Under the pieces are notes generated by a model. The model searched no databases, was not told the DNA's origin, and was given only the letters and a program-made list of their open reading frames with translations. DNA of 58,047 nucleotides from the NCBI GenBank assembly GCA_948470255.1, contig CAOKOS010000010.1:1-58047 (forward strand). The letters run 5' to 3'. Positions within the stretch are counted from its first letter, which is position 1. Each line of letters opens with the position of its first letter. The DNA comes from an uncultured Lachnotalea sp. (lineage in GTDB: Bacteria > Bacillota > Clostridia > Lachnospirales > Lachnospiraceae). The position numbers were made by a program, and so were the translations under genes. This document shows, in pieces, positions 1 through 58,047 of this stretch.

Positions 1-168
1 CGGGCGAAGGTCATTGATGTGGCGGAGGATTCCCTGATCATTGAGCTGACTGGAAACCAGGCGAAGGTGGAGGCGTTCCTTCGTTTGATTAAGGGCTTTA
101 CAGTCCGGGAAATGGCAAGGACAGGTCTTACGGGTCTTGAAAGAGGCAGCGTATCACCCATAAATTAA
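1..168 (+). CDS. ilvN: acetolactate synthase small subunit, C-terminal end (partial)
   Basis: The open frame from base 1 runs to a TAA at 166-168 and encodes the last 55 residues of a protein whose 5' part lies outside the window. The residues (ending RTGLTGLERGSVSPIN) resemble the C-terminal tail of the regulatory small subunit of acetohydroxyacid synthase, which gives the catalytic subunit valine feedback control in branched-chain amino acid synthesis. ilvC follows after 32 bases, matching the common ilvBNC or ilvNC order. The identification rests on the short tail plus this position. Confidence 0.82.
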   Translation, partial: RAKVIDVAEDSLIIELTGNQAKVEAFLRLIKGFTVREMARTGLTGLERGSVSPIN

Positions 169-197
169 TTTTTATTACGATATTCTTGGAGGAATGA

Positions 198-1211
<1,014 letters not shown>

Positions 1212-1218
1212 AAACTGG

Positions 1219-1248
1219 TTGACATAAGACCCCGGTATGCAGTACCAT
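1219..1248 (+). promoter_or_regulatory. putative promoter before the poly-Cys leader unit
   Basis: TTGACA at 1219-1224 and TACCAT at 1243-1248 are separated by 18 bases, immediately after ilvC. The -35 is perfect and the -10 is a moderate match to TATAAT. It would drive the first short Cys-rich ORF starting at 1292. Confidence 0.45.
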
Positions 1249-1291
1249 TTATTACATAACTTGGGCAGAGAAAAATGAGGAGGAAAGTGAT

Positions 1292-1414
1292 ATGCAGACA
1301 AACCGCAAAAACACAGTGGAACTGCTTTGTTGTTGTACGTTTGATTCCCGGGCTTTTTGTTTTATGGCTGGGCGCATCTGCATGTCAGATTCCGTATCCA
1401 GGGCTGTCGGGTAG
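1292..1414 (+). CDS. short Cys-run leader-like peptide, copy 1
   Basis: A 40-codon ORF begins at ATG 1292, eight bases after a perfect AGGAGG (1278-1283). It contains three consecutive TGT Cys codons within ELLCCCTFDSRAFCF, plus two further Cys. It ends at TAG 1412 and is followed 26 bases later by an intrinsic terminator. A strong ribosome site, a short ORF, a run of identical codons and then a terminator is the arrangement of a ribosome-controlled attenuator leader peptide; here the sensed amino acid would be cysteine. A longer overlapping ORF from ATG 1275 in another frame (containing RLIPGLFVLW) has no ribosome site and is not preferred. I do not recognise a named family, and regulation is inferred. 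Confidence 0.55.
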   Translation: MQTNRKNTVELLCCCTFDSRAFCFMAGRICMSDSVSRAVG

Positions 1415-1440
1415 AAGACGGCGATACCATAGAAGAACGG

Positions 1441-1472
1441 GACCGGGCGATTGGAAAATCCCCGGTCTTTTT
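1441..1472 (+). terminator. intrinsic terminator after leader peptide 1
   Basis: GACCGGG (1441-1447) pairs with CCCGGTC (1461-1467) around a 13-base loop and is followed by TTTTT at 1468-1472. It sits 26 bases after the stop of the first Cys-run ORF. Confidence 0.8.
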
Positions 1473-1745
1473 ACTTTATAGGAAATTGCGTCCTATAAAG
1501 TAAAAATGCTCCGTGAGGATCGCACTGCGGCGGAGAGGAACTATATCGCTGAAGCGATTCGCCGCAGGCGGAGAATCCTGCAATCAGGATTCTTATTTCC
1601 TTTATAGGAAACAGAACCCTATAAAGTAAAAACCCTCCGGGGGATGCGCAGTTCGCGGAGAGGAACTATATCGCTAAAGCGATTTGCCGCAGGCGGAGAA
1701 TCCTGCAGAGCAGGATTCTTTGTTATGGTATAGGAAGGTAAAGCT

Positions 1746-1859
1746 ATGAGAAATTTTGATCAGATAATTACAAAGAGAAGCTGTTGCTGTTGTCGTTTGA
1801 TTCCCGGGCATTTTGTATGGTCAGGCGGCTTATGGTGTGCTTCTTTGAGGAAACAATGA
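1746..1859 (+). CDS. short Cys-run leader-like peptide, copy 2
   Basis: A 37-codon ORF starts at ATG 1746 behind AGGAAGG with 7-base spacing. It contains four consecutive Cys codons (KRSCCCCRLIPGHF) and ends at TGA 1857, 30 bases before a terminator. DNA around the Cys run (TGTTGT-CGTTTGATTCCCGGGC then TTTTGT) nearly matches copy 1, but copy 2 lacks one base after the second TGT, so residues after the Cys run are in a different frame from copy 1. Either one copy is frameshifted or the conserved feature is the Cys codons plus the RNA sequence, not the peptide tail. Function unknown; Cys-responsive attenuation is inference. Confidence 0.5.
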   Translation: MRNFDQIITKRSCCCCRLIPGHFVWSGGLWCASLRKQ

Positions 1860-1888
1860 AGTTTAACATGACAGCCTGGCGGCCAAAA

Positions 1889-1921
1889 GGTCCGGGAGCG
1901 AAAGCTTCCGGACCGTTTTTA
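1889..1921 (+). terminator. intrinsic terminator after leader peptide 2
   Basis: GGTCCGG (1889-1895) pairs with CCGGACC (1908-1914), followed by GTTTTT (1915-1920). It occupies the same position relative to the Cys-run ORF as the terminator of copy 1, but the stem sequence differs. Confidence 0.8.
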
Positions 1922-2315
1922 CTTTATAGACAACAGAACCCTATAAAGTAAAACCGCTCCGCGAGGATCGCACTGCGGCGGAGAGGAATTATATCGCTGA
2001 AGCGATTCGCCGCAGGCGGAGAATCCTGCAATCAGGATTCTTATTTCCTTTATAGGAAACAGAACCCTATAAAGTAAAAACCCTCCGGGGGAAGCGCGGT
2101 TCGCGGAGAGGAAATTAGCCTTTCAGACACCGCTCACGCGCGGCGATTGCGCTTTGCGCAATCTTATTTCCTTTATAGGAAATTGCGCCCTATAAAGTAA
2201 AAACCCTCCGGGGGGATCGCACTGCGGCGGAGAGGAGTTATATCGCTGAAGCGATTTGCCGTAGGCGGAGAATCCTGCAGCACAGGATTCTATTTTATCG
2301 TAAAGGAGAAAAGAA

Positions 2316-2537
2316 ATGGATTTATTAATTAAACATGTAATGGTGAAGGAAAACGAGAGATCAAAAGGCTATTATGGACATGTGGGGATTGAGAAGGGGA
2401 AAGTTTTGGGTGTCTGGACAGGTGATGAGAGGCGCCTTCCTGTGGCCGGCGTTAATGTGGAGGCAGCAGGAAAAAGTTTCAATCTGGCGTCGGTGGAAAG
2501 TGAGCTTCGGAGATTTGGATATGAAATACCTGTATAG
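2316..2537 (+). CDS. small protein of unknown function (73 aa)
   Basis: ATG 2316 follows a good ribosome site (AAAGGAGAAAAGAA) just after the repeat array and encodes 73 residues. The start (MDLLIKHVMVKE...GHVGIEKGKVLGVW) loosely resembles the N-terminal beta-sandwich strand pattern of cyclic amidohydrolases such as dihydropyrimidinases, but no metal-binding HxH follows and the protein ends at once. It could be a decayed amidohydrolase start or an unrelated small protein. It is the first gene downstream of the Cys-run leaders. Confidence 0.4.
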   Translation: MDLLIKHVMVKENERSKGYYGHVGIEKGKVLGVWTGDERRLPVAGVNVEAAGKSFNLASVESELRRFGYEIPV

Positions 2538-2669
2538 GGAAAAGGTGTTGGTATCAGTGTAAAAGGGGAAGAATATATGATAGAATGTGCGCCCTGAAGC
2601 GCTGGATGGCGCTGTAAAAAGAAAAATGAAAAAAGGGAAACAGGGACAGGGAAGGAGATCCGTGATATA

Positions 2670-3140
2670 ATGAAAGCACCGTGGGAAGAATGTTTTTTTG
2701 GATATGCAGAAGGAGAATTTACGGCCCTGGATGGTGTTGGAGACGGTATTTTTGTAGACAGGATGCTGGGAGACGGAATGGCGGTCCTTCCAGTGTCAGG
2801 AAAAGTTTATGCCCCGGCTGATGGGACGGTTACTGGCATTTTTGATACAAAGCATGCTGTCTGCTTTGTCAGCGATTATGGAACGGAAATTCTCATTCAT
2901 ATTGGAATGGACACAGTAAATCTGCGGGGGAAATATTTCACAACTCATGTAAAAAATGGCGCCGTGGTAAAGAAGGGACAGCTTTTAGTAGAGTTTAACC
3001 AGGAGCAGGTGGAGAAAGCTGGATATGATACAGTGATTTTGATGATATTCACAAATCTGCCCAAAGAGAGACGGGTTGAGGTTTCGACATCTGGAAGGAT
3101 GACCTTGGAGACAGTGGCGGCGGTGGTTTACGGGCCATAG
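2670..3140 (+). CDS. PTS glucose-type IIA component
   Basis: 156 residues matching the EIIA-Glc/Crr fold, which carries phosphate between HPr and a sugar-specific IIB domain. The phosphorylated His is His77 in GTEILIHIGMDTVNL, equivalent to the family motif LIHFGIDTVEL. PVSGKVYAPADG and FDTKHAVCFVSDYG are typical of the beta-sandwich. An AAGGAGAT ribosome site precedes ATG 2670. Enzyme I follows 27 bases after the stop, so the two are probably co-transcribed. No HPr or IIB/IIC gene is visible nearby, so the sugar cannot be told; a standalone IIA may serve several permeases or be regulatory. Confidence 0.9.
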   Translation: MKAPWEECFFGYAEGEFTALDGVGDGIFVDRMLGDGMAVLPVSGKVYAPADGTVTGIFDTKHAVCFVSDYGTEILIHIGMDTVNLRGKYFTTHVKNGAVVKKGQLLVEFNQEQVEKAGYDTVILMIFTNLPKERRVEVSTSGRMTLETVAAVVYGP

Positions 3141-3167
3141 GGAAAATGGCAAAAATGGAGAGGACAT

Positions 3168-4796
3168 ATGGTACAATTTTCGGGAAAATCTGTATATAAG
3201 GGGATCGCCTTGGGGACGGTCATGGTATTTAAAGACCGGGAGGAGCCGGTCAGGAGAAAAAAAATTGAAGACGCGGCCGCGGAGATTTCACGGATAGAAG
3301 AAGCAGGCATAGAGGCGAAAGTACAGCTGAAAGCGCTGTATGATAAAGCCCTGAGTACGGTGGGGGAGGTCAGTGCAGCCGTTTTTGAGGCATATCAGAT
3401 CATGGTGGAGGACGAAGATTACCGGAAGTCCATTTACAATATGGTTCAGACAGAAATGGTAAACGGGGAGTATGCGATTGCAGTGGCAGGCGACAATTTT
3501 TCCCGGATGTTTTCTGCCATGGAAAGCGATTATATGAAGGCGCGGGCCGCTGATGTCAGGAATGTTTCCAACCGGCTGATTCGCATTTTGGAAGGGCGGG
3601 AGGAAAGCGGCCGGCTTTTAGAGGAACCGGCAGTTATTGTGGCGCAGGACATGACTCCCGGCGAGATTGTGAAACTTGATAGGGAAAAAATCCTGGCTTT
3701 TGTGACAGTAGAAGGCTCTTCCAGCTCTCATACGGCTATTTTGGCGCGGATGATGAATATTCCGGCTGTGGTTGGAGTCCCTGTGGATTTGGAAGAAATA
3801 CACGATGGAATGAAAGCGGTGGTGGATGGCTTTCAAGGGACGGTTATTTTTAACCCGGATGAGGAAACATGTATACAGGCAGAACAGAAAATAGCAAGAG
3901 AGCAGGAGCGGCAGAGCCTGCTAAAATACTTGAAAGGGAAGGAAACCATAACCCTTGACGGGAAGAAGATCAGGCTGTATGCCAACATCGGGAGCGCCAG
4001 TGACGTGGGTTACGTCCTGGAGAATGATGCGGAGGGGGTCGGCCTGTTCAGAAGTGAGTTTTTGTATCTTGGCCGCGAAGATTTTCCTACAGAAGAAGAA
4101 CAGTTCCAGATATACCGGCAGGTGGCACAAACTATGGGTGGGAAAAAGGTGATTATCCGTACTCTTGATATGGGGGCAGACAAACAGGCGGATTATTTTA
4201 ACCTTGAAAAAGAGGAAAATCCCGCCCTGGGTTTACGCGGTATCCGTATCTGCCTGAAGCGGCAGGATATTTTTAAAACTCAGCTTCGGGCGATATTGCG
4301 CGCAACCTCATATGGAAACATTTCGATCATGTATCCAATGATCATTTCCGTGGAGGAAGTGGAGGAGATTTTTAAGATTGTGAGAGAAGTGCAGGGGGAA
4401 CTGGACAGGGCGGAGATCCCTTATAAATACCCGGAGCAGGGGATTATGATTGAAACTCCGGCGGCGGCCATGGTGAGTGACGAACTGGCAAAGCTGGTGG
4501 ACTTTTTCAGCATCGGAACCAATGACCTGACCCAGTATACACTGGCTGCAGACAGGCAGAATCATAAATTAGATGATTTTTATAATCCTTATCACAAGGC
4601 GGTTTTGAGGATGGTACGCATGACGGCAGAGAATGCCCATAAACATGGAAAATGGGTGGGGATTTGCGGAGAACTGGCGGCAGATACGGCTCTCACGGAA
4701 GAATTCCTCCAAATGGGGATTGACGAGTTTTCGGTGGTCCCGTCCATGGTGCTGCGGCTTAGAAAGAAGATCAGGGAATCTACATGGAACCGCTAA
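3168..4796 (+). CDS. ptsI: phosphoenolpyruvate-protein phosphotransferase (PTS enzyme I)
   Basis: 542 residues, slightly shorter than the usual ~570. The enzyme takes phosphate from PEP and passes it to HPr, the first step of PTS sugar uptake. The phospho-His is about residue 188 in GSSSSHTAILAR, with the flanking Gly-Arg-Thr of common enzyme I replaced by Ser-rich sequence. The PEP-binding barrel shows FRSEFLYLGRE, RTLDMGADKQ, GLRGIRI and GTNDLTQYTLAADRQN. The catalytic acid is Cys500 in GICGELAAD. The AGGAC site before ATG 3168 is modest. It ends 14 bases before the convergent ImmA-like gene, so transcription of the PTS genes meets the tail-island control genes here. Confidence 0.97.
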   Translation: MVQFSGKSVYKGIALGTVMVFKDREEPVRRKKIEDAAAEISRIEEAGIEAKVQLKALYDKALSTVGEVSAAVFEAYQIMVEDEDYRKSIYNMVQTEMVNGEYAIAVAGDNFSRMFSAMESDYMKARAADVRNVSNRLIRILEGREESGRLLEEPAVIVAQDMTPGEIVKLDREKILAFVTVEGSSSSHTAILARMMNIPAVVGVPVDLEEIHDGMKAVVDGFQGTVIFNPDEETCIQAEQKIAREQERQSLLKYLKGKETITLDGKKIRLYANIGSASDVGYVLENDAEGVGLFRSEFLYLGREDFPTEEEQFQIYRQVAQTMGGKKVIIRTLDMGADKQADYFNLEKEENPALGLRGIRICLKRQDIFKTQLRAILRATSYGNISIMYPMIISVEEVEEIFKIVREVQGELDRAEIPYKYPEQGIMIETPAAAMVSDELAKLVDFFSIGTNDLTQYTLAADRQNHKLDDFYNPYHKAVLRMVRMTAENAHKHGKWVGICGELAADTALTEEFLQMGIDEFSVVPSMVLRLRKKIRESTWNR

Positions 4797-4809
4797 TAAA
4801 CCATTTTAA

Positions 4810-5277
4810 TTAAACCAGTTTACATACGGTCAGGGACGGTATGAAATAGACGATATAATTATCCACAGGGGCGCAGGCACCGTATTTTTCACGGTAACAG
4901 CAAATACATTCTTCCAGATATTTTTCCGTCACTTCCAGGTACTCAGCCATTTCATAGCGGCTTGTACAGCCATGTTCATAAGCCTCCACAATGCCTGTAA
5001 GGCCGATTCTTAAGTTATAGCCATACAGGCGCGCCCTGTATTCCTGTTTCCGGTTCCAATCGTTTGCCTGATCCAGGATATTACCAGTGGTAGTATAATG
5101 GTGGCCCAGCTCTTCGGCCAGAATACAGGATTTTTCCGCTTCCGTAGGAATATTCTGGTTAATTGCGATTGTTCCGTCACAATAAAGCCCCTGTATCCTC
5201 TCGCTGCAGAAGGGGCGGGAGATGATTTCGATATTATCCTCTGCGGCAGTCTGGCGCAGCTTTTCATAACTATTCAA
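4810..5277 (-). CDS. ImmA/IrrE-family metalloprotease-like protein
   Basis: 155 residues from a TTG start at 5277, chosen because AAAAGGAAG sits just upstream and the longer open frame runs back through the repressor gene. The core segment ILAEELGHHYTTTGNI corresponds to the zinc motif of the ImmA/IrrE (DUF955) family, with Glu where the first His of HExxH usually stands, as seen in many phage members. In ICEBs1, ImmA cleaves the ImmR repressor after DNA damage, and its partner gene sits beside the repressor as here. The start overlaps the repressor stop region by a few bases, so translation is probably coupled. Likely role: inactivating the adjacent repressor to switch on the tail operon. 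Confidence 0.85.
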   Translation of the reverse strand: MNSYEKLRQTAAEDNIEIISRPFCSERIQGLYCDGTIAINQNIPTEAEKSCILAEELGHHYTTTGNILDQANDWNRKQEYRARLYGYNLRIGLTGIVEAYEHGCTSRYEMAEYLEVTEKYLEECICCYREKYGACAPVDNYIVYFIPSLTVCKLV

Positions 5278-5281
5278 ATGA

Positions 5282-5584
5282 TCACTTCCTTTTGGCTTTG
5301 ACAAATTCCGCAAACTGGCGGATTTCGGCCAACTCATCATCCGTATATTCATTGCCGTCAAAATGGGCGGCCACAGTATATCTGTCGGAAATCCCGTCGT
5401 CAAAATCATTTAGGCTGAGTCCTAAAACCCTGGAGACTGCTTTTAAAGTCTCAAGTTTGGGGTCTTTTGTGGCGCCGCTTAAAATTTTGTTTAAAGTGCC
5501 GACCGGAATTCCTGACCGTTCGGACAGCTCTTCTGTTGTCAAATTGAGTTTCTTCTTATATTCTGCGATTTTTTCTAATCCCAT
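5282..5584 (-). CDS. HTH (Xre/cI-type) repressor of the tail island
   Basis: 100 residues from ATG 5584 (GGAG six bases upstream); two upstream in-frame ATGs lack good sites. The N-terminal helix-turn-helix reads KLNLTTEELSERSGIPVGTLNKIL, followed by LKAVSRVLGLSL, the classic Xre/cI domain. The C-terminal 35 residues are acidic and short, as in ImmR-like repressors that depend on a protease for release. It is transcribed divergently from the tail genes across a control region with back-to-back promoters and a CCGTTAACGG dyad, so it most likely represses the rightward tail promoter and possibly its own. Confidence 0.9.
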   Translation of the reverse strand: MGLEKIAEYKKKLNLTTEELSERSGIPVGTLNKILSGATKDPKLETLKAVSRVLGLSLNDFDDGISDRYTVAAHFDGNEYTDDELAEIRQFAEFVKAKRK

Positions 5585-5659
5585 GGGAGTCTCCATTTTA
5601 TAAAAGGATAGGCGGCAGTGTGAATTTATCACTGCCTGTACTTGGATCTTATAAAATAT

Positions 5660-5688
5660 ATTTTACCGCTATTTATCAATTAAGTCAA
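5660..5688 (-). promoter_or_regulatory. leftward promoter for repressor-ImmA pair
   Basis: On the minus strand TTGACT (5683-5688) and TAAAAT (5660-5665) are spaced by exactly 17 bases, about 75 bases upstream of the repressor start. A possible ACCG half-site adjoins the -10. Confidence 0.7.
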
Positions 5689-5717
5689 TATAATTTCCCA
5701 TTAAAGGAAAAAACTTG

Positions 5718-5746
5718 TTGACATTAACCGTTAACGGATGTATAAT
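5718..5746 (+). promoter_or_regulatory. rightward promoter of the tail operon
   Basis: TTGACA at 5718-5723, a 17-base spacer and TATAAT at 5741-5746 form a perfect consensus vegetative promoter, 58 bases before the first tail gene start. Such an unmodified strong promoter fits a locus held off by a repressor. Confidence 0.88.
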
Positions 5747-5768
5747 ACAGATGTTGCTACCGTTAAGG
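5728..5768. promoter_or_regulatory. probable repressor operators
   Basis: The perfect 10-bp palindrome CCGTTAACGG (5728-5737) lies in the spacer between the -35 and -10 of the rightward promoter. A second ACCGTTAAGG (5759-5768) lies about 32 bp downstream, near three helical turns. A repressor bound at the first would block RNA polymerase directly. Assignment to the neighbouring HTH protein is inferred from position. Confidence 0.65.
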
Positions 5769-5803
5769 AGAGAGGAACAAAAATTTATAAGGAGGAACGT
5801 ATT

Positions 5804-6370
5804 ATGGCAGCATTTGGGGCAAAGTATATCAATTTTGCACCTGTGACAAAGGAACCGGAAAGAGGTCTTCCCATTTATGGAAGAAGGATGGAGATTGGAG
5901 AGCCGGTTAAAACGGAGTTGGCTGTAAAGGTCGTCACAGGAGAACTTTATGCCGACAACAGGCTGAAAGAGAGGGAGGATGAGTTTGTCAGCGGAAGCCT
6001 TGTAGTGGAAGTAGACGATATGACAAAAGAAACCGAAGCCGGAATTTACGGGGAGGCGTATGAGGCGCGGGAAATTGTGGATCGGGACAGCGACCACACT
6101 TCTTACGGAGGGCTGGGATACTACAAAACTTTACAACGAAATGAAGAAAGGATTTATGAGGCCCACTATTATCCGAAGGTGAAAGCCGTTTTGGGCATGG
6201 ATAATGCAGGGACGGAAGGCAGCGGTGATTTTTTTACAACGAAGACAATCACTTTCATGATTTGTGAACCGGCTTCAGGAGAATGGAGATACCGTAAGGA
6301 ATTTACTAGTGAGGCAGAAGCGATTTCTTATATCAATAGAAAGCTGGCTGCTGCAAGAAGCGAAGGATAA
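5804..6370 (+). CDS. phage major tail (tube) protein
   Basis: 188 residues from ATG 5804 behind AAGGAGG; an upstream in-frame ATG at 5738 overlaps the promoter and is rejected. The start AAFGAKYINFAPVTKEP and the pattern TGELYADNRLKEREDEFVSGSL...TGIYGE-like segment resemble the phi13-type major tail protein of siphophages, which polymerises into the non-contractile tail tube. The C-terminal part has KTITFMICEPASGEWRYRKEF. It is the first gene of the tail operon and lacks the head-tail joining and capsid genes normally found before it. Confidence 0.82.
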   Translation: MAAFGAKYINFAPVTKEPERGLPIYGRRMEIGEPVKTELAVKVVTGELYADNRLKEREDEFVSGSLVVEVDDMTKETEAGIYGEAYEAREIVDRDSDHTSYGGLGYYKTLQRNEERIYEAHYYPKVKAVLGMDNAGTEGSGDFFTTKTITFMICEPASGEWRYRKEFTSEAEAISYINRKLAAARSEG

Positions 6371-6444
6371 CAGGGAGAAGGATTTTTTCAGAATTTTTGT
6401 GAAAGAAACAACAGTGAGTAAAAAAGGAAATAAGGAGGTTTATT

Positions 6445-7161
6445 ATGGAAGGGATTACAATTAAAAAGGTAAAAACAGGAGAGGAAAAACATAGTTCCGA
6501 CTGGGGCTTTATCCTAGAGAACTCTATGCCGCAGGAAACGCCGGCCCCCAAGGTTTATTATGTGGATATACCGGGGCGCCATGGAAAGCTTGACCTGACA
6601 GATGATTTGTGTGGGCTTCGTTTTAATGGCAGGCACATTCCAATTTGTCTCGGAGGAATGAAAGAAAAAAGTAGCTGGCCGGATGCTTATTCCAAATTTT
6701 TGAACGCATACCATGGACAGAAGGTGGAAATCACCCTGGATGTGGATCCGGAATGGTACTACAGGGGCAGATTCCTTGTGAAAGGTTCCCTGGAGCGGGT
6801 GGCCAGGCTTGGAAAGCTGGAGTGTGAACTGGATGCAGAACCTTTTAAATACAGAAAGGCATCCACCCTTGAACCATGGAAATGGGATCCTTTTTCCTTT
6901 ATTGACGGGATTATACGGAATTATGGCGACATTGCAGTGGATGGAAAACTGGAATTCAGAGTCGTCGGAGATGAGCACAACGTAGAGTTTGAGATTCTAC
7001 TTCTGTCCGGGGAAGTGAGCGTGTCGTTCCGGGGAGTGGAGCATCCGCTAAGGCCGGGAAGAAATGTGTTCTACGATTATGGCCTGAATAAGGGAGACAA
7101 CTGGCTTACTTTTACAGGTTCCGGCCATGTGGCCATTGATTATAAGGAGGTGAGCCTGTAA
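6445..7161 (+). CDS. distal tail (Dit-like) protein
   Basis: 238 residues with an AAGGAGG site before ATG 6445. The organisation (an N-terminal barrel with YYVDIPGRHGKLDLTD, then PFKYRKASTLEP and a C-terminal galectin-like part) is that of siphophage Dit or phage tail family proteins, which form the hub ring between tube and tip. Its stop overlaps the next start (TAATG), so translation is coupled to the Tal-like gene. The tape measure normally precedes Dit in siphophages, but here it comes much later. Confidence 0.78.
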   Translation: MEGITIKKVKTGEEKHSSDWGFILENSMPQETPAPKVYYVDIPGRHGKLDLTDDLCGLRFNGRHIPICLGGMKEKSSWPDAYSKFLNAYHGQKVEITLDVDPEWYYRGRFLVKGSLERVARLGKLECELDAEPFKYRKASTLEPWKWDPFSFIDGIIRNYGDIAVDGKLEFRVVGDEHNVEFEILLLSGEVSVSFRGVEHPLRPGRNVFYDYGLNKGDNWLTFTGSGHVAIDYKEVSL

Positions 7162-8258
7162 TGTACCGTGTGTTTTATGAAGGGAACATCATTTATTCTT
7201 CGGGAACCGAAGGGGGATTGGCCTTCCGGCTGCATTTGTCGGAAAAGGAGAACCGTCCGGCGAAGTTTTCCTTTTATCTTCCGGCTAGAAACCCTTACGT
7301 AAAAAGTCTGGAAGCGGGAAAAGGGGAGATTGCCGTATATGAAATCAGAAACGTAGCCCCCACAGATGAAACTGAAATTTTCCGTGGGAAGATCACGGAG
7401 ATTAGGAGTGACTTCCAAAATACCAGGTATGTGGAATGTATGGGAATTATGGGATATTTAACCAACAGCCTTCAGAGGCCGCTGGAACATATAAATCAGA
7501 CCCCGTATCAGTTTCTCTCCGGCCTTTTGGAACGCCATAATGAACAGGCGCCGGAAGAGGAAAAGATTTATCCGGGTGAAGTGACAGTGGAGGGTAGTAT
7601 AAGCTGCTTTACCGGTTATGAGACGACTATGGAATGTATCAGGCAGACATTACTTAAAGGCATGGGAGGCAGGATTACTGTCCGCCGCTTGGAGGGGAAA
7701 AATTATCTGGATTATCTGGCCGGATATCAGAGTGTGGACAATCAGGCGATTGAATTTGGGAAAAATCTTCTGGATTTATCCGGTACGGTAGATATTTCTG
7801 AAACTTATACAGTATGTATTCCGCTGGGAATGGGGCAGGGAGAGAACCCTGTGGAACCCCCGGATACGTATCTGACCATTGAGTCTGTCAATGATGGAAA
7901 GGATTATGTGGAAAATAAGACTGCCGCCGCCCTTTATGGGTACAGGCCGAAAGCTGTCTTTTTCCGGGATGTGACAGACCCGCTTCTTCTGAAGCAAAAG
8001 GGGGAGGCATGGCTTCAGGAAAATTCCGGTGAAAAATTTTCCCTGAAGGTCACGGCCCTTGATTGTTCTAGGGGCGATGGAAAATCCGGTGATTTTAAAC
8101 CGGGAAATGAAATCATGGTGAGGAGTACAGGACAGGGGATTGACGGACGCTTTCCAGTTACGGAAAGGGACTGGTATCTGGATGAGCCTGAAAATAATAC
8201 CGTAATTATGGAAAAACGTTTGCTGCCGGAAGGCGGGGGAGAAACAGAGAATTTGTGA
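7161..8258 (+). CDS. tail tip protein (Tal / prophage endopeptidase-tail-like)
   Basis: 365 residues. The segment EKENRPAKFSFYLPARNPYV and the following YEIRNVAPTDETEIFRGKITEIRSDF, then RYVECMGIMGYLTNSL, match the N-terminal domain of phage minor structural or Tal proteins that cap the tail tube beneath Dit. The later part, EVTVEGSISCFTGYETTMECIRQTL, is also typical of this family. It ends soon after the structural domain, so no separate endopeptidase or muramidase domain is visible. Translation is coupled to the Dit-like gene by a TAATG overlap. The fibre genes start 36 bases later. Confidence 0.8.
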   Translation: MYRVFYEGNIIYSSGTEGGLAFRLHLSEKENRPAKFSFYLPARNPYVKSLEAGKGEIAVYEIRNVAPTDETEIFRGKITEIRSDFQNTRYVECMGIMGYLTNSLQRPLEHINQTPYQFLSGLLERHNEQAPEEEKIYPGEVTVEGSISCFTGYETTMECIRQTLLKGMGGRITVRRLEGKNYLDYLAGYQSVDNQAIEFGKNLLDLSGTVDISETYTVCIPLGMGQGENPVEPPDTYLTIESVNDGKDYVENKTAAALYGYRPKAVFFRDVTDPLLLKQKGEAWLQENSGEKFSLKVTALDCSRGDGKSGDFKPGNEIMVRSTGQGIDGRFPVTERDWYLDEPENNTVIMEKRLLPEGGGETENL

Positions 8259-8294
8259 TAGCGTAAACTTGAGACGATTTAAGGAGGAAGAAAA

Positions 8295-9110
8295 ATGGAA
8301 AATATTGATAAAGAATTAAAGGCAATCATGGATGCAGTATATGGGGAAGAGGTTCGCGGATCCATCCACGACGCTTTGAAGGCGGGAAACGATGAAATTA
8401 ACCGGTACGGACTTCAGGAAAGTGCAAGAGTAGCGGCGGAACAGGCGCGGGCACAGGCAGAAAGCGCCAGGGCGACGGCGGAGAACGCCAGGGAAGCTGC
8501 GGAGCTTCTGCGGCAGCAGGGAGAAAGTGCCAGACAGCAGGCGACCCAGGCAGCAGTGACAGCGGCGGAAAATGCAGCCACGGCAGCTAACGAGGCGGCC
8601 GACCGGGCAAATGCAGTGGCGGATGAGGATATTTCCGACAAGCAGGTTCAGTTTACGGAAGCGGCGGAGAAAAGTGAGATCGAATCCGGGGATACGCTGG
8701 GAACCATTTGCGGGAAGGTGAAGAAGAGCCTTGCGGAGATGGATGGAGAGATTGCGAAGGTGAATGGTAATATCGGGGATGTGGGAAACCTTACGACAAC
8801 TGGTCAAACTAACATTATCGATGCTATTAATTTTATTTGGCAAAAAGTAGGAGGCTTCTCAACTCGTATATATGCATATGCAACTAATTTGGATACGCCT
8901 CCACAGGCTTTTATCTTACAAACAAGCTCAAATCCAACAGGTTATCCGAGCGGGTTAGGTGGAAATTCATGTATGGTAATACAACATGGCCCTGCTGCTA
9001 ATACTTTTTCCGCACAGCTTGCCTTCTGTTACGGAAGTGACAAAATGGCAATACGAAGAAAAACAAATAATCCAACATGGTCAAGTTGGAAGTATATTAC
9101 GTTTTCATAA
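8295..9110 (+). CDS. tail fibre protein, copy 1 (knob-type tip)
   Basis: 271 residues behind AAGGAGGAAGAAAA. Residues 1-45 form a conserved attachment segment (ENIDKELKAIMDAVYG). Residues ~45-110 are an Ala-rich coiled coil built on repeats such as ESARATAENARE. A second conserved block, DISDKQVQFTEAAEKSE, follows near 113. From about residue 170 the sequence becomes AT-rich and unlike copy 2 except for a shared pattern (PPQAFILQTSSNP, SSWKYIT), typical of pyocin-knob or collar-type receptor-binding tips. It probably forms a trimeric fibre that sets target specificity. Confidence 0.8.
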   Translation: MENIDKELKAIMDAVYGEEVRGSIHDALKAGNDEINRYGLQESARVAAEQARAQAESARATAENAREAAELLRQQGESARQQATQAAVTAAENAATAANEAADRANAVADEDISDKQVQFTEAAEKSEIESGDTLGTICGKVKKSLAEMDGEIAKVNGNIGDVGNLTTTGQTNIIDAINFIWQKVGGFSTRIYAYATNLDTPPQAFILQTSSNPTGYPSGLGGNSCMVIQHGPAANTFSAQLAFCYGSDKMAIRRKTNNPTWSSWKYITFS

Positions 9111-9211
9111 TCCGTAGAAATTAATTCAACAACACAATAATAAAACGGAAAAACAAATTTTTCTTTGGGAAAATATAAAAATGACAACAAAGAATTTAAG
9201 GAGGAAGAAGA
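9111..9211 (+). other. AT-rich spacer between fibre copies
   Basis: 101 bases with no ORF, strongly AT-rich, ending in the AAGGAGGAAGAAG ribosome site of fibre copy 2. It continues the low-GC character of the variable tip before it. Confidence 0.5.
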
Positions 9212-10045
9212 ATGGCAAATATCGACAAAGAATTAAAGGCAATTATGGATGCGGTATACGGGGAAGAGGTCCGAGGCTCCATCCACGACGCCCTGAAGGC
9301 AGGAAATGATGAAATCAACCGGTACGGACTTCAGGAAAGTGCAAGAGTGGCGGCGGAACAGGCGCGGGCACAGGCAGAAAGCGCCAGGGTGACGGCGGAG
9401 AACGCCAGAGCAGGAGCAGAAACCTCCAGAGAAACAGCGGAGCTTCTGCGGCAGCAGGGAGAAACCGCCAGACAACAGGCGACCCAGGCTGCAGTGACAG
9501 CGGCGGAAAATGCAGCCACGGTAGCTAACGAGGCGGCCGATCGGGCAAATGCAGTGGCGGATGAGGATATTTCCGACAAGCAGGTTCAGTTTGCGGAGGC
9601 AGCAGAGAAAAGTGAGATCGAATCTGGGGATACGTTAGGAACCATCTGCGGGAAGGTGAAGAAGAGCTTTGCGGAGATGGATGGAGAGATTGCGAAGGTG
9701 AATGGTGATATCGGGGATGTGAATGATCTTGAAATTACCGGAAAAAACAATATTGTTGAGGCTGTCAATGACCTTACCCGAAAGGTAGGCGGAGAATCAC
9801 CGTATACCATATTCGCTATGAATGTTTCCGACTTGAATAATCCGCCTTACGCTTTTATTTTGCAAACAAGTCCTAATCCAGCTGGAATGCCGGATATTGG
9901 AAGCAATAGCTGCCTTGTGATTCAGCAGAATCCGGGGTCGGTTTGGCTGGGACAGTTTGCGTTTTCTTATAACGGGTCTAAAATGGCAATCCGTGGGAAA
10001 CAGAATGGGGTATGGACAGAGTGGAAATATATTACAGCCATGTAA
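9212..10045 (+). CDS. tail fibre protein, copy 2 (different knob tip)
   Basis: 277 residues. The first ~165 residues are almost identical to copy 1 in both protein and DNA, with six extra residues in the Ala-rich coiled coil (an added ETSRETAE-type repeat). After EMDGEIAKVNGDIGDV the sequence diverges: the tip (VSDLNNPPYAFILQTSPNP...GVWTEWKYITAM) keeps the knob pattern of copy 1 but most positions differ. This is a tandem duplication followed by tip exchange or fast divergence. It is likely a second fibre with a different ligand or an alternative for recombination. Confidence 0.8.
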   Translation: MANIDKELKAIMDAVYGEEVRGSIHDALKAGNDEINRYGLQESARVAAEQARAQAESARVTAENARAGAETSRETAELLRQQGETARQQATQAAVTAAENAATVANEAADRANAVADEDISDKQVQFAEAAEKSEIESGDTLGTICGKVKKSFAEMDGEIAKVNGDIGDVNDLEITGKNNIVEAVNDLTRKVGGESPYTIFAMNVSDLNNPPYAFILQTSPNPAGMPDIGSNSCLVIQQNPGSVWLGQFAFSYNGSKMAIRGKQNGVWTEWKYITAM

Positions 10046-10071
10046 ATGCCAGTTTAATGGTTGCAGCGTAA

Positions 10072-10586
10072 ACGGCGGAGAACGCCAGGGAAGCAGCAGA
10101 GCTTCTGCGGCAGCAGGGAGAAACCTCTAGACAGCAGGCGACCCAGGCGGCCGACCGGGCAAATGCAGTGGCGGATGAGGATATTTCTGACAAGCAGGTT
10201 CAGTTTACGGAGGCAGCGGAGAAAAGTGAGATAGAATCCGGGGATACGCTGGGAACCATCTGCAGGAAGGTGAAGAAGAGCCTTGCGGAGATTGCGAATA
10301 TAAATGACAATATATTGCTTAAGGCTTATCCTGTAGGAGCTGTTTATTTCAGCGTCAGCGAAACAAATCCGGGAGAACTCTTTGGAGGCACATGGGCGCG
10401 ATGGGGATTAGGAAGAGTCGTTATGTGTGTCGGAGAAAATGGAACGACGACCTAATCCCAAACGCTGTAGAATCAATGCCGACTGGCGCTCACACAAATA
10501 CAGCTGTTGACATGACGATTAAAAAAGCGTCAGTGGATGTCCGTCAGCCTTACATTACATGCTACATATGGAGAAGAACAGCTTGA
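10072..10586 (+). pseudogene. tail fibre remnant, copy 3 (collar-type tip, truncated and frameshifted)
   Basis: Starting after a TAA at 10069-10071, the frame encodes AENAREAAELLRQQGETS and the conserved DISDKQVQFTEAAEKSE block, but the N-terminal attachment segment is missing and part of the coiled coil is deleted. The tip differs from both others: LLKAYPVGAVYFSVSETNPGELFGGTW is the start of a phage collar/baseplate tip domain. The frame stops at 10455, while the family's C-terminal end (VDVRQPYITCYIWRRTA) appears in another frame ending at 10586. It is thus 5'-truncated and frameshifted: a silent donor cassette or a decayed gene. Confidence 0.78.
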
Positions 10587-10672
10587 CACCTACGGCATTA
10601 AAATAACACCTGGTTAAAAGATAGATTTAATCAGGATAGCCATTAGGCTTATAATGAAAGGAAAAAACACAT

Positions 10673-12625
10673 ATGAATCATTTAAACCAAACGATATTAG
10701 ATAAAACAAAATTAAAAGAAACCATCAACGCGGAACTTAATCACATCCAGGGCCAGCTGGATACGTTGAAACTTCAGGTTGAAATCGACCCCAAGGCGCT
10801 TTCCGGCCTCACAAAACAATTAGACGGTATCCTTTCCGAAAGTTTCAAAGTCACAGCCGGCCGGCTGGGTTCTTCCCTTCCTTCTGTGGGCAGTAAGGAC
10901 GCGTTAAGCGGGTTAACGGCGCGGGCACAGGAACTGAAAGAGGAAGCGTCCGCCCTTTCCCAGCTCCATGAGATCCGGCTTTTATCCAATGGAGGGGTCC
11001 GAAACGATTATTCCACCCAGATCGCAAAACTGGAAGGCGGCTTCCGCTCCCTGGGGTTTACAGAGGACATGGTAAGCCAGAAAACCGCCGGCATCCTGGC
11101 TGCCTTTGATTCCTTGAAGGAACGGGTGGGCCAGCCCTTTGACCAAAACAGCTACCAGGAAATCCTCTCCCTCAATGATACCCTGAAAAGGGAACTGGAT
11201 ATGTCCGCCAACGAATATGACAAGCTCTACGCCCATGCCGAAGGGGTGGTCTCTGTCCGGCAAAGGTTGGCTGAGGCCAATGCCATTGAGGCATGGAACC
11301 GGGAAAACGGCGCTGCCTCAAAGGAAGTCCTGGGCGCCAATGAAGCCTATATTGCCAGCCTCCGCGATCTGAATTCCCAGATGTCCGTCATGCAGTTTGA
11401 TGAAATTTCAGAAGGGTTTAAAAAATCGGAAGCTTCCATGCGCGGCATGCACAAGCTGGCGGCCTCCTTTAAAAACCAGATGTCCCAGGCAGCGCAGGGC
11501 CTTACCCAGTGGCTTTCCCTAAGCTCCGGCATCTCATTCCTGGTTTCAAAGGCAAAAAGTGCCATTTCGCAGCTGCGGGGGATGGATACCCTTCTGGCAG
11601 GAATGGGGAATTCAGACGCCAGACTGTCGGACGCTGATTTAGATGAGCTCAGGGAGGATTCCTTTGAGGCCGCAGGCAGGTATGGCAAAAAACCGGCCGA
11701 CTACCTGGCGGGCGTCCGGGAAGCCTCCCGCGCCGGGTATGAAAACGCAGAGGAAATCGCCGAATTGTCCCTGGCGGCACAAAACGCCGGGGATATGACG
11801 GCGGAACTGGCAGACCAGATGATCCTGGCAACGGACAAGGCCTACCAGATGGACGGCTCTGTCTCCGAATTGAAAAAGGTTCTGGACGGGGTAAATGCCA
11901 TCACTAACGACAGCGCAGTCCATATGGCCAAACTGGCGGAAGGGATGTCCATCGCCGGTTCCACCGCCGCTTCCCTTGGGGTGGACGCCAATGAAACCGC
12001 CGCCGCCCTGGGAACCATGATTGCAGCCACCGGGCAGGGCGGTTCGGAAGCCGCCGCCGCTCTTAAAACCATCCTGTTTCACATCCGGCAGGTTGCCGAC
12101 GAGGAGGAAGGCATTGACGCGGAAGGCCTTGCCCGGTATGAGGAGGCCTGTAACGCCCTGGGGGTTTCTTTGAAAGAAACTGCAAATGGCGCCGCCTCAT
12201 TAAAGGATCCCATGGAAGTGCTGGAGGAACTGTCCGCCGCGTATAACAAGCTGGGGGAATCCGACGGCCGCAGGGAAGATTTGCTCCTTTCTGTGGGCGG
12301 TGGGCAGCCAGCGGCCCAGCTGGACGCCCTGCTGAGCCGCTGGGATATGTATGAAACCATGCTGGCGCAGTACGACGGCGGCGCAGGTTCCATGGCGGCT
12401 GAGGCAGAAAAAACGGCGGGTTCCTGGGAAGGGGCCATGAACCGCCTGTCCAATACCTGGACGGACACCATTGGCAACATCGTGGATTCCGACGGGACCG
12501 CCGCCGTCCTCAATGGATTGAATGGGATCCTTTCTCTCATTAACAGTATCACAAAAGCGCTTGGTTCTTTGGGAACCATCGGCGCCCTTGGAGGGGGCCT
12601 CTTAGGCGCGAAAGGGCAGGGTTAG
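10673..12625 (+). CDS. tail tape measure protein, N-terminal part (interrupted gene)
   Basis: 650 residues beginning MNHLNQTILDKTKLKET with AAAGGAAAAAACACAT before ATG 10673. Residues ~260-560 are the TP901-type tape measure core (SFEAAGRYGKKPADYLAGVREAS, MAKLAEGMSIAGSTAASLGVDA, AALGTMIAATGQGGSEAAAALKT). The frame stops at TAG 12623 just after GGGLLGAKGQG, yet the next frame stays open for nine codons (LANKNLTQL) up to the likely intron boundary at 12649, so a one-base loss probably broke the gene at a G run. The C-terminal part resumes at 13628. The gene lies after the fibre genes, unlike the usual siphophage order. Confidence 0.82.
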   Translation: MNHLNQTILDKTKLKETINAELNHIQGQLDTLKLQVEIDPKALSGLTKQLDGILSESFKVTAGRLGSSLPSVGSKDALSGLTARAQELKEEASALSQLHEIRLLSNGGVRNDYSTQIAKLEGGFRSLGFTEDMVSQKTAGILAAFDSLKERVGQPFDQNSYQEILSLNDTLKRELDMSANEYDKLYAHAEGVVSVRQRLAEANAIEAWNRENGAASKEVLGANEAYIASLRDLNSQMSVMQFDEISEGFKKSEASMRGMHKLAASFKNQMSQAAQGLTQWLSLSSGISFLVSKAKSAISQLRGMDTLLAGMGNSDARLSDADLDELREDSFEAAGRYGKKPADYLAGVREASRAGYENAEEIAELSLAAQNAGDMTAELADQMILATDKAYQMDGSVSELKKVLDGVNAITNDSAVHMAKLAEGMSIAGSTAASLGVDANETAAALGTMIAATGQGGSEAAAALKTILFHIRQVADEEEGIDAEGLARYEEACNALGVSLKETANGAASLKDPMEVLEELSAAYNKLGESDGRREDLLLSVGGGQPAAQLDALLSRWDMYETMLAQYDGGAGSMAAEAEKTAGSWEGAMNRLSNTWTDTIGNIVDSDGTAAVLNGLNGILSLINSITKALGSLGTIGALGGGLLGAKGQG

Positions 12626-12648
12626 CAAATAAAAATTTAACGCAACTT

Positions 12649-13070
12649 GTGCGGGGCCCTGTATATACCCCGTGCCAGGGCTAAAACCCCTGGGTAAAAC
12701 ACAAAGAACTATGTAGGAATGTATAGGAGGGTATATTGGTAAAACCAACTGCGATTGCTACATCGCAGACCTCTGATAGGACTGTGTGTGGACTACGCAG
12801 TTTCCAGATTTCGTGAGAGCTGGACCAGGACAAGAATGGCTCATGTGACTCGTAATGTAGCATGAAGGCTTAACTTGCAGAGAGGCGTACTGCCCTACAG
12901 GGCAAGTGCCGCTCCCATCGGCCACCAAGAGGGCGTAGGTATAAACGAAAGGATACCCACGAAGGCATGGTCAGCAACCTATCATTGAGCGTGATAGTGA
13001 AAAAGTTCACCGTAGCTATGCGGCGCGTTGAAAATAGCAGGTATTATGTTCTCTCATTAGATGGCTTCCA
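12649..13070 (+). mobile_element. 5' fragment of a group II intron (domain I-like, no reverse transcriptase)
   Basis: From GTGCG at 12649 the sequence has no ORF and is rich in local stems (CCAGGGC-AAAACCCCTGG, GGTAAAACC, CTGCGATTG-CATCGCAG), with purine-rich joining segments such as AAGGCATGGTCAGCAACCTATC, all like domain I-III of a bacterial group II intron. GTGCG is the family's 5' end. I see no domain V hairpin and no intron-encoded protein, so the element is truncated near 13070 and presumably cannot splice. It breaks the tape measure gene. The call rests on pattern recognition; a covariance search would decide. Confidence 0.55.
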
Positions 13071-13132
13071 AAAACATTAATGAGTGTTATTATTCAAGTA
13101 GATAACAAAGGAGATGGTATTCATGATTTCAT

Positions 13133-13546
13133 TTATGGTTTCCACTTATGCCCGCAATTCGCGCATCGGTTCACTGTTTTACCGGATCCAATAAACCCAG
13201 TAAGCATTGAGTATCCGCGTTGTCCGGCAGTTATGTTGGTTGATCCGCATCTGGGGCAACGCACATGATTTTTCTCCTGTTGATTAACTTGGCGTTTTTG
13301 CTCAATCTGAGACTTGAACTGAGATAATTTAAGTCCATATTCAATAATGTCTTTCTGTTTCAGTTCAATCATTGCATCTAAAAATGAATTATCAGAAGAT
13401 ATCTTTCTAATAATCATTAATTCATCATGAGATATTCCAGTGTCTATAAGTTCACCTCCGCATTCTCCTCCATGAATTTTAGAATCAGGTGAACATGAAC
13501 CAGCGTATATTCCACATTTTTTACAAATTTTTAAAACTTTTTGCAT
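13133..13546 (-). CDS. zinc-ribbon protein of unknown function inside the split tape measure gene
   Basis: 137 residues from ATG 13546 (GTGGAGGATTTAAT upstream). The N-terminal part has [11 protein letters not shown] and a later GGEC. The middle is helical and polar ([27 protein letters not shown]). The C-terminal zinc ribbon is CPRCGSTNI...[21 protein letters not shown], a form often found in phage-linked and mobile-element cargo proteins of Firmicutes. The gene is much more AT-rich than the surrounding tape measure DNA and is antisense to it, so it arrived with a separate insertion. Function unknown. Confidence 0.75.
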
Positions 13547-13627
13547 ATTAAATCCTCCACTAATAATTATATCACTAATAATATCATTATTTACAGTGAA
13601 TTGGAAGTTCAATGTGAATAATATCTG

Positions 13628-16600
13628 TTGTTGCTCGCACAGTACACAGAAAAAGATGGACTAAGTTTAGGTGGACTATTTGATAATTTTAAAGTTAAAG
13701 TAGATTCATATAAAGGAATAATTGATGAATTTAAAAATATAGAATCCTTTGATGATTTTTTAGATTTAAAGACAAATAAATATGATTGGGACGCAATCTC
13801 CCAATCCATCAAAGGCTGTGACGAAACCGCCCTCTCCTACTTCAAAACCCTGGATGACGGAAACGGGACAATCGACAGCCAGGCCGCTTCCGTGGAAGGC
13901 TTGGGCGCCCACTTAAAGGAATCCGGCCAGTCATTCCACTTTGCAGCCTCCAAGGCGGCCCTTTTAAACACAGCCCTAAACGCCGGGATCTTCCTCGCGG
14001 CATCATCCGCGGTACAAGCGCTTTATCAGGCATTTGACCATTATGTCCACAGGGTAGAGAGGGCCAGGGAACGCACAGACGAACTCCTTTCCGAATACAG
14101 CCAGATGAACGATACCCTTGCCGGACATAAGAAAACGGTGTCAGAATTCGCCGACCGGTATGGGGAACTGTCAAAGGGCGTAGACCTTTCAAACAATGAC
14201 AACCTTTCCTTATCCACGGAGGAATATGAAGAATTCCTGGATATAAACGAGCGGATGGCACAGTCGTTCCCGGAACTGGCAAAAGGCATCGATGAAAATG
14301 GCAATTCCATCCTTGCACTTGGTACGAAAGGCATGACGGCGAAAGAACAACTGGAGGAACTGCTGCAGACCGAGGAGGATTTCAATAACTTCCAGGCGGC
14401 ACAGGGGATTGAGGATGTCTTCAAAGGCGTCTACACTTACGCGGCAGAAGCTGATGAAGCTGCCGGAAAACTGGATGGCACGATAGGCGGTACAAATGAA
14501 GCGATAGGCAAGCTGCAGGAGATCGCTGAAAGTGGCATCAAACTTACCGGGGACGATAACCAACTCATTTTCAGCGGGGAGACCCATAATGAAGCCGAAC
14601 TGGATTATATGAATTCCCTGATTGATTCTGCCAGGGAATTCTGGGACTCCCTGGATGACGCAAGGCGTATGGAATTATCCGGCCTTGGGATTGACTATAC
14701 AACATTATTGGAAGACGAGTTGGATTCTGATACTGGTGTTTTTAAAGTCTATGCCAACATGTACCAGCTTACACCAGATGAAATAGCAGAACTAGAGAAC
14801 ATCATCCAGGGTAATGCCGGCGCTGTGAGCCGGGTATTACTGGATTCTGTCGGTGAGCAAAAACAGGAACTACAGGGAAAGATTGACCGGGCTAAAAATA
14901 AATGGGAAGATTTCCTGCCGCTTTTCATTTCCGGCATGAAGTCAAAACAGACCTTCAAGAACCTGGAGGATCCTGAATTGCAGGATATCGCCGTAAAAAT
15001 AGTGGAGGGCCTTGACTATAGCTACGCATCCGCAATGGAAGCGTATGACCCCGACCCCTACGCTTATATCAGGGACAAGTTTATTGTCCCGATGAGTGAA
15101 CTGAATGAAGACGACAAGGAAAAATTAAAATCCAGCTTTGAAGGGCTCTTAAAGTTAGATGCCGGCAATTTATCACAGGGGAACCAGGAGGAAATCGAGG
15201 AATGCATTACCACCATTGCCTCCCTTCTCGGAAAAGACCCTCTGGAAATGCGCGTCGCGTTAGGGTTTGACACTGAGGATATACAAAACGGATATAATGA
15301 AGCGCTAAAAGAGGCGAAACGCCAACTGGGGGGCTCTTACCATGACAGTATGGGGATTGAAGTCAATAATACGGTGGGGGAGGATCTTGATGATTTCTGG
15401 GAGCAAAATGTCCTAACCGAAGAGGACTGGGTTTTATGGAAAAAAGCCACCGAAGGAATGGAGGATGCCACGGAAGCGATGGAGGCCTTTACAGAAGCCA
15501 AAAAGAAAGCAACTGCAGGGGACAGCCCCATCCCGTTATCGGATCTCTTCTCCTTGAAAGATGCGGAAAATAACTTGACCGGCCTTGGCAAACTCTCAGA
15601 ATCCATCGACACTGTCCAGAACGCCTACCAGACACTCTCCGCCGCCATTGAGGAATACAAGGAAAGCGGTTCTTTGTCCATAGATACCCTCCAGTCAATC
15701 ATCGGGCTTGGGGATCACTGGCTGGACTACCTTGTGGACGAACAGGGGAATTTATCCCTGAATGAAGCGTCCTTACAGGCCCTGACAAATGCCCGCCTGA
15801 ACGATATGCGGATACAGGCCCTGAATAATGTCGTCGACAATGTATCAAAAGTCCAGACTGACGCCGAAGCCAATGAGTATTTAAGGTCAACCAACTATGC
15901 CCTTGCGGAATCTTATGAGCAAGTCGCAGAAAAGGCTTTGGAGAGCGCCAGGGCAAAAATGCAGGACGCCGTCGCCGCAGGGACGTTGTCACAGGCAAAC
16001 ATGGACGCTGCCATGGGAAAGGCAACCGCGGATATCTCAAAGATCAATACCTTGTTCTCCAAGGTAGCGATTGGGAGCGTGTCCATGAAGGGCGGTAGGC
16101 CCGGCAGCGGTTCAAAATCATCTGGCAAGGGTCCCTCTTCCGCTTCCAAACCCTCCACCAAGGAAATCGACTGGTTTGAAACCCGCATAAAGGAACTGGA
16201 TGAAGCCATTGAACTGGCCCAGACACACCTTAATAACCTCACCGGCTCCAAGGCAAAGAACCATCTGGCGGACACCCTGGAGTCCATGTATTCCGTAAAA
16301 CAAAGCGACCTGCGCCAGGGGATTTCCATGTATTCCAAAATGGCACAGGAGGAGCTTGCAAAAATCCCGGGGCAGTTCCGCCAGGCGGCGCAGGACGGCG
16401 CTTTCGGTATCACCGACTTCATTGGGGACGGTAACGACGGTCTGGTAGAAGCCATCCAGAATTACCGGAAGCTGGCCGAAAAGATGGGCGACCTTGAGGG
16501 CCAGGCTGCAAAACTGGAGGCCACCATAAGGAAGCTCCAGGTGGACAAGTTCAAACACATCGCGGAAGACTATGAGAAATTAACCGGCATCACGGACGAC

Positions 16601-18616
16601 TACCGGGATAAAATCCAGTCCGTCATGGATCTGGAAGAAGCTTACGGGAATAAAACCGGCTCCGGGTTCTACGACAGCCTGATCTCCCAGACCAGGGAAC
16701 GGAAAAAACTGCTGGAGGAGGAATTCGATACCCTCAACCAAAGGCTGCGGGAAGCTTTATCCGGCGGCAAGGTTGACCTGGGTTCCGACGAATGGCAGGA
16801 AATGAGGGACGTCATCGCCGATGTGGATTCGGAAATTATCAAATGCAGCTCCGACATCGAAGGGTTCGTCAATGCCAAACTGGAACTGAAGGTAAAAGAG
16901 TTTGAGGAAATCCAGGAAGCCCTTGACGGGGTAGAAAGCTCCCTCTCCCATTACATCGGCTTGTTGGAACGCGACGCGGTCACAGACGGCGCCACGGAAC
17001 TTTCCTTTACAAAAGAAGCGCTGGCACAGATGGGGCTCCTGGGGCAGCAGTATGAACTGGCCTCTGAAAAGATTGGTTTATACAATAACCGGATGAAGGA
17101 ATTGCAGACATCCTACCAGGAGGGGCTGCTGTCGGAGACGGAATACCGGCAGCAGCTGATGGAGCTGATTTCCGCCCAGAATGAACAGGCGGCCGCCATG
17201 AAGGATTCCAAGGACGCCATTCTCGATTTAATCAGGGGCGGAATCGACGAAGTATGCGACGCCATCGACAGGGAGACGGATGCCTACCAGTCCTTAATCG
17301 ATAAGAAGAGGGAGGCACTGGAGCGGGATAAGGAGGAGGCGGATTTCCAGAAAGAGGCCGCAAAAAAGCAGGAGGCCGTTTTTGCGGTCCAGCGGCAGCT
17401 GGCGGCTCTTGGCAACGCGGACGACTTAGAGTCAGGCGCGCGGAGGAAGCAGCTGAAGGGCGACCTTTTGGATGCCCAGGCGGAACTGGAGGAATGGTAC
17501 GCGGAACATAACTATGAACTTCAGATGGAGGCCCTGGATAAGGAGGCCGAAGCCTATGGGGAAGCCCAGGAAGGGAAAAAGGAGGCCCTCCGCAAATCCC
17601 TGGAGGATGAGGGGGCAGCCATATCCCACTACCTTCAGGAAGTGATTGACAGCCACTCTTCCGTTTATGCCTCGCTGCAGGAATTGGGGCTTTTGTATGG
17701 CATGAAGCTGGAGGAAAGCATCACGGAACCCTGGCGCGTCGGCCAGGACGCCATGGGGCGGTACGTGGTTTCCCTGGGTTCCCAGGGCAGCATCTTCGTG
17801 ACGCAGCTCCAGGCCATAGAAAATGGGATCTACGGGGTACAGGACAAGGCCGACAACATGGCATGGTCCCTGATTAATACCTTTGGGTTAAGCTCCGGCG
17901 GGCTTGTGGCCCAGGTCAACAATGTCTCAAACGCCCTCTCTGTGGATTACGGCTATGCCCAGAGCCTTGGAACTATGCTTGGCAGTGTGTTAACCTCCAG
18001 CTACAACACTTCCGGGATTGTGTCGTCCCTGTATTCCATCCGCGATGCGGCCAATGAAGCGGCCGGGGCCATTGGAGGGATGCTTGTAGGGGTTCCTACC
18101 GGCACCCCTACAAGCACAAATAAATCGATAAGACTTGTACCTCCCGGAGCCGTAGGAATGGCAGGTCTGGTGGGGCCCAAATATACGGTTTCCAAATATG
18201 CAAAAGGCGGGATTGTAACGAAAGATAAGAAGAATCCTCTTAACCATATCGCCGAGGCTGTCGGGGAGGATACCATGATTGCCGCCAAAGAGGGGGAAAT
18301 GGTGTTGGATAAAGACACGGCGGGCAGTGTCGCCACCCTGGCCCAGGTTCTGGCTGAAATTGACGCGCCCCTTCTAGGAGGACAGACGGGGATCCGCCCC
18401 CTTATGAACCCGCCCCGTCTGGGCCAGCTGGTTCCTGTGTCCCATTATCACCTGATGGATTCTAAACCTGTGAATAATGATATTAATATCGTGAATAACA
18501 ATGAAGTTATTATCAATGGGAATGTCGACCGCAATAATGTGGACAGTATCCAGAGGCAGATCGACTCGACGGTCAAAAAGACGCTGGAACACATGTTGAG
18601 AAAAATCAGGTATTAA
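13628..18616 (+). CDS. tail tape measure protein, C-terminal part (interrupted gene)
   Basis: 1662 residues in one frame from a TTG with no ribosome site, so it is probably the 3' part of the broken tape measure gene rather than a separately started protein. It is mostly helical coiled coil. A hydrophobic stretch lies near residues 105-125 ([23 protein letters not shown]), and the C-terminal end carries [25 protein letters not shown] and [10 protein letters not shown], the loading-type segment common at tape measure ends. Bases 13628-13790 are AT-rich, unlike the following 4.8 kb, suggesting mosaic origin. With the N-terminal part, the intact protein would be about 2300 residues. Confidence 0.8.
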
Positions 18617-18685
18617 CTGACGGTAGAAATACTTGTATCTGTAAGTGTTTCACCACTTTTATAAAGAAAACGAGAGGAGTAAAAG

Positions 18686-19171
18686 ATGAAATATATAGAA
18701 ATGATTCAGGTATTTCTATCTGGTGTGCTGGCTTACATCAGTGCAAAGCTTGGACTTCTGTTTCCGGCGCTTATTCTCTTAACGGGCATGATGGCGGTAG
18801 ATTATATCACCGGAATGATGGCGGGAATGGCGGAAGCAGTAGATCATCCAGAGGATTCCGCCTGTGGATGGGACAGCAAAAAAGGCGTCAGGGGAATCAT
18901 CAAAAAAGTGGGCTATCTGTGCGTAATTGCCGTGGCCATGACGGCTGATTACGTGATTGTAAGCGTGGCGGCAGCTTTGGGACAAAAAATACCGGGAACG
19001 GCGATATTTGGCCTGATGGTTACGGTCTGGTATCTGCTCAACGAAATGCTGTCGGTGATCGAGAACGCGGGGCGCATGGGCGCCCCGGTGCCGGCCTGGC
19101 TTAAGCGTTACATAGCGGCGCTGAAACATAAGGTAGAGGAGGCAGGAACTTCTGATTCTGTGAAAAAATAA
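18686..19171 (+). CDS. phage holin family protein
   Basis: 161 residues with GAGAGGAGTAAAAG before ATG 18686. Three to four hydrophobic segments (residues ~8-35, ~38-50, ~75-100, ~105-125) and the motif LTGMMAVDYITGMMAGMAE match the toxin-secretion/phage-lysis holin family (phi-LC3/TcdE-like group). Holins permeabilise the membrane so that endolysin or particles escape. It is the last gene of the tail island. No endolysin gene follows, so release would need a host hydrolase, or membrane disruption alone. Confidence 0.88.
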   Translation: MKYIEMIQVFLSGVLAYISAKLGLLFPALILLTGMMAVDYITGMMAGMAEAVDHPEDSACGWDSKKGVRGIIKKVGYLCVIAVAMTADYVIVSVAAALGQKIPGTAIFGLMVTVWYLLNEMLSVIENAGRMGAPVPAWLKRYIAALKHKVEEAGTSDSVKK

Positions 19172-19245
19172 TAAAACCGTTGCCTTTTCCTGCCGGTTAA
19201 TGATAGAATGAAAAAGGCACATGTGCCGGGAAGGCGGTAAAAAAC

Positions 19246-19875
19246 TTGGAAGAAAAGAAAACGGAAGACAGAAGTGAACTGTTAAACGCGGAAACAGAAG
19301 AAACTGCTTCGGCGCCGGAGTCCGGGGAAGAAAAAGAAGAGCGGCGCGGGATGTTCGGCGCGAAAAAGAGAGAGCGCAACGACAGGATGATCATGGGGCT
19401 TTATGGAGTGGCTGGCGTCTATCTCCTTTATACAGCTTATATGACGGCAAAGGAACTGATTGACGGCAGGGTGAAGCCAGGCCGCGATACGGTGATCAGT
19501 ATTGCGTTTGTTGTGATTTTTGTGGTAGCGGCCATATGGATTCTGATTTCCAGCTGGCGGCTTCGGAATATGCTGAAAGCCAAGGATCAGGAAGAGGCAG
19601 AAAAGCTGGCGGCAGAGATGGCGGAACGGGGAGAGGAGCCGGAAGAGCCTGTGAAGGGCGGCCTGCTTGGCGGCTTGCTTACGAAGCCGGACGTCAGCCA
19701 GCCCTCTGTGGCGTCCAGGGCGTCTGTGTACTATAATCCTGCCGATGACGAGGAAGAGGAAGCCACAGATGAGTCCTTGGAGGAAACTGCAGACGAAGCG
19801 GCAGGCGAGACACTGAATGGTGAAAAGCCAGTGTCTGATGAAAATGGGCCTGGTGATGAAGACATCCGCGGGTAA
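19246..19875 (+). CDS. small membrane protein of unknown function
   Basis: 209 residues from a TTG start at 19246 (GGAAGGCGG upstream); a shorter start at ATG 19387 is possible. The N-terminal ~45 residues are charged, two membrane helices follow (LYGVAGVYLLYTAYMTA near 50-66 and VISIAFVVIFVVAAIWILIS near 84-104), and the rest is acidic and cytoplasmic, ending in a Glu/Asp-rich tail. No family is recognised. It lies between the holin and gatC; whether it belongs to the tail island or is a host gene cannot be told. Confidence 0.65.
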   Translation: MEEKKTEDRSELLNAETEETASAPESGEEKEERRGMFGAKKRERNDRMIMGLYGVAGVYLLYTAYMTAKELIDGRVKPGRDTVISIAFVVIFVVAAIWILISSWRLRNMLKAKDQEEAEKLAAEMAERGEEPEEPVKGGLLGGLLTKPDVSQPSVASRASVYYNPADDEEEEATDESLEETADEAAGETLNGEKPVSDENGPGDEDIRG

Positions 19876-19891
19876 AGCTTTTGATTTCCCC

Positions 19892-19920
19892 TTGTCAACC
19901 CCTGAAAACTATGATACGAT
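19892..19920 (+). promoter_or_regulatory. promoter for gatCAB
   Basis: TTGTCA (19892-19897), a 17-base spacer and TACGAT (19915-19920). Transcription would start around 19927, giving a leader of about 170 bases before gatC. Confidence 0.55.
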
Positions 19921-19993
19921 AAATACGGTTTCCGGGGAAAAGAAATGAGATTTAGAAGGAAACTGCAGGTTCTGGAACGAAAAGCGGATTCAT

Positions 19994-20030
19994 CCCGGAA
20001 TATACGCGTGCGTATGTTCCGGGGTTTCTT
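19994..20030 (+). terminator. terminator-like hairpin in the gatC leader
   Basis: CCCGGAATATACGC and GCGTATGTTCCGGG (19994-20023) pair almost perfectly around a two-base loop, followed by GTTTCTT. It lies between the gatCAB promoter and gatC, so it may be an attenuator, or it may end a short transcript. Confidence 0.6.
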
Positions 20031-20097
20031 AATTTCACAGGCTTCCCGTACCTGGATTTTGATAGAAAATTGTCCTGTAATCAGGAAAGGAGCAGAT

Positions 20098-20394
20098 ATG
20101 GCAAAGAACGTGATTTCAGACGAAACCATTGATTATGTGGGTATCCTGGCCAAGCTTGATCTGTCTGTGGAAGAGAAAGCGCGGGCAAAAGAAGATATGG
20201 CCAATATGCTGGATTATATTGACATGCTGAATGGGCTGGATACGGAGGGGGTGGAACCCATGTCCCATGTGTTTCCGGTACACAATGTATTCAGGGAAGA
20301 TATCGTAGAAAACGGGAATGACAGGGAAAACATGCTGGAAAATGCCCCCGACCGGAAAGACGGCTGCTACAAGGTGCCGAAGACAGTGGAATAA
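20098..20394 (+). CDS. gatC: Asp-tRNA(Asn)/Glu-tRNA(Gln) amidotransferase subunit C
   Basis: 98 residues from ATG 20098 behind GGAAAGGAGCAGAT. The open frame extends upstream in phase, but only this start has a site and matches GatC length. The sequence shows the GatC pattern (DYVGILAKLDLSVEEKA, MLDYIDMLNGLDTEGVEPM, FREDIV). GatC is the belt-like stabilising subunit of the amidotransferase that converts Glu-tRNA(Gln) and often Asp-tRNA(Asn) to the amidated forms in bacteria lacking GlnRS. It is first in a gatCAB operon. Confidence 0.96.
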   Translation: MAKNVISDETIDYVGILAKLDLSVEEKARAKEDMANMLDYIDMLNGLDTEGVEPMSHVFPVHNVFREDIVENGNDRENMLENAPDRKDGCYKVPKTVE

Positions 20395-20443
20395 ATCTGC
20401 AAAGGGGCCTGACCAGGCCGACAGGGCTAAAGGAGGGAATACT

Positions 20444-21925
20444 GTGAATTTGATGAGTCTGACAGCCGTAGAGCTGGGAAAAAAGATAAAATCCGGTGAG
20501 GTTTCCGTGAAAGAAGCGGCGGAGAGTTCGCTGGCTGCCATCAGGGCAAGGGAGGCGGATGTCCACAGCTTTGTGACGGTGGTGGATGAGGAAGCAGTGC
20601 TTGCCAGGGCGGAAAAAGTGCAAAAGCAGCTTCTGGCCGGGGAGATAGGCAGCCCTTTGGCAGGAGTGCCGGTGGCCATCAAGGATAATATGTGTACAAA
20701 AGGGATTTTAACCACCTGCAGTTCTAAGATACTTGGGAATTTTAAACCCACCTATACGGCGGAGGCAGTTTTAAACCTGGAAAACGCCGGGGCCGTTATC
20801 GTGGGGAAGACAAATATGGATGAGTTTGCCATGGGGAGCACCACAGAAACTTCCTATTTTGGTGTGACAAGAAACCCCTGGAATAGGGAACATGTACCCG
20901 GCGGCTCCTCCGGCGGTTCCTGTGCCTCCGTGGCAGCGGAAGAGTGTTCGTATTCGCTGGGGTCTGATACAGGCGGTTCCATCCGCCAGCCCAGCTCCTT
21001 TTGCGGCGTGACGGGCATTAAGCCTACTTATGGGACTGTGTCCCGCTATGGGCTGATTGCATATGGCTCCTCATTGGACCAGATCGGACCGGTGGCGAAA
21101 GACGTGACCGACTGTGCCGTGATCCTGGAGGCCATTGCTTCTCATGACCGAAAAGACAGCACCAGCGTGGCGCGGGAATCTTATGGGTTTACAGAAGCGC
21201 TGGTTGATGATGTGAAGGGGATGAAAATCGGAATCCCCAGGGATTATTTTGGAAAGGGACTGGACGATGAAGTGAGGGAGGCTGTCATGAAGGCGGCGGC
21301 GATCCTGGAGGAAAAAGGGGCTATTCTGGAGGAGTTTGATTTAAGCCTGGTAGAATATGCCATTCCTGCGTATTATGTTATCGCTTCCGCGGAGGCCAGT
21401 TCCAATCTGGCACGGTTTGATGGTGTGAAGTACGCATACCGGAGCGAAGATTTTGCAGGGCTTCACCAGATGTATAAAAAGACGCGCTCCGAAGGGTTCG
21501 GGGCAGAGGTGAAGCGGCGGATTATGCTGGGATCCTTTGTTCTCAGCAGCGGCTATTATGATGCTTATTATTTAAAAGCCCTTCGGACAAAAGCCCTGAT
21601 CAAACAGGCTTTTGACAAGGCATTTGCAAAATATGATTTGATTCTCGGGCCGGTGGCGCCCACCACGGCGCCGAAGCTTGGAGAAAGCTTAAGTGACCCG
21701 ATCAAAATGTATCTGGGTGATATTTATACCATATCTGTGAATCTGGCGGGGCTGCCTGGAATCAGCGTACCTTGCGGCCTGGATAAAGGCGGTTTGCCCA
21801 TCGGTATGCAGCTGATCGGGGATTGCTTTCAGGAGAAAAAGCTGTTCCGCGTAGCTTACGCTTACGAACAGACCAGGGCTTATGAGAGATGCGCCATGGT
21901 ACAGAAAGGAGGTTCTGAACAATGA
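20444..21925 (+). CDS. gatA: Asp-tRNA(Asn)/Glu-tRNA(Gln) amidotransferase subunit A
   Basis: 493 residues from GTG 20444 behind AAAGGAGGG; the open frame continues upstream through gatC but this start matches family length. This amidase-signature subunit hydrolyses glutamine to supply ammonia. The Ser-cisSer-Lys triad is visible as Lys in VPVAIKDNM, with the two Ser in the GGSSGGSCASVAA and GSDTGGSIRQPSS blocks. Its end overlaps gatB by four bases (ATGA), so translation is coupled. Confidence 0.98.
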   Translation: MNLMSLTAVELGKKIKSGEVSVKEAAESSLAAIRAREADVHSFVTVVDEEAVLARAEKVQKQLLAGEIGSPLAGVPVAIKDNMCTKGILTTCSSKILGNFKPTYTAEAVLNLENAGAVIVGKTNMDEFAMGSTTETSYFGVTRNPWNREHVPGGSSGGSCASVAAEECSYSLGSDTGGSIRQPSSFCGVTGIKPTYGTVSRYGLIAYGSSLDQIGPVAKDVTDCAVILEAIASHDRKDSTSVARESYGFTEALVDDVKGMKIGIPRDYFGKGLDDEVREAVMKAAAILEEKGAILEEFDLSLVEYAIPAYYVIASAEASSNLARFDGVKYAYRSEDFAGLHQMYKKTRSEGFGAEVKRRIMLGSFVLSSGYYDAYYLKALRTKALIKQAFDKAFAKYDLILGPVAPTTAPKLGESLSDPIKMYLGDIYTISVNLAGLPGISVPCGLDKGGLPIGMQLIGDCFQEKKLFRVAYAYEQTRAYERCAMVQKGGSEQ

Positions 21926-23355
21926 GCAGACAGTATGAGACAGTCATCGGTTTGGAGGTTCATGTGGAGCTGGCCACAAAGACAAAGATTTTCTGTTCAT
22001 GCAGCACTCAGTTTGGCGGGGAGCCAAATACCCATACTTGTCCGGTATGTACCGGGATGCCTGGTTCCCTTCCTGTCCTCAACAGGCAGGTGGTGGAATA
22101 TGCGGCGGCAGTGGGACTTGCCACAAATTGCACCATTACACAAAATTGTAAATTTGACAGGAAGAACTATTTTTATCCTGATAATCCGCAGAATTACCAA
22201 ATTTCCCAGCTTTACCTGCCCATTTGCCGGGACGGCGGTGTTGAAATTGAGACGGAGGCAGGAAAGAAAACCGTCAGAATCCATGAAATCCACATGGAGG
22301 AGGATGCGGGCAAGCTGATTCATGACGAATGGGAAGATTGTACCTTGGTGGATTTTAATAGGAGCGGCGTACCCCTTATTGAGATTGTCTCAGAACCGGA
22401 TATGCGATCTGCGGAAGAAGTAATTGCTTATCTGGATAAGCTGCGGCTGATCATCCAGTATCTGGGGGCTTCCGACTGTAAACTTCAGGAAGGTTCCATG
22501 AGGGCGGATGTAAACCTGTCGGTTCGGGAAGTGGGAAGTAAGACTTTCGGGACCAGGACAGAGATGAAAAACTTAAATTCTTTCCGGGCCATTGCCAGAG
22601 CCATTGAAGGAGAGAAAAACCGCCAGATTGATATTCTGGAGGACGGCGGCCAGGTGATTCAGGAAACGAGGCGGTGGGACGACAATAAGGAATGTTCCTA
22701 TGCCATGCGTTCCAAGGAGGACGCCCAGGATTACCGATATTTCCCGGAGCCGGATCTGGCGCCGGTCATCATTGATGATGAATGGCTGGAAAAAATCAGG
22801 CGGCGGCAGCCGGAGCTTCGTGATGAAAAGAGAATCCGCTATAAAGAGGAGTATGGGATTCCTGAGTACGATATTGATATTCTGACCTCAGAAAAGAAGC
22901 TGGCAGATATTTTTGAGGAAACCATCGCCCTGGGCTGCAGGCCCAAAGAGGTGTCCAACTGGCTGATGGTGGAAACCATGAGGCTTCTAAAAGATGCGGA
23001 TATGGGGGCCGGCGATATCCGTTTCAGCCCGGCCCACCTGGCGGCTCTCATCGGGCTGGTGGAGCAGGGAAAGATCAACCGGACAGTGGCCAAAGAGGTG
23101 TTTGAGGTTCTGTTTCAGGAAGACATGGATCCGGTTTCCTATGTGGAGGAAAAGGGCCTTGTGATGGTACAGGATGAGGGGGCCTTGCGGGCAACCATTG
23201 AAGAGATTGTAAAAAACAACCCTCAGTCTGTGTCTGATTATAAAAATGGAAAGAAAAAAGCTATGGGATTTTTGGTGGGTCAGACCATGAAAGCCATGAA
23301 AGGCAAGGCGGATCCGGCCATGGTCAATAAAATCCTTTTAGAGTTGCTGGCATGA
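21922..23355 (+). CDS. gatB: Asp-tRNA(Asn)/Glu-tRNA(Gln) amidotransferase subunit B
   Basis: 477 residues. GatB binds the mischarged tRNA and carries the kinase-like site that activates the side chain with ATP. Family features: YETVIGLEVHVELATKTK at the N-terminus, CSC...THTCPVCTGMPGSLP (zinc-type Cys cluster), KNYFYPDNPQNYQISQ, EDAGKLIHDE, and a C-terminal helical tRNA-binding YqeY-like domain ending FLVGQTMKAMKGKADP. The start has GGAGG within the end of gatA. Confidence 0.98.
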   Translation: MSRQYETVIGLEVHVELATKTKIFCSCSTQFGGEPNTHTCPVCTGMPGSLPVLNRQVVEYAAAVGLATNCTITQNCKFDRKNYFYPDNPQNYQISQLYLPICRDGGVEIETEAGKKTVRIHEIHMEEDAGKLIHDEWEDCTLVDFNRSGVPLIEIVSEPDMRSAEEVIAYLDKLRLIIQYLGASDCKLQEGSMRADVNLSVREVGSKTFGTRTEMKNLNSFRAIARAIEGEKNRQIDILEDGGQVIQETRRWDDNKECSYAMRSKEDAQDYRYFPEPDLAPVIIDDEWLEKIRRRQPELRDEKRIRYKEEYGIPEYDIDILTSEKKLADIFEETIALGCRPKEVSNWLMVETMRLLKDADMGAGDIRFSPAHLAALIGLVEQGKINRTVAKEVFEVLFQEDMDPVSYVEEKGLVMVQDEGALRATIEEIVKNNPQSVSDYKNGKKKAMGFLVGQTMKAMKGKADPAMVNKILLELLA

Positions 23356-23395
23356 GAGTTTAAGTTGTGGCATAAGAGAAAATAAGGGGAACGAT

Positions 23396-23965
23396 ATGTG
23401 GAGTGCAAAGATATTTTCAACGGATTTTTACCATTTTGTAAACTGGTTTCTGCTGTACAGTATGTTGGGGTGGCTTTTGGAATCCATTTACATGTCTTTT
23501 TGCAATAAAAAGCTGACCAACCGCGGTTTTGTCCGCGGCCCCATCTGCCCCATTTACGGGGTGGGCTTTTTGGGAGCCTATTTTCTGTTCCAGCCCATCG
23601 CCCATAACTGGCCGTTATTGTACGTGTTGGGGTGCATATCGGCTACGGTGTTGGAATTTCTGGTGGCAAAAGTGATGATACGGATCTTTGGGGCCGTGTG
23701 GTGGGATTATAAAGATAAGCCTTTCAATTACCAGGGGATCCTCTGTCTGGAAAGTACCTTGGCCTGGGGGCTTTATGCCATCTGCCTGTTTGCCTTTGTC
23801 CACAAATGGATTTCCCGGCTGTCGGACAGCTACAGCATGACTGTGGGAAAAATATTTGTGATCGCAGGAGCTGTCTATTATATTTCAGACTTTATCTACT
23901 GTGTCATGAAAGCGAAACGGAACGAGGGACTGGAAAAAGACGGGATTCTGGTGAAATCGAAATAA
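23396..23965 (+). CDS. CmpB-like putative ABC transporter permease (COG4905 type)
   Basis: 189 residues with about five membrane helices. The segments FVNWFLLYSMLGWLLESIY, NRGFVRGPICPIYGVGF, LEFLVAKVM and WWDYKDKPFNYQGILCLESTLAWGL are the hallmark of the putative ABC transporter permease family PF06541/COG4905, found widely in Clostridia. The family's substrate is unknown. It lies 40 bases after gatB with GGGGAACG before ATG 23396, and may be read through from gatCAB. The very long palindromic element starts 10 bases after its stop. Confidence 0.88.
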   Translation: MWSAKIFSTDFYHFVNWFLLYSMLGWLLESIYMSFCNKKLTNRGFVRGPICPIYGVGFLGAYFLFQPIAHNWPLLYVLGCISATVLEFLVAKVMIRIFGAVWWDYKDKPFNYQGILCLESTLAWGLYAICLFAFVHKWISRLSDSYSMTVGKIFVIAGAVYYISDFIYCVMKAKRNEGLEKDGILVKSK

Positions 23966-23975
23966 TATCAGAGAC

Positions 23976-24254
23976 AAAAGCCCCGGCCTTCTGGGCTACC
24001 CAAGGATACAAAAAGGTTCGCTCTCTGTGCTCGTGCCGTAAAAATTGAAGTTCTAAATGTTCTGATGGGGTGAAACAAACTCCCCGCAACCGGCTTACGA
24101 TCCGCCGTCCATGGCGTCGTAAGCCTTTTTCGGACGTCCTGTCCGAAAATTGCTGGATATTTCACAGAACATTAAGAACTTCTAAATTTTTACCGCAATG
24201 CACAGGAAGAGAAACCTTTGTATCCTTGGGCAGCCGGAAGGCCGGGGCTTTTAC
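23976..24254. repeat. long palindromic structured intergenic element, copy A
   Basis: A ~280-base imperfect hairpin between convergent genes. The outer arms (AAAGCCCCGGCCTT / AAGGCCGGGGCTTT and CCCAAGGATACAAAAAGGTT / AACCTTTGTATCCTTGGG) enclose a core with an inner stem (GAAGTTCT / AGAACTTC) and two apical hairpins (GGCTTACGA...TCGTAAGCC and TTTTCGGAC...GTCCGAAAA). The core recurs inverted at 32959-33279 with pairing-preserving substitutions. No ORF is supported. It could be a bidirectional terminator, a structured RNA or a non-autonomous mobile element. Confidence 0.85.
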
Positions 24255-24260
24255 GAGGTA

Positions 24261-24470
24261 TCTGGATTTATATATGCCCGGCCCTCTGCCTGCTTTCGCG
24301 CTCGTCCGATAGGCAGATTTTGCAGGTTTTGTGAGACTAGCGGCGCCAGTCCCGTTGACCGGCTTTTATGGAAGCGGCGGCTGGCGGTAAAAGGCGGCGA
24401 AACAAAACCCAAAAATCAACGTGGACGAAAGTGAAGGTAGGCAGAGGGCCGGGCAGACATAAATATCAGA
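24261..24470. repeat. second long hairpin beside copy A
   Basis: The arm at 24261-24308 (GCCCGGCCCTCTGCCT with flanks) is complementary to 24421-24470 (AGGCAGAGGGCCGGGC with flanks). Inner stems GATTTTGCAGGTTTTGT / ACAAAACCCAAAAATC add to it. It overlaps the last bases of the convergent CorC-like gene. Its core is not the same as copy A, so it is a different element with similar architecture. Confidence 0.7.
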
Positions 24471-25749
24471 TTTCGTTTTTTTCTTCCGTTTCTTCTTCCG
24501 GTTCGGGCAGATAGAGTTTCACCCATTCAATCCTGTTTTTGTCCATGGATTCCACCACAAAGCGGATATTCTGGCTGGTAATACTTTCACTGGCAACGGG
24601 AAGGTGATCCAATTCACCGATGATAAGGCCGCCCACAGAATCATAGTTTTCTGAGGAAAGGGAAAGCTCCAGGGCATCATTGATGTCATCCAGTTTCATG
24701 GAACCTTCCACCCGGTATTCCAGGTCGCTGATCTTCTGAAGGCTCTTCAATTCATCTGCGTCATATTCATCCCGGATTTCGCCCACGATTTCTTCCAACA
24801 GATCTTCCAGGGTTACAAGCCCGGCAGTGGCGCCGTACTCATCCAGTACGATGGCGAGACTTACGGAATTCTGGCGCATATCCATGAAAAGCTCCGAGGT
24901 CTTTTTAAATTCATAAGTAAAGTAGGCTTCCCGCAGATAATTTTGAAGCCGAAAAGGAATTTCATCTTTATAAAACAACAAATCCTTCATATTAATAATA
25001 CCGACTACATTGTCAGTGGTATCGCGGTAGACTGGAATACGGGTAAACATGCTTTCCCGGTAAATTTCCAGAAGTTCATCGTAGGAAGCGTCTTCACGGG
25101 CGAATACCATATCAATACGGGGAACCATGATGTCCTTGGCTTGTGCATCCCCAAAATCCACCACATTGTTGATCATTTTCCGCTCTTCGCTCTCGATGAC
25201 GCCCTCTTCATGGCTGACATCCACAATGGTACGAAGTTCCCGCTCTGTAATGGTGTCGGTCTTTGCGTCAGGATCCACTCTCATGAGACGCAGGAACCCT
25301 CTGGCCAGCAGATTGACAATAAAAATAACCGGCGTCAGAATCTTCATCAAGGCAGAAATAATGCCGGCAATCCTGAGGGCCACAGATTCAGCTTTTAAAG
25401 TGGCCATGGTTTTCGGGGAGATTTCACCAAAAATCAAAATCAGCAGGGTAATAACACCGGTGGCAATCCCTACATAAGCGCTGCCGAACTTCTTGATGAC
25501 CAGGGAGGTAATCAGGGAGGAAGCGCTTAAATTTACCACATTATTTCCGATTAAAATGGCGCTTAACATTTTGCCTTTGTTGCTGATCACCCGCTCCAGG
25601 GCGACTGCCCGTTTATTCCCCTCTTCGATGAGGGTACGGATGCGTACCTGGCTGATGGTTAAAAGCGCTGTTTCCGCAGAAGAAAAAAATGCCGACAAAA
25701 ACAATAAAGTAATGAGGCTGACAATCTGTATGACGTCACTTGGGTCCAA
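24466..25749 (-). CDS. CorC/HlyC (CNNM/UPF0053) family membrane protein
   Basis: 427 residues. The N-terminal DUF21/CNNM domain has about four membrane helices (residues 8-140; FFSSAETALLTISQ is a typical motif). A CBS pair lies around 205-325 (RIDMVFAREDASYDELLEIY, IPVYRDTTDNVVGIINMKDLL, VSLAIVLDEYGATAGLVTLEDLLEEIVGEI). A C-terminal CorC_HlyC domain carries the GGLIIGELDHLP signature. Relatives act in Mg or other divalent ion efflux and tolerance; the hemolysin name is historical. It is transcribed alone, convergent with the CmpB-like gene. Confidence 0.94.
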   Translation of the reverse strand: MDPSDVIQIVSLITLLFLSAFFSSAETALLTISQVRIRTLIEEGNKRAVALERVISNKGKMLSAILIGNNVVNLSASSLITSLVIKKFGSAYVGIATGVITLLILIFGEISPKTMATLKAESVALRIAGIISALMKILTPVIFIVNLLARGFLRLMRVDPDAKTDTITERELRTIVDVSHEEGVIESEERKMINNVVDFGDAQAKDIMVPRIDMVFAREDASYDELLEIYRESMFTRIPVYRDTTDNVVGIINMKDLLFYKDEIPFRLQNYLREAYFTYEFKKTSELFMDMRQNSVSLAIVLDEYGATAGLVTLEDLLEEIVGEIRDEYDADELKSLQKISDLEYRVEGSMKLDDINDALELSLSSENYDSVGGLIIGELDHLPVASESITSQNIRFVVESMDKNRIEWVKLYLPEPEEETEEKNEI

Positions 25750-25879
25750 AAAATATCACTCTCCTAAAAAATTATTATATGGAATTGATTGTACAATATT
25801 GCAGGGTGACTGTCAAGAAGCAGGGGGATCTTGAACTTTTATTGATGTTTTGAGTCCCGGCAAAAAGCTCCCCGGGAAA

Positions 25880-25908
25880 TTGAATTTGAATAAAAGCTAT
25901 GTTATGAT
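25880..25908 (+). promoter_or_regulatory. promoter for the HAD phosphatase
   Basis: TTGAAT (25880-25885), a 17-base spacer and TATGAT (25903-25908), 31 bases before the start codon at 25940. Confidence 0.6.
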
Positions 25909-25939
25909 GGTAACAGAAAGACAAAAGGGGGTGGATAGT

Positions 25940-26758
25940 ATGGCTGTGAAACTGATTGCTCTCGATTTAGACGGAACCATATTGAGGGGCCATAAAGAGG
26001 TGACAAAGCGGACCCGGGAAGCCATATGCGCGGCCCTTGAATCCGGTATTTTTGTGGTTCCGGCTACGGGCCGTTCTTATATGGATATCCCGGAAGTAGT
26101 AAGGGGGATTCCGGGCCTCTCTTTCTTCCTGACTTCCAATGGAGCCAATATCCTGGACAGCAGGGGCCTAAACAGCATTTATACAGATTTGATACCGTGG
26201 AAACAGGCCGTGGAGGTGCTTCACATCATAGAAGAATACGGGACACAGCCCTCTGTCCATATGAATGGGAGCAGCATCAATTTAAAGACGGCAGATCCGC
26301 GGATCATAGCCAGATACGGAAATACCGATTATTTTACAAGGGGTAGTGTGGAAAACCTGGCAGATTATGTGGCAGAACAAAAAAGGGATGTGGAAAAGAT
26401 TTTTGCCGTGTTGTTTGAGCCACAAAGGAAGGTAGAGATGACAGCGCGGATTACCTCAGAGTTTCCCATGGCAGTATCGGCTTCCGGCCCGGATAATGTG
26501 GAGTTAAACAGCCGGACAGCTTCCAAGGGCCACGGCCTTTTTGTACTGTGCGGGAAGCTTGGCATCAGGGCGGAAGAAACAGCGGTGGTTGGTGACAGTA
26601 TCAATGATATTTCCATGTTTGAATTTGCAGGCTGCAGCGTTGCCATGGGCAATGGGGAGGGCTGCCTGAAGGATATGGCCCGCTATAAAACAGATACTTG
26701 CTGGGAAGACGGGGCGGCAAAAGCCATTGAGAAAATCGTAAGGGGAATCTGGGACTGA
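25940..26758 (+). CDS. Cof-type HAD phosphatase
   Basis: 272 residues from ATG 25940 behind AAAAGGGGGTGG; a longer in-frame start at 25850 lacks a site and covers the promoter. The HAD motifs are LIALDLDGTI (nucleophile Asp), VPATGRSY (motif II), a Lys in NSRTASKGHGLF, and VGDSINDISMF (motif IV). The cap is the C2B alpha/beta type of Cof/YidA hydrolases, which dephosphorylate sugar phosphates and related metabolites. The precise substrate cannot be predicted. Confidence 0.93.
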   Translation: MAVKLIALDLDGTILRGHKEVTKRTREAICAALESGIFVVPATGRSYMDIPEVVRGIPGLSFFLTSNGANILDSRGLNSIYTDLIPWKQAVEVLHIIEEYGTQPSVHMNGSSINLKTADPRIIARYGNTDYFTRGSVENLADYVAEQKRDVEKIFAVLFEPQRKVEMTARITSEFPMAVSASGPDNVELNSRTASKGHGLFVLCGKLGIRAEETAVVGDSINDISMFEFAGCSVAMGNGEGCLKDMARYKTDTCWEDGAAKAIEKIVRGIWD

Positions 26759-26856
26759 TAAATAAAAAAATCCTGCTGTGTAAGATTCATGGCAACGGGA
26801 TGGAATGAAAAATGGCAGGTTCATGGTACGGGCAAAAGAGACGGAGGAGATATCCC

Positions 26857-27561
26857 ATGGCGGCGTTTGTGGAATTAAGGGAAGTGAAGAAAACATACGG
26901 GACAGGAGAAGTTGTCATTAAGGCAGTGGATAATATGAGCTTTTCCATAGAGAAGGGAGAGTTTGTGGTTATTGTCGGCCCCAGCGGGGCGGGAAAGACG
27001 ACGGTTCTCAATATTTTGGGTGGCATGGATCGTGTTTCGGGCGGGCAGGTGCTGGTGGACGGTACAGATATATCAAAATTTGACAACCGTCGGATGACAA
27101 AATACCGCAGGGAAGATATTGGTTTCGTTTTCCAGTTTTATAATCTGGTACAGAACCTGACAGCCCTTGAGAATGTGGAGCTGGCCCTTCAGATTTGTAA
27201 AGACCATCTGGATGCGGAAGAAATCCTTAAAGACGTGGGGCTGGGAGACAGGATAGGCAATTTTCCGTCTCAGCTTTCCGGCGGTGAACAGCAGAGGGTG
27301 TCCATTGCCAGGGCCTTGGCTAAAAATCCAAAGCTGCTATTGTGTGATGAGCCGACGGGAGCCCTTGACTACCAGACGGGAAAAGCCATCCTTAAGCTTT
27401 TGCAGGATACATGCAGAAAAAAAGGCATGACAGTGGTGGTCATTACCCACAATTCGGCCCTTGCGCCCATGGCGGACAGGGTATTTAAAATTAAAAACGG
27501 GAAGGTGTCTTCCATGAAAGTCAATGAGAAGCCGGTTCCTGTGGAAGAAATTGAGTGGTAG
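26857..27561 (+). CDS. ABC transporter ATP-binding protein (MacB/LolD type)
   Basis: 234 residues from ATG 26857 behind ACGGAGGAGAT; an upstream in-frame start lacks a site. Walker [11 protein letters not shown]-loop FVFQFYNL, signature LSGGEQQR, Walker [13 protein letters not shown] and the H-loop ITHN are intact. It belongs to the LolD/MacB/FtsE-like class that pairs with FtsX-fold permeases and works by mechanotransmission rather than transport through a pore. The permease starts 34 bases later. Confidence 0.96.
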
Positions 27562-27594
27562 AATTTAAGATTAATAGGCAGGGGATGAGGCAGA

Positions 27595-30500
27595 ATGAAA
27601 AAAGCGCAGCGCAAAGATTTTTTTGTGGAAATAAAGAAAAGCTTAAACCGTTATCTCTCGATCTTGTTTATTGTGGCTTTGGGGGTGGCGTTTTTTTCAG
27701 GTATTCGGGCGGCGGAACCGGATATGCTGCTTTCGGTGGATGCCTTGGCGGATGAGGCTGATTTTATGGATATCCGTGTGATTTCCACCATGGGTCTTAC
27801 GGATGCAGACTTGGATAGTATCCGGGAGATAGAGGGAATCACTGCAGCGGAAGGGGAGTATTCCGTTGATGTGCTTTGCTCCCTGGAGGAAAACGAGTTG
27901 GTGCTCCATGTGGTTTCTTTGACAGAAGAAGTCAATAAACTCACTGTGAAGCAGGGGAAGCTTCCGGAAAATCCGGGGGAATGCCTGATTGACGAGCAGC
28001 TCCTTATGACGGAAGATTATGCCCTGGGAGACACTATTATGGTATCGTCCGGTACGGAAGACCCTCTTTCCGATACCCTGAAAAGGGATGCTTATACCAT
28101 CGTGGGGATTGGAACCAGCCCCTATTACCTGAATTTTAATAAGGGGACGGCCAATATTGGAAATGGCGATATCAAAGGCTTTGTGGTAATACCGGCAGAG
28201 GACTTTGCCCTGGAGGCATATACTCAGATTTATGCAGTGTCTGATGGCTTAAAAGGATTTGTCACCGCCGGTGAGGAATATAAAGAAGGAGTGGAAAAGC
28301 TTCAGAACCGTGTGGAAGCCATTGCAAAAGGGCGTTGTGAAATCCGGCTGGCTGATATACAGTCTGAAGCCTGGGCAGAGCTTTCTGAAGCCAGAGAGGA
28401 GCTTGACCAAAAGGAACTGGAGGCAGAGGAGGAGCTTCGGGACGCGTGGCAGAAGATTTCCGACGGGGAGGCAGAGCTTTCCGACGGACGCCGGGAGATC
28501 CGGGAAAACGAAGAGAAGCTTGCCGACGCAAAACAGAAGATTTCCGACGGAGAATGGGAGCTTGCAGAGGGAAAACGGGAATTGTCTGAGGGAGAGCAGG
28601 AATTCCTGGAGGGGAAAGAGAGGCTTTCTGACAGTGAGAAAGCGCTTGCCGAAGCAAAAGAACAATTTTCTGAAAAACAGAAAGAGCTTTCGGCGGCGGA
28701 AGAGGCCCTGGCAGAGGCCAGAAGAGGGCATGAAGCAGGAAAGGCAGAGGCTGAAAACGGCAGAGCTGCCCTGGAGGCGGCAAAAGAGCAGCTTTCCCTG
28801 GCGGGAGAAGAACTTTCCCGGCAGAAAGAAGAGCTAGAAAATGGAAAAGCGCAGGCAGAGGCAGCAAAAGAAACTCTGGATATGCAAGACGCTTCTCTGG
28901 CGCAGCTTGCAGACTCTCTGATTGCAGCCGGCCTGAACCCGGAAGATAATCCCCAGTATGTCCAGGGGATGGCGGCCCTTGCGGCGGCCAGGGGGGAGCT
29001 GGAAAAAAGACTGGAAGAGATCTCCGGGGGAGAAGAACTTTGGAAAGCCGGACAGGCAGAATATGAACAGGCTTGTATAGAGCTTTCAGAAAAAGAAAAT
29101 GGGCTTTTGCAGGCAGAAGAAACCTTAGAGGCGGCAGAGGCGGAACTTTTGCGGGGGGAGGCTGTCCTTTTGAGCGGGAGAGAGGGGCTTTCGGAGTTTG
29201 AAAGGGGACTTGCCGCGGGGGAAGACGCCCTCCGTACAGGCCAGGCAGAACTTTCGGCAGCAGAGGCAGAACTTGCCAAAGCCAGGAGGAAAATTTCTGA
29301 CGGGGAAGCAGAGCTTGTAAGCGGCAGACGAGAAGTGGCTGACGGAGAGGCGGCCCTTGCGGCGGCAAAAGAAGAGCTGGCTGATGGAGAAAGAGAACTT
29401 TCTGATGCGAAAGAGGCATATGAGGAAGCCAGGGAGGAGGCAGATACCGCCATCGCCGAAGCAAAGGAAGAGCTTGAGGAGGCCAGGGAAGAGGTGGATG
29501 GGCTGGAAGAACCGGAGTGGTATGTCCTGGGGCGGGATTCTGTCCAGTCTTATGTGGAGTTCGACAATGATACCGACAGGATCAGGGCCATTGGCAGGGT
29601 GTTCCCGGTGATATTTTTTCTGGTGGCGGCCCTCGTGAGCCTGACTACCATGACCAGAATGGTAGAAGAGAAGCGGACGGAGATCGGAACGATGAAAGCT
29701 TTGGGCTATGGAACCTTATCTATTGCCTCCAAATATGTTTTTTACGCCCTTTCCGCCACGCTGGCCGGAAGTGTGCTGGGATTCCTTATTGGGGAAAAGG
29801 TGCTTCCCTGGGTGATTATCACTGCTTATAAGATCCTGTATGAAAACTTAAATATTGTCAAGATTCCATATAATTGGGGACATGCCCTGGCAGCTACGGC
29901 CATCGCCCTTTTTTGTACTGTGGGAGCCACTCTTGCCGCTTGCTATAAGGAAACCCTTGCCCAGCCGTCCCAGCTTATGCGCCCGGCGGCGCCGTTAAAG
30001 GGCAAGAAAATTTTACTTGAGAAAATCCGGCCTTTGTGGAGGCGTTTAAATTTCAGCCAAAAATCCACGCTTCGGAATCTGTTCCGTTATAAAAAACGTC
30101 TTTTAATGACTGTGTTTGGAATCGGGGCCTGCATGGCGCTTCTGATTGTGGGATTCGGCCTGAGGGATTCCATTTATGCCGTGTCCGACGCGCAGTACGG
30201 GGTACTGTGGAATTACGACGTCACGGTAGGCATTGAAAAGGAAAGCAGCGGGGAAGAACGCGCGGAACTCTGCGAGGCTCTGGAGAAAGATGAAGATGTG
30301 GAAGGATATCTGACAGTTTGTACAGAAACCATGGATGGCCAGGCGGGAAACATCACCAAGGAGGTTAATGTGGTGGTGCCGGAGGATATGAACTGCTTCC
30401 CGGAGTTCTTTTTGCTGCGGGATCGGAAAACGAAAGAGGAGTATACTCTGGATGACCGGGGAGCTGTCATCAATGAAAAACTGGCAAAAACTCTGGGAAT

Positions 30501-31191
30501 CAAAGAAGGGGACAGTTTGGTTTTGAAAGAAAGCGATACAAAAAGCGTTTCCGTGAAGGTGTCTCATATTACGGAAAATTATGTATATCATTACGTGTAT
30601 CTGTCCCCTGTTTATTACCGGGAAATTTTTGGTAGGGAGCCAGAATATAATACGGAATATGTGAGACTCAGAGAAAATGGGGAAGAAAAGGAGCGGGAGC
30701 TTGCCGGACAGCTTTTGAAATATGATGCAGCGGCCGGAGTTGCGCTGGTTTCCGATATGAACCAGACCATCCTGGACATGCTTGGGAGCCTGGATACGGT
30801 TGTATGGGTGCTGATTATTTCGGCAGGGCTTTTGGCATTTGTGGTACTTTACAATCTGAATAACATTAATATCACGGAGCGGCGGCGGGAGCTGGCCACC
30901 ATCCGGCTTTTGGGTTTTTACGATATGGAACTGGCCATGTATGTTTACCGGGAAAATATTCTCTTAACAGGAATCGGCATTGTGGCGGGAGTCTTCATTG
31001 GAAATATCCTTCACCAGTTTGTTATTGAGACTGCGGAGGTGGATCTCATCATGTTTGGCCGGGTGGTACATCCGGTGAGCTATTTGTGGGGGGCAGGGCT
31101 GACAGCGCTTTTTGCAGTGCTGGTTAATGTGGCCATGTTCTATAAGCTGAGGCAGATTGACATGGTAGAATCTTTGAAAAGCGTAGAATAA
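27595..31191 (+). CDS. FtsX-like ABC permease with a giant coiled-coil domain
   Basis: 1198 residues. After a first membrane helix (~residues 18-40) comes an extracellular part with an MacB-like fold, then a ~400-residue uninterrupted Ala/Glu/Lys-rich coiled coil (~245-650) made of repeats such as ISDGEWELAEGKRELSEG. Membrane segments follow at ~665-690, ~720-760 and ~785-810, then a second FtsX unit with helices near 835, 1065, 1120 and 1170. Two FtsX cores plus an extracytoplasmic hairpin is the architecture of several Firmicute permeases of unknown cargo. The repeat also creates two long antisense ORFs, which are artefacts. Confidence 0.9.
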   Translation: MKKAQRKDFFVEIKKSLNRYLSILFIVALGVAFFSGIRAAEPDMLLSVDALADEADFMDIRVISTMGLTDADLDSIREIEGITAAEGEYSVDVLCSLEENELVLHVVSLTEEVNKLTVKQGKLPENPGECLIDEQLLMTEDYALGDTIMVSSGTEDPLSDTLKRDAYTIVGIGTSPYYLNFNKGTANIGNGDIKGFVVIPAEDFALEAYTQIYAVSDGLKGFVTAGEEYKEGVEKLQNRVEAIAKGRCEIRLADIQSEAWAELSEAREELDQKELEAEEELRDAWQKISDGEAELSDGRREIRENEEKLADAKQKISDGEWELAEGKRELSEGEQEFLEGKERLSDSEKALAEAKEQFSEKQKELSAAEEALAEARRGHEAGKAEAENGRAALEAAKEQLSLAGEELSRQKEELENGKAQAEAAKETLDMQDASLAQLADSLIAAGLNPEDNPQYVQGMAALAAARGELEKRLEEISGGEELWKAGQAEYEQACIELSEKENGLLQAEETLEAAEAELLRGEAVLLSGREGLSEFERGLAAGEDALRTGQAELSAAEAELAKARRKISDGEAELVSGRREVADGEAALAAAKEELADGERELSDAKEAYEEAREEADTAIAEAKEELEEAREEVDGLEEPEWYVLGRDSVQSYVEFDNDTDRIRAIGRVFPVIFFLVAALVSLTTMTRMVEEKRTEIGTMKALGYGTLSIASKYVFYALSATLAGSVLGFLIGEKVLPWVIITAYKILYENLNIVKIPYNWGHALAATAIALFCTVGATLAACYKETLAQPSQLMRPAAPLKGKKILLEKIRPLWRRLNFSQKSTLRNLFRYKKRLLMTVFGIGACMALLIVGFGLRDSIYAVSDAQYGVLWNYDVTVGIEKESSGEERAELCEALEKDEDVEGYLTVCTETMDGQAGNITKEVNVVVPEDMNCFPEFFLLRDRKTKEEYTLDDRGAVINEKLAKTLGIKEGDSLVLKESDTKSVSVKVSHITENYVYHYVYLSPVYYREIFGREPEYNTEYVRLRENGEEKERELAGQLLKYDAAAGVALVSDMNQTILDMLGSLDTVVWVLIISAGLLAFVVLYNLNNINITERRRELATIRLLGFYDMELAMYVYRENILLTGIGIVAGVFIGNILHQFVIETAEVDLIMFGRVVHPVSYLWGAGLTALFAVLVNVAMFYKLRQIDMVESLKSVE

Positions 31192-31300
31192 CCAGGCGGC
31201 AGTTTTACATAAATTTTACAGAAGAAGAGATTTTTCCTGATAGAAACTATGCGTGGCGGAAATGCTATAAGTGGAAATCGTGTGACAAGAGGAGAAATCA

Positions 31301-32956
31301 ATGACACTGAATGATGTAAAACTGCTGTTTGAATTTATCGGCGGCCTGGGAATGTTTCTGTATGGGATGAACATTATGGCGGACGGCCTTCAGAAGGCAG
31401 CTGGGGGCCGTATGAAACGGATGTTGGGCTATATGACGGACAGCCGTATCCTGGGGATTCTTTTGGGAGCGGTGATTACGGCAATCATACAGAGCAGCTC
31501 CGCCACTACAGTGATGGTGGTTGGCTTTGTCAATGCGGGGATTTTATCTTTGTCCCAGGCAGTGGGCGTGATCATGGGCGCCAATATCGGGACAACGGTG
31601 ACAGCCTGGATTGTCTCCATGAGTGAATGGGGAGAGGCCATGAAGCCAGAGTTTTTTGCCCCTGTATTGATTGGGATTGGGGCTTTTTTCCTGTTGTTTG
31701 CAAAAAAGGAAAAGAAACAGGAGGCTGGAAGCATTTTGGTGGGCTTTGGCCTTTTGTTCGTGGGATTAAGTTTTATGTCCGGGGCGGTTAAGCCGTATCG
31801 GGATGCCCCTGTGTTTGCGGAAGCTTTTTCCATTCTGGGGAAAAATCCCATCTTTGGGATTCTGGCCGGGATAGTGGTCACAGCGGTGATCCAAAGTTCT
31901 TCGGCATCGGTGGGGATTTTACAGACACTTGCCATGAACGGCGTTGTCACCTGGAACTGCGCGGTTTACATTACCCTGGGCCAAAATATCGGTACTTGTG
32001 TGACAGCGCTTCTGGCGGGAGCAGGCGCCCACCGGACAGCCAGGAGGGCGGCAGCCATCCATCTTTTATTCAATATGATCGGGGCGGTATTTGCCGGTAC
32101 AGTGATGTTCTTTTTGTTCCAGGTGAATCGGGGATGGGCGGCGTTGCCTGTTTCCAGTACGCAGATTTCTATTTTTCATACAGTATTTAATGTAAGTAAT
32201 ACCATCCTTTTATTTCCGTTTGCAGGGAAACTGGTATCACTTTCAGAAAAAATTGTCCGGGACAAAAAGGTGAAGGCGGAAGAGACAAAAGAACAGGAAA
32301 TCTTGTCTCATCTGGATGACCGTATCCTGGAGAATCCTTCCTTTGCCATTGAAACGGCTAAGCGGGAGGTGGTCCGTATGGGGATGCTGGCTCTTGACAC
32401 TGTAAAACTGGGGATTCAGGCTGTGATTGATGGCAGCGGGGAAGCGGCGGAGAAGATATTGGAACAGGAAAAGACCATCAATTTTATGGAGAATTCTCTG
32501 ACTGGGTACTTGGTGAAGGTCAGTAACCTTTCTCTGATGGAGAGACAGTCGGAGCAGGTGAAAAATCTGCTCTATACGGTGAGTGACTTGGAGCGGATCG
32601 GAGATCATGCGGAAAATATTGCAGAGCTGGCGGAGAGTAAAATCCAGAGGGGGATTCGGTTTTCTCCCATGGGGCAGGAAGATTTGGAGTTGATTTATTC
32701 CTATGCTGTCGGCGCGGTGGAACATGCGGTTTTAGCCAGAAAGCATGAAGACACGGAGAATATCCGGGAAGTGATCCGGTTTGAAGATCTGGTGGACAGT
32801 ACGGAAGAGGAACTGAGGGATAAGCACGTCGCCAGGCTGGCAAGATATGAGTGCCTTCCCGAGAGCGGAGTGATATTTTTGGATATCATTGGGAATCTGG
32901 AACGGATTTCAGACCATGCTTACAATATTGCGGGTTATGTAAAAGATGAACTGTAG
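31301..32956 (+). CDS. Na+/phosphate cotransporter (NptA/PNaS family) with PhoU-like domain
   Basis: 551 residues. The inverted repeat units of the Na/Pi symporter are clear: GLGMFLYGMNIMADGLQ, AIIQSSSATTVMVVGFVNAG and AVIQSSSASVGILQTLAMNG each carry the QSSSA motif of this family. After eight or so membrane helices the C-terminal ~200 residues (from about 345) form a PhoU-like helical domain (LERIGDHAENIAELAES, LERISDHAYNIAGYV). It probably imports phosphate. It is a single-gene unit convergent with the MacAB-like operon across the long hairpin element. Confidence 0.95.
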   Translation: MTLNDVKLLFEFIGGLGMFLYGMNIMADGLQKAAGGRMKRMLGYMTDSRILGILLGAVITAIIQSSSATTVMVVGFVNAGILSLSQAVGVIMGANIGTTVTAWIVSMSEWGEAMKPEFFAPVLIGIGAFFLLFAKKEKKQEAGSILVGFGLLFVGLSFMSGAVKPYRDAPVFAEAFSILGKNPIFGILAGIVVTAVIQSSSASVGILQTLAMNGVVTWNCAVYITLGQNIGTCVTALLAGAGAHRTARRAAAIHLLFNMIGAVFAGTVMFFLFQVNRGWAALPVSSTQISIFHTVFNVSNTILLFPFAGKLVSLSEKIVRDKKVKAEETKEQEILSHLDDRILENPSFAIETAKREVVRMGMLALDTVKLGIQAVIDGSGEAAEKILEQEKTINFMENSLTGYLVKVSNLSLMERQSEQVKNLLYTVSDLERIGDHAENIAELAESKIQRGIRFSPMGQEDLELIYSYAVGAVEHAVLARKHEDTENIREVIRFEDLVDSTEEELRDKHVARLARYECLPESGVIFLDIIGNLERISDHAYNIAGYVKDEL

Positions 32957-32958
32957 GA

Positions 32959-33279
32959 TTCCTGACGGTGTGGAAAAAAGTATACTCCCCCGGCCCGGGG
33001 CGGCTGCTAAATTTAAGAAGGTTTCGCGCACTGCGCATTGGAGGGGATATTAGAAATTCTTAATGCTCTGTATAACGTTCCAGCAATTTCCGGACAGGAC
33101 GTCCGGAAAAGGCTTATGCCGCCATGGACGGCGGGTCATAAGCCGGTTGCGGGGAGTTTCTGAACCAGAATCAGAACATTTAGAATTTCAATATCCGCGA
33201 CACCAGCGCAGGAAGTGAACCTTCTTAAATTTAGCAGCCGTTTCCGGGCCGGGGGAGTAGTTTTGCCACGGCGTAGGAA
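32959..33279. repeat. long palindromic structured intergenic element, copy B (inverted)
   Basis: The same core as copy A in the opposite orientation, between convergent genes. Inner pairings are GAAATTCT / AGAATTTC, TTTCCGGAC / GTCCGGAAA and GGCTTATG / CATAAGCC. Outer stems CTCCCCCGGCCCGG / CCGGGCCGGGGGAG and GCTGCTAAATTTAAGAAGGTT / AACCTTCTTAAATTTAGCAGC have no similarity to copy A's outer stems yet pair just as well. See the finding for the covariation. Confidence 0.85.
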
Positions 33280-33293
33280 GCCGGGAAGACTTT

Positions 33294-34550
33294 TTATTCA
33301 TGTCTAAGTGCGTCGATGGGATTTAAATTCGCCGCTTTCACCGACGGGATAATCCCGAAAATGATTCCGATGAGAGTGGAAAACACGACGGCAATGACGA
33401 TGGCTGGAATACTGATGGCCACCGGGGCCTGGGACAGGCTGGAGATCACATATGCTAACCCAATGCCTCCTCCGATTCCCAGGATGCCGCCCATGCCGGT
33501 CAGCACGGCGGCTTCCGTCAGGAACTGTCCAAGGATACGGGTTTTTCTGGCTCCGAGGGCTTTTTTCAGGCCGATTTCACGAGTACGCTCTGTGACCGAC
33601 ACCAGCATAATATTCATAACACCGATACCGCCCACCAGCAGGGAAATGCTGGCAATCCAGATCAGCTGGCGGTTGGTGGAAGCAGAAAGCTCCTGAAGCT
33701 TGGCTGCCTGTTCCAGCAGATCCTGTCCTTTATAGCGGATTGTCTCATCAGACACTGTCAGATAACTGTTTAAAATATCTGCGGATTTTTCCCCGGCAGC
33801 AGTCATATCGTCTGTGGTGACAGCCTGAACCACCAGGTTCTGCGGTTCGTCGTAACGGTATAGAATAGGCCAGATACTGTCGGGCACACAAACCATGCCG
33901 CTGGAATAGCTGGCGGCATACCGTTCATAATCTTCCAGGGAATTGATAACTGGTTCAAAACCGGCTTTTTGGGCAACCAGCCCGATGACTGTGAAGGGTT
34001 CTCCCTTGATTTCAATGGTCTTTCCGATGGAATCTTCTCCCTGGAACAAGTTGGAGGCGGCGATTTTGTCCAGAAGAGCCACTTTTCTGCTGCCGGTAAA
34101 GTCCTTTTCAGTAAAGCCGCGGCCCATGGTAATTTGGTATCCGTACACGTCCAGGTAATGTTTGTCAATACCCAGGATATTTCCGCCGTTTAAACTTTGA
34201 CTGCCGTTGAATACGGCATCATATTCATTTCTGGTGTAATAGAGGGAAGCGGTGGTTACTTCAGAAAGTGCCTGGACTTCCTCCAGAACCTCGCTGCTTA
34301 TGACGGGAACCCCGTCGGGAGGGCTTTGATAAGCCATTTCAAAAGGCCAATCCCCCTGGTAAAGCTGGATGTTTACTGCATTATTTCCAGAACCCACCAA
34401 ATTTTGTTTGATCTGCTCATTGGTTCCCTTGATGGTGGAGACAATGGCGATAATGGAACCAATACCGATGATAATACCCAACATGGTCAAGATGGAGCGG
34501 AGCTTGTGGGCCCAGATTCCCTGAAAAGACAGTCTTATATTCTCAAGCAT
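33294..34550 (-). CDS. MacB-like ABC permease
   Basis: 418 residues of the FtsX/MacB permease type: helix 1 near residues 18-42 (RSILTMLGIIIGIGSIIAIVS), a ~230-residue extracytoplasmic MacB_PCD domain, then three helices near 285-310, 335-365 and 375-400, with the typical VTERTREIGLKKALGARK motif before them. It is last in a four-gene operon (adaptor, ATPase, adaptor, permease) read leftward. Family members export peptides, antibiotics or lipids with an HlyD-like adaptor; the substrate here is unknown. Confidence 0.94.
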   Translation of the reverse strand: MLENIRLSFQGIWAHKLRSILTMLGIIIGIGSIIAIVSTIKGTNEQIKQNLVGSGNNAVNIQLYQGDWPFEMAYQSPPDGVPVISSEVLEEVQALSEVTTASLYYTRNEYDAVFNGSQSLNGGNILGIDKHYLDVYGYQITMGRGFTEKDFTGSRKVALLDKIAASNLFQGEDSIGKTIEIKGEPFTVIGLVAQKAGFEPVINSLEDYERYAASYSSGMVCVPDSIWPILYRYDEPQNLVVQAVTTDDMTAAGEKSADILNSYLTVSDETIRYKGQDLLEQAAKLQELSASTNRQLIWIASISLLVGGIGVMNIMLVSVTERTREIGLKKALGARKTRILGQFLTEAAVLTGMGGILGIGGGIGLAYVISSLSQAPVAISIPAIVIAVVFSTLIGIIFGIIPSVKAANLNPIDALRHE

Positions 34551-34561
34551 GAGTCCACCTC

Positions 34562-36526
34562 CTAATATCCGTAATCATAAAGCGTGTCAGCAGATTCTGT
34601 TTTTGCCCCTTCTTTCACGTCCCGCCCGTAAGGGAAAGCGATTTCATCTTCCATCTCCAGGCCGGATTTGATTTCCAGGCTTCCGTAAGCGATTTTTCCC
34701 ACTTCCACATACTGCTTTGTGAGACGGTCATCTTCCCCTTTTTTGTATACATAGTAACGGGTGCCTTCTTCCCGGACAAAAGCCTGGGAAAGATAAATGG
34801 CGTCAGGGTTATAGGAGGAGGACGACATGCCTTCCATTGATAAGTCCACACCTTCACCGTTGGAGAGTTCCGCGTCGCCTTTAATCACCGCAGTAAAAGG
34901 GTAATAAGATATGTTGGGATTGCTGGTGTAATAATTGGCGGAAGAAGGGGAGGAGCTTATGCTTGTGACAACGGCGTCATAGCTCATTCCCGTATTCCAG
35001 GAAGTTACAGTGATGGACATTCCTTCTTCTATTTTACCGAAAGCAGCCTCTGACACAGAACCGGTGATATAAAAACCCTCTTCTCCTGTGACGCGGATGA
35101 TGGGGGAACCTTCCAGTTTCGCAGTTTCTGAGTCCAGGACAGATTTTACAGTGCCGTCTACAGTACTCTTGATTACACCATCATTCATCTGCTTCTGGAG
35201 GTGCTTCAGCTCCAGCTCCGCCGTCCGTTTGTTTAATGCGAGGGTTTTCAGGGCATCTTCTTTCTCCTTAATCTGAGAGGCAAGCTCTTCCTTTGTGGGG
35301 CCGGAAGGGATATCAATACCAGGACTTTCTATGCCTGGATCGTCAATGGGCGGGCTTTCGGGGTCTTCGGCAGCCACATCGTTTACAGTCCAGGAAGAAA
35401 GGATTCTGGCAGGAGATGTGGTACTGTCCACTGCCTCCAGGATATATACATATTGACTTTCCAGAGCGGCAGTGAGGAATGTGATATCCACCTTTGCATC
35501 GGGCGTACAGAGAATCCGGTAAGGATTTTCGGAAGTCCCGTCACCGGCGGGGATTCCGGCCAGTTCCTCCATATTGTAAGGGAGGACGGCGTCGTCAAGA
35601 TAACTGTAAATGGGCTGATCCTTCAAAACCTCCGGAAGTTCTTTGCCCACAGGGCGGTCTGTGACCGTTGCGATATAATTCCAATCCATTTCAAAACTGC
35701 TTATAATGGCAGTGGGATTTGCCGGGTCATCGACTGTATCGAAAACTGCATAAGAGCGTTGTTCTAAAGCCGCGGCCAGATAATCCTGTCCAAGGGTGAC
35801 AGAGGTTTTTCCTTGGGCGGGATAAATATAGTAACGGTAAGGGTTCTCCTTTGTCCCGTTCCCTTTATAAGCCTCTGAAGTTGCCGTAATTTCCGTGTAG
35901 ACCCTGCCTTCCAGCGGAGGTGGATCTATGACCCCGGAATCGTCCGGGACAGAACTGGTAGGGGCGGTTGATGTGGAAGGGTCTGTGGGGCTGGAAGAGT
36001 CTGCAGAACTGGAAGAGTCTGCAGAACTGGAAGTATCTGTGGAGGTTGTGGGAGCCGGCGTGGTACCTGCAGCGAGGGCCATATTTGCCAGGGCGTTGGG
36101 AGAAACCATGGCTACAGGTTTCGTCTGCCTCAGCTGTTTCAGTTCTGCTTCTATATTCTGGATGTTTAATCCAATGCCCTCGATCTCCATTTCTTTCATT
36201 TCCAGCTCCAGGGAAACCAGGGTAGTGTCATAGGCAATTAACGGGTCTCCGATTTTGACAGTATCTCCTTCTTGTACATAAATATCTGTAATGATGAGAT
36301 TTTCGTTGTCAAAGATCTCCTGGTTTAAATTGGTGGTGACATTGCCGTAGGGGGCGATATCACTGTTGTCTCCCCAGTAGCCGCCGTTGTTCATATTGCT
36401 GACAGGAGCCACTTTAACAGGATCTCCGCTGTTTTTTATGGCAAAAAAGATACCGCCGGAGGCCAGGGCCATCACCAGGATGACAGATGTGGCGGCGATG
36501 ATCCATTTTTTCTTTGAGGATTTCAT
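34562..36526 (-). CDS. HlyD/MacA-like adaptor with a duplicated inserted domain
   Basis: 654 residues, much longer than common MacA (~370). An N-terminal membrane anchor (10-30) is followed by the first half of a lipoyl-like domain (ITDIYVQEGDTVKIGDPLIAYD, ~79-100). The expected hairpin is interrupted by a Ser/Thr/Pro-rich linker (~150-200) and two related units at ~220-282 and ~326-383, each with GTxENPYR, an xLxAALE segment and a final SSxxxxW/DW. The second lipoyl half (DGTVKSVLD) lies near 457. The start overlaps the ATPase stop by four bases. Confidence 0.88.
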   Translation of the reverse strand: MKSSKKKWIIAATSVILVMALASGGIFFAIKNSGDPVKVAPVSNMNNGGYWGDNSDIAPYGNVTTNLNQEIFDNENLIITDIYVQEGDTVKIGDPLIAYDTTLVSLELEMKEMEIEGIGLNIQNIEAELKQLRQTKPVAMVSPNALANMALAAGTTPAPTTSTDTSSSADSSSSADSSSPTDPSTSTAPTSSVPDDSGVIDPPPLEGRVYTEITATSEAYKGNGTKENPYRYYIYPAQGKTSVTLGQDYLAAALEQRSYAVFDTVDDPANPTAIISSFEMDWNYIATVTDRPVGKELPEVLKDQPIYSYLDDAVLPYNMEELAGIPAGDGTSENPYRILCTPDAKVDITFLTAALESQYVYILEAVDSTTSPARILSSWTVNDVAAEDPESPPIDDPGIESPGIDIPSGPTKEELASQIKEKEDALKTLALNKRTAELELKHLQKQMNDGVIKSTVDGTVKSVLDSETAKLEGSPIIRVTGEEGFYITGSVSEAAFGKIEEGMSITVTSWNTGMSYDAVVTSISSSPSSANYYTSNPNISYYPFTAVIKGDAELSNGEGVDLSMEGMSSSSYNPDAIYLSQAFVREEGTRYYVYKKGEDDRLTKQYVEVGKIAYGSLEIKSGLEMEDEIAFPYGRDVKEGAKTESADTLYDYGY

Positions 36527-37212
36527 GAAAGCACCTCCTCTTCCTTCATACTGCTTAAAATACCGTCGCGGATCAATATGGTTCGCTTGGCGTGGGCAGC
36601 GATTTCCGAATCGTGGGTAATCATGATGAGAGTCATCCCCTCTTCGTTCAACTGTTGAAAAAGCTCCATGACCTGATGGCCGGAGGCAGAATCCAAAGCG
36701 CCTGTAGGTTCATCAGCCAGCAGGATATCCGGCTCGCTGACAATGGCCCGGGCGATGGCGACTCTCTGTTTCTGGCCGCCGGAAAGCTGAGTGGGTTTGA
36801 AATTCATGCGGTCTTCCAGGCCTACTTTTTTCAGCGCCTGGGCGGCGCGCGACCTTCGGTCTTTTCTAGAGACACCTGCATAGAGCAGAGGGAGGGCCAC
36901 ATTATCCAAAGCGCTCTGTCTGGGAAGCAGGTTGAAACTTTGGAAAACAAAACCGATGGAACGGTTTCGTATGCGGGACATTTCTTTATCCTTGTGATGG
37001 AGTAAGTCGTTGCCGCCTAGTTTGTAACTGCCGGAGGTGGGGACATCCAGGCAGCCGATGATATTCATCAAAGTGGTTTTCCCGGAACCGGAGGGTCCCA
37101 TAATGGCCACATATTCCCCTTTTTCCACGTGCAAAGTCACGTCTTTCAGAACCGGGACGGTCATCTTCCCCTGCAAATAATCTTTAAAAATATGATCAAG
37201 TTCTAAAATCAT
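36523..37212 (-). CDS. ABC transporter ATP-binding protein (MacB/LolD type)
   Basis: 229 residues. Walker A GPSGSGKTT, Q-loop FVFQSFNLLPRQSALDNVALP, signature LSGGQKQR and Walker [14 protein letters not shown] are intact. It is the ATPase for the MacB-like permease two genes downstream. ATGA overlaps join it to both adaptor genes, so all four proteins are translated from one transcript. Confidence 0.96.
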   Translation of the reverse strand: MILELDHIFKDYLQGKMTVPVLKDVTLHVEKGEYVAIMGPSGSGKTTLMNIIGCLDVPTSGSYKLGGNDLLHHKDKEMSRIRNRSIGFVFQSFNLLPRQSALDNVALPLLYAGVSRKDRRSRAAQALKKVGLEDRMNFKPTQLSGGQKQRVAIARAIVSEPDILLADEPTGALDSASGHQVMELFQQLNEEGMTLIMITHDSEIAAHAKRTILIRDGILSSMKEEEVLS

Positions 37213-38621
37213 GAGGCAGCCTCCGTTTCTGGCGAAATACCGCCGTCTTCCGGGATATCGGCACCTTCCGGAATAGGAGTGGTTTCTCCCTCCGGGACTA
37301 CACCGTCTTCATTTCCGGGAACGACATTTTCCCCATCAGGAGAAATGATATCGTCGCCATCCGGTGAAATGATGTCCTCACCGCCGGAAACCCCGTCGTC
37401 ACCGCCTGCGGGAATCATATCCATGCCACTGTTCATGCCACCCATCATGCCGCCTGTATTCTTCTGGACAGGGACGCCTTTTTTGCAGTCTTCACTGGGC
37501 CATACAATATAATCCGTAGATTTTAAACCGCCTGTGATTTCCCAGGTATCCATCTCTTCATCATAGCCGCCGAGGGTTACAGCGCGTTTTTCCAGCTTAT
37601 CCTCTTCGCCGGCAGCCCACACATAAGGGTCGCCGTCATCCTGGACGATATAGGAGGACATCAGCCACATACCATCTTTTTCTTCCTGTCCCAGGTTGGG
37701 CTCCAGATACACATGCTGCCCCAACATCAGGCCGTCGCTGGAATCTAAAGTCACATAAAAAGGATATTTGGAGGCCTGTTCGCTTCCGCTCCCTTCTGCC
37801 ATCACATAGCCGTTATTCCCCCCGGAAATGGGTTTTTCCGTATCGATGCTTTCTATGGTGCCGGACCAGACGATGGTTTCGTCCACCCGGGAATGGACAA
37901 TGACAGGCATACCGGGATAAATATTTTGCATGTTTTGCTCACTGATGGTGCCTTTGACCCGGTACTTTCCTACGGCGAGGATACTCATGAAGGGCTGCTG
38001 CTCTCCGGTATAATTGTCGAAAGAGGGGGTTTCGTTAATTTCCTGGACGATTCCCGCGATGGTGGAGGCCATCTGGGAGGATTCCAGGGATTTTTTAAGC
38101 CTGTCGATTTCCAGTTCTTTTACTTTGTAATTATATTCTTCCTGTTTGACGTTCATCTGAGCTTCCTGAATCTGAGTGGTGTAGGAAAGCTGTTCGCTGG
38201 AAGGGGCTTTTTTCTTTGCCTTGACCAGTTCGTCAATCTGGGCGTTTATGGTGTCAATACTGTTGGAGATTTTCTCCAGCTCCAGATTTGCCTGCTCCAG
38301 TTTGAGGCTCATATCCTCCGTGTCATATTCAAAGAGAATAGTGCCGACTTCCACCGACTGTCCTTTTTCCACAAAGATCTCTTTCACTGTCTGGTCAGAT
38401 TCCAGTTGGATTTTCAGGGTGTTTTGGGCCTCAACCACGCCGGCAAAACGGTTTTGCGCTCCAAGCCCGGTTCCTGTCAGCATACCGACAGAATCGGCAT
38501 AGAGAGTGATTTCCCCATTTCCTTCGGGGTCGTCTCCTGAAGAGGAAACTTTCCAGACGACCAGCCCTATGACGACGGCAGCCAGAATGATGCAGATGCC
38601 TGCAATGATTTTTTTCTTCAT
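37209..38621 (-). CDS. HlyD/MacA-like adaptor with acidic Gly/Pro-rich tail
   Basis: 470 residues. An N-terminal membrane anchor (~4-26) is followed by a lipoyl half-domain (VKEIFVEKGQSVEVGTILFEYD, ~83-104), a coiled-coil hairpin (~110-190), the second half (IAGIVQEINETPSFDN) and a beta-barrel with VKGTISEQNMQNIYPGMPVIVHSR. The last ~80 residues are a Gly/Asp/Glu/Pro-rich tail with repeated IISPDGDD-like units after GGMMGGMNSGMD, likely exposed on the cell surface. It is first in the export operon, behind TTGGAGGGCAAGT. Confidence 0.9.
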   Translation of the reverse strand: MKKKIIAGICIILAAVVIGLVVWKVSSSGDDPEGNGEITLYADSVGMLTGTGLGAQNRFAGVVEAQNTLKIQLESDQTVKEIFVEKGQSVEVGTILFEYDTEDMSLKLEQANLELEKISNSIDTINAQIDELVKAKKKAPSSEQLSYTTQIQEAQMNVKQEEYNYKVKELEIDRLKKSLESSQMASTIAGIVQEINETPSFDNYTGEQQPFMSILAVGKYRVKGTISEQNMQNIYPGMPVIVHSRVDETIVWSGTIESIDTEKPISGGNNGYVMAEGSGSEQASKYPFYVTLDSSDGLMLGQHVYLEPNLGQEEKDGMWLMSSYIVQDDGDPYVWAAGEEDKLEKRAVTLGGYDEEMDTWEITGGLKSTDYIVWPSEDCKKGVPVQKNTGGMMGGMNSGMDMIPAGGDDGVSGGEDIISPDGDDIISPDGENVVPGNEDGVVPEGETTPIPEGADIPEDGGISPETEAAS

Positions 38622-38644
38622 ACTTGCCCTCCAATTTCTTTGAC

Positions 38645-38673
38645 GTTATATTTAGTTTAACAGATATTGTCAG
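38645..38673 (-). promoter_or_regulatory. promoter of the MacAB-like operon
   Basis: On the minus strand CTGACA (38668-38673), a 17-base spacer and TATAAC (38645-38650), just upstream of the first adaptor gene. Confidence 0.55.
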
Positions 38674-38776
38674 GTATATAAACAGATAAATTCTTAAGAA
38701 TTTTTTACTAAATCTGTATTTTTGTGAGATGCCGCACTTTTTTGACGGAAAACGGTGGGAGAAGGATACGGGAAGA

Positions 38777-38805
38777 TTGCCTTTATGATGAAAAAATGGT
38801 ATGAT
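38777..38805 (+). promoter_or_regulatory. promoter of the S1-domain/alarmone synthetase operon
   Basis: TTGCCT (38777-38782), a 17-base spacer and TATGAT (38800-38805), 34 bases before ATG 38839. It diverges from the exporter promoter. Confidence 0.5.
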
Positions 38806-38838
38806 AATATCATATTATAGAAAACGGAGGGGATACCC

Positions 38839-39750
38839 ATGGAAGAGCGTGTGGAAACAATGGAGGATTATGAAAAGGAGCTGGAAGCTTCCTTTCACAG
38901 GGCGAAAGAAGGAGACGTCCTGACAGGGACGGTGATCGGAGTCGAAGACGATGAGATTACGGTAGACTTACAGTCCTATACGGAAGGAATCATTAAAAAA
39001 GAGCATTTCAGCAACAATCCTGACTGTATTTTGAAGGAAGAAGTGCAGAAAGGGGATGAGATTACGGCAACAGTCATTCAGGCCGACGACGGCCATGGCC
39101 ATGTACTTTTGTCACGTAAAGAAGCAAATGACATGGCAGCCTGGGACAGGATGGAGAAATGCCTGGAAGATAAAAGCGCCATCCAGGTGAAAGTGGATGG
39201 GGTTGTGAAAAGCGGAGTCGTTGCCCACGTGGATGGTATCCGCGGCTTTATCCCAGCTTCAAAGCTGGACGTATCTTATGTGGAAAACTTGGAAGAGTGG
39301 CTTGGGCGGGAGCTTTCGGTGCAGGCGGTTACGGTGGACAGGGAAGCTAAGAAACTGGTGCTTTCTGCAAAGGAACTGGCTTATGCAAAGCAGATGGAAG
39401 AGCGGAAGAAAAAGATCTCTGCCTGTGAAGTGGGGGCAGTTTCTGAAGGTGTAGTGGAAACTATACAGAGTTATGGAGCTTTTGTAAGGCTGGACAATGG
39501 CGTGACCGGGCTTTTGCATGTATCACAGATCAGTGATAAGCGTATCAAAACGCCGGCAGCAGTTTTAAATGAGGGCCAGCGGGTAACGGTAAAAATCACT
39601 GCAGTGAAAGATGGACGTGTGAGCCTTAGTATGAAAGCGCTTCTGGATGTGAGCGAACCGCAGGATACGGAAAGCCACAAAGAGTATGTGGAAGAGGGGA
39701 GGGCAGCCACAAATCTTGGTTCTCTTTTAAAGGGGATAAAACTGGATTGA
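38839..39750 (+). CDS. S1 RNA-binding domain protein (ribosomal protein S1-like)
   Basis: 303 residues with three S1-type OB folds: ~24-95 (GDVLTGTVIGVEDDEITVDL), ~105-175 (VKVDGVVKSGVVAHVDGIRGFIPASKL) and ~193-265 (VGAVSEGVVETIQSYGAFVRLDNGVTGLLHVSQI). Low-GC Firmicutes commonly have such short S1 homologues, which bind mRNA but are not always essential ribosomal proteins. GGAGGGGATACCC precedes ATG 38839. The alarmone synthetase follows 24 bases after the stop. Confidence 0.93.
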   Translation: MEERVETMEDYEKELEASFHRAKEGDVLTGTVIGVEDDEITVDLQSYTEGIIKKEHFSNNPDCILKEEVQKGDEITATVIQADDGHGHVLLSRKEANDMAAWDRMEKCLEDKSAIQVKVDGVVKSGVVAHVDGIRGFIPASKLDVSYVENLEEWLGRELSVQAVTVDREAKKLVLSAKELAYAKQMEERKKKISACEVGAVSEGVVETIQSYGAFVRLDNGVTGLLHVSQISDKRIKTPAAVLNEGQRVTVKITAVKDGRVSLSMKALLDVSEPQDTESHKEYVEEGRAATNLGSLLKGIKLD

Positions 39751-39774
39751 AATTGAATGTCGGGGGAAGGATTT

Positions 39775-40425
39775 ATGGCAATACCAAACTTACCGGAGGA
39801 ATATGACCAGCTGGATCAGTGGAAAACGCTGATGTTTCTCTATAATGCAGCGCTTCAAAAAGTACAGACACGGGTGAATATCCTAAGTGATGAATTCCAC
39901 CATATTAATCATTATAATCCCATCGAACATGTAAAGGCCAGGATTAAGACGCCGGAGAGTATTGTAAAAAAGTTAAAACGTCTGGGGTTTGAGGCTACTA
40001 TAGATAATATGTACCAGGAGCTTCACGATATCGCAGGTATCCGCATTATCTGCTCTTTTACGTCGGACATCTATTATCTGGCGGATGCGATCTCACGGCA
40101 GAATGATATTAAAGTGGAGATGGTGAAGGATTATATCGCAAAACCCAAGCCTAACGGATACCGCAGTTACCATATGGTGATTGTGATGCCGATTTATTTA
40201 TCCAGCGGCCAGGTGGAGATGAGGGTGGAGATTCAGATACGCACCATTGCCATGGATTTCTGGGCCAGCCTGGAGCATAAAATCCATTACAAATTTGAGG
40301 GGGCGGCTCCTGAACATATCCGGGAGGATTTAAAAGAGTGCGCCGATATGGCGGCAAGCCTTGATAGGCGGATGCTGGCGCTCAATGAATCCCTTCAGAA
40401 GGCGGGAGAGGAGAAAAACGGATGA
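39775..40425 (+). CDS. small alarmone synthetase, GTP pyrophosphokinase family (RelQ-like)
   Basis: 216 residues from ATG 39775 behind GGGGGAAGG; an in-frame ATG 39757 lacks a site. The RelA/SpoT synthetase domain is intact: VKARIKTPESIVKKLKR (ATP-binding), ELHDIAGIRIICSF, KPKPNGYRSYHMVIV and EIQIRTIAMDFWASLEHKIHYK. No hydrolase or regulatory (TGS/ACT) domains are present, as in RelQ/RelP small synthetases that make (p)ppGpp from GTP or GDP. The next gene overlaps its stop by four bases. Confidence 0.95.
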   Translation: MAIPNLPEEYDQLDQWKTLMFLYNAALQKVQTRVNILSDEFHHINHYNPIEHVKARIKTPESIVKKLKRLGFEATIDNMYQELHDIAGIRIICSFTSDIYYLADAISRQNDIKVEMVKDYIAKPKPNGYRSYHMVIVMPIYLSSGQVEMRVEIQIRTIAMDFWASLEHKIHYKFEGAAPEHIREDLKECADMAASLDRRMLALNESLQKAGEEKNG

Positions 40426-41282
40426 ACGGATTGAATGTATGGATAGCGGGGGCAAACGGGCAGCTGGGTTCTGCTGTTTACGAGATCCTGTGCCAGGATG
40501 CCAGTATGGGGGTGCTGGCTTCGGATTTGGATGTAGATGTGACAAACCTGGAAACAGTGGCTTCTTTTGCCGACAGGAACCAGCCGGATGTGATCATTAA
40601 CTGTGCGGCGATGACGGATCTGGCAAAGTGTGAACGCGGCGAAGAGCAGGCTTACAGGGTCAATGCCCTGGGGGCGAGGAACCTTTCCATCGCAGCCCGA
40701 AGAACAAATGCGAAGTTGATTCACATTTCCACTGACGATGTATTTGACGGGACGGCAAAGCGCCCGCTGACGGAGTTTGACAAAGTGAATCCTCTCACCG
40801 TATACGGAAAGTCTAAACTGGCAGGGGAAGATTTTGTCAGGGAGCTGGCGCCGCGGCACATGATTGTGAGGAGCTCCTGGATTTACGGGAAGACAAAGAA
40901 CAATTTTGTCAGCTACATTCTGGAAGAGCTTTTGACAGAGGATACGATTTTTGTGCCGGTGGATCAGATCAGTACGCCTACCAGCGCCATAGAACTGGCG
41001 AAATTTATTGTCAAATTAATTGATTCCAATGAATATGGGATTTATCATGCATCCTGCGAAGGGATGTGCAGCCGTTATGAGTTTGCGAAGGAGATCGTGA
41101 GGCTGTCCGGTAGGAAGGTAAACATTGAGCCTCACGCTGCCGGAGAAAATCCGTCCATAGTCAACAGGCCCAGGTATACGCTTTTGGACAATTTTATGCT
41201 GAGGGTATCTGGGATTTATCAGATGCCGGAATGGAAAGAATCCCTGGCTGCTTTTATGGAGGAGAGGAAAAACAGCAAATAG
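40422..41282 (+). CDS. RmlD-like SDR reductase (dTDP-4-dehydrorhamnose reductase family)
   Basis: 286 residues. The NAD(P)-binding motif WIAGANGQLGSAV is at the N-terminus, CAAMTDLAKCE follows near 66, and the catalytic Tyr-Lys pair is in NPLTVYGKSKLAGE with HISTDDVFDG before it. This is the RmlD family that reduces the 4-keto sugar in dTDP-rhamnose synthesis. No other rhamnose genes are nearby, so its substrate could be another nucleotide sugar. It is translationally coupled to the alarmone synthetase. Confidence 0.88.
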   Translation: MNGLNVWIAGANGQLGSAVYEILCQDASMGVLASDLDVDVTNLETVASFADRNQPDVIINCAAMTDLAKCERGEEQAYRVNALGARNLSIAARRTNAKLIHISTDDVFDGTAKRPLTEFDKVNPLTVYGKSKLAGEDFVRELAPRHMIVRSSWIYGKTKNNFVSYILEELLTEDTIFVPVDQISTPTSAIELAKFIVKLIDSNEYGIYHASCEGMCSRYEFAKEIVRLSGRKVNIEPHAAGENPSIVNRPRYTLLDNFMLRVSGIYQMPEWKESLAAFMEERKNSK

Positions 41283-41305
41283 ACGGAAATAGTTTCCCAT
41301 GGTAA

Positions 41306-41347
41306 AAGGGCTGCTTAACAATCTACAGTTTAAGTGGCTCTTTTTTT
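41306..41347 (+). terminator. intrinsic terminator after the RmlD-like gene
   Basis: AAGGGCTGCTTAA pairs (with G-T wobbles) with TTAAGTGGCTCTT, followed by seven T. It ends the S1/alarmone synthetase/RmlD operon. Confidence 0.7.
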
Positions 41348-41404
41348 ATATTCTTTTGTTAGATTCGCCAAAAAACATGCTTTTTTTTGAATGGAATTTG
41401 GGTG

Positions 41405-41433
41405 TTGACAGATGGCGGCTCCTGAGAAATAAT
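41405..41433 (+). promoter_or_regulatory. promoter of gdhA
   Basis: TTGACA (41405-41410), a 17-base spacer and AATAAT (41428-41433), about 80 bases upstream of the start codon. Confidence 0.5.
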
Positions 41434-41512
41434 GAGGGTAGATGGTAACGCTACATGGGGGTGTAGAGGATACCTGATACTATTAAATTCCTTAAAAAGG
41501 AGGATTTTTGTT

Positions 41513-42769
41513 ATGGGAAATTATAATCCTTATGACAACGTACTGGCAGTTGTGGAAAGCGCTGCGAAAGTGCTCGGATACGAAGAGGCTGATTATGAAG
41601 CTCTTAAATATCCGGAGAGAGAACTGAAAGTTGCTGTCCCGGTACAGATGGATGACGGAAGTGTAAAGGTATTCGAGGGCTTCCGGGTACAACATTCCAC
41701 TACCCGCGGGCCGGCCAAGGGCGGTGTGCGTTTCCATCCCAATGTAAACCAGGATGAGGTAAAAGCGCTGGCTGCATGGATGACTTTTAAATGTGCCGTA
41801 GTAAACATTCCTTACGGCGGAGCCAAGGGCGGCGTGGTCTGCGATCCCACCACCTTATCTGAAGGCGAAATGAGAAGGATTACCAGAAGATTTACAGCAA
41901 TGATCGCTCCCATCATCGGACCGGATCAGGATGTTCCCGCTCCCGATGTAGGAACCAATCCCAAGGTTATGGGCTGGATGATGGATACATACAGTATGCT
42001 GAAGGGACACTGCGTACCTGGCGTTGTCACCGGCAAGCCCATTGAGATCGGCGGAGCTTTAGGCCGCAGCGAGGCAACTGGCCGCGGTGTTATGATTACA
42101 ACAAAGAACACTCTTGAAAAACTTGGCATGGAAATGGCTGGAACCACTGTAGTGGTACAGGGTATGGGTAATGTAGGAAGCATTTCTGCGAAACTGCTCC
42201 ATGCAGAAGGCATGAAGGTGATCGGTGTCAGCGATGTTTCCGGTGGAATCACCTGCAAGGACGGCCTGGACATTCCCGGTATCCTGGAATATTTGGCAAC
42301 GCCGAAGGCGCTGTTGAAAGATTACAACGCTCCTGGCGTAGAGCACATCACCAATGATGAGCTTTTGACCCTGGAGACGACAGTTCTGGTGCCTGCAGCT
42401 TTGGAAAACCAGATCCGCAAGGACAATGCCGATAAACTCAACTGCAAGATTATCGTAGAAGCAGCCAACGGCCCCACCACCGTAGAGGGAGATGCGATCC
42501 TTAAAGAGAGAGGGATCCTCCTGATTCCCGATATCCTTGCCAACGCAGGCGGCGTGGTAGTATCTTACTTTGAGTGGGTACAGAACATCCAGTCTATGTA
42601 CTGGACTGAAGAAGATGTCAACAAGAGACTGAAAGAGATCATGGACCGTGCTTTCGAGTCTGTATGGAACATTGCAAAAGAAAAAGGCGTAGAACCTAGA
42701 ATCGGCGCTTACCTGATTGCAATCAAGAGAAATGTTGACGCCAAGAAGCTGAGAGGCATCTGGCCGTAA
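41513..42769 (+). CDS. gdhA: glutamate dehydrogenase (hexameric)
   Basis: 418 residues from ATG 41513 behind AAAAAGGAGG; a 27-codon upstream extension lacks a site. The catalytic region reads RGPAKGGVRFHPNV...MTFKCAVVNIPYGGAKGGVVCDP, with the active-site Lys in the GGAKGG motif. The Rossmann domain has VVVQGMGNVGSISAKLL. Length and sequence fit the catabolic-type small hexameric enzyme interconverting glutamate and 2-oxoglutarate plus ammonia. Coenzyme preference cannot be fixed by eye. It is a single-gene unit with its own promoter and terminator. Confidence 0.97.
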   Translation: MGNYNPYDNVLAVVESAAKVLGYEEADYEALKYPERELKVAVPVQMDDGSVKVFEGFRVQHSTTRGPAKGGVRFHPNVNQDEVKALAAWMTFKCAVVNIPYGGAKGGVVCDPTTLSEGEMRRITRRFTAMIAPIIGPDQDVPAPDVGTNPKVMGWMMDTYSMLKGHCVPGVVTGKPIEIGGALGRSEATGRGVMITTKNTLEKLGMEMAGTTVVVQGMGNVGSISAKLLHAEGMKVIGVSDVSGGITCKDGLDIPGILEYLATPKALLKDYNAPGVEHITNDELLTLETTVLVPAALENQIRKDNADKLNCKIIVEAANGPTTVEGDAILKERGILLIPDILANAGGVVVSYFEWVQNIQSMYWTEEDVNKRLKEIMDRAFESVWNIAKEKGVEPRIGAYLIAIKRNVDAKKLRGIWP

Positions 42770-42780
42770 GAGATTAAAAA

Positions 42781-42806
42781 AAGAGTTCCCTCGGGAACTC
42801 TTTTTT
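42781..42806 (+). terminator. intrinsic terminator after gdhA
   Basis: AAGAGTTCCC and GGGAACTC form a perfect stem around a TC loop, followed by six T; flanking A and T runs would let it act in both directions. Confidence 0.88.
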
Positions 42807-42807
42807 G

Positions 42808-42862
42808 CTTTATAGGAAGCGTTATAAAGTAAAAACGCTCCGCGAGGATTGCACTGCGGCGG
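42808..42862. repeat. partial copy of the CTTTATAGG palindromic repeat
   Basis: CTTTATAGG, TATAAAGTAAAAACGCTCCGC and GAGGATTGCACTGCGGCGG match the first half of units in the 1473-2300 array, stopping at the end of the dipeptide epimerase gene. Confidence 0.8.
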
Positions 42863-42864
42863 TG

Positions 42865-43965
42865 TTAAAAGTCTATGTATGTGAGCTTTCCAGATTCAAT
42901 CCCCTGGATCCCAAGTCCCGGCGCTTCTGATACAGTAATTATTTTTTCGTCAAACACCGCGCCGCCGATAATAGGGTCTTCTTTGCAGAGGACTGGCCCG
43001 TCCAGGTCAATTCTGGTGATGATTTTTTTTGCACAGGCAAGTTCTACCGCTGCATTGACAGAGATTTTTGCTTCCAGCATACAGCCAATCATACATTCCA
43101 CTCCGTAGATTTCCGCCGCTGCTGCGATTTTCAGGGCGTTGTACAGGCCACCGCATTTCATCAGCTTGATGTTGATTAAATCTGCCGCCCGCATTTCCAT
43201 GATTTTTACGGCGTCCTCCGGGGAGAATACGCTTTCATCTGCAAGAACCGGCACGTAACTGTGCTGCGTCACATATTTTAAACCTTCAAAATCGTGGGCG
43301 CGCACAGGCTGTTCCACAAATTCGATCTGAAGCCCCTGCTCCTGCATCTGATTCAGGATTCGGACTGCTTCCTTGGGCTGCCATGCCTGGTTGGCATCGA
43401 TTCGGATACAGACATCTTTTCCGGCAGCCTGACGGACGGCTAAAAGCCGCTCCACATCCAGGGCCGGATTTACCCCCACCTTTACCTTTAGGCAGTCGTA
43501 GCCCCGGCGGACGGCGTCTTTGGCGTCCCGGGCCATCTCCTCAGGGGAATTGACACTGATGGTGATATCGGTGACAATGCTTTTCCTGGCGCCTCCCAGC
43601 AGCTTATATACGGGAACATGATAAAGCTGTCCATATAAATCCCACAGGGCCATATCTACTGCAGCTTTGGCGCTTGTATTTTTTACCACACAGGACTGCA
43701 CTGTCTGCAGTACGTCTTCAAAATCATCCACATCCCTGCCCATCAGGCTTTTTGCGATATGATCTTTGATTGCGCCGATGATGGCCCCTGTCGTGTCCCC
43801 GGTGATTGCGCCTGTGGGCGGCGCTTCACCATAGCCGATGGCTCCGGTATCTGTGTGGACTTCCACAATTACATCCTCTACACTGTCAACGCTGCGCAGG
43901 GCTGTTTTAAAAGGAACCCGCAGTGGAACGGAAATTTTTCCCAACCTGATTTCTGTAATTTTCAT
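42865..43965 (-). CDS. dipeptide epimerase (enolase superfamily, L-Ala-D/L-Glu epimerase-like)
   Basis: 366 residues from ATG 43965 behind TGGAGGCAACAC; a longer start lacks a site. The enolase-superfamily catalytic set is complete: KVKVG (Lys pair), IRIDANQAW, EFVEQPV, VLADESVF and the Lys in NIKLMKCGG. The MLE-subgroup fold with these residues and the dipeptidase neighbour points to the L-Ala-D/L-Glu epimerase group used in murein peptide recycling. The dipeptidase gene lies 63 bases upstream in the same direction. Confidence 0.88.
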   Translation of the reverse strand: MKITEIRLGKISVPLRVPFKTALRSVDSVEDVIVEVHTDTGAIGYGEAPPTGAITGDTTGAIIGAIKDHIAKSLMGRDVDDFEDVLQTVQSCVVKNTSAKAAVDMALWDLYGQLYHVPVYKLLGGARKSIVTDITISVNSPEEMARDAKDAVRRGYDCLKVKVGVNPALDVERLLAVRQAAGKDVCIRIDANQAWQPKEAVRILNQMQEQGLQIEFVEQPVRAHDFEGLKYVTQHSYVPVLADESVFSPEDAVKIMEMRAADLINIKLMKCGGLYNALKIAAAAEIYGVECMIGCMLEAKISVNAAVELACAKKIITRIDLDGPVLCKEDPIIGGAVFDEKIITVSEAPGLGIQGIESGKLTYIDF

Positions 43966-44028
43966 GTGTTGCCTCCATTTTTTCTTTTTTGACTTTTCCT
44001 GTTTTTTGTAAAGGGCTGTCATTCCTGC

Positions 44029-45396
44029 TTAGTCTGCCGTAGCCAGTTCTACCATGGCCGCGGCGATTATTTTTGCATTTTCCATTAAACGGCTGATGGT
44101 GATATATTCGTTGGGGCGATGCTCCGTTACTTCATCCCCGGGGAAAATGGGGCCAAAGGCCAGGATACCTGGAATAGCTTTTGCATAAGTGCCGCCTCCG
44201 ATGGATTTTGGCGCCGACAGATCACCGGTGGCCTGGCGGTAAACTTTTAAGAGGGACTGCACCAGTGCTGAATCCTCTGGAATATAAAGCTTCTGTTTAT
44301 GCAGATGGGCGGTCCGGTTCCAGCCGGCCTCTTCAAAAGCATGCTGAATCTTCGGCTGGCAGTCTGCGGCTTCAAAGGTGACGGGGTAACGGTAGTTTAA
44401 TTTCACGCCGATCTTCTTTTCATCACCGAAAAGAATTCCCATGTTAAAAGTCATATTGCCGGAAATTTCATCCTTCAGGTCAGCTCCTAAATTGGTTCCA
44501 AAGCAGTCCATACCAATCTTTTTTGCCAGAAAGGAAAAACTCTGTGCCGCATCTCCTACAAAAGGAAGCCTGTCCAGATAGAGGGCCAGCCGGCCAATGG
44601 CATTTTCCCCCTCCTCGGGATGGCTGCCGTGGGCGGATACTCCCCGGGCCTCAATGCGCCAGCCGCCAGTGATTTTGGTGACTTGGATTTTTTCTGCTTC
44701 CGGCGGCTCATACCCTTCCGGCCCAGCCACTTCAGCCACGGCAAAATCCGGCGCTACATTTCCGGCCACGCCGCCTTCCAGCCGTATTACCCGGAAGTCC
44801 CCTGACTGTTCCATGGAACGTTCATAAGTTTCATTGATAATTCCCTTTTCCCCGTTGATCAGGGGATATTCGCCATCGGGGGTGAAACCGGATGCCGGGA
44901 TTTCCCCGCCATGGGCCAGATAATATTTCATATCTGCGGCTCCTGTCTCTTCATTGGTGCCAAGGAGAATACGGATTCGCCGTTTCAGGGGGATTTTTGC
45001 ATCCCGGATGGCCTTCAGGGCAAAAAGGCTTGCCACCACAGGCCCTTTGTCATCAATGACGCCGCGCCCGATGATGCGGTCCCCTATGATTTGTGCTTCA
45101 TAGGGAGGCGTTTTCCAGCCGTCTGCCTCCGGTACCACATCCAGGTGTCCCAGGACCGCCACCATTTCCTCACCGCTGCCATATTCACACCAGCCTACGA
45201 TATCATCCATGTTAACAGCTTCAAATCCCAGTTCGCGTCCAATCTGCAGGGCCTCTTTCAGACACCTTTGCACGTCGAGGCCGAAGGGGGTCCCTCCTTC
45301 CCCGGGATTTTCCACACTGCGGATGGCCACCAGCCGCTTTAGCGCTGCTATAAGTTCCGGCTGCATGGAGTCTAGCCTTTTCGGTATGGTATTCAT
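44029..45396 (-). CDS. PepV-like dipeptidase (M20 family, Sapep)
   Basis: 455 residues from ATG 45396 behind AAAGGCAGGG. The M20 metallopeptidase motifs are AVLGHLDVVPEADGW (His and Asp), GRGVIDDKGPVVAS (bridging Asp) and GTNEETGAADMKYY (catalytic Glu and metal Glu), with a large inserted lid domain, as in PepV/Sapep dipeptidases that split a broad range of dipeptides. It is the first gene of a two-gene unit with the dipeptide epimerase, divergent from the DUF819 carrier. Confidence 0.92.
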   Translation of the reverse strand: MNTIPKRLDSMQPELIAALKRLVAIRSVENPGEGGTPFGLDVQRCLKEALQIGRELGFEAVNMDDIVGWCEYGSGEEMVAVLGHLDVVPEADGWKTPPYEAQIIGDRIIGRGVIDDKGPVVASLFALKAIRDAKIPLKRRIRILLGTNEETGAADMKYYLAHGGEIPASGFTPDGEYPLINGEKGIINETYERSMEQSGDFRVIRLEGGVAGNVAPDFAVAEVAGPEGYEPPEAEKIQVTKITGGWRIEARGVSAHGSHPEEGENAIGRLALYLDRLPFVGDAAQSFSFLAKKIGMDCFGTNLGADLKDEISGNMTFNMGILFGDEKKIGVKLNYRYPVTFEAADCQPKIQHAFEEAGWNRTAHLHKQKLYIPEDSALVQSLLKVYRQATGDLSAPKSIGGGTYAKAIPGILAFGPIFPGDEVTEHRPNEYITISRLMENAKIIAAAMVELATAD

Positions 45397-45495
45397 TTTT
45401 ATCCCTGCCTTTCTAAACGTTTTTAATAATTTTACCACAAATATATGGATTTTTATGCATTTTTTATACTTTTTTATATTTTTTTCAAATAATCA

Positions 45496-45524
45496 TTGTA
45501 ATAGAGTTGTTAAATTGTTATAAT
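45496..45524 (+). promoter_or_regulatory. promoter of the DUF819 carrier gene
   Basis: TTGTAA (45496-45501), a 17-base spacer and TATAAT (45519-45524) in a very AT-rich stretch between divergent genes. Confidence 0.6.
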
Positions 45525-45571
45525 AAATCCGATTAATAAAACTATAGAATTGTAGAAAAAGGAGGAAGTTC

Positions 45572-46744
45572 ATGATTACCAATGGCTTTACTTACGTTGC
45601 AGTTCTGCTGTTTATGGCGGCAGTGCTTGTGACACTGGAAAAAAAGACAACAGGCGTGGTACAGAAATTTTTCAAATTCGTGCCGGCAGTCGTGCTCTGT
45701 TACCTGGTTGCCATGATCCTGTGCACCTTTAAGGTGTGGGATATGGAATCCACAAAACCTGCGTATACTGCCCTTAAAAACAGCCTTACTTATGCAATGG
45801 TATTTACCATGTTGCTGCGGTGTGACATCCGCAAGATCATTAAGCTTGGGCCTAAAATGCTGATTGGCTTTTTCTCTGCATCGCTGACCATTATTATCGG
45901 CTTTATCGTAGCCTTTGCGATTATGAAAGGGGCCATCGGCTCTAATTCCTGGATGGGCCTTGGCGCTCTGTGCGGAAGCTGGCTTGGCGGCTCCGGCAAT
46001 ATGGTGGCTGTGCAGGCTGCATTGGGAATCAGCGAAGCGGATATGGGGTATGCGCTGGTCATTGATTCCATTGATTATTCTCTTTGGGTCATGTTCTTAC
46101 TGTGGTTCATCCAGCTGGCCCCTAAATTTAACAAGTGGACGAAGGCCAATACGAAGACGCTGGATGAGGTTTCCAACCGCCTGGCAGATGATGCAAAGGC
46201 CAATACTACGCCTCTCACCTTCCAGAGCCTGATTCTCTTGATTGGTGTCGCCCTGCTGGTTTCTGCTGTGGGGGGGAATGTGGGTACGGCGTTGAATTCT
46301 TCCATGCCTTTCCTGGATAAAGCCACCTGGACTATTCTGTTTATCACAGTCCTTGGACTGGTGGGGGCAGTTTCTCCCCTGGGAAAGGTGGCTGGTTCAG
46401 CAGAAGTTTCTAATCTGCTGCTTTACAGTGTAATTGTCCTGCTGGCATCTCGTGCAAGCCTTCTGGAGCTGGCGGATGCCCCGATGTGGATTCTGACGGG
46501 CTTCCTGATTCTGGCCATCCACGCGGTGCTGATGGTTCTGCTGTGCAAGCTTCTGAAACTGGATTTGTTTACAGGGGCAGTTGCTTCCCTGGCTAATATT
46601 GGCGGCACGGCGTCCGCGCCTGTACTTGCCGGTTCCTATTCCGGTTCCTTAGTTCCTGTTGGAATCCTGATGGCCCTGATGGGGTATGTCATCGGGACGC
46701 CGCTGGGGATTTTGACAGCTCGGATTATGTCTATGCTGGTATAG
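45572..46744 (+). CDS. DUF819 family membrane carrier (YjcL-like)
   Basis: 390 residues with about ten membrane helices and AAAGGAGGAAGTTC before ATG 45572. Segments ALKNSLTYAMVFTMLLRCDIRKIIKLGPK, GLGALCGSWLGGSGNMVAV, DSIDYSLWVMFLLW and SLANIGGTASAPVLAGSY are typical of DUF819/YjcL, a family of inverted-repeat carriers without a proven substrate. The neighbouring dipeptidase and dipeptide epimerase suggest a murein dipeptide such as L-Ala-D-Glu, or its products. This is inferred from context only. Confidence 0.9.
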   Translation: MITNGFTYVAVLLFMAAVLVTLEKKTTGVVQKFFKFVPAVVLCYLVAMILCTFKVWDMESTKPAYTALKNSLTYAMVFTMLLRCDIRKIIKLGPKMLIGFFSASLTIIIGFIVAFAIMKGAIGSNSWMGLGALCGSWLGGSGNMVAVQAALGISEADMGYALVIDSIDYSLWVMFLLWFIQLAPKFNKWTKANTKTLDEVSNRLADDAKANTTPLTFQSLILLIGVALLVSAVGGNVGTALNSSMPFLDKATWTILFITVLGLVGAVSPLGKVAGSAEVSNLLLYSVIVLLASRASLLELADAPMWILTGFLILAIHAVLMVLLCKLLKLDLFTGAVASLANIGGTASAPVLAGSYSGSLVPVGILMALMGYVIGTPLGILTARIMSMLV

Positions 46745-46765
46745 TCGTTATCTACATAATGAAAG

Positions 46766-46822
46766 GGGCTGCTGAGGAATATAAGCGATTTGGATGTTTA
46801 TATTTCCTGGCAGCTCTTTTTG
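46766..46822 (+). terminator. intrinsic terminator after the DUF819 gene
   Basis: GGGCTGCTGAGGAATATAA pairs with TTATATTTCCTGGCAGCTC and is followed by TTTTT, giving a long near-perfect stem. Confidence 0.85.
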
Positions 46823-46876
46823 CTTTATAGGAAACTAGCCTTTCAGGCCCGCTCACGCGCCGCGGTTGCTTTTTTA
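46823..46876. repeat. partial copy of the CTTTATAGG palindromic repeat, second form
   Basis: CTTTATAGGAAACTAGCCTTTCAG and CGCTCACGCGC match the variant unit 4 (2048-2169) of the array after ilvC. It abuts the terminator and touches the end of the DeoR gene. Confidence 0.75.
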
Positions 46877-47641
46877 TATAGTTGTAACGAACCTGGTGGA
46901 AGAATATAGTTCCTGGTTGTTCAGTTCATCGGGGAGACGGTCTGTGATCAGGTAATCAATGTCTCCGGTGAAATCGGCAAATTTGGCCATATAGGAATCG
47001 CCGAATTTAGTGTGGTCGGCCAGGACGAATGTAAGGCCGGAAGCTTTTCGCATCCACTTTTTCAGGGAGGCATCGGGGAAATGGGGGACAGAATACCCAT
47101 AAGAAGGCTCAATTCCATTGGTCCCGAGGAAGCATTTGTCCACCCGGATGCCGGAAAGCATCTGCTCTGCAATGGCTCCGGTGGCATAATTCATGCCGGA
47201 ACACAATTCTCCGCCGGTATGGATGACCCGGACATTGCTCCCTGTGAAGAGGGCCACCAGATTGAAGGAATTGGTAATGACAGAAATACCGTCGAAAGGG
47301 TTTTTTAAAAGCAGCTTTCCCAGCTCCAACACTGTGGTGGAGCCGTCCAAAAGCAGGTTGTCCCCTGTCTGAATGAATTCATAAGCTTTTGCGGCGATGC
47401 GTTTTTTTTCTTCAATACATAAAACAGACAGGTCAGAATAGTTGAAATCCCTGCTTATTTTTGTGGGAAGGACTGCGCCGCCATGGATACGCCGGACCAT
47501 ACCCATCCGCTGCAGCTCTTCCAGGTCGCGGCGGATGGTAGCTTCCGTGGCTTCAAAACGCTGGCTTAAATCGGTCACTTTTACAATGCGTTCTTCCCGA
47601 ATGATTTCTATAATACTGTTTTTCCGTTCTTCTGCAAGCAT
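46874..47641 (-). CDS. DeoR/GlpR-family transcriptional regulator
   Basis: 255 residues. The N-terminal DeoR-type winged helix reads VTDLSQRFEATEATIRRDLEELQRMGMVRRIHGGAVL. The C-terminal DeoR sensor domain (LLLDGSTTVLELGKLL, TNSFNLVALF, IHTGGELC, ADHTKFG) binds sugar phosphates in this family. It diverges from the class II aldolase gene, whose promoter region has AAACG-rich repeats, so it likely controls that gene in response to a ketose or aldose phosphate. Confidence 0.93.
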   Translation of the reverse strand: MLAEERKNSIIEIIREERIVKVTDLSQRFEATEATIRRDLEELQRMGMVRRIHGGAVLPTKISRDFNYSDLSVLCIEEKKRIAAKAYEFIQTGDNLLLDGSTTVLELGKLLLKNPFDGISVITNSFNLVALFTGSNVRVIHTGGELCSGMNYATGAIAEQMLSGIRVDKCFLGTNGIEPSYGYSVPHFPDASLKKWMRKASGLTFVLADHTKFGDSYMAKFADFTGDIDYLITDRLPDELNNQELYSSTRFVTTI

Positions 47642-47727
47642 GGGGGTTCCTCACATTCTCCGGGCAGTTCCCGTGATTTTAGTTTATCGGAAAATTGGGA
47701 AAATAGCAACTAAATCATTGGAGCTGG

Positions 47728-47756
47728 TTGACAGGGGGAGAAAATCATTTTATAAT
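47728..47756 (+). promoter_or_regulatory. promoter of the class II aldolase gene
   Basis: TTGACA (47728-47733), a 17-base spacer and TATAAT (47751-47756): perfect consensus. Downstream bases 47760-47810 hold AAACGATAATAAAAG, AACGAAACAAAAC and CAAAAGCGTTT, which resemble DeoR-family operator repeats and may be where the divergent regulator binds. Confidence 0.8.
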
Positions 47757-47826
47757 GGGCTAAAACGATAATAAAAGATAAATAACGAAACAAAACACAC
47801 AAAAGCGTTTGGGAGAAGGAGAAAAA

Positions 47827-48672
47827 ATGGCATTAGAGAAGGTTAGTACAATTTTAAAAATGGCGGATGAGGCAAATACCTCCGCGATTGCGTTTAACTG
47901 CAATGATTACACGATGGCTTATTCAGTGGCATCTGTGGCAGAGGAATTGGATAAACCGGTGATTATCATGCTGTATCCGGCAGACAGCTTTCAGAATAAC
48001 TGCTGCAATATCAGGGGTTTTGCCGCCACAGTAAGGGAACTGGCAGACAAGGCGAAAGTTCCCATCGGTTTGCATTTGGATCACTGCAGTGATTTCGACT
48101 ATATTTTGAAAGCAATACAGGGAGGATTTACCTCTGTTATGTATGACGGCTCCATGCTTCCTGTGGAGGAAAACATCACTCTTACAAAACGTGTCGTGGA
48201 GGCGGCCCACGCGCTGGGAGCGGATGTGGAAGCGGAACTGGGACACGTGGGATTTGCGGCCCAGTCTGACCAGCACAATCTGGATATGTACACAAGGCCT
48301 GAGGTGGCGGCGAAATTCTGTGAGGAAACCAATGTGGATTCGGTGGCCGTGGCCATTGGAAGCGCCCATGGGGTGTACCTGGAAACTCCGAAGCTGGATC
48401 TGGAACGCCTGGATGAGATTAATGAGGCCACGAAGACTCCCCTGGTGCTTCATGGAGGCAGCGGTATTCCCAATGACCAGCTGGAGCAGGCTTTTTGCCG
48501 CGGTATCAATAAGTTTAATGTGGGAACAGAATACTTCCAGCTTTACTATGACAGTATAAGAGAATACTGCAGCCAGAATGGGGACAAAGGGAAGGTTTTG
48601 GATATGCCCATGTTTGTCCAGGAAAAGCTGAAAGCATATTTACGGGTGAAAATGCAGATTTCCAAACTGTAA
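47827..48672 (+). CDS. class II fructose/tagatose-bisphosphate aldolase family protein
   Basis: 281 residues from ATG 47827 behind GGGAGAAGGAG. Zinc and catalytic residues of class II ketose-bisphosphate aldolases are present: GLHLDHCSDF (His and Asp), DVEAELGHVG, AIGSAHGVY and VLHGGSGIPN, with a C-terminal FNVGTEY phosphate-binding segment. The enzyme splits fructose, tagatose or a related ketose bisphosphate; the isolated setting with a DeoR regulator suggests a dedicated sugar pathway rather than central glycolysis. Confidence 0.92.
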   Translation: MALEKVSTILKMADEANTSAIAFNCNDYTMAYSVASVAEELDKPVIIMLYPADSFQNNCCNIRGFAATVRELADKAKVPIGLHLDHCSDFDYILKAIQGGFTSVMYDGSMLPVEENITLTKRVVEAAHALGADVEAELGHVGFAAQSDQHNLDMYTRPEVAAKFCEETNVDSVAVAIGSAHGVYLETPKLDLERLDEINEATKTPLVLHGGSGIPNDQLEQAFCRGINKFNVGTEYFQLYYDSIREYCSQNGDKGKVLDMPMFVQEKLKAYLRVKMQISKL

Positions 48673-48690
48673 TTTCCCTGCAGCCGAAAT

Positions 48691-48746
48691 ATGAGAGGAA
48701 AACCAGAGGCATTTCTTTTGCCCCTGGTTTTCCTCTCATGTTTTTT
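48691..48746. terminator. strong intrinsic terminator after the aldolase
   Basis: ATGAGAGGAAAACCAG and CTGGTTTTCCTCTCAT are perfect complements within a 20-bp stem, followed by GTTTTTT. Confidence 0.92.
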
Positions 48747-48768
48747 CCGGCGGAAATGGAAGAACCGT

Positions 48769-48797
48769 TTGTGTTATTTATGAAAATCCGATATACT
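48769..48797 (+). promoter_or_regulatory. promoter of the nuclease/phosphatase-family gene
   Basis: TTGTGT (48769-48774), a 17-base spacer and TATACT (48792-48797), 17 bases before the start codon at 48815. Confidence 0.5.
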
Positions 48798-48814
48798 ATA
48801 AAAGGGGGTGCTTT

Positions 48815-49933
48815 ATGGAAAAAAGGAAAAGTAGGAAATTGTGGAAAAGGATAGGGATCGCCATTGGGTGTGCGGTTCTTTTTCTCGTGCTTCTGGTGGG
48901 CGGCTATATGGCCTATATGCAGATACAATACTACCGGATTGAAGATCATCAGGCCATTGCCACAGAAAACAACAGGGAGGAGATCATAAAGCCTGGTACG
49001 CCTTATACGGTCATGACCTACAATATCGGGTTTGGCGCATATTCTGACGATTATACCTTTTTCATGGACACGGGAGAGATGCTGGATGGGACGAAGACTG
49101 CCGGGACTTCGGCCCGGGCAAAATCCAAAGAAGAAGCGCTGGCCAATACAAAAGGCAGCATTGGGCTTTTGGAGGCGGAGAACCCGGATTTTATCTTTGT
49201 GCAGGAAGCAGACGAAAAAGCCACCAGAAGCTATGGGATCAATCAAGTGGAGCTTATGAAAGAGTCATTCCCGGAATATGCTTCTGCTTTTGCCTGCAAT
49301 TTTCACAGCGCATATCTGTTTTATCCCTTCCACGAACCCCACGGCTCTGTCCAGGCCGGTATGCTGACTTTTGGAAAATATCGGATTTCGGAAAGTGTCC
49401 GCAGACAGTTCCCGGTGGATAATTCTTTTATTACGAAGTTTACGGATTTGGACAGGTGCTTTATGGTGAGCCGGGTTCCGGTGGAAGACGGAAAAGAGCT
49501 TTTGCTGATCAACCTCCATCTGAGCGCTTATGACGAGGGAGGAAAAGTCCGGGCAAAGCAGCTTGAACTTTTAAACCAGGTGCTGGCAGAGGAAAAGGAG
49601 AAAGGGAACTATGTCATTGCAGGCGGGGACTTTAATCATGATATTGCCGGTTCCATAGAAAGTTTTCCCTCCGGGCAGAAAGTGCCGGGGTGGGTTTATC
49701 AGCTGGACGATTCCCAGCTGGCAGAAGGATACCACTTTGTGAAGGCAGAGAACGCAGGAGAAACACCCACCTGCCGGGGCGCCGATATCCCTTATGAAAA
49801 AGGTGTTACTTATACTGTGATTGTGGATGGGTTCATTGTGTCCGACGGGATCGTGGCTACAGCGGAAAATTTAGACGGGGAATTCCGCTATTCAGACCAC
49901 AACCCGGTGAAGCTGACTTTTAAACTGCCGTAG
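48815..49933 (+). CDS. endonuclease/exonuclease/phosphatase family protein, membrane-anchored
   Basis: 372 residues with AAAGGGGGTG before ATG 48815. A single membrane anchor (~residues 12-34) precedes an EEP-fold domain: VMTYNIGFGAY, FIFVQEAD (metal Glu), NLHLSAYDEGGKVRAKQ, GGDFNHD and FRYSDHNPVKL (catalytic Asp-His). The fold includes DNases, sphingomyelinases and inositol phosphatases. The surface anchoring favours an extracellular phosphoesterase. The exact substrate is unknown. Confidence 0.92.
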   Translation: MEKRKSRKLWKRIGIAIGCAVLFLVLLVGGYMAYMQIQYYRIEDHQAIATENNREEIIKPGTPYTVMTYNIGFGAYSDDYTFFMDTGEMLDGTKTAGTSARAKSKEEALANTKGSIGLLEAENPDFIFVQEADEKATRSYGINQVELMKESFPEYASAFACNFHSAYLFYPFHEPHGSVQAGMLTFGKYRISESVRRQFPVDNSFITKFTDLDRCFMVSRVPVEDGKELLLINLHLSAYDEGGKVRAKQLELLNQVLAEEKEKGNYVIAGGDFNHDIAGSIESFPSGQKVPGWVYQLDDSQLAEGYHFVKAENAGETPTCRGADIPYEKGVTYTVIVDGFIVSDGIVATAENLDGEFRYSDHNPVKLTFKLP

Positions 49934-49973
49934 GGGAGGCTTAAGTCTCCGGCATTTTCAGGTGGAGGAAACC

Positions 49974-50654
49974 ATGAAGTATGATTGTCTGGTCATTGAC
50001 GATGAGAAGCTGCTTGCAGACAGTACGGCGGAATATTTCAATTTATTTGGGGTAAAAACGGCGGTTGTATATGATGCTTCCCAATGTCGGAAGTTTTTTG
50101 AGGGGAATACGGCGAAAGTTTTGCTTCTGGATATAAATTTGGGTGACAGCAGCGGCTTTGACCTGTGCCAGGAACTTCGCGAAAAAACGGAAATTCCCAT
50201 TTTGTTTATTTCTGCCAGAAGCAGCGATGACGATAAAATCATTGCCCTCAATATCGGAGGCGATGATTATGTGCAGAAACCCTATTCCCTGGGCGTCCTT
50301 TTGGCAAAGGTGAAAGTGGTGTTAAAGCGCTTTGGGCAGAATACAGACAGGGAATATTCCGACGGTAGGCTAACCGTTGATTTTCGCGGAAAGCAAGTAT
50401 TTGTTGAAGGGAATCCTGCCAAACTTACGCCTCTCGAATTTAAACTGCTGTCTTATCTTATCCAGAATCAAAACAGGACGGTTTTAAAACAGGAACTGTT
50501 TGAAAAGATCTGGGAAGATAAATTTACAGGCGACGGAACGCTGAATGTGCATATCCGTAAAATACGTGAGGTCATTGAACGTGAGCCGGGTAAACCGGAA
50601 TATATCGTTACTGTTTGGGGCGACGGTTACAGGTTCAGTGGAGGAAAGCAGTGA
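49974..50654 (+). CDS. OmpR/PhoB-family response regulator
   Basis: 226 residues from ATG 49974 behind GGTGGAGGAAACC. The receiver domain has the acidic pair (VIDDEKL), the phospho-acceptor Asp in LLLDINLGD, Ser in FISARSS and Lys in VQKPYS. The winged-helix output ends IREVIEREPGKPEYIVTVWGDGYRF. The histidine kinase start overlaps its stop. With the ABC ATPase and permease that follow, it forms a Bce-like two-component/ABC set typical of antimicrobial peptide sensing. Confidence 0.95.
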   Translation: MKYDCLVIDDEKLLADSTAEYFNLFGVKTAVVYDASQCRKFFEGNTAKVLLLDINLGDSSGFDLCQELREKTEIPILFISARSSDDDKIIALNIGGDDYVQKPYSLGVLLAKVKVVLKRFGQNTDREYSDGRLTVDFRGKQVFVEGNPAKLTPLEFKLLSYLIQNQNRTVLKQELFEKIWEDKFTGDGTLNVHIRKIREVIEREPGKPEYIVTVWGDGYRFSGGKQ

Positions 50655-51952
50655 AAAAGCACATATTTATAGGCATAATGGCATTGGTGGCTGTGGTGGA
50701 ACTTGCGGTTTTAGTTGTTTTTGCGGTGGGGGATACAGATAACCGGCAGGATACGGTTGCAGTAAACGAAGCAGTGAAATCTGTGGAGGCCCATTGGGAC
50801 GCCATGGAAAGCTATAGAGACAAGACAGGCCTTGATTATGTGGCGATTGACGGCGATGGGATCGTATTGTTTAAAACCCGCCAGGGATTGAGCGAAAGTA
50901 TCAATGAGGCGGCGCTCCACAGAGATACCATCCTTGATATAGAAGCGGGAGGAAGGGCGGCCGGCAAAATCATTATATATAATGAAGGTTCCCTCATTTT
51001 ACAGAAACAGAAAAATGCGGCCGCCATTTGCCTGGCGGTTTTGATTTTAGTGCAGTGGGGTATCTGCATTGGTTATAATGTTTGTTTAAACCGTATGGTG
51101 ATCAAACCATTCCATAAATTGAAAGGGTTTGCGGAGCGGGTGGCCGGCGGAAATTTTGATGTCCCGCTGGAAATGGACAAGCAAAACCTGTTTGGCGCGT
51201 TTACAGAAAGTTTTGACATGATGCGCAGTGAGTTAAAAAAGGCGCGGATTGCAGAAGCAGAAGCCAATGCAGGAAAAAAAGAGCTGGTGGCAAAGCTTTC
51301 CCACGACATTAAAACGCCGGTGGCAAGTATCAAAGCGGCTTCTGAAGTGGGGGCTGCAGTTGCAGGAGACGAAAAAATAAAGGAGAACTACCGGCAGATC
51401 ATCTGTAAAGCCGACCAGATCAATATACTCATCACAAATCTCTTCACCTCTACGCTGGAGGAACTTAAGCAGCTTTCCGTCAAACCCTCCGATATGGAGA
51501 GCGGCCAACTGAAAGTATTGCTTGCAAATTCTGATTATCTTGGCCGGGCTGTGCTCCCCGACATTCCAGACTGTCTTTTATACGTGGACCAGCTTCGCTT
51601 ACAGCAGGTTTTTGACAACGTTTTTGCCAATTCTTACAAATATGCCGATACGAATATAGACGTAATGATATCCATAAGCGAGAACTGCCTCGCTGTCAGC
51701 ATCGAGGACTATGGCGGTGGCGTCAGCATGGAAGAGCTGCCGTTTATCAAGGAAAAATACAGACGTGGAAGTAATGCAAAAGATATGGAAGGCGCAGGTT
51801 TGGGACTTTATATCTCCGATTATTTTATGAATGGGATGCAAGGAGGGCTGAAAGTCGAAAACGGAGAGGGGGGGTTGAAAGTAACGGTAATGATCTTATG
51901 CACAAGGGAGAAAAGCGGGGGCTTTGGACAGACACGGGGTTTAAATCCTTAG
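50651..51952 (+). CDS. sensor histidine kinase
   Basis: 433 residues from GTG 50651, which overlaps the regulator stop (GTGA) and has GGAGG upstream. Two membrane helices (~5-27 and ~123-145) flank a ~95-residue extracytoplasmic loop and lead to a HAMP domain. The H box is KLSHDIKTPVASIKAASE, the N box QVFDNVFANSYKYA and the G box GAGLGLYISDY. A sizeable sensor loop differs from the short-loop BceS type, so it might sense a ligand directly. Confidence 0.94.
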   Translation: MKKHIFIGIMALVAVVELAVLVVFAVGDTDNRQDTVAVNEAVKSVEAHWDAMESYRDKTGLDYVAIDGDGIVLFKTRQGLSESINEAALHRDTILDIEAGGRAAGKIIIYNEGSLILQKQKNAAAICLAVLILVQWGICIGYNVCLNRMVIKPFHKLKGFAERVAGGNFDVPLEMDKQNLFGAFTESFDMMRSELKKARIAEAEANAGKKELVAKLSHDIKTPVASIKAASEVGAAVAGDEKIKENYRQIICKADQINILITNLFTSTLEELKQLSVKPSDMESGQLKVLLANSDYLGRAVLPDIPDCLLYVDQLRLQQVFDNVFANSYKYADTNIDVMISISENCLAVSIEDYGGGVSMEELPFIKEKYRRGSNAKDMEGAGLGLYISDYFMNGMQGGLKVENGEGGLKVTVMILCTREKSGGFGQTRGLNP

Positions 51953-51970
51953 GAGATTTTTAAGGATTTT
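51943..51970 (+). other. hairpin between kinase and ABC genes
   Basis: AAATCCTTA and TAAGGATTT pair around a 9-base loop over the kinase stop codon, followed by a weak T tract. It may partly separate regulator/kinase from transporter transcripts. Confidence 0.45.
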
Positions 51971-52027
51971 ATAAAGACATTTAAGAATCACCGGAGTAGA
52001 ATGGGATGTGTAAAGAGGAGGTTTTTT

Positions 52028-52786
52028 ATGAAAGAAATATTGTTGAAGACCGAAAAACTGAGCAAATCCTATTCAAGCGGCGGAGTATTGCAGCATGTGC
52101 TTAAAAACGTTGATTTACAGCTTTACAAAGGTGATTTTACCATTATCATGGGAGCCAGCGGTGCAGGAAAATCCACACTTTTATATGCTCTTTCCGGGAT
52201 GGATACGCCTTCTTTGGGCGCCATTACATTCAGGGGTGAAACCATATCTGATTTTAGCGCCGATGAACTGGCGGTGTTTAGGAGGGAGCACTGTGGTTTT
52301 GTCTTTCAGCAGATTTATCTGATTGACGGCATGAGCGTAATGGACAATGTGCTGGCTGTGGGGCTTCTTGTCAATAAAGACAAAAAGGCGCTTGTGAGAC
52401 GCGCGAAGGAATTGTTTCAGGCGGTGGGGATATCTGAGGAGACACAGAAGAAGTTTCCCGGCCAGCTTTCCGGAGGCGAAGCGCAGCGTGTGGGCATTGT
52501 CCGGGGGCTGATCAACTCTCCGGAGATTCTTTTTGCCGACGAACCGACGGGCGCCCTCAATTCAAAAACAGGGCTTGATGTTCTGGATGTATTTACAAAA
52601 TTCAACGAAGAGGGGCAAAGCGTGGTGATGGTTACTCATGATATGCGTTCTGCCCGGCGCGGAAACCGTATTCTGTATTTAAAGGATGGGATAATACTGG
52701 GGGAGTGCAATTTGGGGCCGTATAAAGACGGCGATAGGGGGAGGAACGAAAAACTTTCTTCTTTCCTTTCGGAAATGGGGTGGTAA
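52028..52786 (+). CDS. ABC transporter ATP-binding protein (BceA/MacB type)
   Basis: 252 residues from ATG 52028 behind AAAGAGGAGG. Walker [11 protein letters not shown]-loop [18 protein letters not shown], signature LSGGEAQR, Walker [14 protein letters not shown] and the H-loop VTHD are intact. It belongs to the family that pairs with FtsX-like permeases, and its permease partner starts one base after its stop. Together with the upstream two-component system it probably responds to cell-envelope stress or a peptide. Confidence 0.96.
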
Positions 52787-52787
52787 T

Positions 52788-55130
52788 ATGAAAAAAAATC
52801 TGCTTCTTATACACTCTAATTTGCGAAAGGGGAAAGGCCAGGCAGCGGCCATCTCCATATTGATTTTCCTGGCGGCTTTGCTACTTAATTTGTGGCTTAT
52901 GTTGTCCACAGACTATAAGCAGAACTTTGACCGGTGCCATGATAAAATGAATGCGGAACATGTTACTCTCGCAGTTGACGACGACAGTGAACAGATGCGG
53001 GAATTTTTGGCGAAAGCCGTTGAAAATGATGAGCGCACATCGGAATTTGCCTTGGGCCAGGTCATGCTGATGGTCGGTTCATTTGACTATAATGGCGGCG
53101 AAGTGAACTCAGAGCTTGTGATCCTTGAAAAACAAACAGCCATTTCCCGCCCGGTGGGGAAGGTGGAAATCGTCGAAGACAGCGACATACAAAGCGGAAT
53201 CTACATGCCCATTTTGTATAAGTCGGAGGATATTGCCATTGGGAAAACTGTAACCATTTCCATCGGAAGTAATAAGGTTTCTTATCCTGTGTGTGGATTT
53301 TTTAACAGCGTTATGGCAGGTTCCCATAACTGCAGTATATGCGAGCTTATTTTAACGGAAGACCTATATAATGAACTGGAGGCAAAGGGCTATGCCCCGC
53401 GCGCCACTTTGTGCTCTGTCCGGTTGAAAGACAGCGCAGAAAGCGCCGACTATGAGACGGCGCTGAAAAGTCAGGTGGCTTCCCAATATCCGGCGGCCCG
53501 TGCCACAAGCAATTCTTACGAACTCGTTTCCCAATCGCGCTACATATCACAAATGATTTGCGCGGGACTTATGGGGGTAATGGCTTTTTTCATATTGTTG
53601 ATCGCGCTGGCCGTTATGGTATCCAATATCGTCAACTATATTCAGGAAAATATGAAGGATCTGGGGGCGCTCAAGGCAGCGGGCTATACCGGCAGTCAGC
53701 TAATTGCCGCCCTTATGGCGCAGTTTTTGGGAATCACACTGATTGCCGCCATAGCGGGAACGGGTGTTTCATACTGTCTGTTCCCATTTTTGAATGAGAT
53801 GATGATATCGCAGACCGGCATTCCATACGAAATCCACTTTTTACCGCTGCCGATGTTGGTTTCACTGTTGATTTTAGGCGGGGCGTCGGCGTCTGCCGTA
53901 TGGCTGTCCGCACACCGGATTAAAAAAATAGAACCAATTACAGCGCTTCGCCAGGGGATTCGGACTCACAACTTCAGGCGCAATCATGTTCCACTTGAAA
54001 AAACGCGGGCGCCGCTTGATTTTGCCCTTGCATTAAAAATGACGCTTTCCGGGGTGAAAAATAATGTGACCGTTTGTATTACTATACTTGTACTTTCCCT
54101 TGTTGTGGTATTTTCAGGGCTGATGGTTGAAAATATGATTACGGATATCGACCCGTTTCTCAATCTCATTGTGGGGGAGATGGCGGACAGCTGCATCAAC
54201 GTAGGCGCGGAAACGGAAGAAGATTTTTTGCGGGAAATGGAACGCGACGGCCGTGTGGAAAAAGTGTATCTTTATAATTCCCTTCCTGTAAGCCATAAGG
54301 GAGGCCTGGAGCTTATGGCGACAGTTTGTGATGATTTTTCAAAGGCAAACAATCAGGACGTTGTATTTAAAGGGAGATTTCCTAAATTTGATAACGAAAT
54401 TGTAGTTGCCGCAAAATATGCAAAAGAAAAAAATTTGGCCATCGGAGATGAAATGGCCATAACGTCAGGGGGGAAAGAGGCGACGTATATTATATCGGGA
54501 TATACGCAGATCAGCAATCATCTCGGTAAAGACTGCCTACTTACAAGAGCTGGATACGAACGGATGGGAGAATGTCAGAATACCAGTTATTATATTAACC
54601 TTGCGGACGGCGTCAGTATAGAGGAATTTAATTCAGAGATGAAAGAACGGTTTGGAGACGGGGTAAACGCAACAATCAATATAGAAGCGACCATCCAGGG
54701 AGCGGCCTCTGTATATGTTTCCCTTATGACAGTTATTGTCTTTGCTGTGCTTATACTGAGTTTTATGGTGGTGGTATTTGTACTGTATCTGCTGGTGAGG
54801 ACAATGTTAAACAACAAAAAGAGGGATTACGGGGTTATGAAAGCCCTGGGCTTTACCACCGGGCAGCTTATAGGGCAGACGGCCATTAGCTTCATGCCTG
54901 CCGTCATAATTTCCACCTTTTTTGGACTGATTTTGAGTTCGCTGATTATCAATCCGCTGACAGCAGCTTTTTTAAACGGAATTGGTATTGTCAAGTGCAC
55001 GTTTACTGTCCCTGTCGGCTTTATCATAATAGCTGGAGCCGGGCTTGTATTATTTGCGTTTGGGGCGGCCTGTCTGCTGTCTCTGAAAATAAAAAAAATC
55101 GCTCCCCAGGCGCTGCTTACAGGAGAATAA
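52788..55130 (+). CDS. FtsX-like ABC permease
   Basis: 780 residues with two FtsX units. Helices lie near residues 18-38, then 245-280, 300-330 and 345-375, a second helix 1 near 425-445, a ~200-residue extracytoplasmic part, and a final trio near 645-780. The motif LGALKAAGYTGSQLIAAL and its counterpart YGVMKALGFTTGQLIGQT mark the two cores. It belongs to the large permease group of peptide-resistance exporters; cargo unknown. Confidence 0.92.
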   Translation: MKKNLLLIHSNLRKGKGQAAAISILIFLAALLLNLWLMLSTDYKQNFDRCHDKMNAEHVTLAVDDDSEQMREFLAKAVENDERTSEFALGQVMLMVGSFDYNGGEVNSELVILEKQTAISRPVGKVEIVEDSDIQSGIYMPILYKSEDIAIGKTVTISIGSNKVSYPVCGFFNSVMAGSHNCSICELILTEDLYNELEAKGYAPRATLCSVRLKDSAESADYETALKSQVASQYPAARATSNSYELVSQSRYISQMICAGLMGVMAFFILLIALAVMVSNIVNYIQENMKDLGALKAAGYTGSQLIAALMAQFLGITLIAAIAGTGVSYCLFPFLNEMMISQTGIPYEIHFLPLPMLVSLLILGGASASAVWLSAHRIKKIEPITALRQGIRTHNFRRNHVPLEKTRAPLDFALALKMTLSGVKNNVTVCITILVLSLVVVFSGLMVENMITDIDPFLNLIVGEMADSCINVGAETEEDFLREMERDGRVEKVYLYNSLPVSHKGGLELMATVCDDFSKANNQDVVFKGRFPKFDNEIVVAAKYAKEKNLAIGDEMAITSGGKEATYIISGYTQISNHLGKDCLLTRAGYERMGECQNTSYYINLADGVSIEEFNSEMKERFGDGVNATINIEATIQGAASVYVSLMTVIVFAVLILSFMVVVFVLYLLVRTMLNNKKRDYGVMKALGFTTGQLIGQTAISFMPAVIISTFFGLILSSLIINPLTAAFLNGIGIVKCTFTVPVGFIIIAGAGLVLFAFGAACLLSLKIKKIAPQALLTGE

Positions 55131-55183
55131 TCTGTTTTGCAGGCAACGGGGAACAGCTTTGAGAAGGTTAAAAAGGAGGGGCT

Positions 55184-56158
55184 ATGTTACAGATTGCAAC
55201 GATTGGAAGCGGAAGCATTGTAGATTTGTTTTTAGATGCAGTATCCAAAACAGAAGGGATTACCCTAGCGGCAGTTTATTCCCGAAGTAGGGAACGGGCA
55301 TACGAATTTGGAAAAAAGCACGGCGCGGCAAAATGGTTCTCAGATGTGGACGCCATGGTTGCGGATGAAGGCGTGGACTGTGTCTATGTGGCCTCTCCCA
55401 ACAGTCTTCATTACGGTTATGCCAAAAAAGCTCTGACGGCGGGCAAGCATGTGATTTGTGAGAAGCCCTTTGTGGGGAACAGGAAAGAGGCCGAAGAACT
55501 ATTCGCCCTGGCAAAAGAAAAAGGGGTCTATTTAATGGAGGCTATTACCATACTCCACATGCCCAATTTTAAATGTGTCCGGGAATGGATTTCAGAAATC
55601 GGGCCGGTCCGCATGGCAAACTTCAATTACAGCCAGTATTCCAGCCGTTATGATACTTATTTGAAGGGGGAGATCACCAATGTCTTTGACCCGGGATTTG
55701 CCGGAGGGGCTTTGATGGATATCAATGTATATAACCTCCATGCGGCGGCGGGGTTATTTGGGATGCCAAAGGAAGCGTGTTATTTTGCCAACAGGGGATT
55801 TAACGGCATTGACTGTTCCGGTACGGCAGTACTTTCTTACGAAGGGTCTATATGTACCTGTATGGGGGCAAAAGACTGTGACGGGGACAATAGGGGGGTG
55901 ATCGAAGGAGAAAAGGGCTACATTTTAGTAAAGGAAGCGGGGAATATTTGGGGAAGCGCAGAACTTTTTTTGAGAAATGGAGAGCGAAGGTCAGTGGAAT
56001 ATGACTTGGGCGCCAACAGAATGACTTTTGAGATAAAGGATTTTGTGAAAGCTGCCCGGGCCGGAGATCAATCAAGCTTCCTTTCCTGGCAGAAAGAAAG
56101 CTTGATTGTAATGGAAATTTTAGACCAGCTTCGTAAAAATACAGGAAGGACAGTTTGA
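55184..56158 (+). CDS. Gfo/Idh/MocA-family oxidoreductase
   Basis: 324 residues with AAAAAGGAGGGGCT before ATG 55184. The N-terminal Rossmann fold has IATIGSGSIVDLFLDAV, VASPNSLHYGYAKKALTAGKH and the family's CEKPF. The C-terminal domain has the alpha/beta dimer fold with DPGFAGGALMDINVYNLHAAAG. Such enzymes oxidise or reduce sugars, inositols or bilins with NAD(P). No neighbours indicate the substrate. Confidence 0.93.
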   Translation: MLQIATIGSGSIVDLFLDAVSKTEGITLAAVYSRSRERAYEFGKKHGAAKWFSDVDAMVADEGVDCVYVASPNSLHYGYAKKALTAGKHVICEKPFVGNRKEAEELFALAKEKGVYLMEAITILHMPNFKCVREWISEIGPVRMANFNYSQYSSRYDTYLKGEITNVFDPGFAGGALMDINVYNLHAAAGLFGMPKEACYFANRGFNGIDCSGTAVLSYEGSICTCMGAKDCDGDNRGVIEGEKGYILVKEAGNIWGSAELFLRNGERRSVEYDLGANRMTFEIKDFVKAARAGDQSSFLSWQKESLIVMEILDQLRKNTGRTV

Positions 56159-57565
56159 TTATTCTTTTCCGTTCCAGCAGTAAGTACAGAGCTTATCACT
56201 GCTTAGGCCGACGGACTCAATCATATCATCCAGCCGGTGGTAGCGCAGGGAAGTGAAATCCAATCGTTTTCCGATATTTTTTACCATGTCCTGATATTCG
56301 GCAGTTTCTGGATTGGCATATGCCTCCAGCCTTGCGTATTTGTCGTTTCCTTCCATCTCTTTTATAACTTTTCTGGTGATCAGATCCATTTCAGAAGAGG
56401 AACGGGAGAAATTCAAATATTTGCAGCTATAGAGCAGGGGCGGGCATGCGGGACGGATATGGACCTCCTTTGCGCCGCTCCGGTAAAGAAACTGGGTAGT
56501 TTCCCGCATCTGCGTACTACGGACAATGGAATCATCAATCAGCAGGAGCCGCTTTCCCTGAATCAGGTCGTGGACAGGGATCAGTTTCATCTTTGCGATG
56601 AGGTTTCGCTGAGTCTGAATGGTAGGCATAAAAGAGCGGGGCCAGGTGGGCGTATATTTAATGAAAGGGCGGGAAAAAGGAATTCCCGATTCGTTGGCGT
56701 AACCAATGGCATGGGCTGTCCCCGAATCAGGGACGCCGGCTACGGTATCAGGCTGTACATTGTCCCTCTTTGCAAGCTTTGCACCGCAGTTATAGCGCAT
56801 CTGCTCTACATTGATGCCTTCATAAGAAGAAGAAGGATATCCGTAATAAATCCAAAGGAAGGTACAGATTTTCATATCTTTTCCCGGCTGGACCAGTGTT
56901 TTCATACCCTCCGGCGTAATGACGGCAATTTCACCGGGCCCCAGCTCTTTATAATCACTGTAACCCAGATTCAGATAAGCAAAGCTTTCAAAAGCGGCAC
57001 AGAAAGAGCCTTCTTTTTGACCGATGGCTACAGGCGTCCTGCCCAGCCGGTCCCTGGCGGCAAAAATGCCCCGTGGTGTCATAATCAGCATGGTTAAGGA
57101 ACCTTCGATCAACTCCTGGGCATATTGAATTCCCTCAATGAAATTTTCTTTCTGATTAATAATAGTCGCCACCAGTTCCGTGGCGTTGATAAGCCCGCCG
57201 CTCATTTCAAAAAAATGAGAATGAGAAGTCTGAAGAAGCTTGTCGACAATGGCATCGGCATTGTTGATTTTTCCAACAGTGGTAATGGCATAAGTGCCGT
57301 GATGGGAACGGATCAAAAGTGGCTGCGGCTCATAATCAGAAATGCAGCCGATGCCCAGATTTCCTTTCATGGAATTGGCATCGCGGTCGAATTTTGTACG
57401 AAACGGGGAATTTTCGATGTTGTGGATTGCCCGGTCAAAGCCTTTTTCCTTATCATAAGTAACCATGCCGGCGCGTCTTGTTCCGAGATGAGAATGATAA
57501 TCAGTACCGAAAAATAGATCGAAAACACAGTCGTTTTTGGAAGCAACTCCAAAGAAACCACCCAT
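56159..57565 (-). CDS. amidophosphoribosyltransferase-like protein lacking the catalytic Cys
   Basis: 468 residues. The C-terminal PRTase domain is clear (GVPDSGTAHAIGYANESGIPF, LLLIDDSIVRSTQMRE), as in PurF, which makes phosphoribosylamine from PRPP and glutamine. The N-terminus is MGGFFGVASKND where PurF has (M)CGIFG, so the Cys nucleophile of the glutaminase is replaced by Gly; the HRGQE-like segment is SHLGTRRAGM. Cys residues resembling the four Fe-S ligands of Bacillus PurF remain (ICTFLWIYY, ACPPLLYSCKYL, LCTYCWNG). It may use free ammonia, act on another amine or be regulatory. The gene stands alone. Confidence 0.85.
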   Translation of the reverse strand: MGGFFGVASKNDCVFDLFFGTDYHSHLGTRRAGMVTYDKEKGFDRAIHNIENSPFRTKFDRDANSMKGNLGIGCISDYEPQPLLIRSHHGTYAITTVGKINNADAIVDKLLQTSHSHFFEMSGGLINATELVATIINQKENFIEGIQYAQELIEGSLTMLIMTPRGIFAARDRLGRTPVAIGQKEGSFCAAFESFAYLNLGYSDYKELGPGEIAVITPEGMKTLVQPGKDMKICTFLWIYYGYPSSSYEGINVEQMRYNCGAKLAKRDNVQPDTVAGVPDSGTAHAIGYANESGIPFSRPFIKYTPTWPRSFMPTIQTQRNLIAKMKLIPVHDLIQGKRLLLIDDSIVRSTQMRETTQFLYRSGAKEVHIRPACPPLLYSCKYLNFSRSSSEMDLITRKVIKEMEGNDKYARLEAYANPETAEYQDMVKNIGKRLDFTSLRYHRLDDMIESVGLSSDKLCTYCWNGKE

Positions 57566-57843
57566 AATGCATTATCCTCCGTAAAATGCGTCTAACGCTA
57601 CGAATATTGTGACAATAACAGTATACAGAAAAGGTTTAAAAACTGCAAGGGGAATATTACCGTCGATTGGCAAGAGAGTATACAGCCGGATGAGGTTAAA
57701 TTTTGCTGCAGACTGTGTTACTTTCGTTTTGTGCACGTCTCTGTACACGCCTTTTAAGCCCTTTGCCAATCAATGGGACAAAGCTTTGGCCAAAGTATAA
57801 TTTTTGTGGCTGGAAAATGATTGAAATTTTTTTGATTTTCCCA

Positions 57844-57872
57844 TTGACAGGAAAGTCTCTTGGTGATAAAAT
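57844..57872 (+). promoter_or_regulatory. upstream promoter candidate before tRNA-Ser
   Basis: TTGACA (57844-57849), a 17-base spacer and TAAAAT (57867-57872), 131 bases before the tRNA. Confidence 0.6.
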
Positions 57873-57958
57873 ACCTCTTGCGTGTGTGAAAGCATGTACA
57901 AAAAATAGCAAAAATGTAAAGATTTATAAAAATAATTAAAAATATTTGAGACAGCCTC

Positions 57959-57987
57959 TTGACAAGGTTTTTCCAATGTAGTAAAAT
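57959..57987 (+). promoter_or_regulatory. promoter of tRNA-Ser
   Basis: TTGACA (57959-57964), a 17-base spacer and TAAAAT (57982-57987), 16 bases before the tRNA 5' end at 58004. Confidence 0.82.
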
Positions 57988-58003
57988 GTTCAAGCACACT
58001 TTT

Positions 58004-58047
58004 GGAGAGGTATCGAAGTGGTCATAACGAGGCGGTCTTGAAAACCG
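58004..58047 (+). tRNA. tRNA-Ser(UGA), 5' part (cut by window end)
   Basis: GGAGAGGTATCGAAGTGGTC begins the acceptor and D arms, followed by an anticodon arm CGGTC-TTGAA-AACCG with anticodon TGA. The long variable arm typical of tRNA-Ser would start just past the window. Start chosen from the G1 of the acceptor stem. Confidence 0.93.

Follow-up and report, generated by a model that had tools for sequence, protein, structure and literature searches.

The two long intergenic palindromes on a 58,047-nt contig of an uncultured Lachnotalea sp. (the window, meaning this whole stretch of DNA) belong to the Rfam family TwoAYGGAY (RF01731), which is best explained, with a probability of about 0.58, as a MITE-like mobile DNA palindrome with arms matched at the DNA level, rather than an RNA gene at a fixed position or a cis-acting leader. 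The element is about 250–400 bp long and has no gene of its own. Its copies are present or absent at orthologous sites, one lies in a terminator hairpin, one is inverted in situ, they show no strand bias, and their pairing carries no G·U signature.

Identity and structure of the two palindromes

The two copies and their neighbouring genes are as follows.

23396..23965 (+), ABC_trans_CmpB family gene, neighbour of copy A
23976..24252 (-), copy A, whole palindrome (read directly, with inverted-repeat search)
24033..24197 (-), core of copy A, TwoAYGGAY RF01731 (covariance model, 100.3 bits)
24466..25749 (-), CNNM/CBS/CorC_HlyC membrane protein gene, neighbour of copy A
31301..32956 (+), Na/Pi cotransporter gene with PhoU domains, neighbour of copy B
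about 32985..33256 (+), copy B, whole palindrome including outer arms (read directly, with inverted-repeat search)
33038..33203 (+), core of copy B, TwoAYGGAY RF01731 (covariance model, 102.2 bits)
33294..34550 (-), MacB/FtsX-type permease gene, neighbour of copy B

Direct reading of the sequence confirmed the earlier note in that copies A and B are mutually inverted and differ by paired changes, and each is flanked by the convergent genes listed above. The same note knew of no named family with this form and had counted a match to one against its own reading. Both palindromes are full-length matches to RF01731 (model positions 1–168 of 168), scoring far above the gathering cut-off of 43 bits and far above chance (E-values of 4.7e-17 and 1.2e-16 for the two matches). 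The second AYGGAY loop reads AUGGAC in both copies, and the first is reduced to a shortened AGGAC. No other Rfam family exceeded its own cut-off in the window; sub-threshold microRNA matches on neighbouring palindromes were regarded as chance. Neither copy contains an ORF of 90 or more amino acids.

The inverted-repeat search found arms of 36 nt (75% complementary) and 19 nt (95%) in copy A, and of 37 nt (84%) in copy B. The outermost stem of copy A, AAAAGCCCC...GGGGCTTTT, is a bidirectional terminator of the host. The outer stems had been described as sharing no sequence. This does not hold for the part adjoining the core, where both copies, judged by eye, carry a GGTT(T)CGC-like stretch, while unrelated self-complementary outer stems are real in some genomes.

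The discovery report lists TwoAYGGAY as a probable RNA that is unlikely to be cis-regulatory (PMC2864571), and Rfam gives RF01731 the type Cis-reg. The family was published in 2010, and its function is unsettled. The copies analyzed here agree with the published family in their two hairpins, long basal stem, clostridial host and full-length model match, and differ from it in their mobile behaviour, in longer arms outside the model and in wobble statistics unlike those of an RNA. Dispersal with site polymorphism, outer-arm pairing and these pairing statistics are new for TwoAYGGAY.

Distribution and gene orientation

The genome that carries the window contains four copies. In a set of 61 genomes, eight had from 1 to 20 matches each and 53 had none; a scan of 397 genomes of the family found 65 carriers, with some absences possibly false because at most six candidates per genome were scored under strict filters. 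Many further copies with a conserved fold thus exist in relatives, as the earlier reading had anticipated, and their distribution is dispersed and patchy. Carriage on plasmids or phages was considered and set aside: the DNA of one copy gave no match, and no viral contig contained the one exact pattern that was sought.

Neighbouring genes were called on both sides of 64 of 70 copies by longest-ORF heuristics, the other six being left out, and their orientations were ++ at 14 copies, -- at 17, convergent at 20 and divergent at 13. The copies therefore have no strand bias with respect to genes. Enrichment at convergent gene ends, suggested from copies A and B, is not general (20 of 64), though 10 of the 14 copies in G007, the nearest relative, lie in convergent gaps; confinement to such gaps is rejected by the 13 divergent and 31 codirectional cases. 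A cis-regulatory leader or riboswitch was likewise rejected, since orientation to the neighbours is inconsistent in these 64 copies and copy B is flipped in G007.

Presence, absence and inversion at orthologous sites

An orthologous place was found in 21 comparisons, involving 19 copies. In 17 of them both flanks were present without the core, which is the insertion polymorphism characteristic of MITEs; two others had a different palindrome and two a single flank. At least three of the 17 core-less sites retain part of the arms (L054, L009 and probably L034). The clearest case is L026, where 398 nt are present in G010 and absent from G004 between flanks that are 97–98% identical.

Copy A sits within a terminator hairpin. 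It is missing from G007, where the flanks are 91–94% identical and the terminator is intact and bare. An RF01731 match adjoined the orthologous gene in 0 of 10 genus relatives, and no element was visible at the orthologous place in six plus-strand loci (L097, L098, L099, L101, L102 and L105). From these sequences a polarity of insertion may be argued for copy A only. Copy B is inverted relative to G007 between colinear flanking genes, a single inversion that could be an assembly artefact because the genus genomes identified are metagenome assemblies.

A 5-bp direct repeat, CCATA, accompanies L029 in G007 when compared with the empty site in G000; other sites showed no clear target duplication. 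Thirteen copies were searched for flank sequence copied in inverted form. Between 4 and 10 pairs were found at L029, L025, L010, L050, L008 and L039 (at L039 five, plus 34 host–host pairs), 25 at L037 and 28 at L038; L026, L015 and L013 had none, and the 46–48 pairs at L054 and L034 arise because the arms persist in the relative. Inverted copying of the flank across the insert is a lead only.

Pairing of the arms and covariation

The outer arms are mutually paired in 123 of 128 copies: 64 of 67 in the first set, from which three of 70 copies with less than 100 nt of flank were dropped for the self-versus-other comparison, and 59 of 61 in a second set picked by the analyst from the top-ranked places listed in the 397-genome scan. 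In G032 the outer arms have a pairing score of about 24 with themselves versus about 3 with other copies. Covariation in the core is strong, with two-sided changes at 30 of 33 pairs among 37 sequences chosen for variety from 131 cores.

The step from covariation to a structured RNA failed a specific test. The outer arms contain 228 GU and 223 AC mismatches (p 0.85), counts of isolated mismatches are 43 and 36, and those for the hairpins 20 and 17; only the basal stem P1 of the core has a modest GU excess (92:51). SRP RNA, the sole RNA control, gave 33 GU to 1 AC, and weak extensions beyond the SRP match, present at 6 of 30 loci, had a ratio of 20:11, which is hard to tell from equality. One-sided changes are nearly absent from the core alignment (13, against 307 two-sided, with 20 GU and 27 AC), unlike in the SRP alignment of 29 of the 30 loci treated in the same way (86 one-sided, 132 two-sided, 186 GU including fixed G·U pairs, and 0 AC). 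The two alignments are not on an equal footing: column identity is 60% for TwoAYGGAY against 84% for SRP, and broken cells number 129 against 16, a difference that in itself favours two-sided changes in TwoAYGGAY. Covariance models determined the choice of SRP sequences and TwoAYGGAY cores but had no part in that of the outer arms, and all p-values are for related sequences without phylogenetic correction. Transcripts folding from both strands would equally level GU and AC.

The hairpin stems contain 149 G·A versus 41 C·T mismatches. Together with the conserved GGA loops, this indicates that one strand is folded, which suits RNA and single-strand DNA alike. A literature search by combined terms found no paper joining templated correction with covariation.

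Alternative explanations

TwoAYGGAY could be a true RNA, a multi-copy small RNA that sequesters CsrA through the two GGA loops of each copy and is the clostridial equivalent of CsrB/RsmZ. This was already proposed in PMC4333381, and we consider it rather unlikely. Its paired GGA hairpin loops resemble those of the known sponges: GGA occurs in the P2 loop of 108 and the P3 loop of 114 of 126 cores (4 of 131 fell outside 150–175 nt and one more did not have both hairpins) and in both loops of 101, but is missing from at least one loop in 25 and from both in 5. Of the 65 carriers, 62 have the csrA gene, against 148 of the 332 non-carriers (p 4e-16). In the set of 61 genomes, csrA occurs in 40 and in all eight carriers. 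Flagellin shows a link no weaker than this (64 of the 65 carriers against 149 of the 332 non-carriers) and nearly coincides with csrA, 206 genomes having both out of 210 with csrA and 213 with flagellin, so csrA is not singled out; none of the four csrA-only genomes and two of the seven flagellin-only genomes are carriers. The wobble pattern differs from that of SRP RNA, and promoters are not in excess between 23900 and 33400 (11 seen, 9.7 expected). Unlike CsrB/RsmZ, the elements are dispersed palindromes without strand bias, of which a single genome can have as many as 20 matches. A literature search on CsrA and small RNAs in Lachnospiraceae returned nothing on point by title. The GGA loops, strand-specific G·A pairs, csrA/flagellar link and GU excess in P1 fit a CsrA-binding RNA and weigh against mobile DNA.

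That the element is chiefly a decorated bidirectional terminator between convergent genes, whose RNA folds from both strands and gives equal GU and AC, appears improbable. Copies A and B, both in convergent gaps, have GC stems with short T/A runs beside them, most copies in G007 also lie in such gaps, and symmetric transcription would level the wobble classes; against this stand the divergent and codirectional copies, the outer stems in G014 and G032 without obvious T-runs (by eye), the strand-specific loops and G·A pairs, and the terminator that G007 has at the copy A place without the element.

REPs, a class of extragenic palindromes, may be mobilised in hairpin form by TnpA-REP. A REP-like repeat mobilised by a resident Y1 (RAYT/IS200-type) transposase would agree with a multi-copy extragenic palindrome bearing a strand-asymmetric hairpin, but TwoAYGGAY is much longer and has a complex core compared with REP/RAYT systems (treated in PMC2817692 and PMC8266576), and several carriers lack a Y1 match. 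No Y1_Tnp was found in G000, G004 or G032, the last being listed as 100% complete with 18 element matches, and Y1 transposase is not associated with carriage, being present in 31 of the 65 carriers and in 187 of the 332 remaining genomes (p 0.22; G007 and G010 lie outside this sample). Dependence on a resident enzyme was thus rejected; the idea would require another strain to supply the Y1 enzyme in trans and is very improbable.

Proposed mode of propagation

As a mobile DNA palindrome, TwoAYGGAY resembles prokaryotic MITEs (reviewed in PMC10969869) in being short, multi-copy, ORF-free and polymorphic at orthologous sites, with palindromic or inverted-repeat arms. It differs in its conserved internal fold, in arms whose sequence varies from copy to copy although the two arms of any one copy remain complementary, and in that no transposase or parent transposon was found, Y1_Tnp being the only one sought. 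Copies would enter intergenic DNA, apparently sometimes hairpins, by means of an enzyme, after which the arms would be kept complementary at the DNA level. One arm may template correction of the other during palindrome extrusion in replication, when the centre may flip too; alternatively, the single-strand DNA hairpin itself could be the mobility substrate. The conservation of G·A pairs and GGA loops on one strand suggests that the folded form of that strand matters in the core.

A stronger version, tentative and at less than even odds, is that TwoAYGGAY is no RNA family at all. It would act as folded single-strand DNA or an extruded hairpin, and its covariation would come from arm-to-arm templated copying, a process that would flip the centre as well and could carry neighbouring host sequence over to the other arm. 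On this view, further "RNA" families that are defined by covariation and lie in long repeated palindromes may be artefacts of the same process, recognisable by equal G·U and A·C. Covariation is a main criterion for structured-RNA discovery, and TwoAYGGAY suggests that DNA palindromes can satisfy it; comparing G·U with A·C and one-sided with two-sided changes supplies a cheap test. The function of the family becomes directly testable as a mobile DNA hairpin versus a CsrA sponge. By eye, a AAATTGCACAAA-like motif recurs in the outer arms of many copies across genera.

Family Assignment and Distribution

Direct reading of the sequence and a repeat search recovered the palindrome pair as the earlier note had described it. 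That note knew of no named family of this form; both palindromes are, in fact, full-length matches to TwoAYGGAY (Rfam RF01731, cut-off 43 bits), and their membership in this family is as good as certain:

24033-24197, minus strand, TwoAYGGAY core of copy A, full-length match, 100.3 bits
33038-33203, plus strand, TwoAYGGAY core of copy B, full-length match, 102.2 bits

PMC2864571 (2010) lists TwoAYGGAY as a probable RNA whose role is probably not cis-regulatory. In later sources, it is proposed to sequester CsrA, with mention of tandem G·A pairs (PMC4333381, 2014), it gains two covarying pairs (PMC11701678, Rfam 15), and it is termed a relatively unexplored motif with two conserved loops that differ in stability (PMC11661157, preprint).

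The RF01731 search found four copies in the genome containing the window. Carriers comprise 8 of 61 genomes (this one included), with 1 to 20 matches each, and at least 65 of 397 genomes of the family. A BLAST search of plasmids and phages with copy B yielded no match, nor did a search of viral contigs with one exact pattern. The copies show no strand preference relative to genes: among 64 with both neighbors called, the neighboring genes are oriented ++ in 14 cases, -- in 17, convergently in 20 and divergently in 13. As a post hoc observation, all six copy pairs less than about 1.2 kb apart among the matches listed (G018 C47, G018 C33, G071 C123, G398 C152, G418 C1, and G032 C2; genome and contig) are divergent, with 5' ends facing. 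Copies A and B are likewise divergent, at a spacing of 8.8 kb.

Presence and Absence at Orthologous Sites

Orthologous sites of 19 copies were compared, in 21 comparisons, by using flank pieces as queries and reading the matching places. In 17 of these the two flanks were located and the core between them was missing; in two a different palindrome occupied the place, and in two a single flank was located. The comparison shows TwoAYGGAY to be present or absent at orthologous sites. For example, locus L026 of genome G010 is absent from G004, a difference of 398 nt between flanks 97-98% identical, and L029 of G007 is absent from the genome of the window, the filled site showing a 5-bp direct repeat, CCATA. 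Loss happens too, since parts of the element arms persist in at least three of the 17 coreless places (L054, L009, and probably L034). At two loci, TwoAYGGAY in G010 (L032, L020) corresponds to another long palindrome in G004 (L123, L124); the two G004 palindromes have a common core, CTCCATCAAACCRGGTCGG, and no Rfam match reaching cut-off, and may represent another family of similar architecture.

Copy A is absent from G007. The corresponding gap there contains a perfect, compact terminator hairpin, AAAAGCCCCCGGCCTTCCGGGGGCTTTT, and the arms of this hairpin make up the outermost stem of copy A in the window. Among ten genus relatives, none has an RF01731 match next to the orthologous gene, and the six plus-strand loci read at this place show no TwoAYGGAY. 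In copy A, the outermost part of the stem previously described as unrelated but self-complementary is therefore the terminator of the host itself, and gain is a simpler history than loss. A second, different long palindrome (24266-24464; 42-nt arms, 83% complementary, 115 nt between them) directly adjoins copy A and is also missing from the G007 gap; its sole Rfam match is to a microRNA family, far under cut-off.

The genes on either side of copy B are colinear with their G007 counterparts and the element between them is inverted, aligning well in element orientation and poorly in gene orientation. Unless it reflects an error in the G007 metagenome assembly, this flip speaks against an orientation-dependent role relative to genes. 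Another orthologous pair, L010/L071, retains its orientation. The core of L071 (G007 C24, about 1734-1894), orthologous to a copy in the genome of the window, is split by an insert of ~94 nt that is itself palindromic (CCGTCGATTGACAAG ... CTTGTCAATCGACGG).

Pairing of the Arms and Core

In 64 of 67 copies of the first set and 59 of 61 copies of a second set, from other genomes, the outer arms continue to pair beyond the Rfam model, over a median length of about 50 nt. In G032 and G018 an arm scores a median of 24 and 29 against its own partner vs. 3 against arms of other copies in the same genome; in G014, where the arms are largely common to copies, the values are 27 and 19. By eye, a AAATTGCACAAA-like motif recurs in the outer arms of many copies, across several genera, and might serve for recognition of the element ends.

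Pairing kept as RNA predicts an excess of G·U over A·C on the RNA strand. The ratios obtained, with SRP RNA as an accepted-RNA control under the same procedure, were as follows.

G·U:A·C counts in TwoAYGGAY and SRP RNA
Outer arms, first set: 144:119
Outer arms, second set: 84:104
Outer arms, combined: 228:223
Isolated mismatches (four Watson-Crick pairs on either side): 43:36
Hairpins: 20:17
Core basal stem: 92:51 (modest G·U excess)
Inside SRP RNA, 30 loci of relatives: 33:1
Weak pairing extensions beyond SRP RNA, 6 of the 30 loci: 20:11

G·U does not outnumber A·C in the arms, so their pairing does not look like that of RNA. The covariation reported in the earlier note is real and abundant; it is of a type that DNA palindromes would be expected to show. 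Alignments agree with this: one of 37 chosen cores gave 307 two-sided and 13 one-sided changes, 20 GU and 27 AC, vs. 132, 86, 186, and 0 for 29 SRP RNAs, a comparison that is not level because TwoAYGGAY is more diverged (column identity 60% vs. 84%), has more broken cells (129 vs. 16) and the SRP count takes in fixed G·U pairs.

The core is more than a simple palindrome. GGA occurs in both loops of 101 of 126 cores and in neither of five, and hairpin-stem mismatches are G·A in 149 cases vs. C·T in 41, an asymmetry indicating folding of one strand. Because RNA and single-strand DNA both accommodate stable G·A pairs, the folded strand does not decide between the two.

Possible Mechanism and Alternatives

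TwoAYGGAY may be a non-autonomous mobile palindrome whose arms, as the wobble tests suggest, would be held matched at the DNA level; we give this reading a probability of about 0.58. During replication, one arm could template the correction of the other; alternatively, selection could act on hairpins of single-strand DNA. The flip of copy B is consistent with recombination between arms or with an exchange of template between them. G·U and A·C would also be equalized if transcripts of both strands folded. A resident Y1 transposase as a requirement was rejected, as no match was found in the genome of the window, G004 or G032 and no association with carriage was seen.

That TwoAYGGAY is a CsrA-binding RNA seems unlikely to us. 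This hypothesis predicts the enrichment of csrA in carriers (62 of 65 vs. 148 of 332 non-carriers), but flagellin genes track carriers equally well or better (64 of 65) and nearly coincide with csrA within the family genomes; the association, strong with kinship ignored, therefore cannot be assigned to CsrA specifically. The three carriers without csrA are G201 and G391, fragmented assemblies with flagellin, and G352, a single contig with neither gene.

Elsewhere in the window, inverted units (CCTATAAAGTAAAAACCCTCCGG and its relatives) are repeated in a cluster at positions 1468-2211, one unit recurring at a distance of 448 bases (1596 and 2044; 1572 and 2020).
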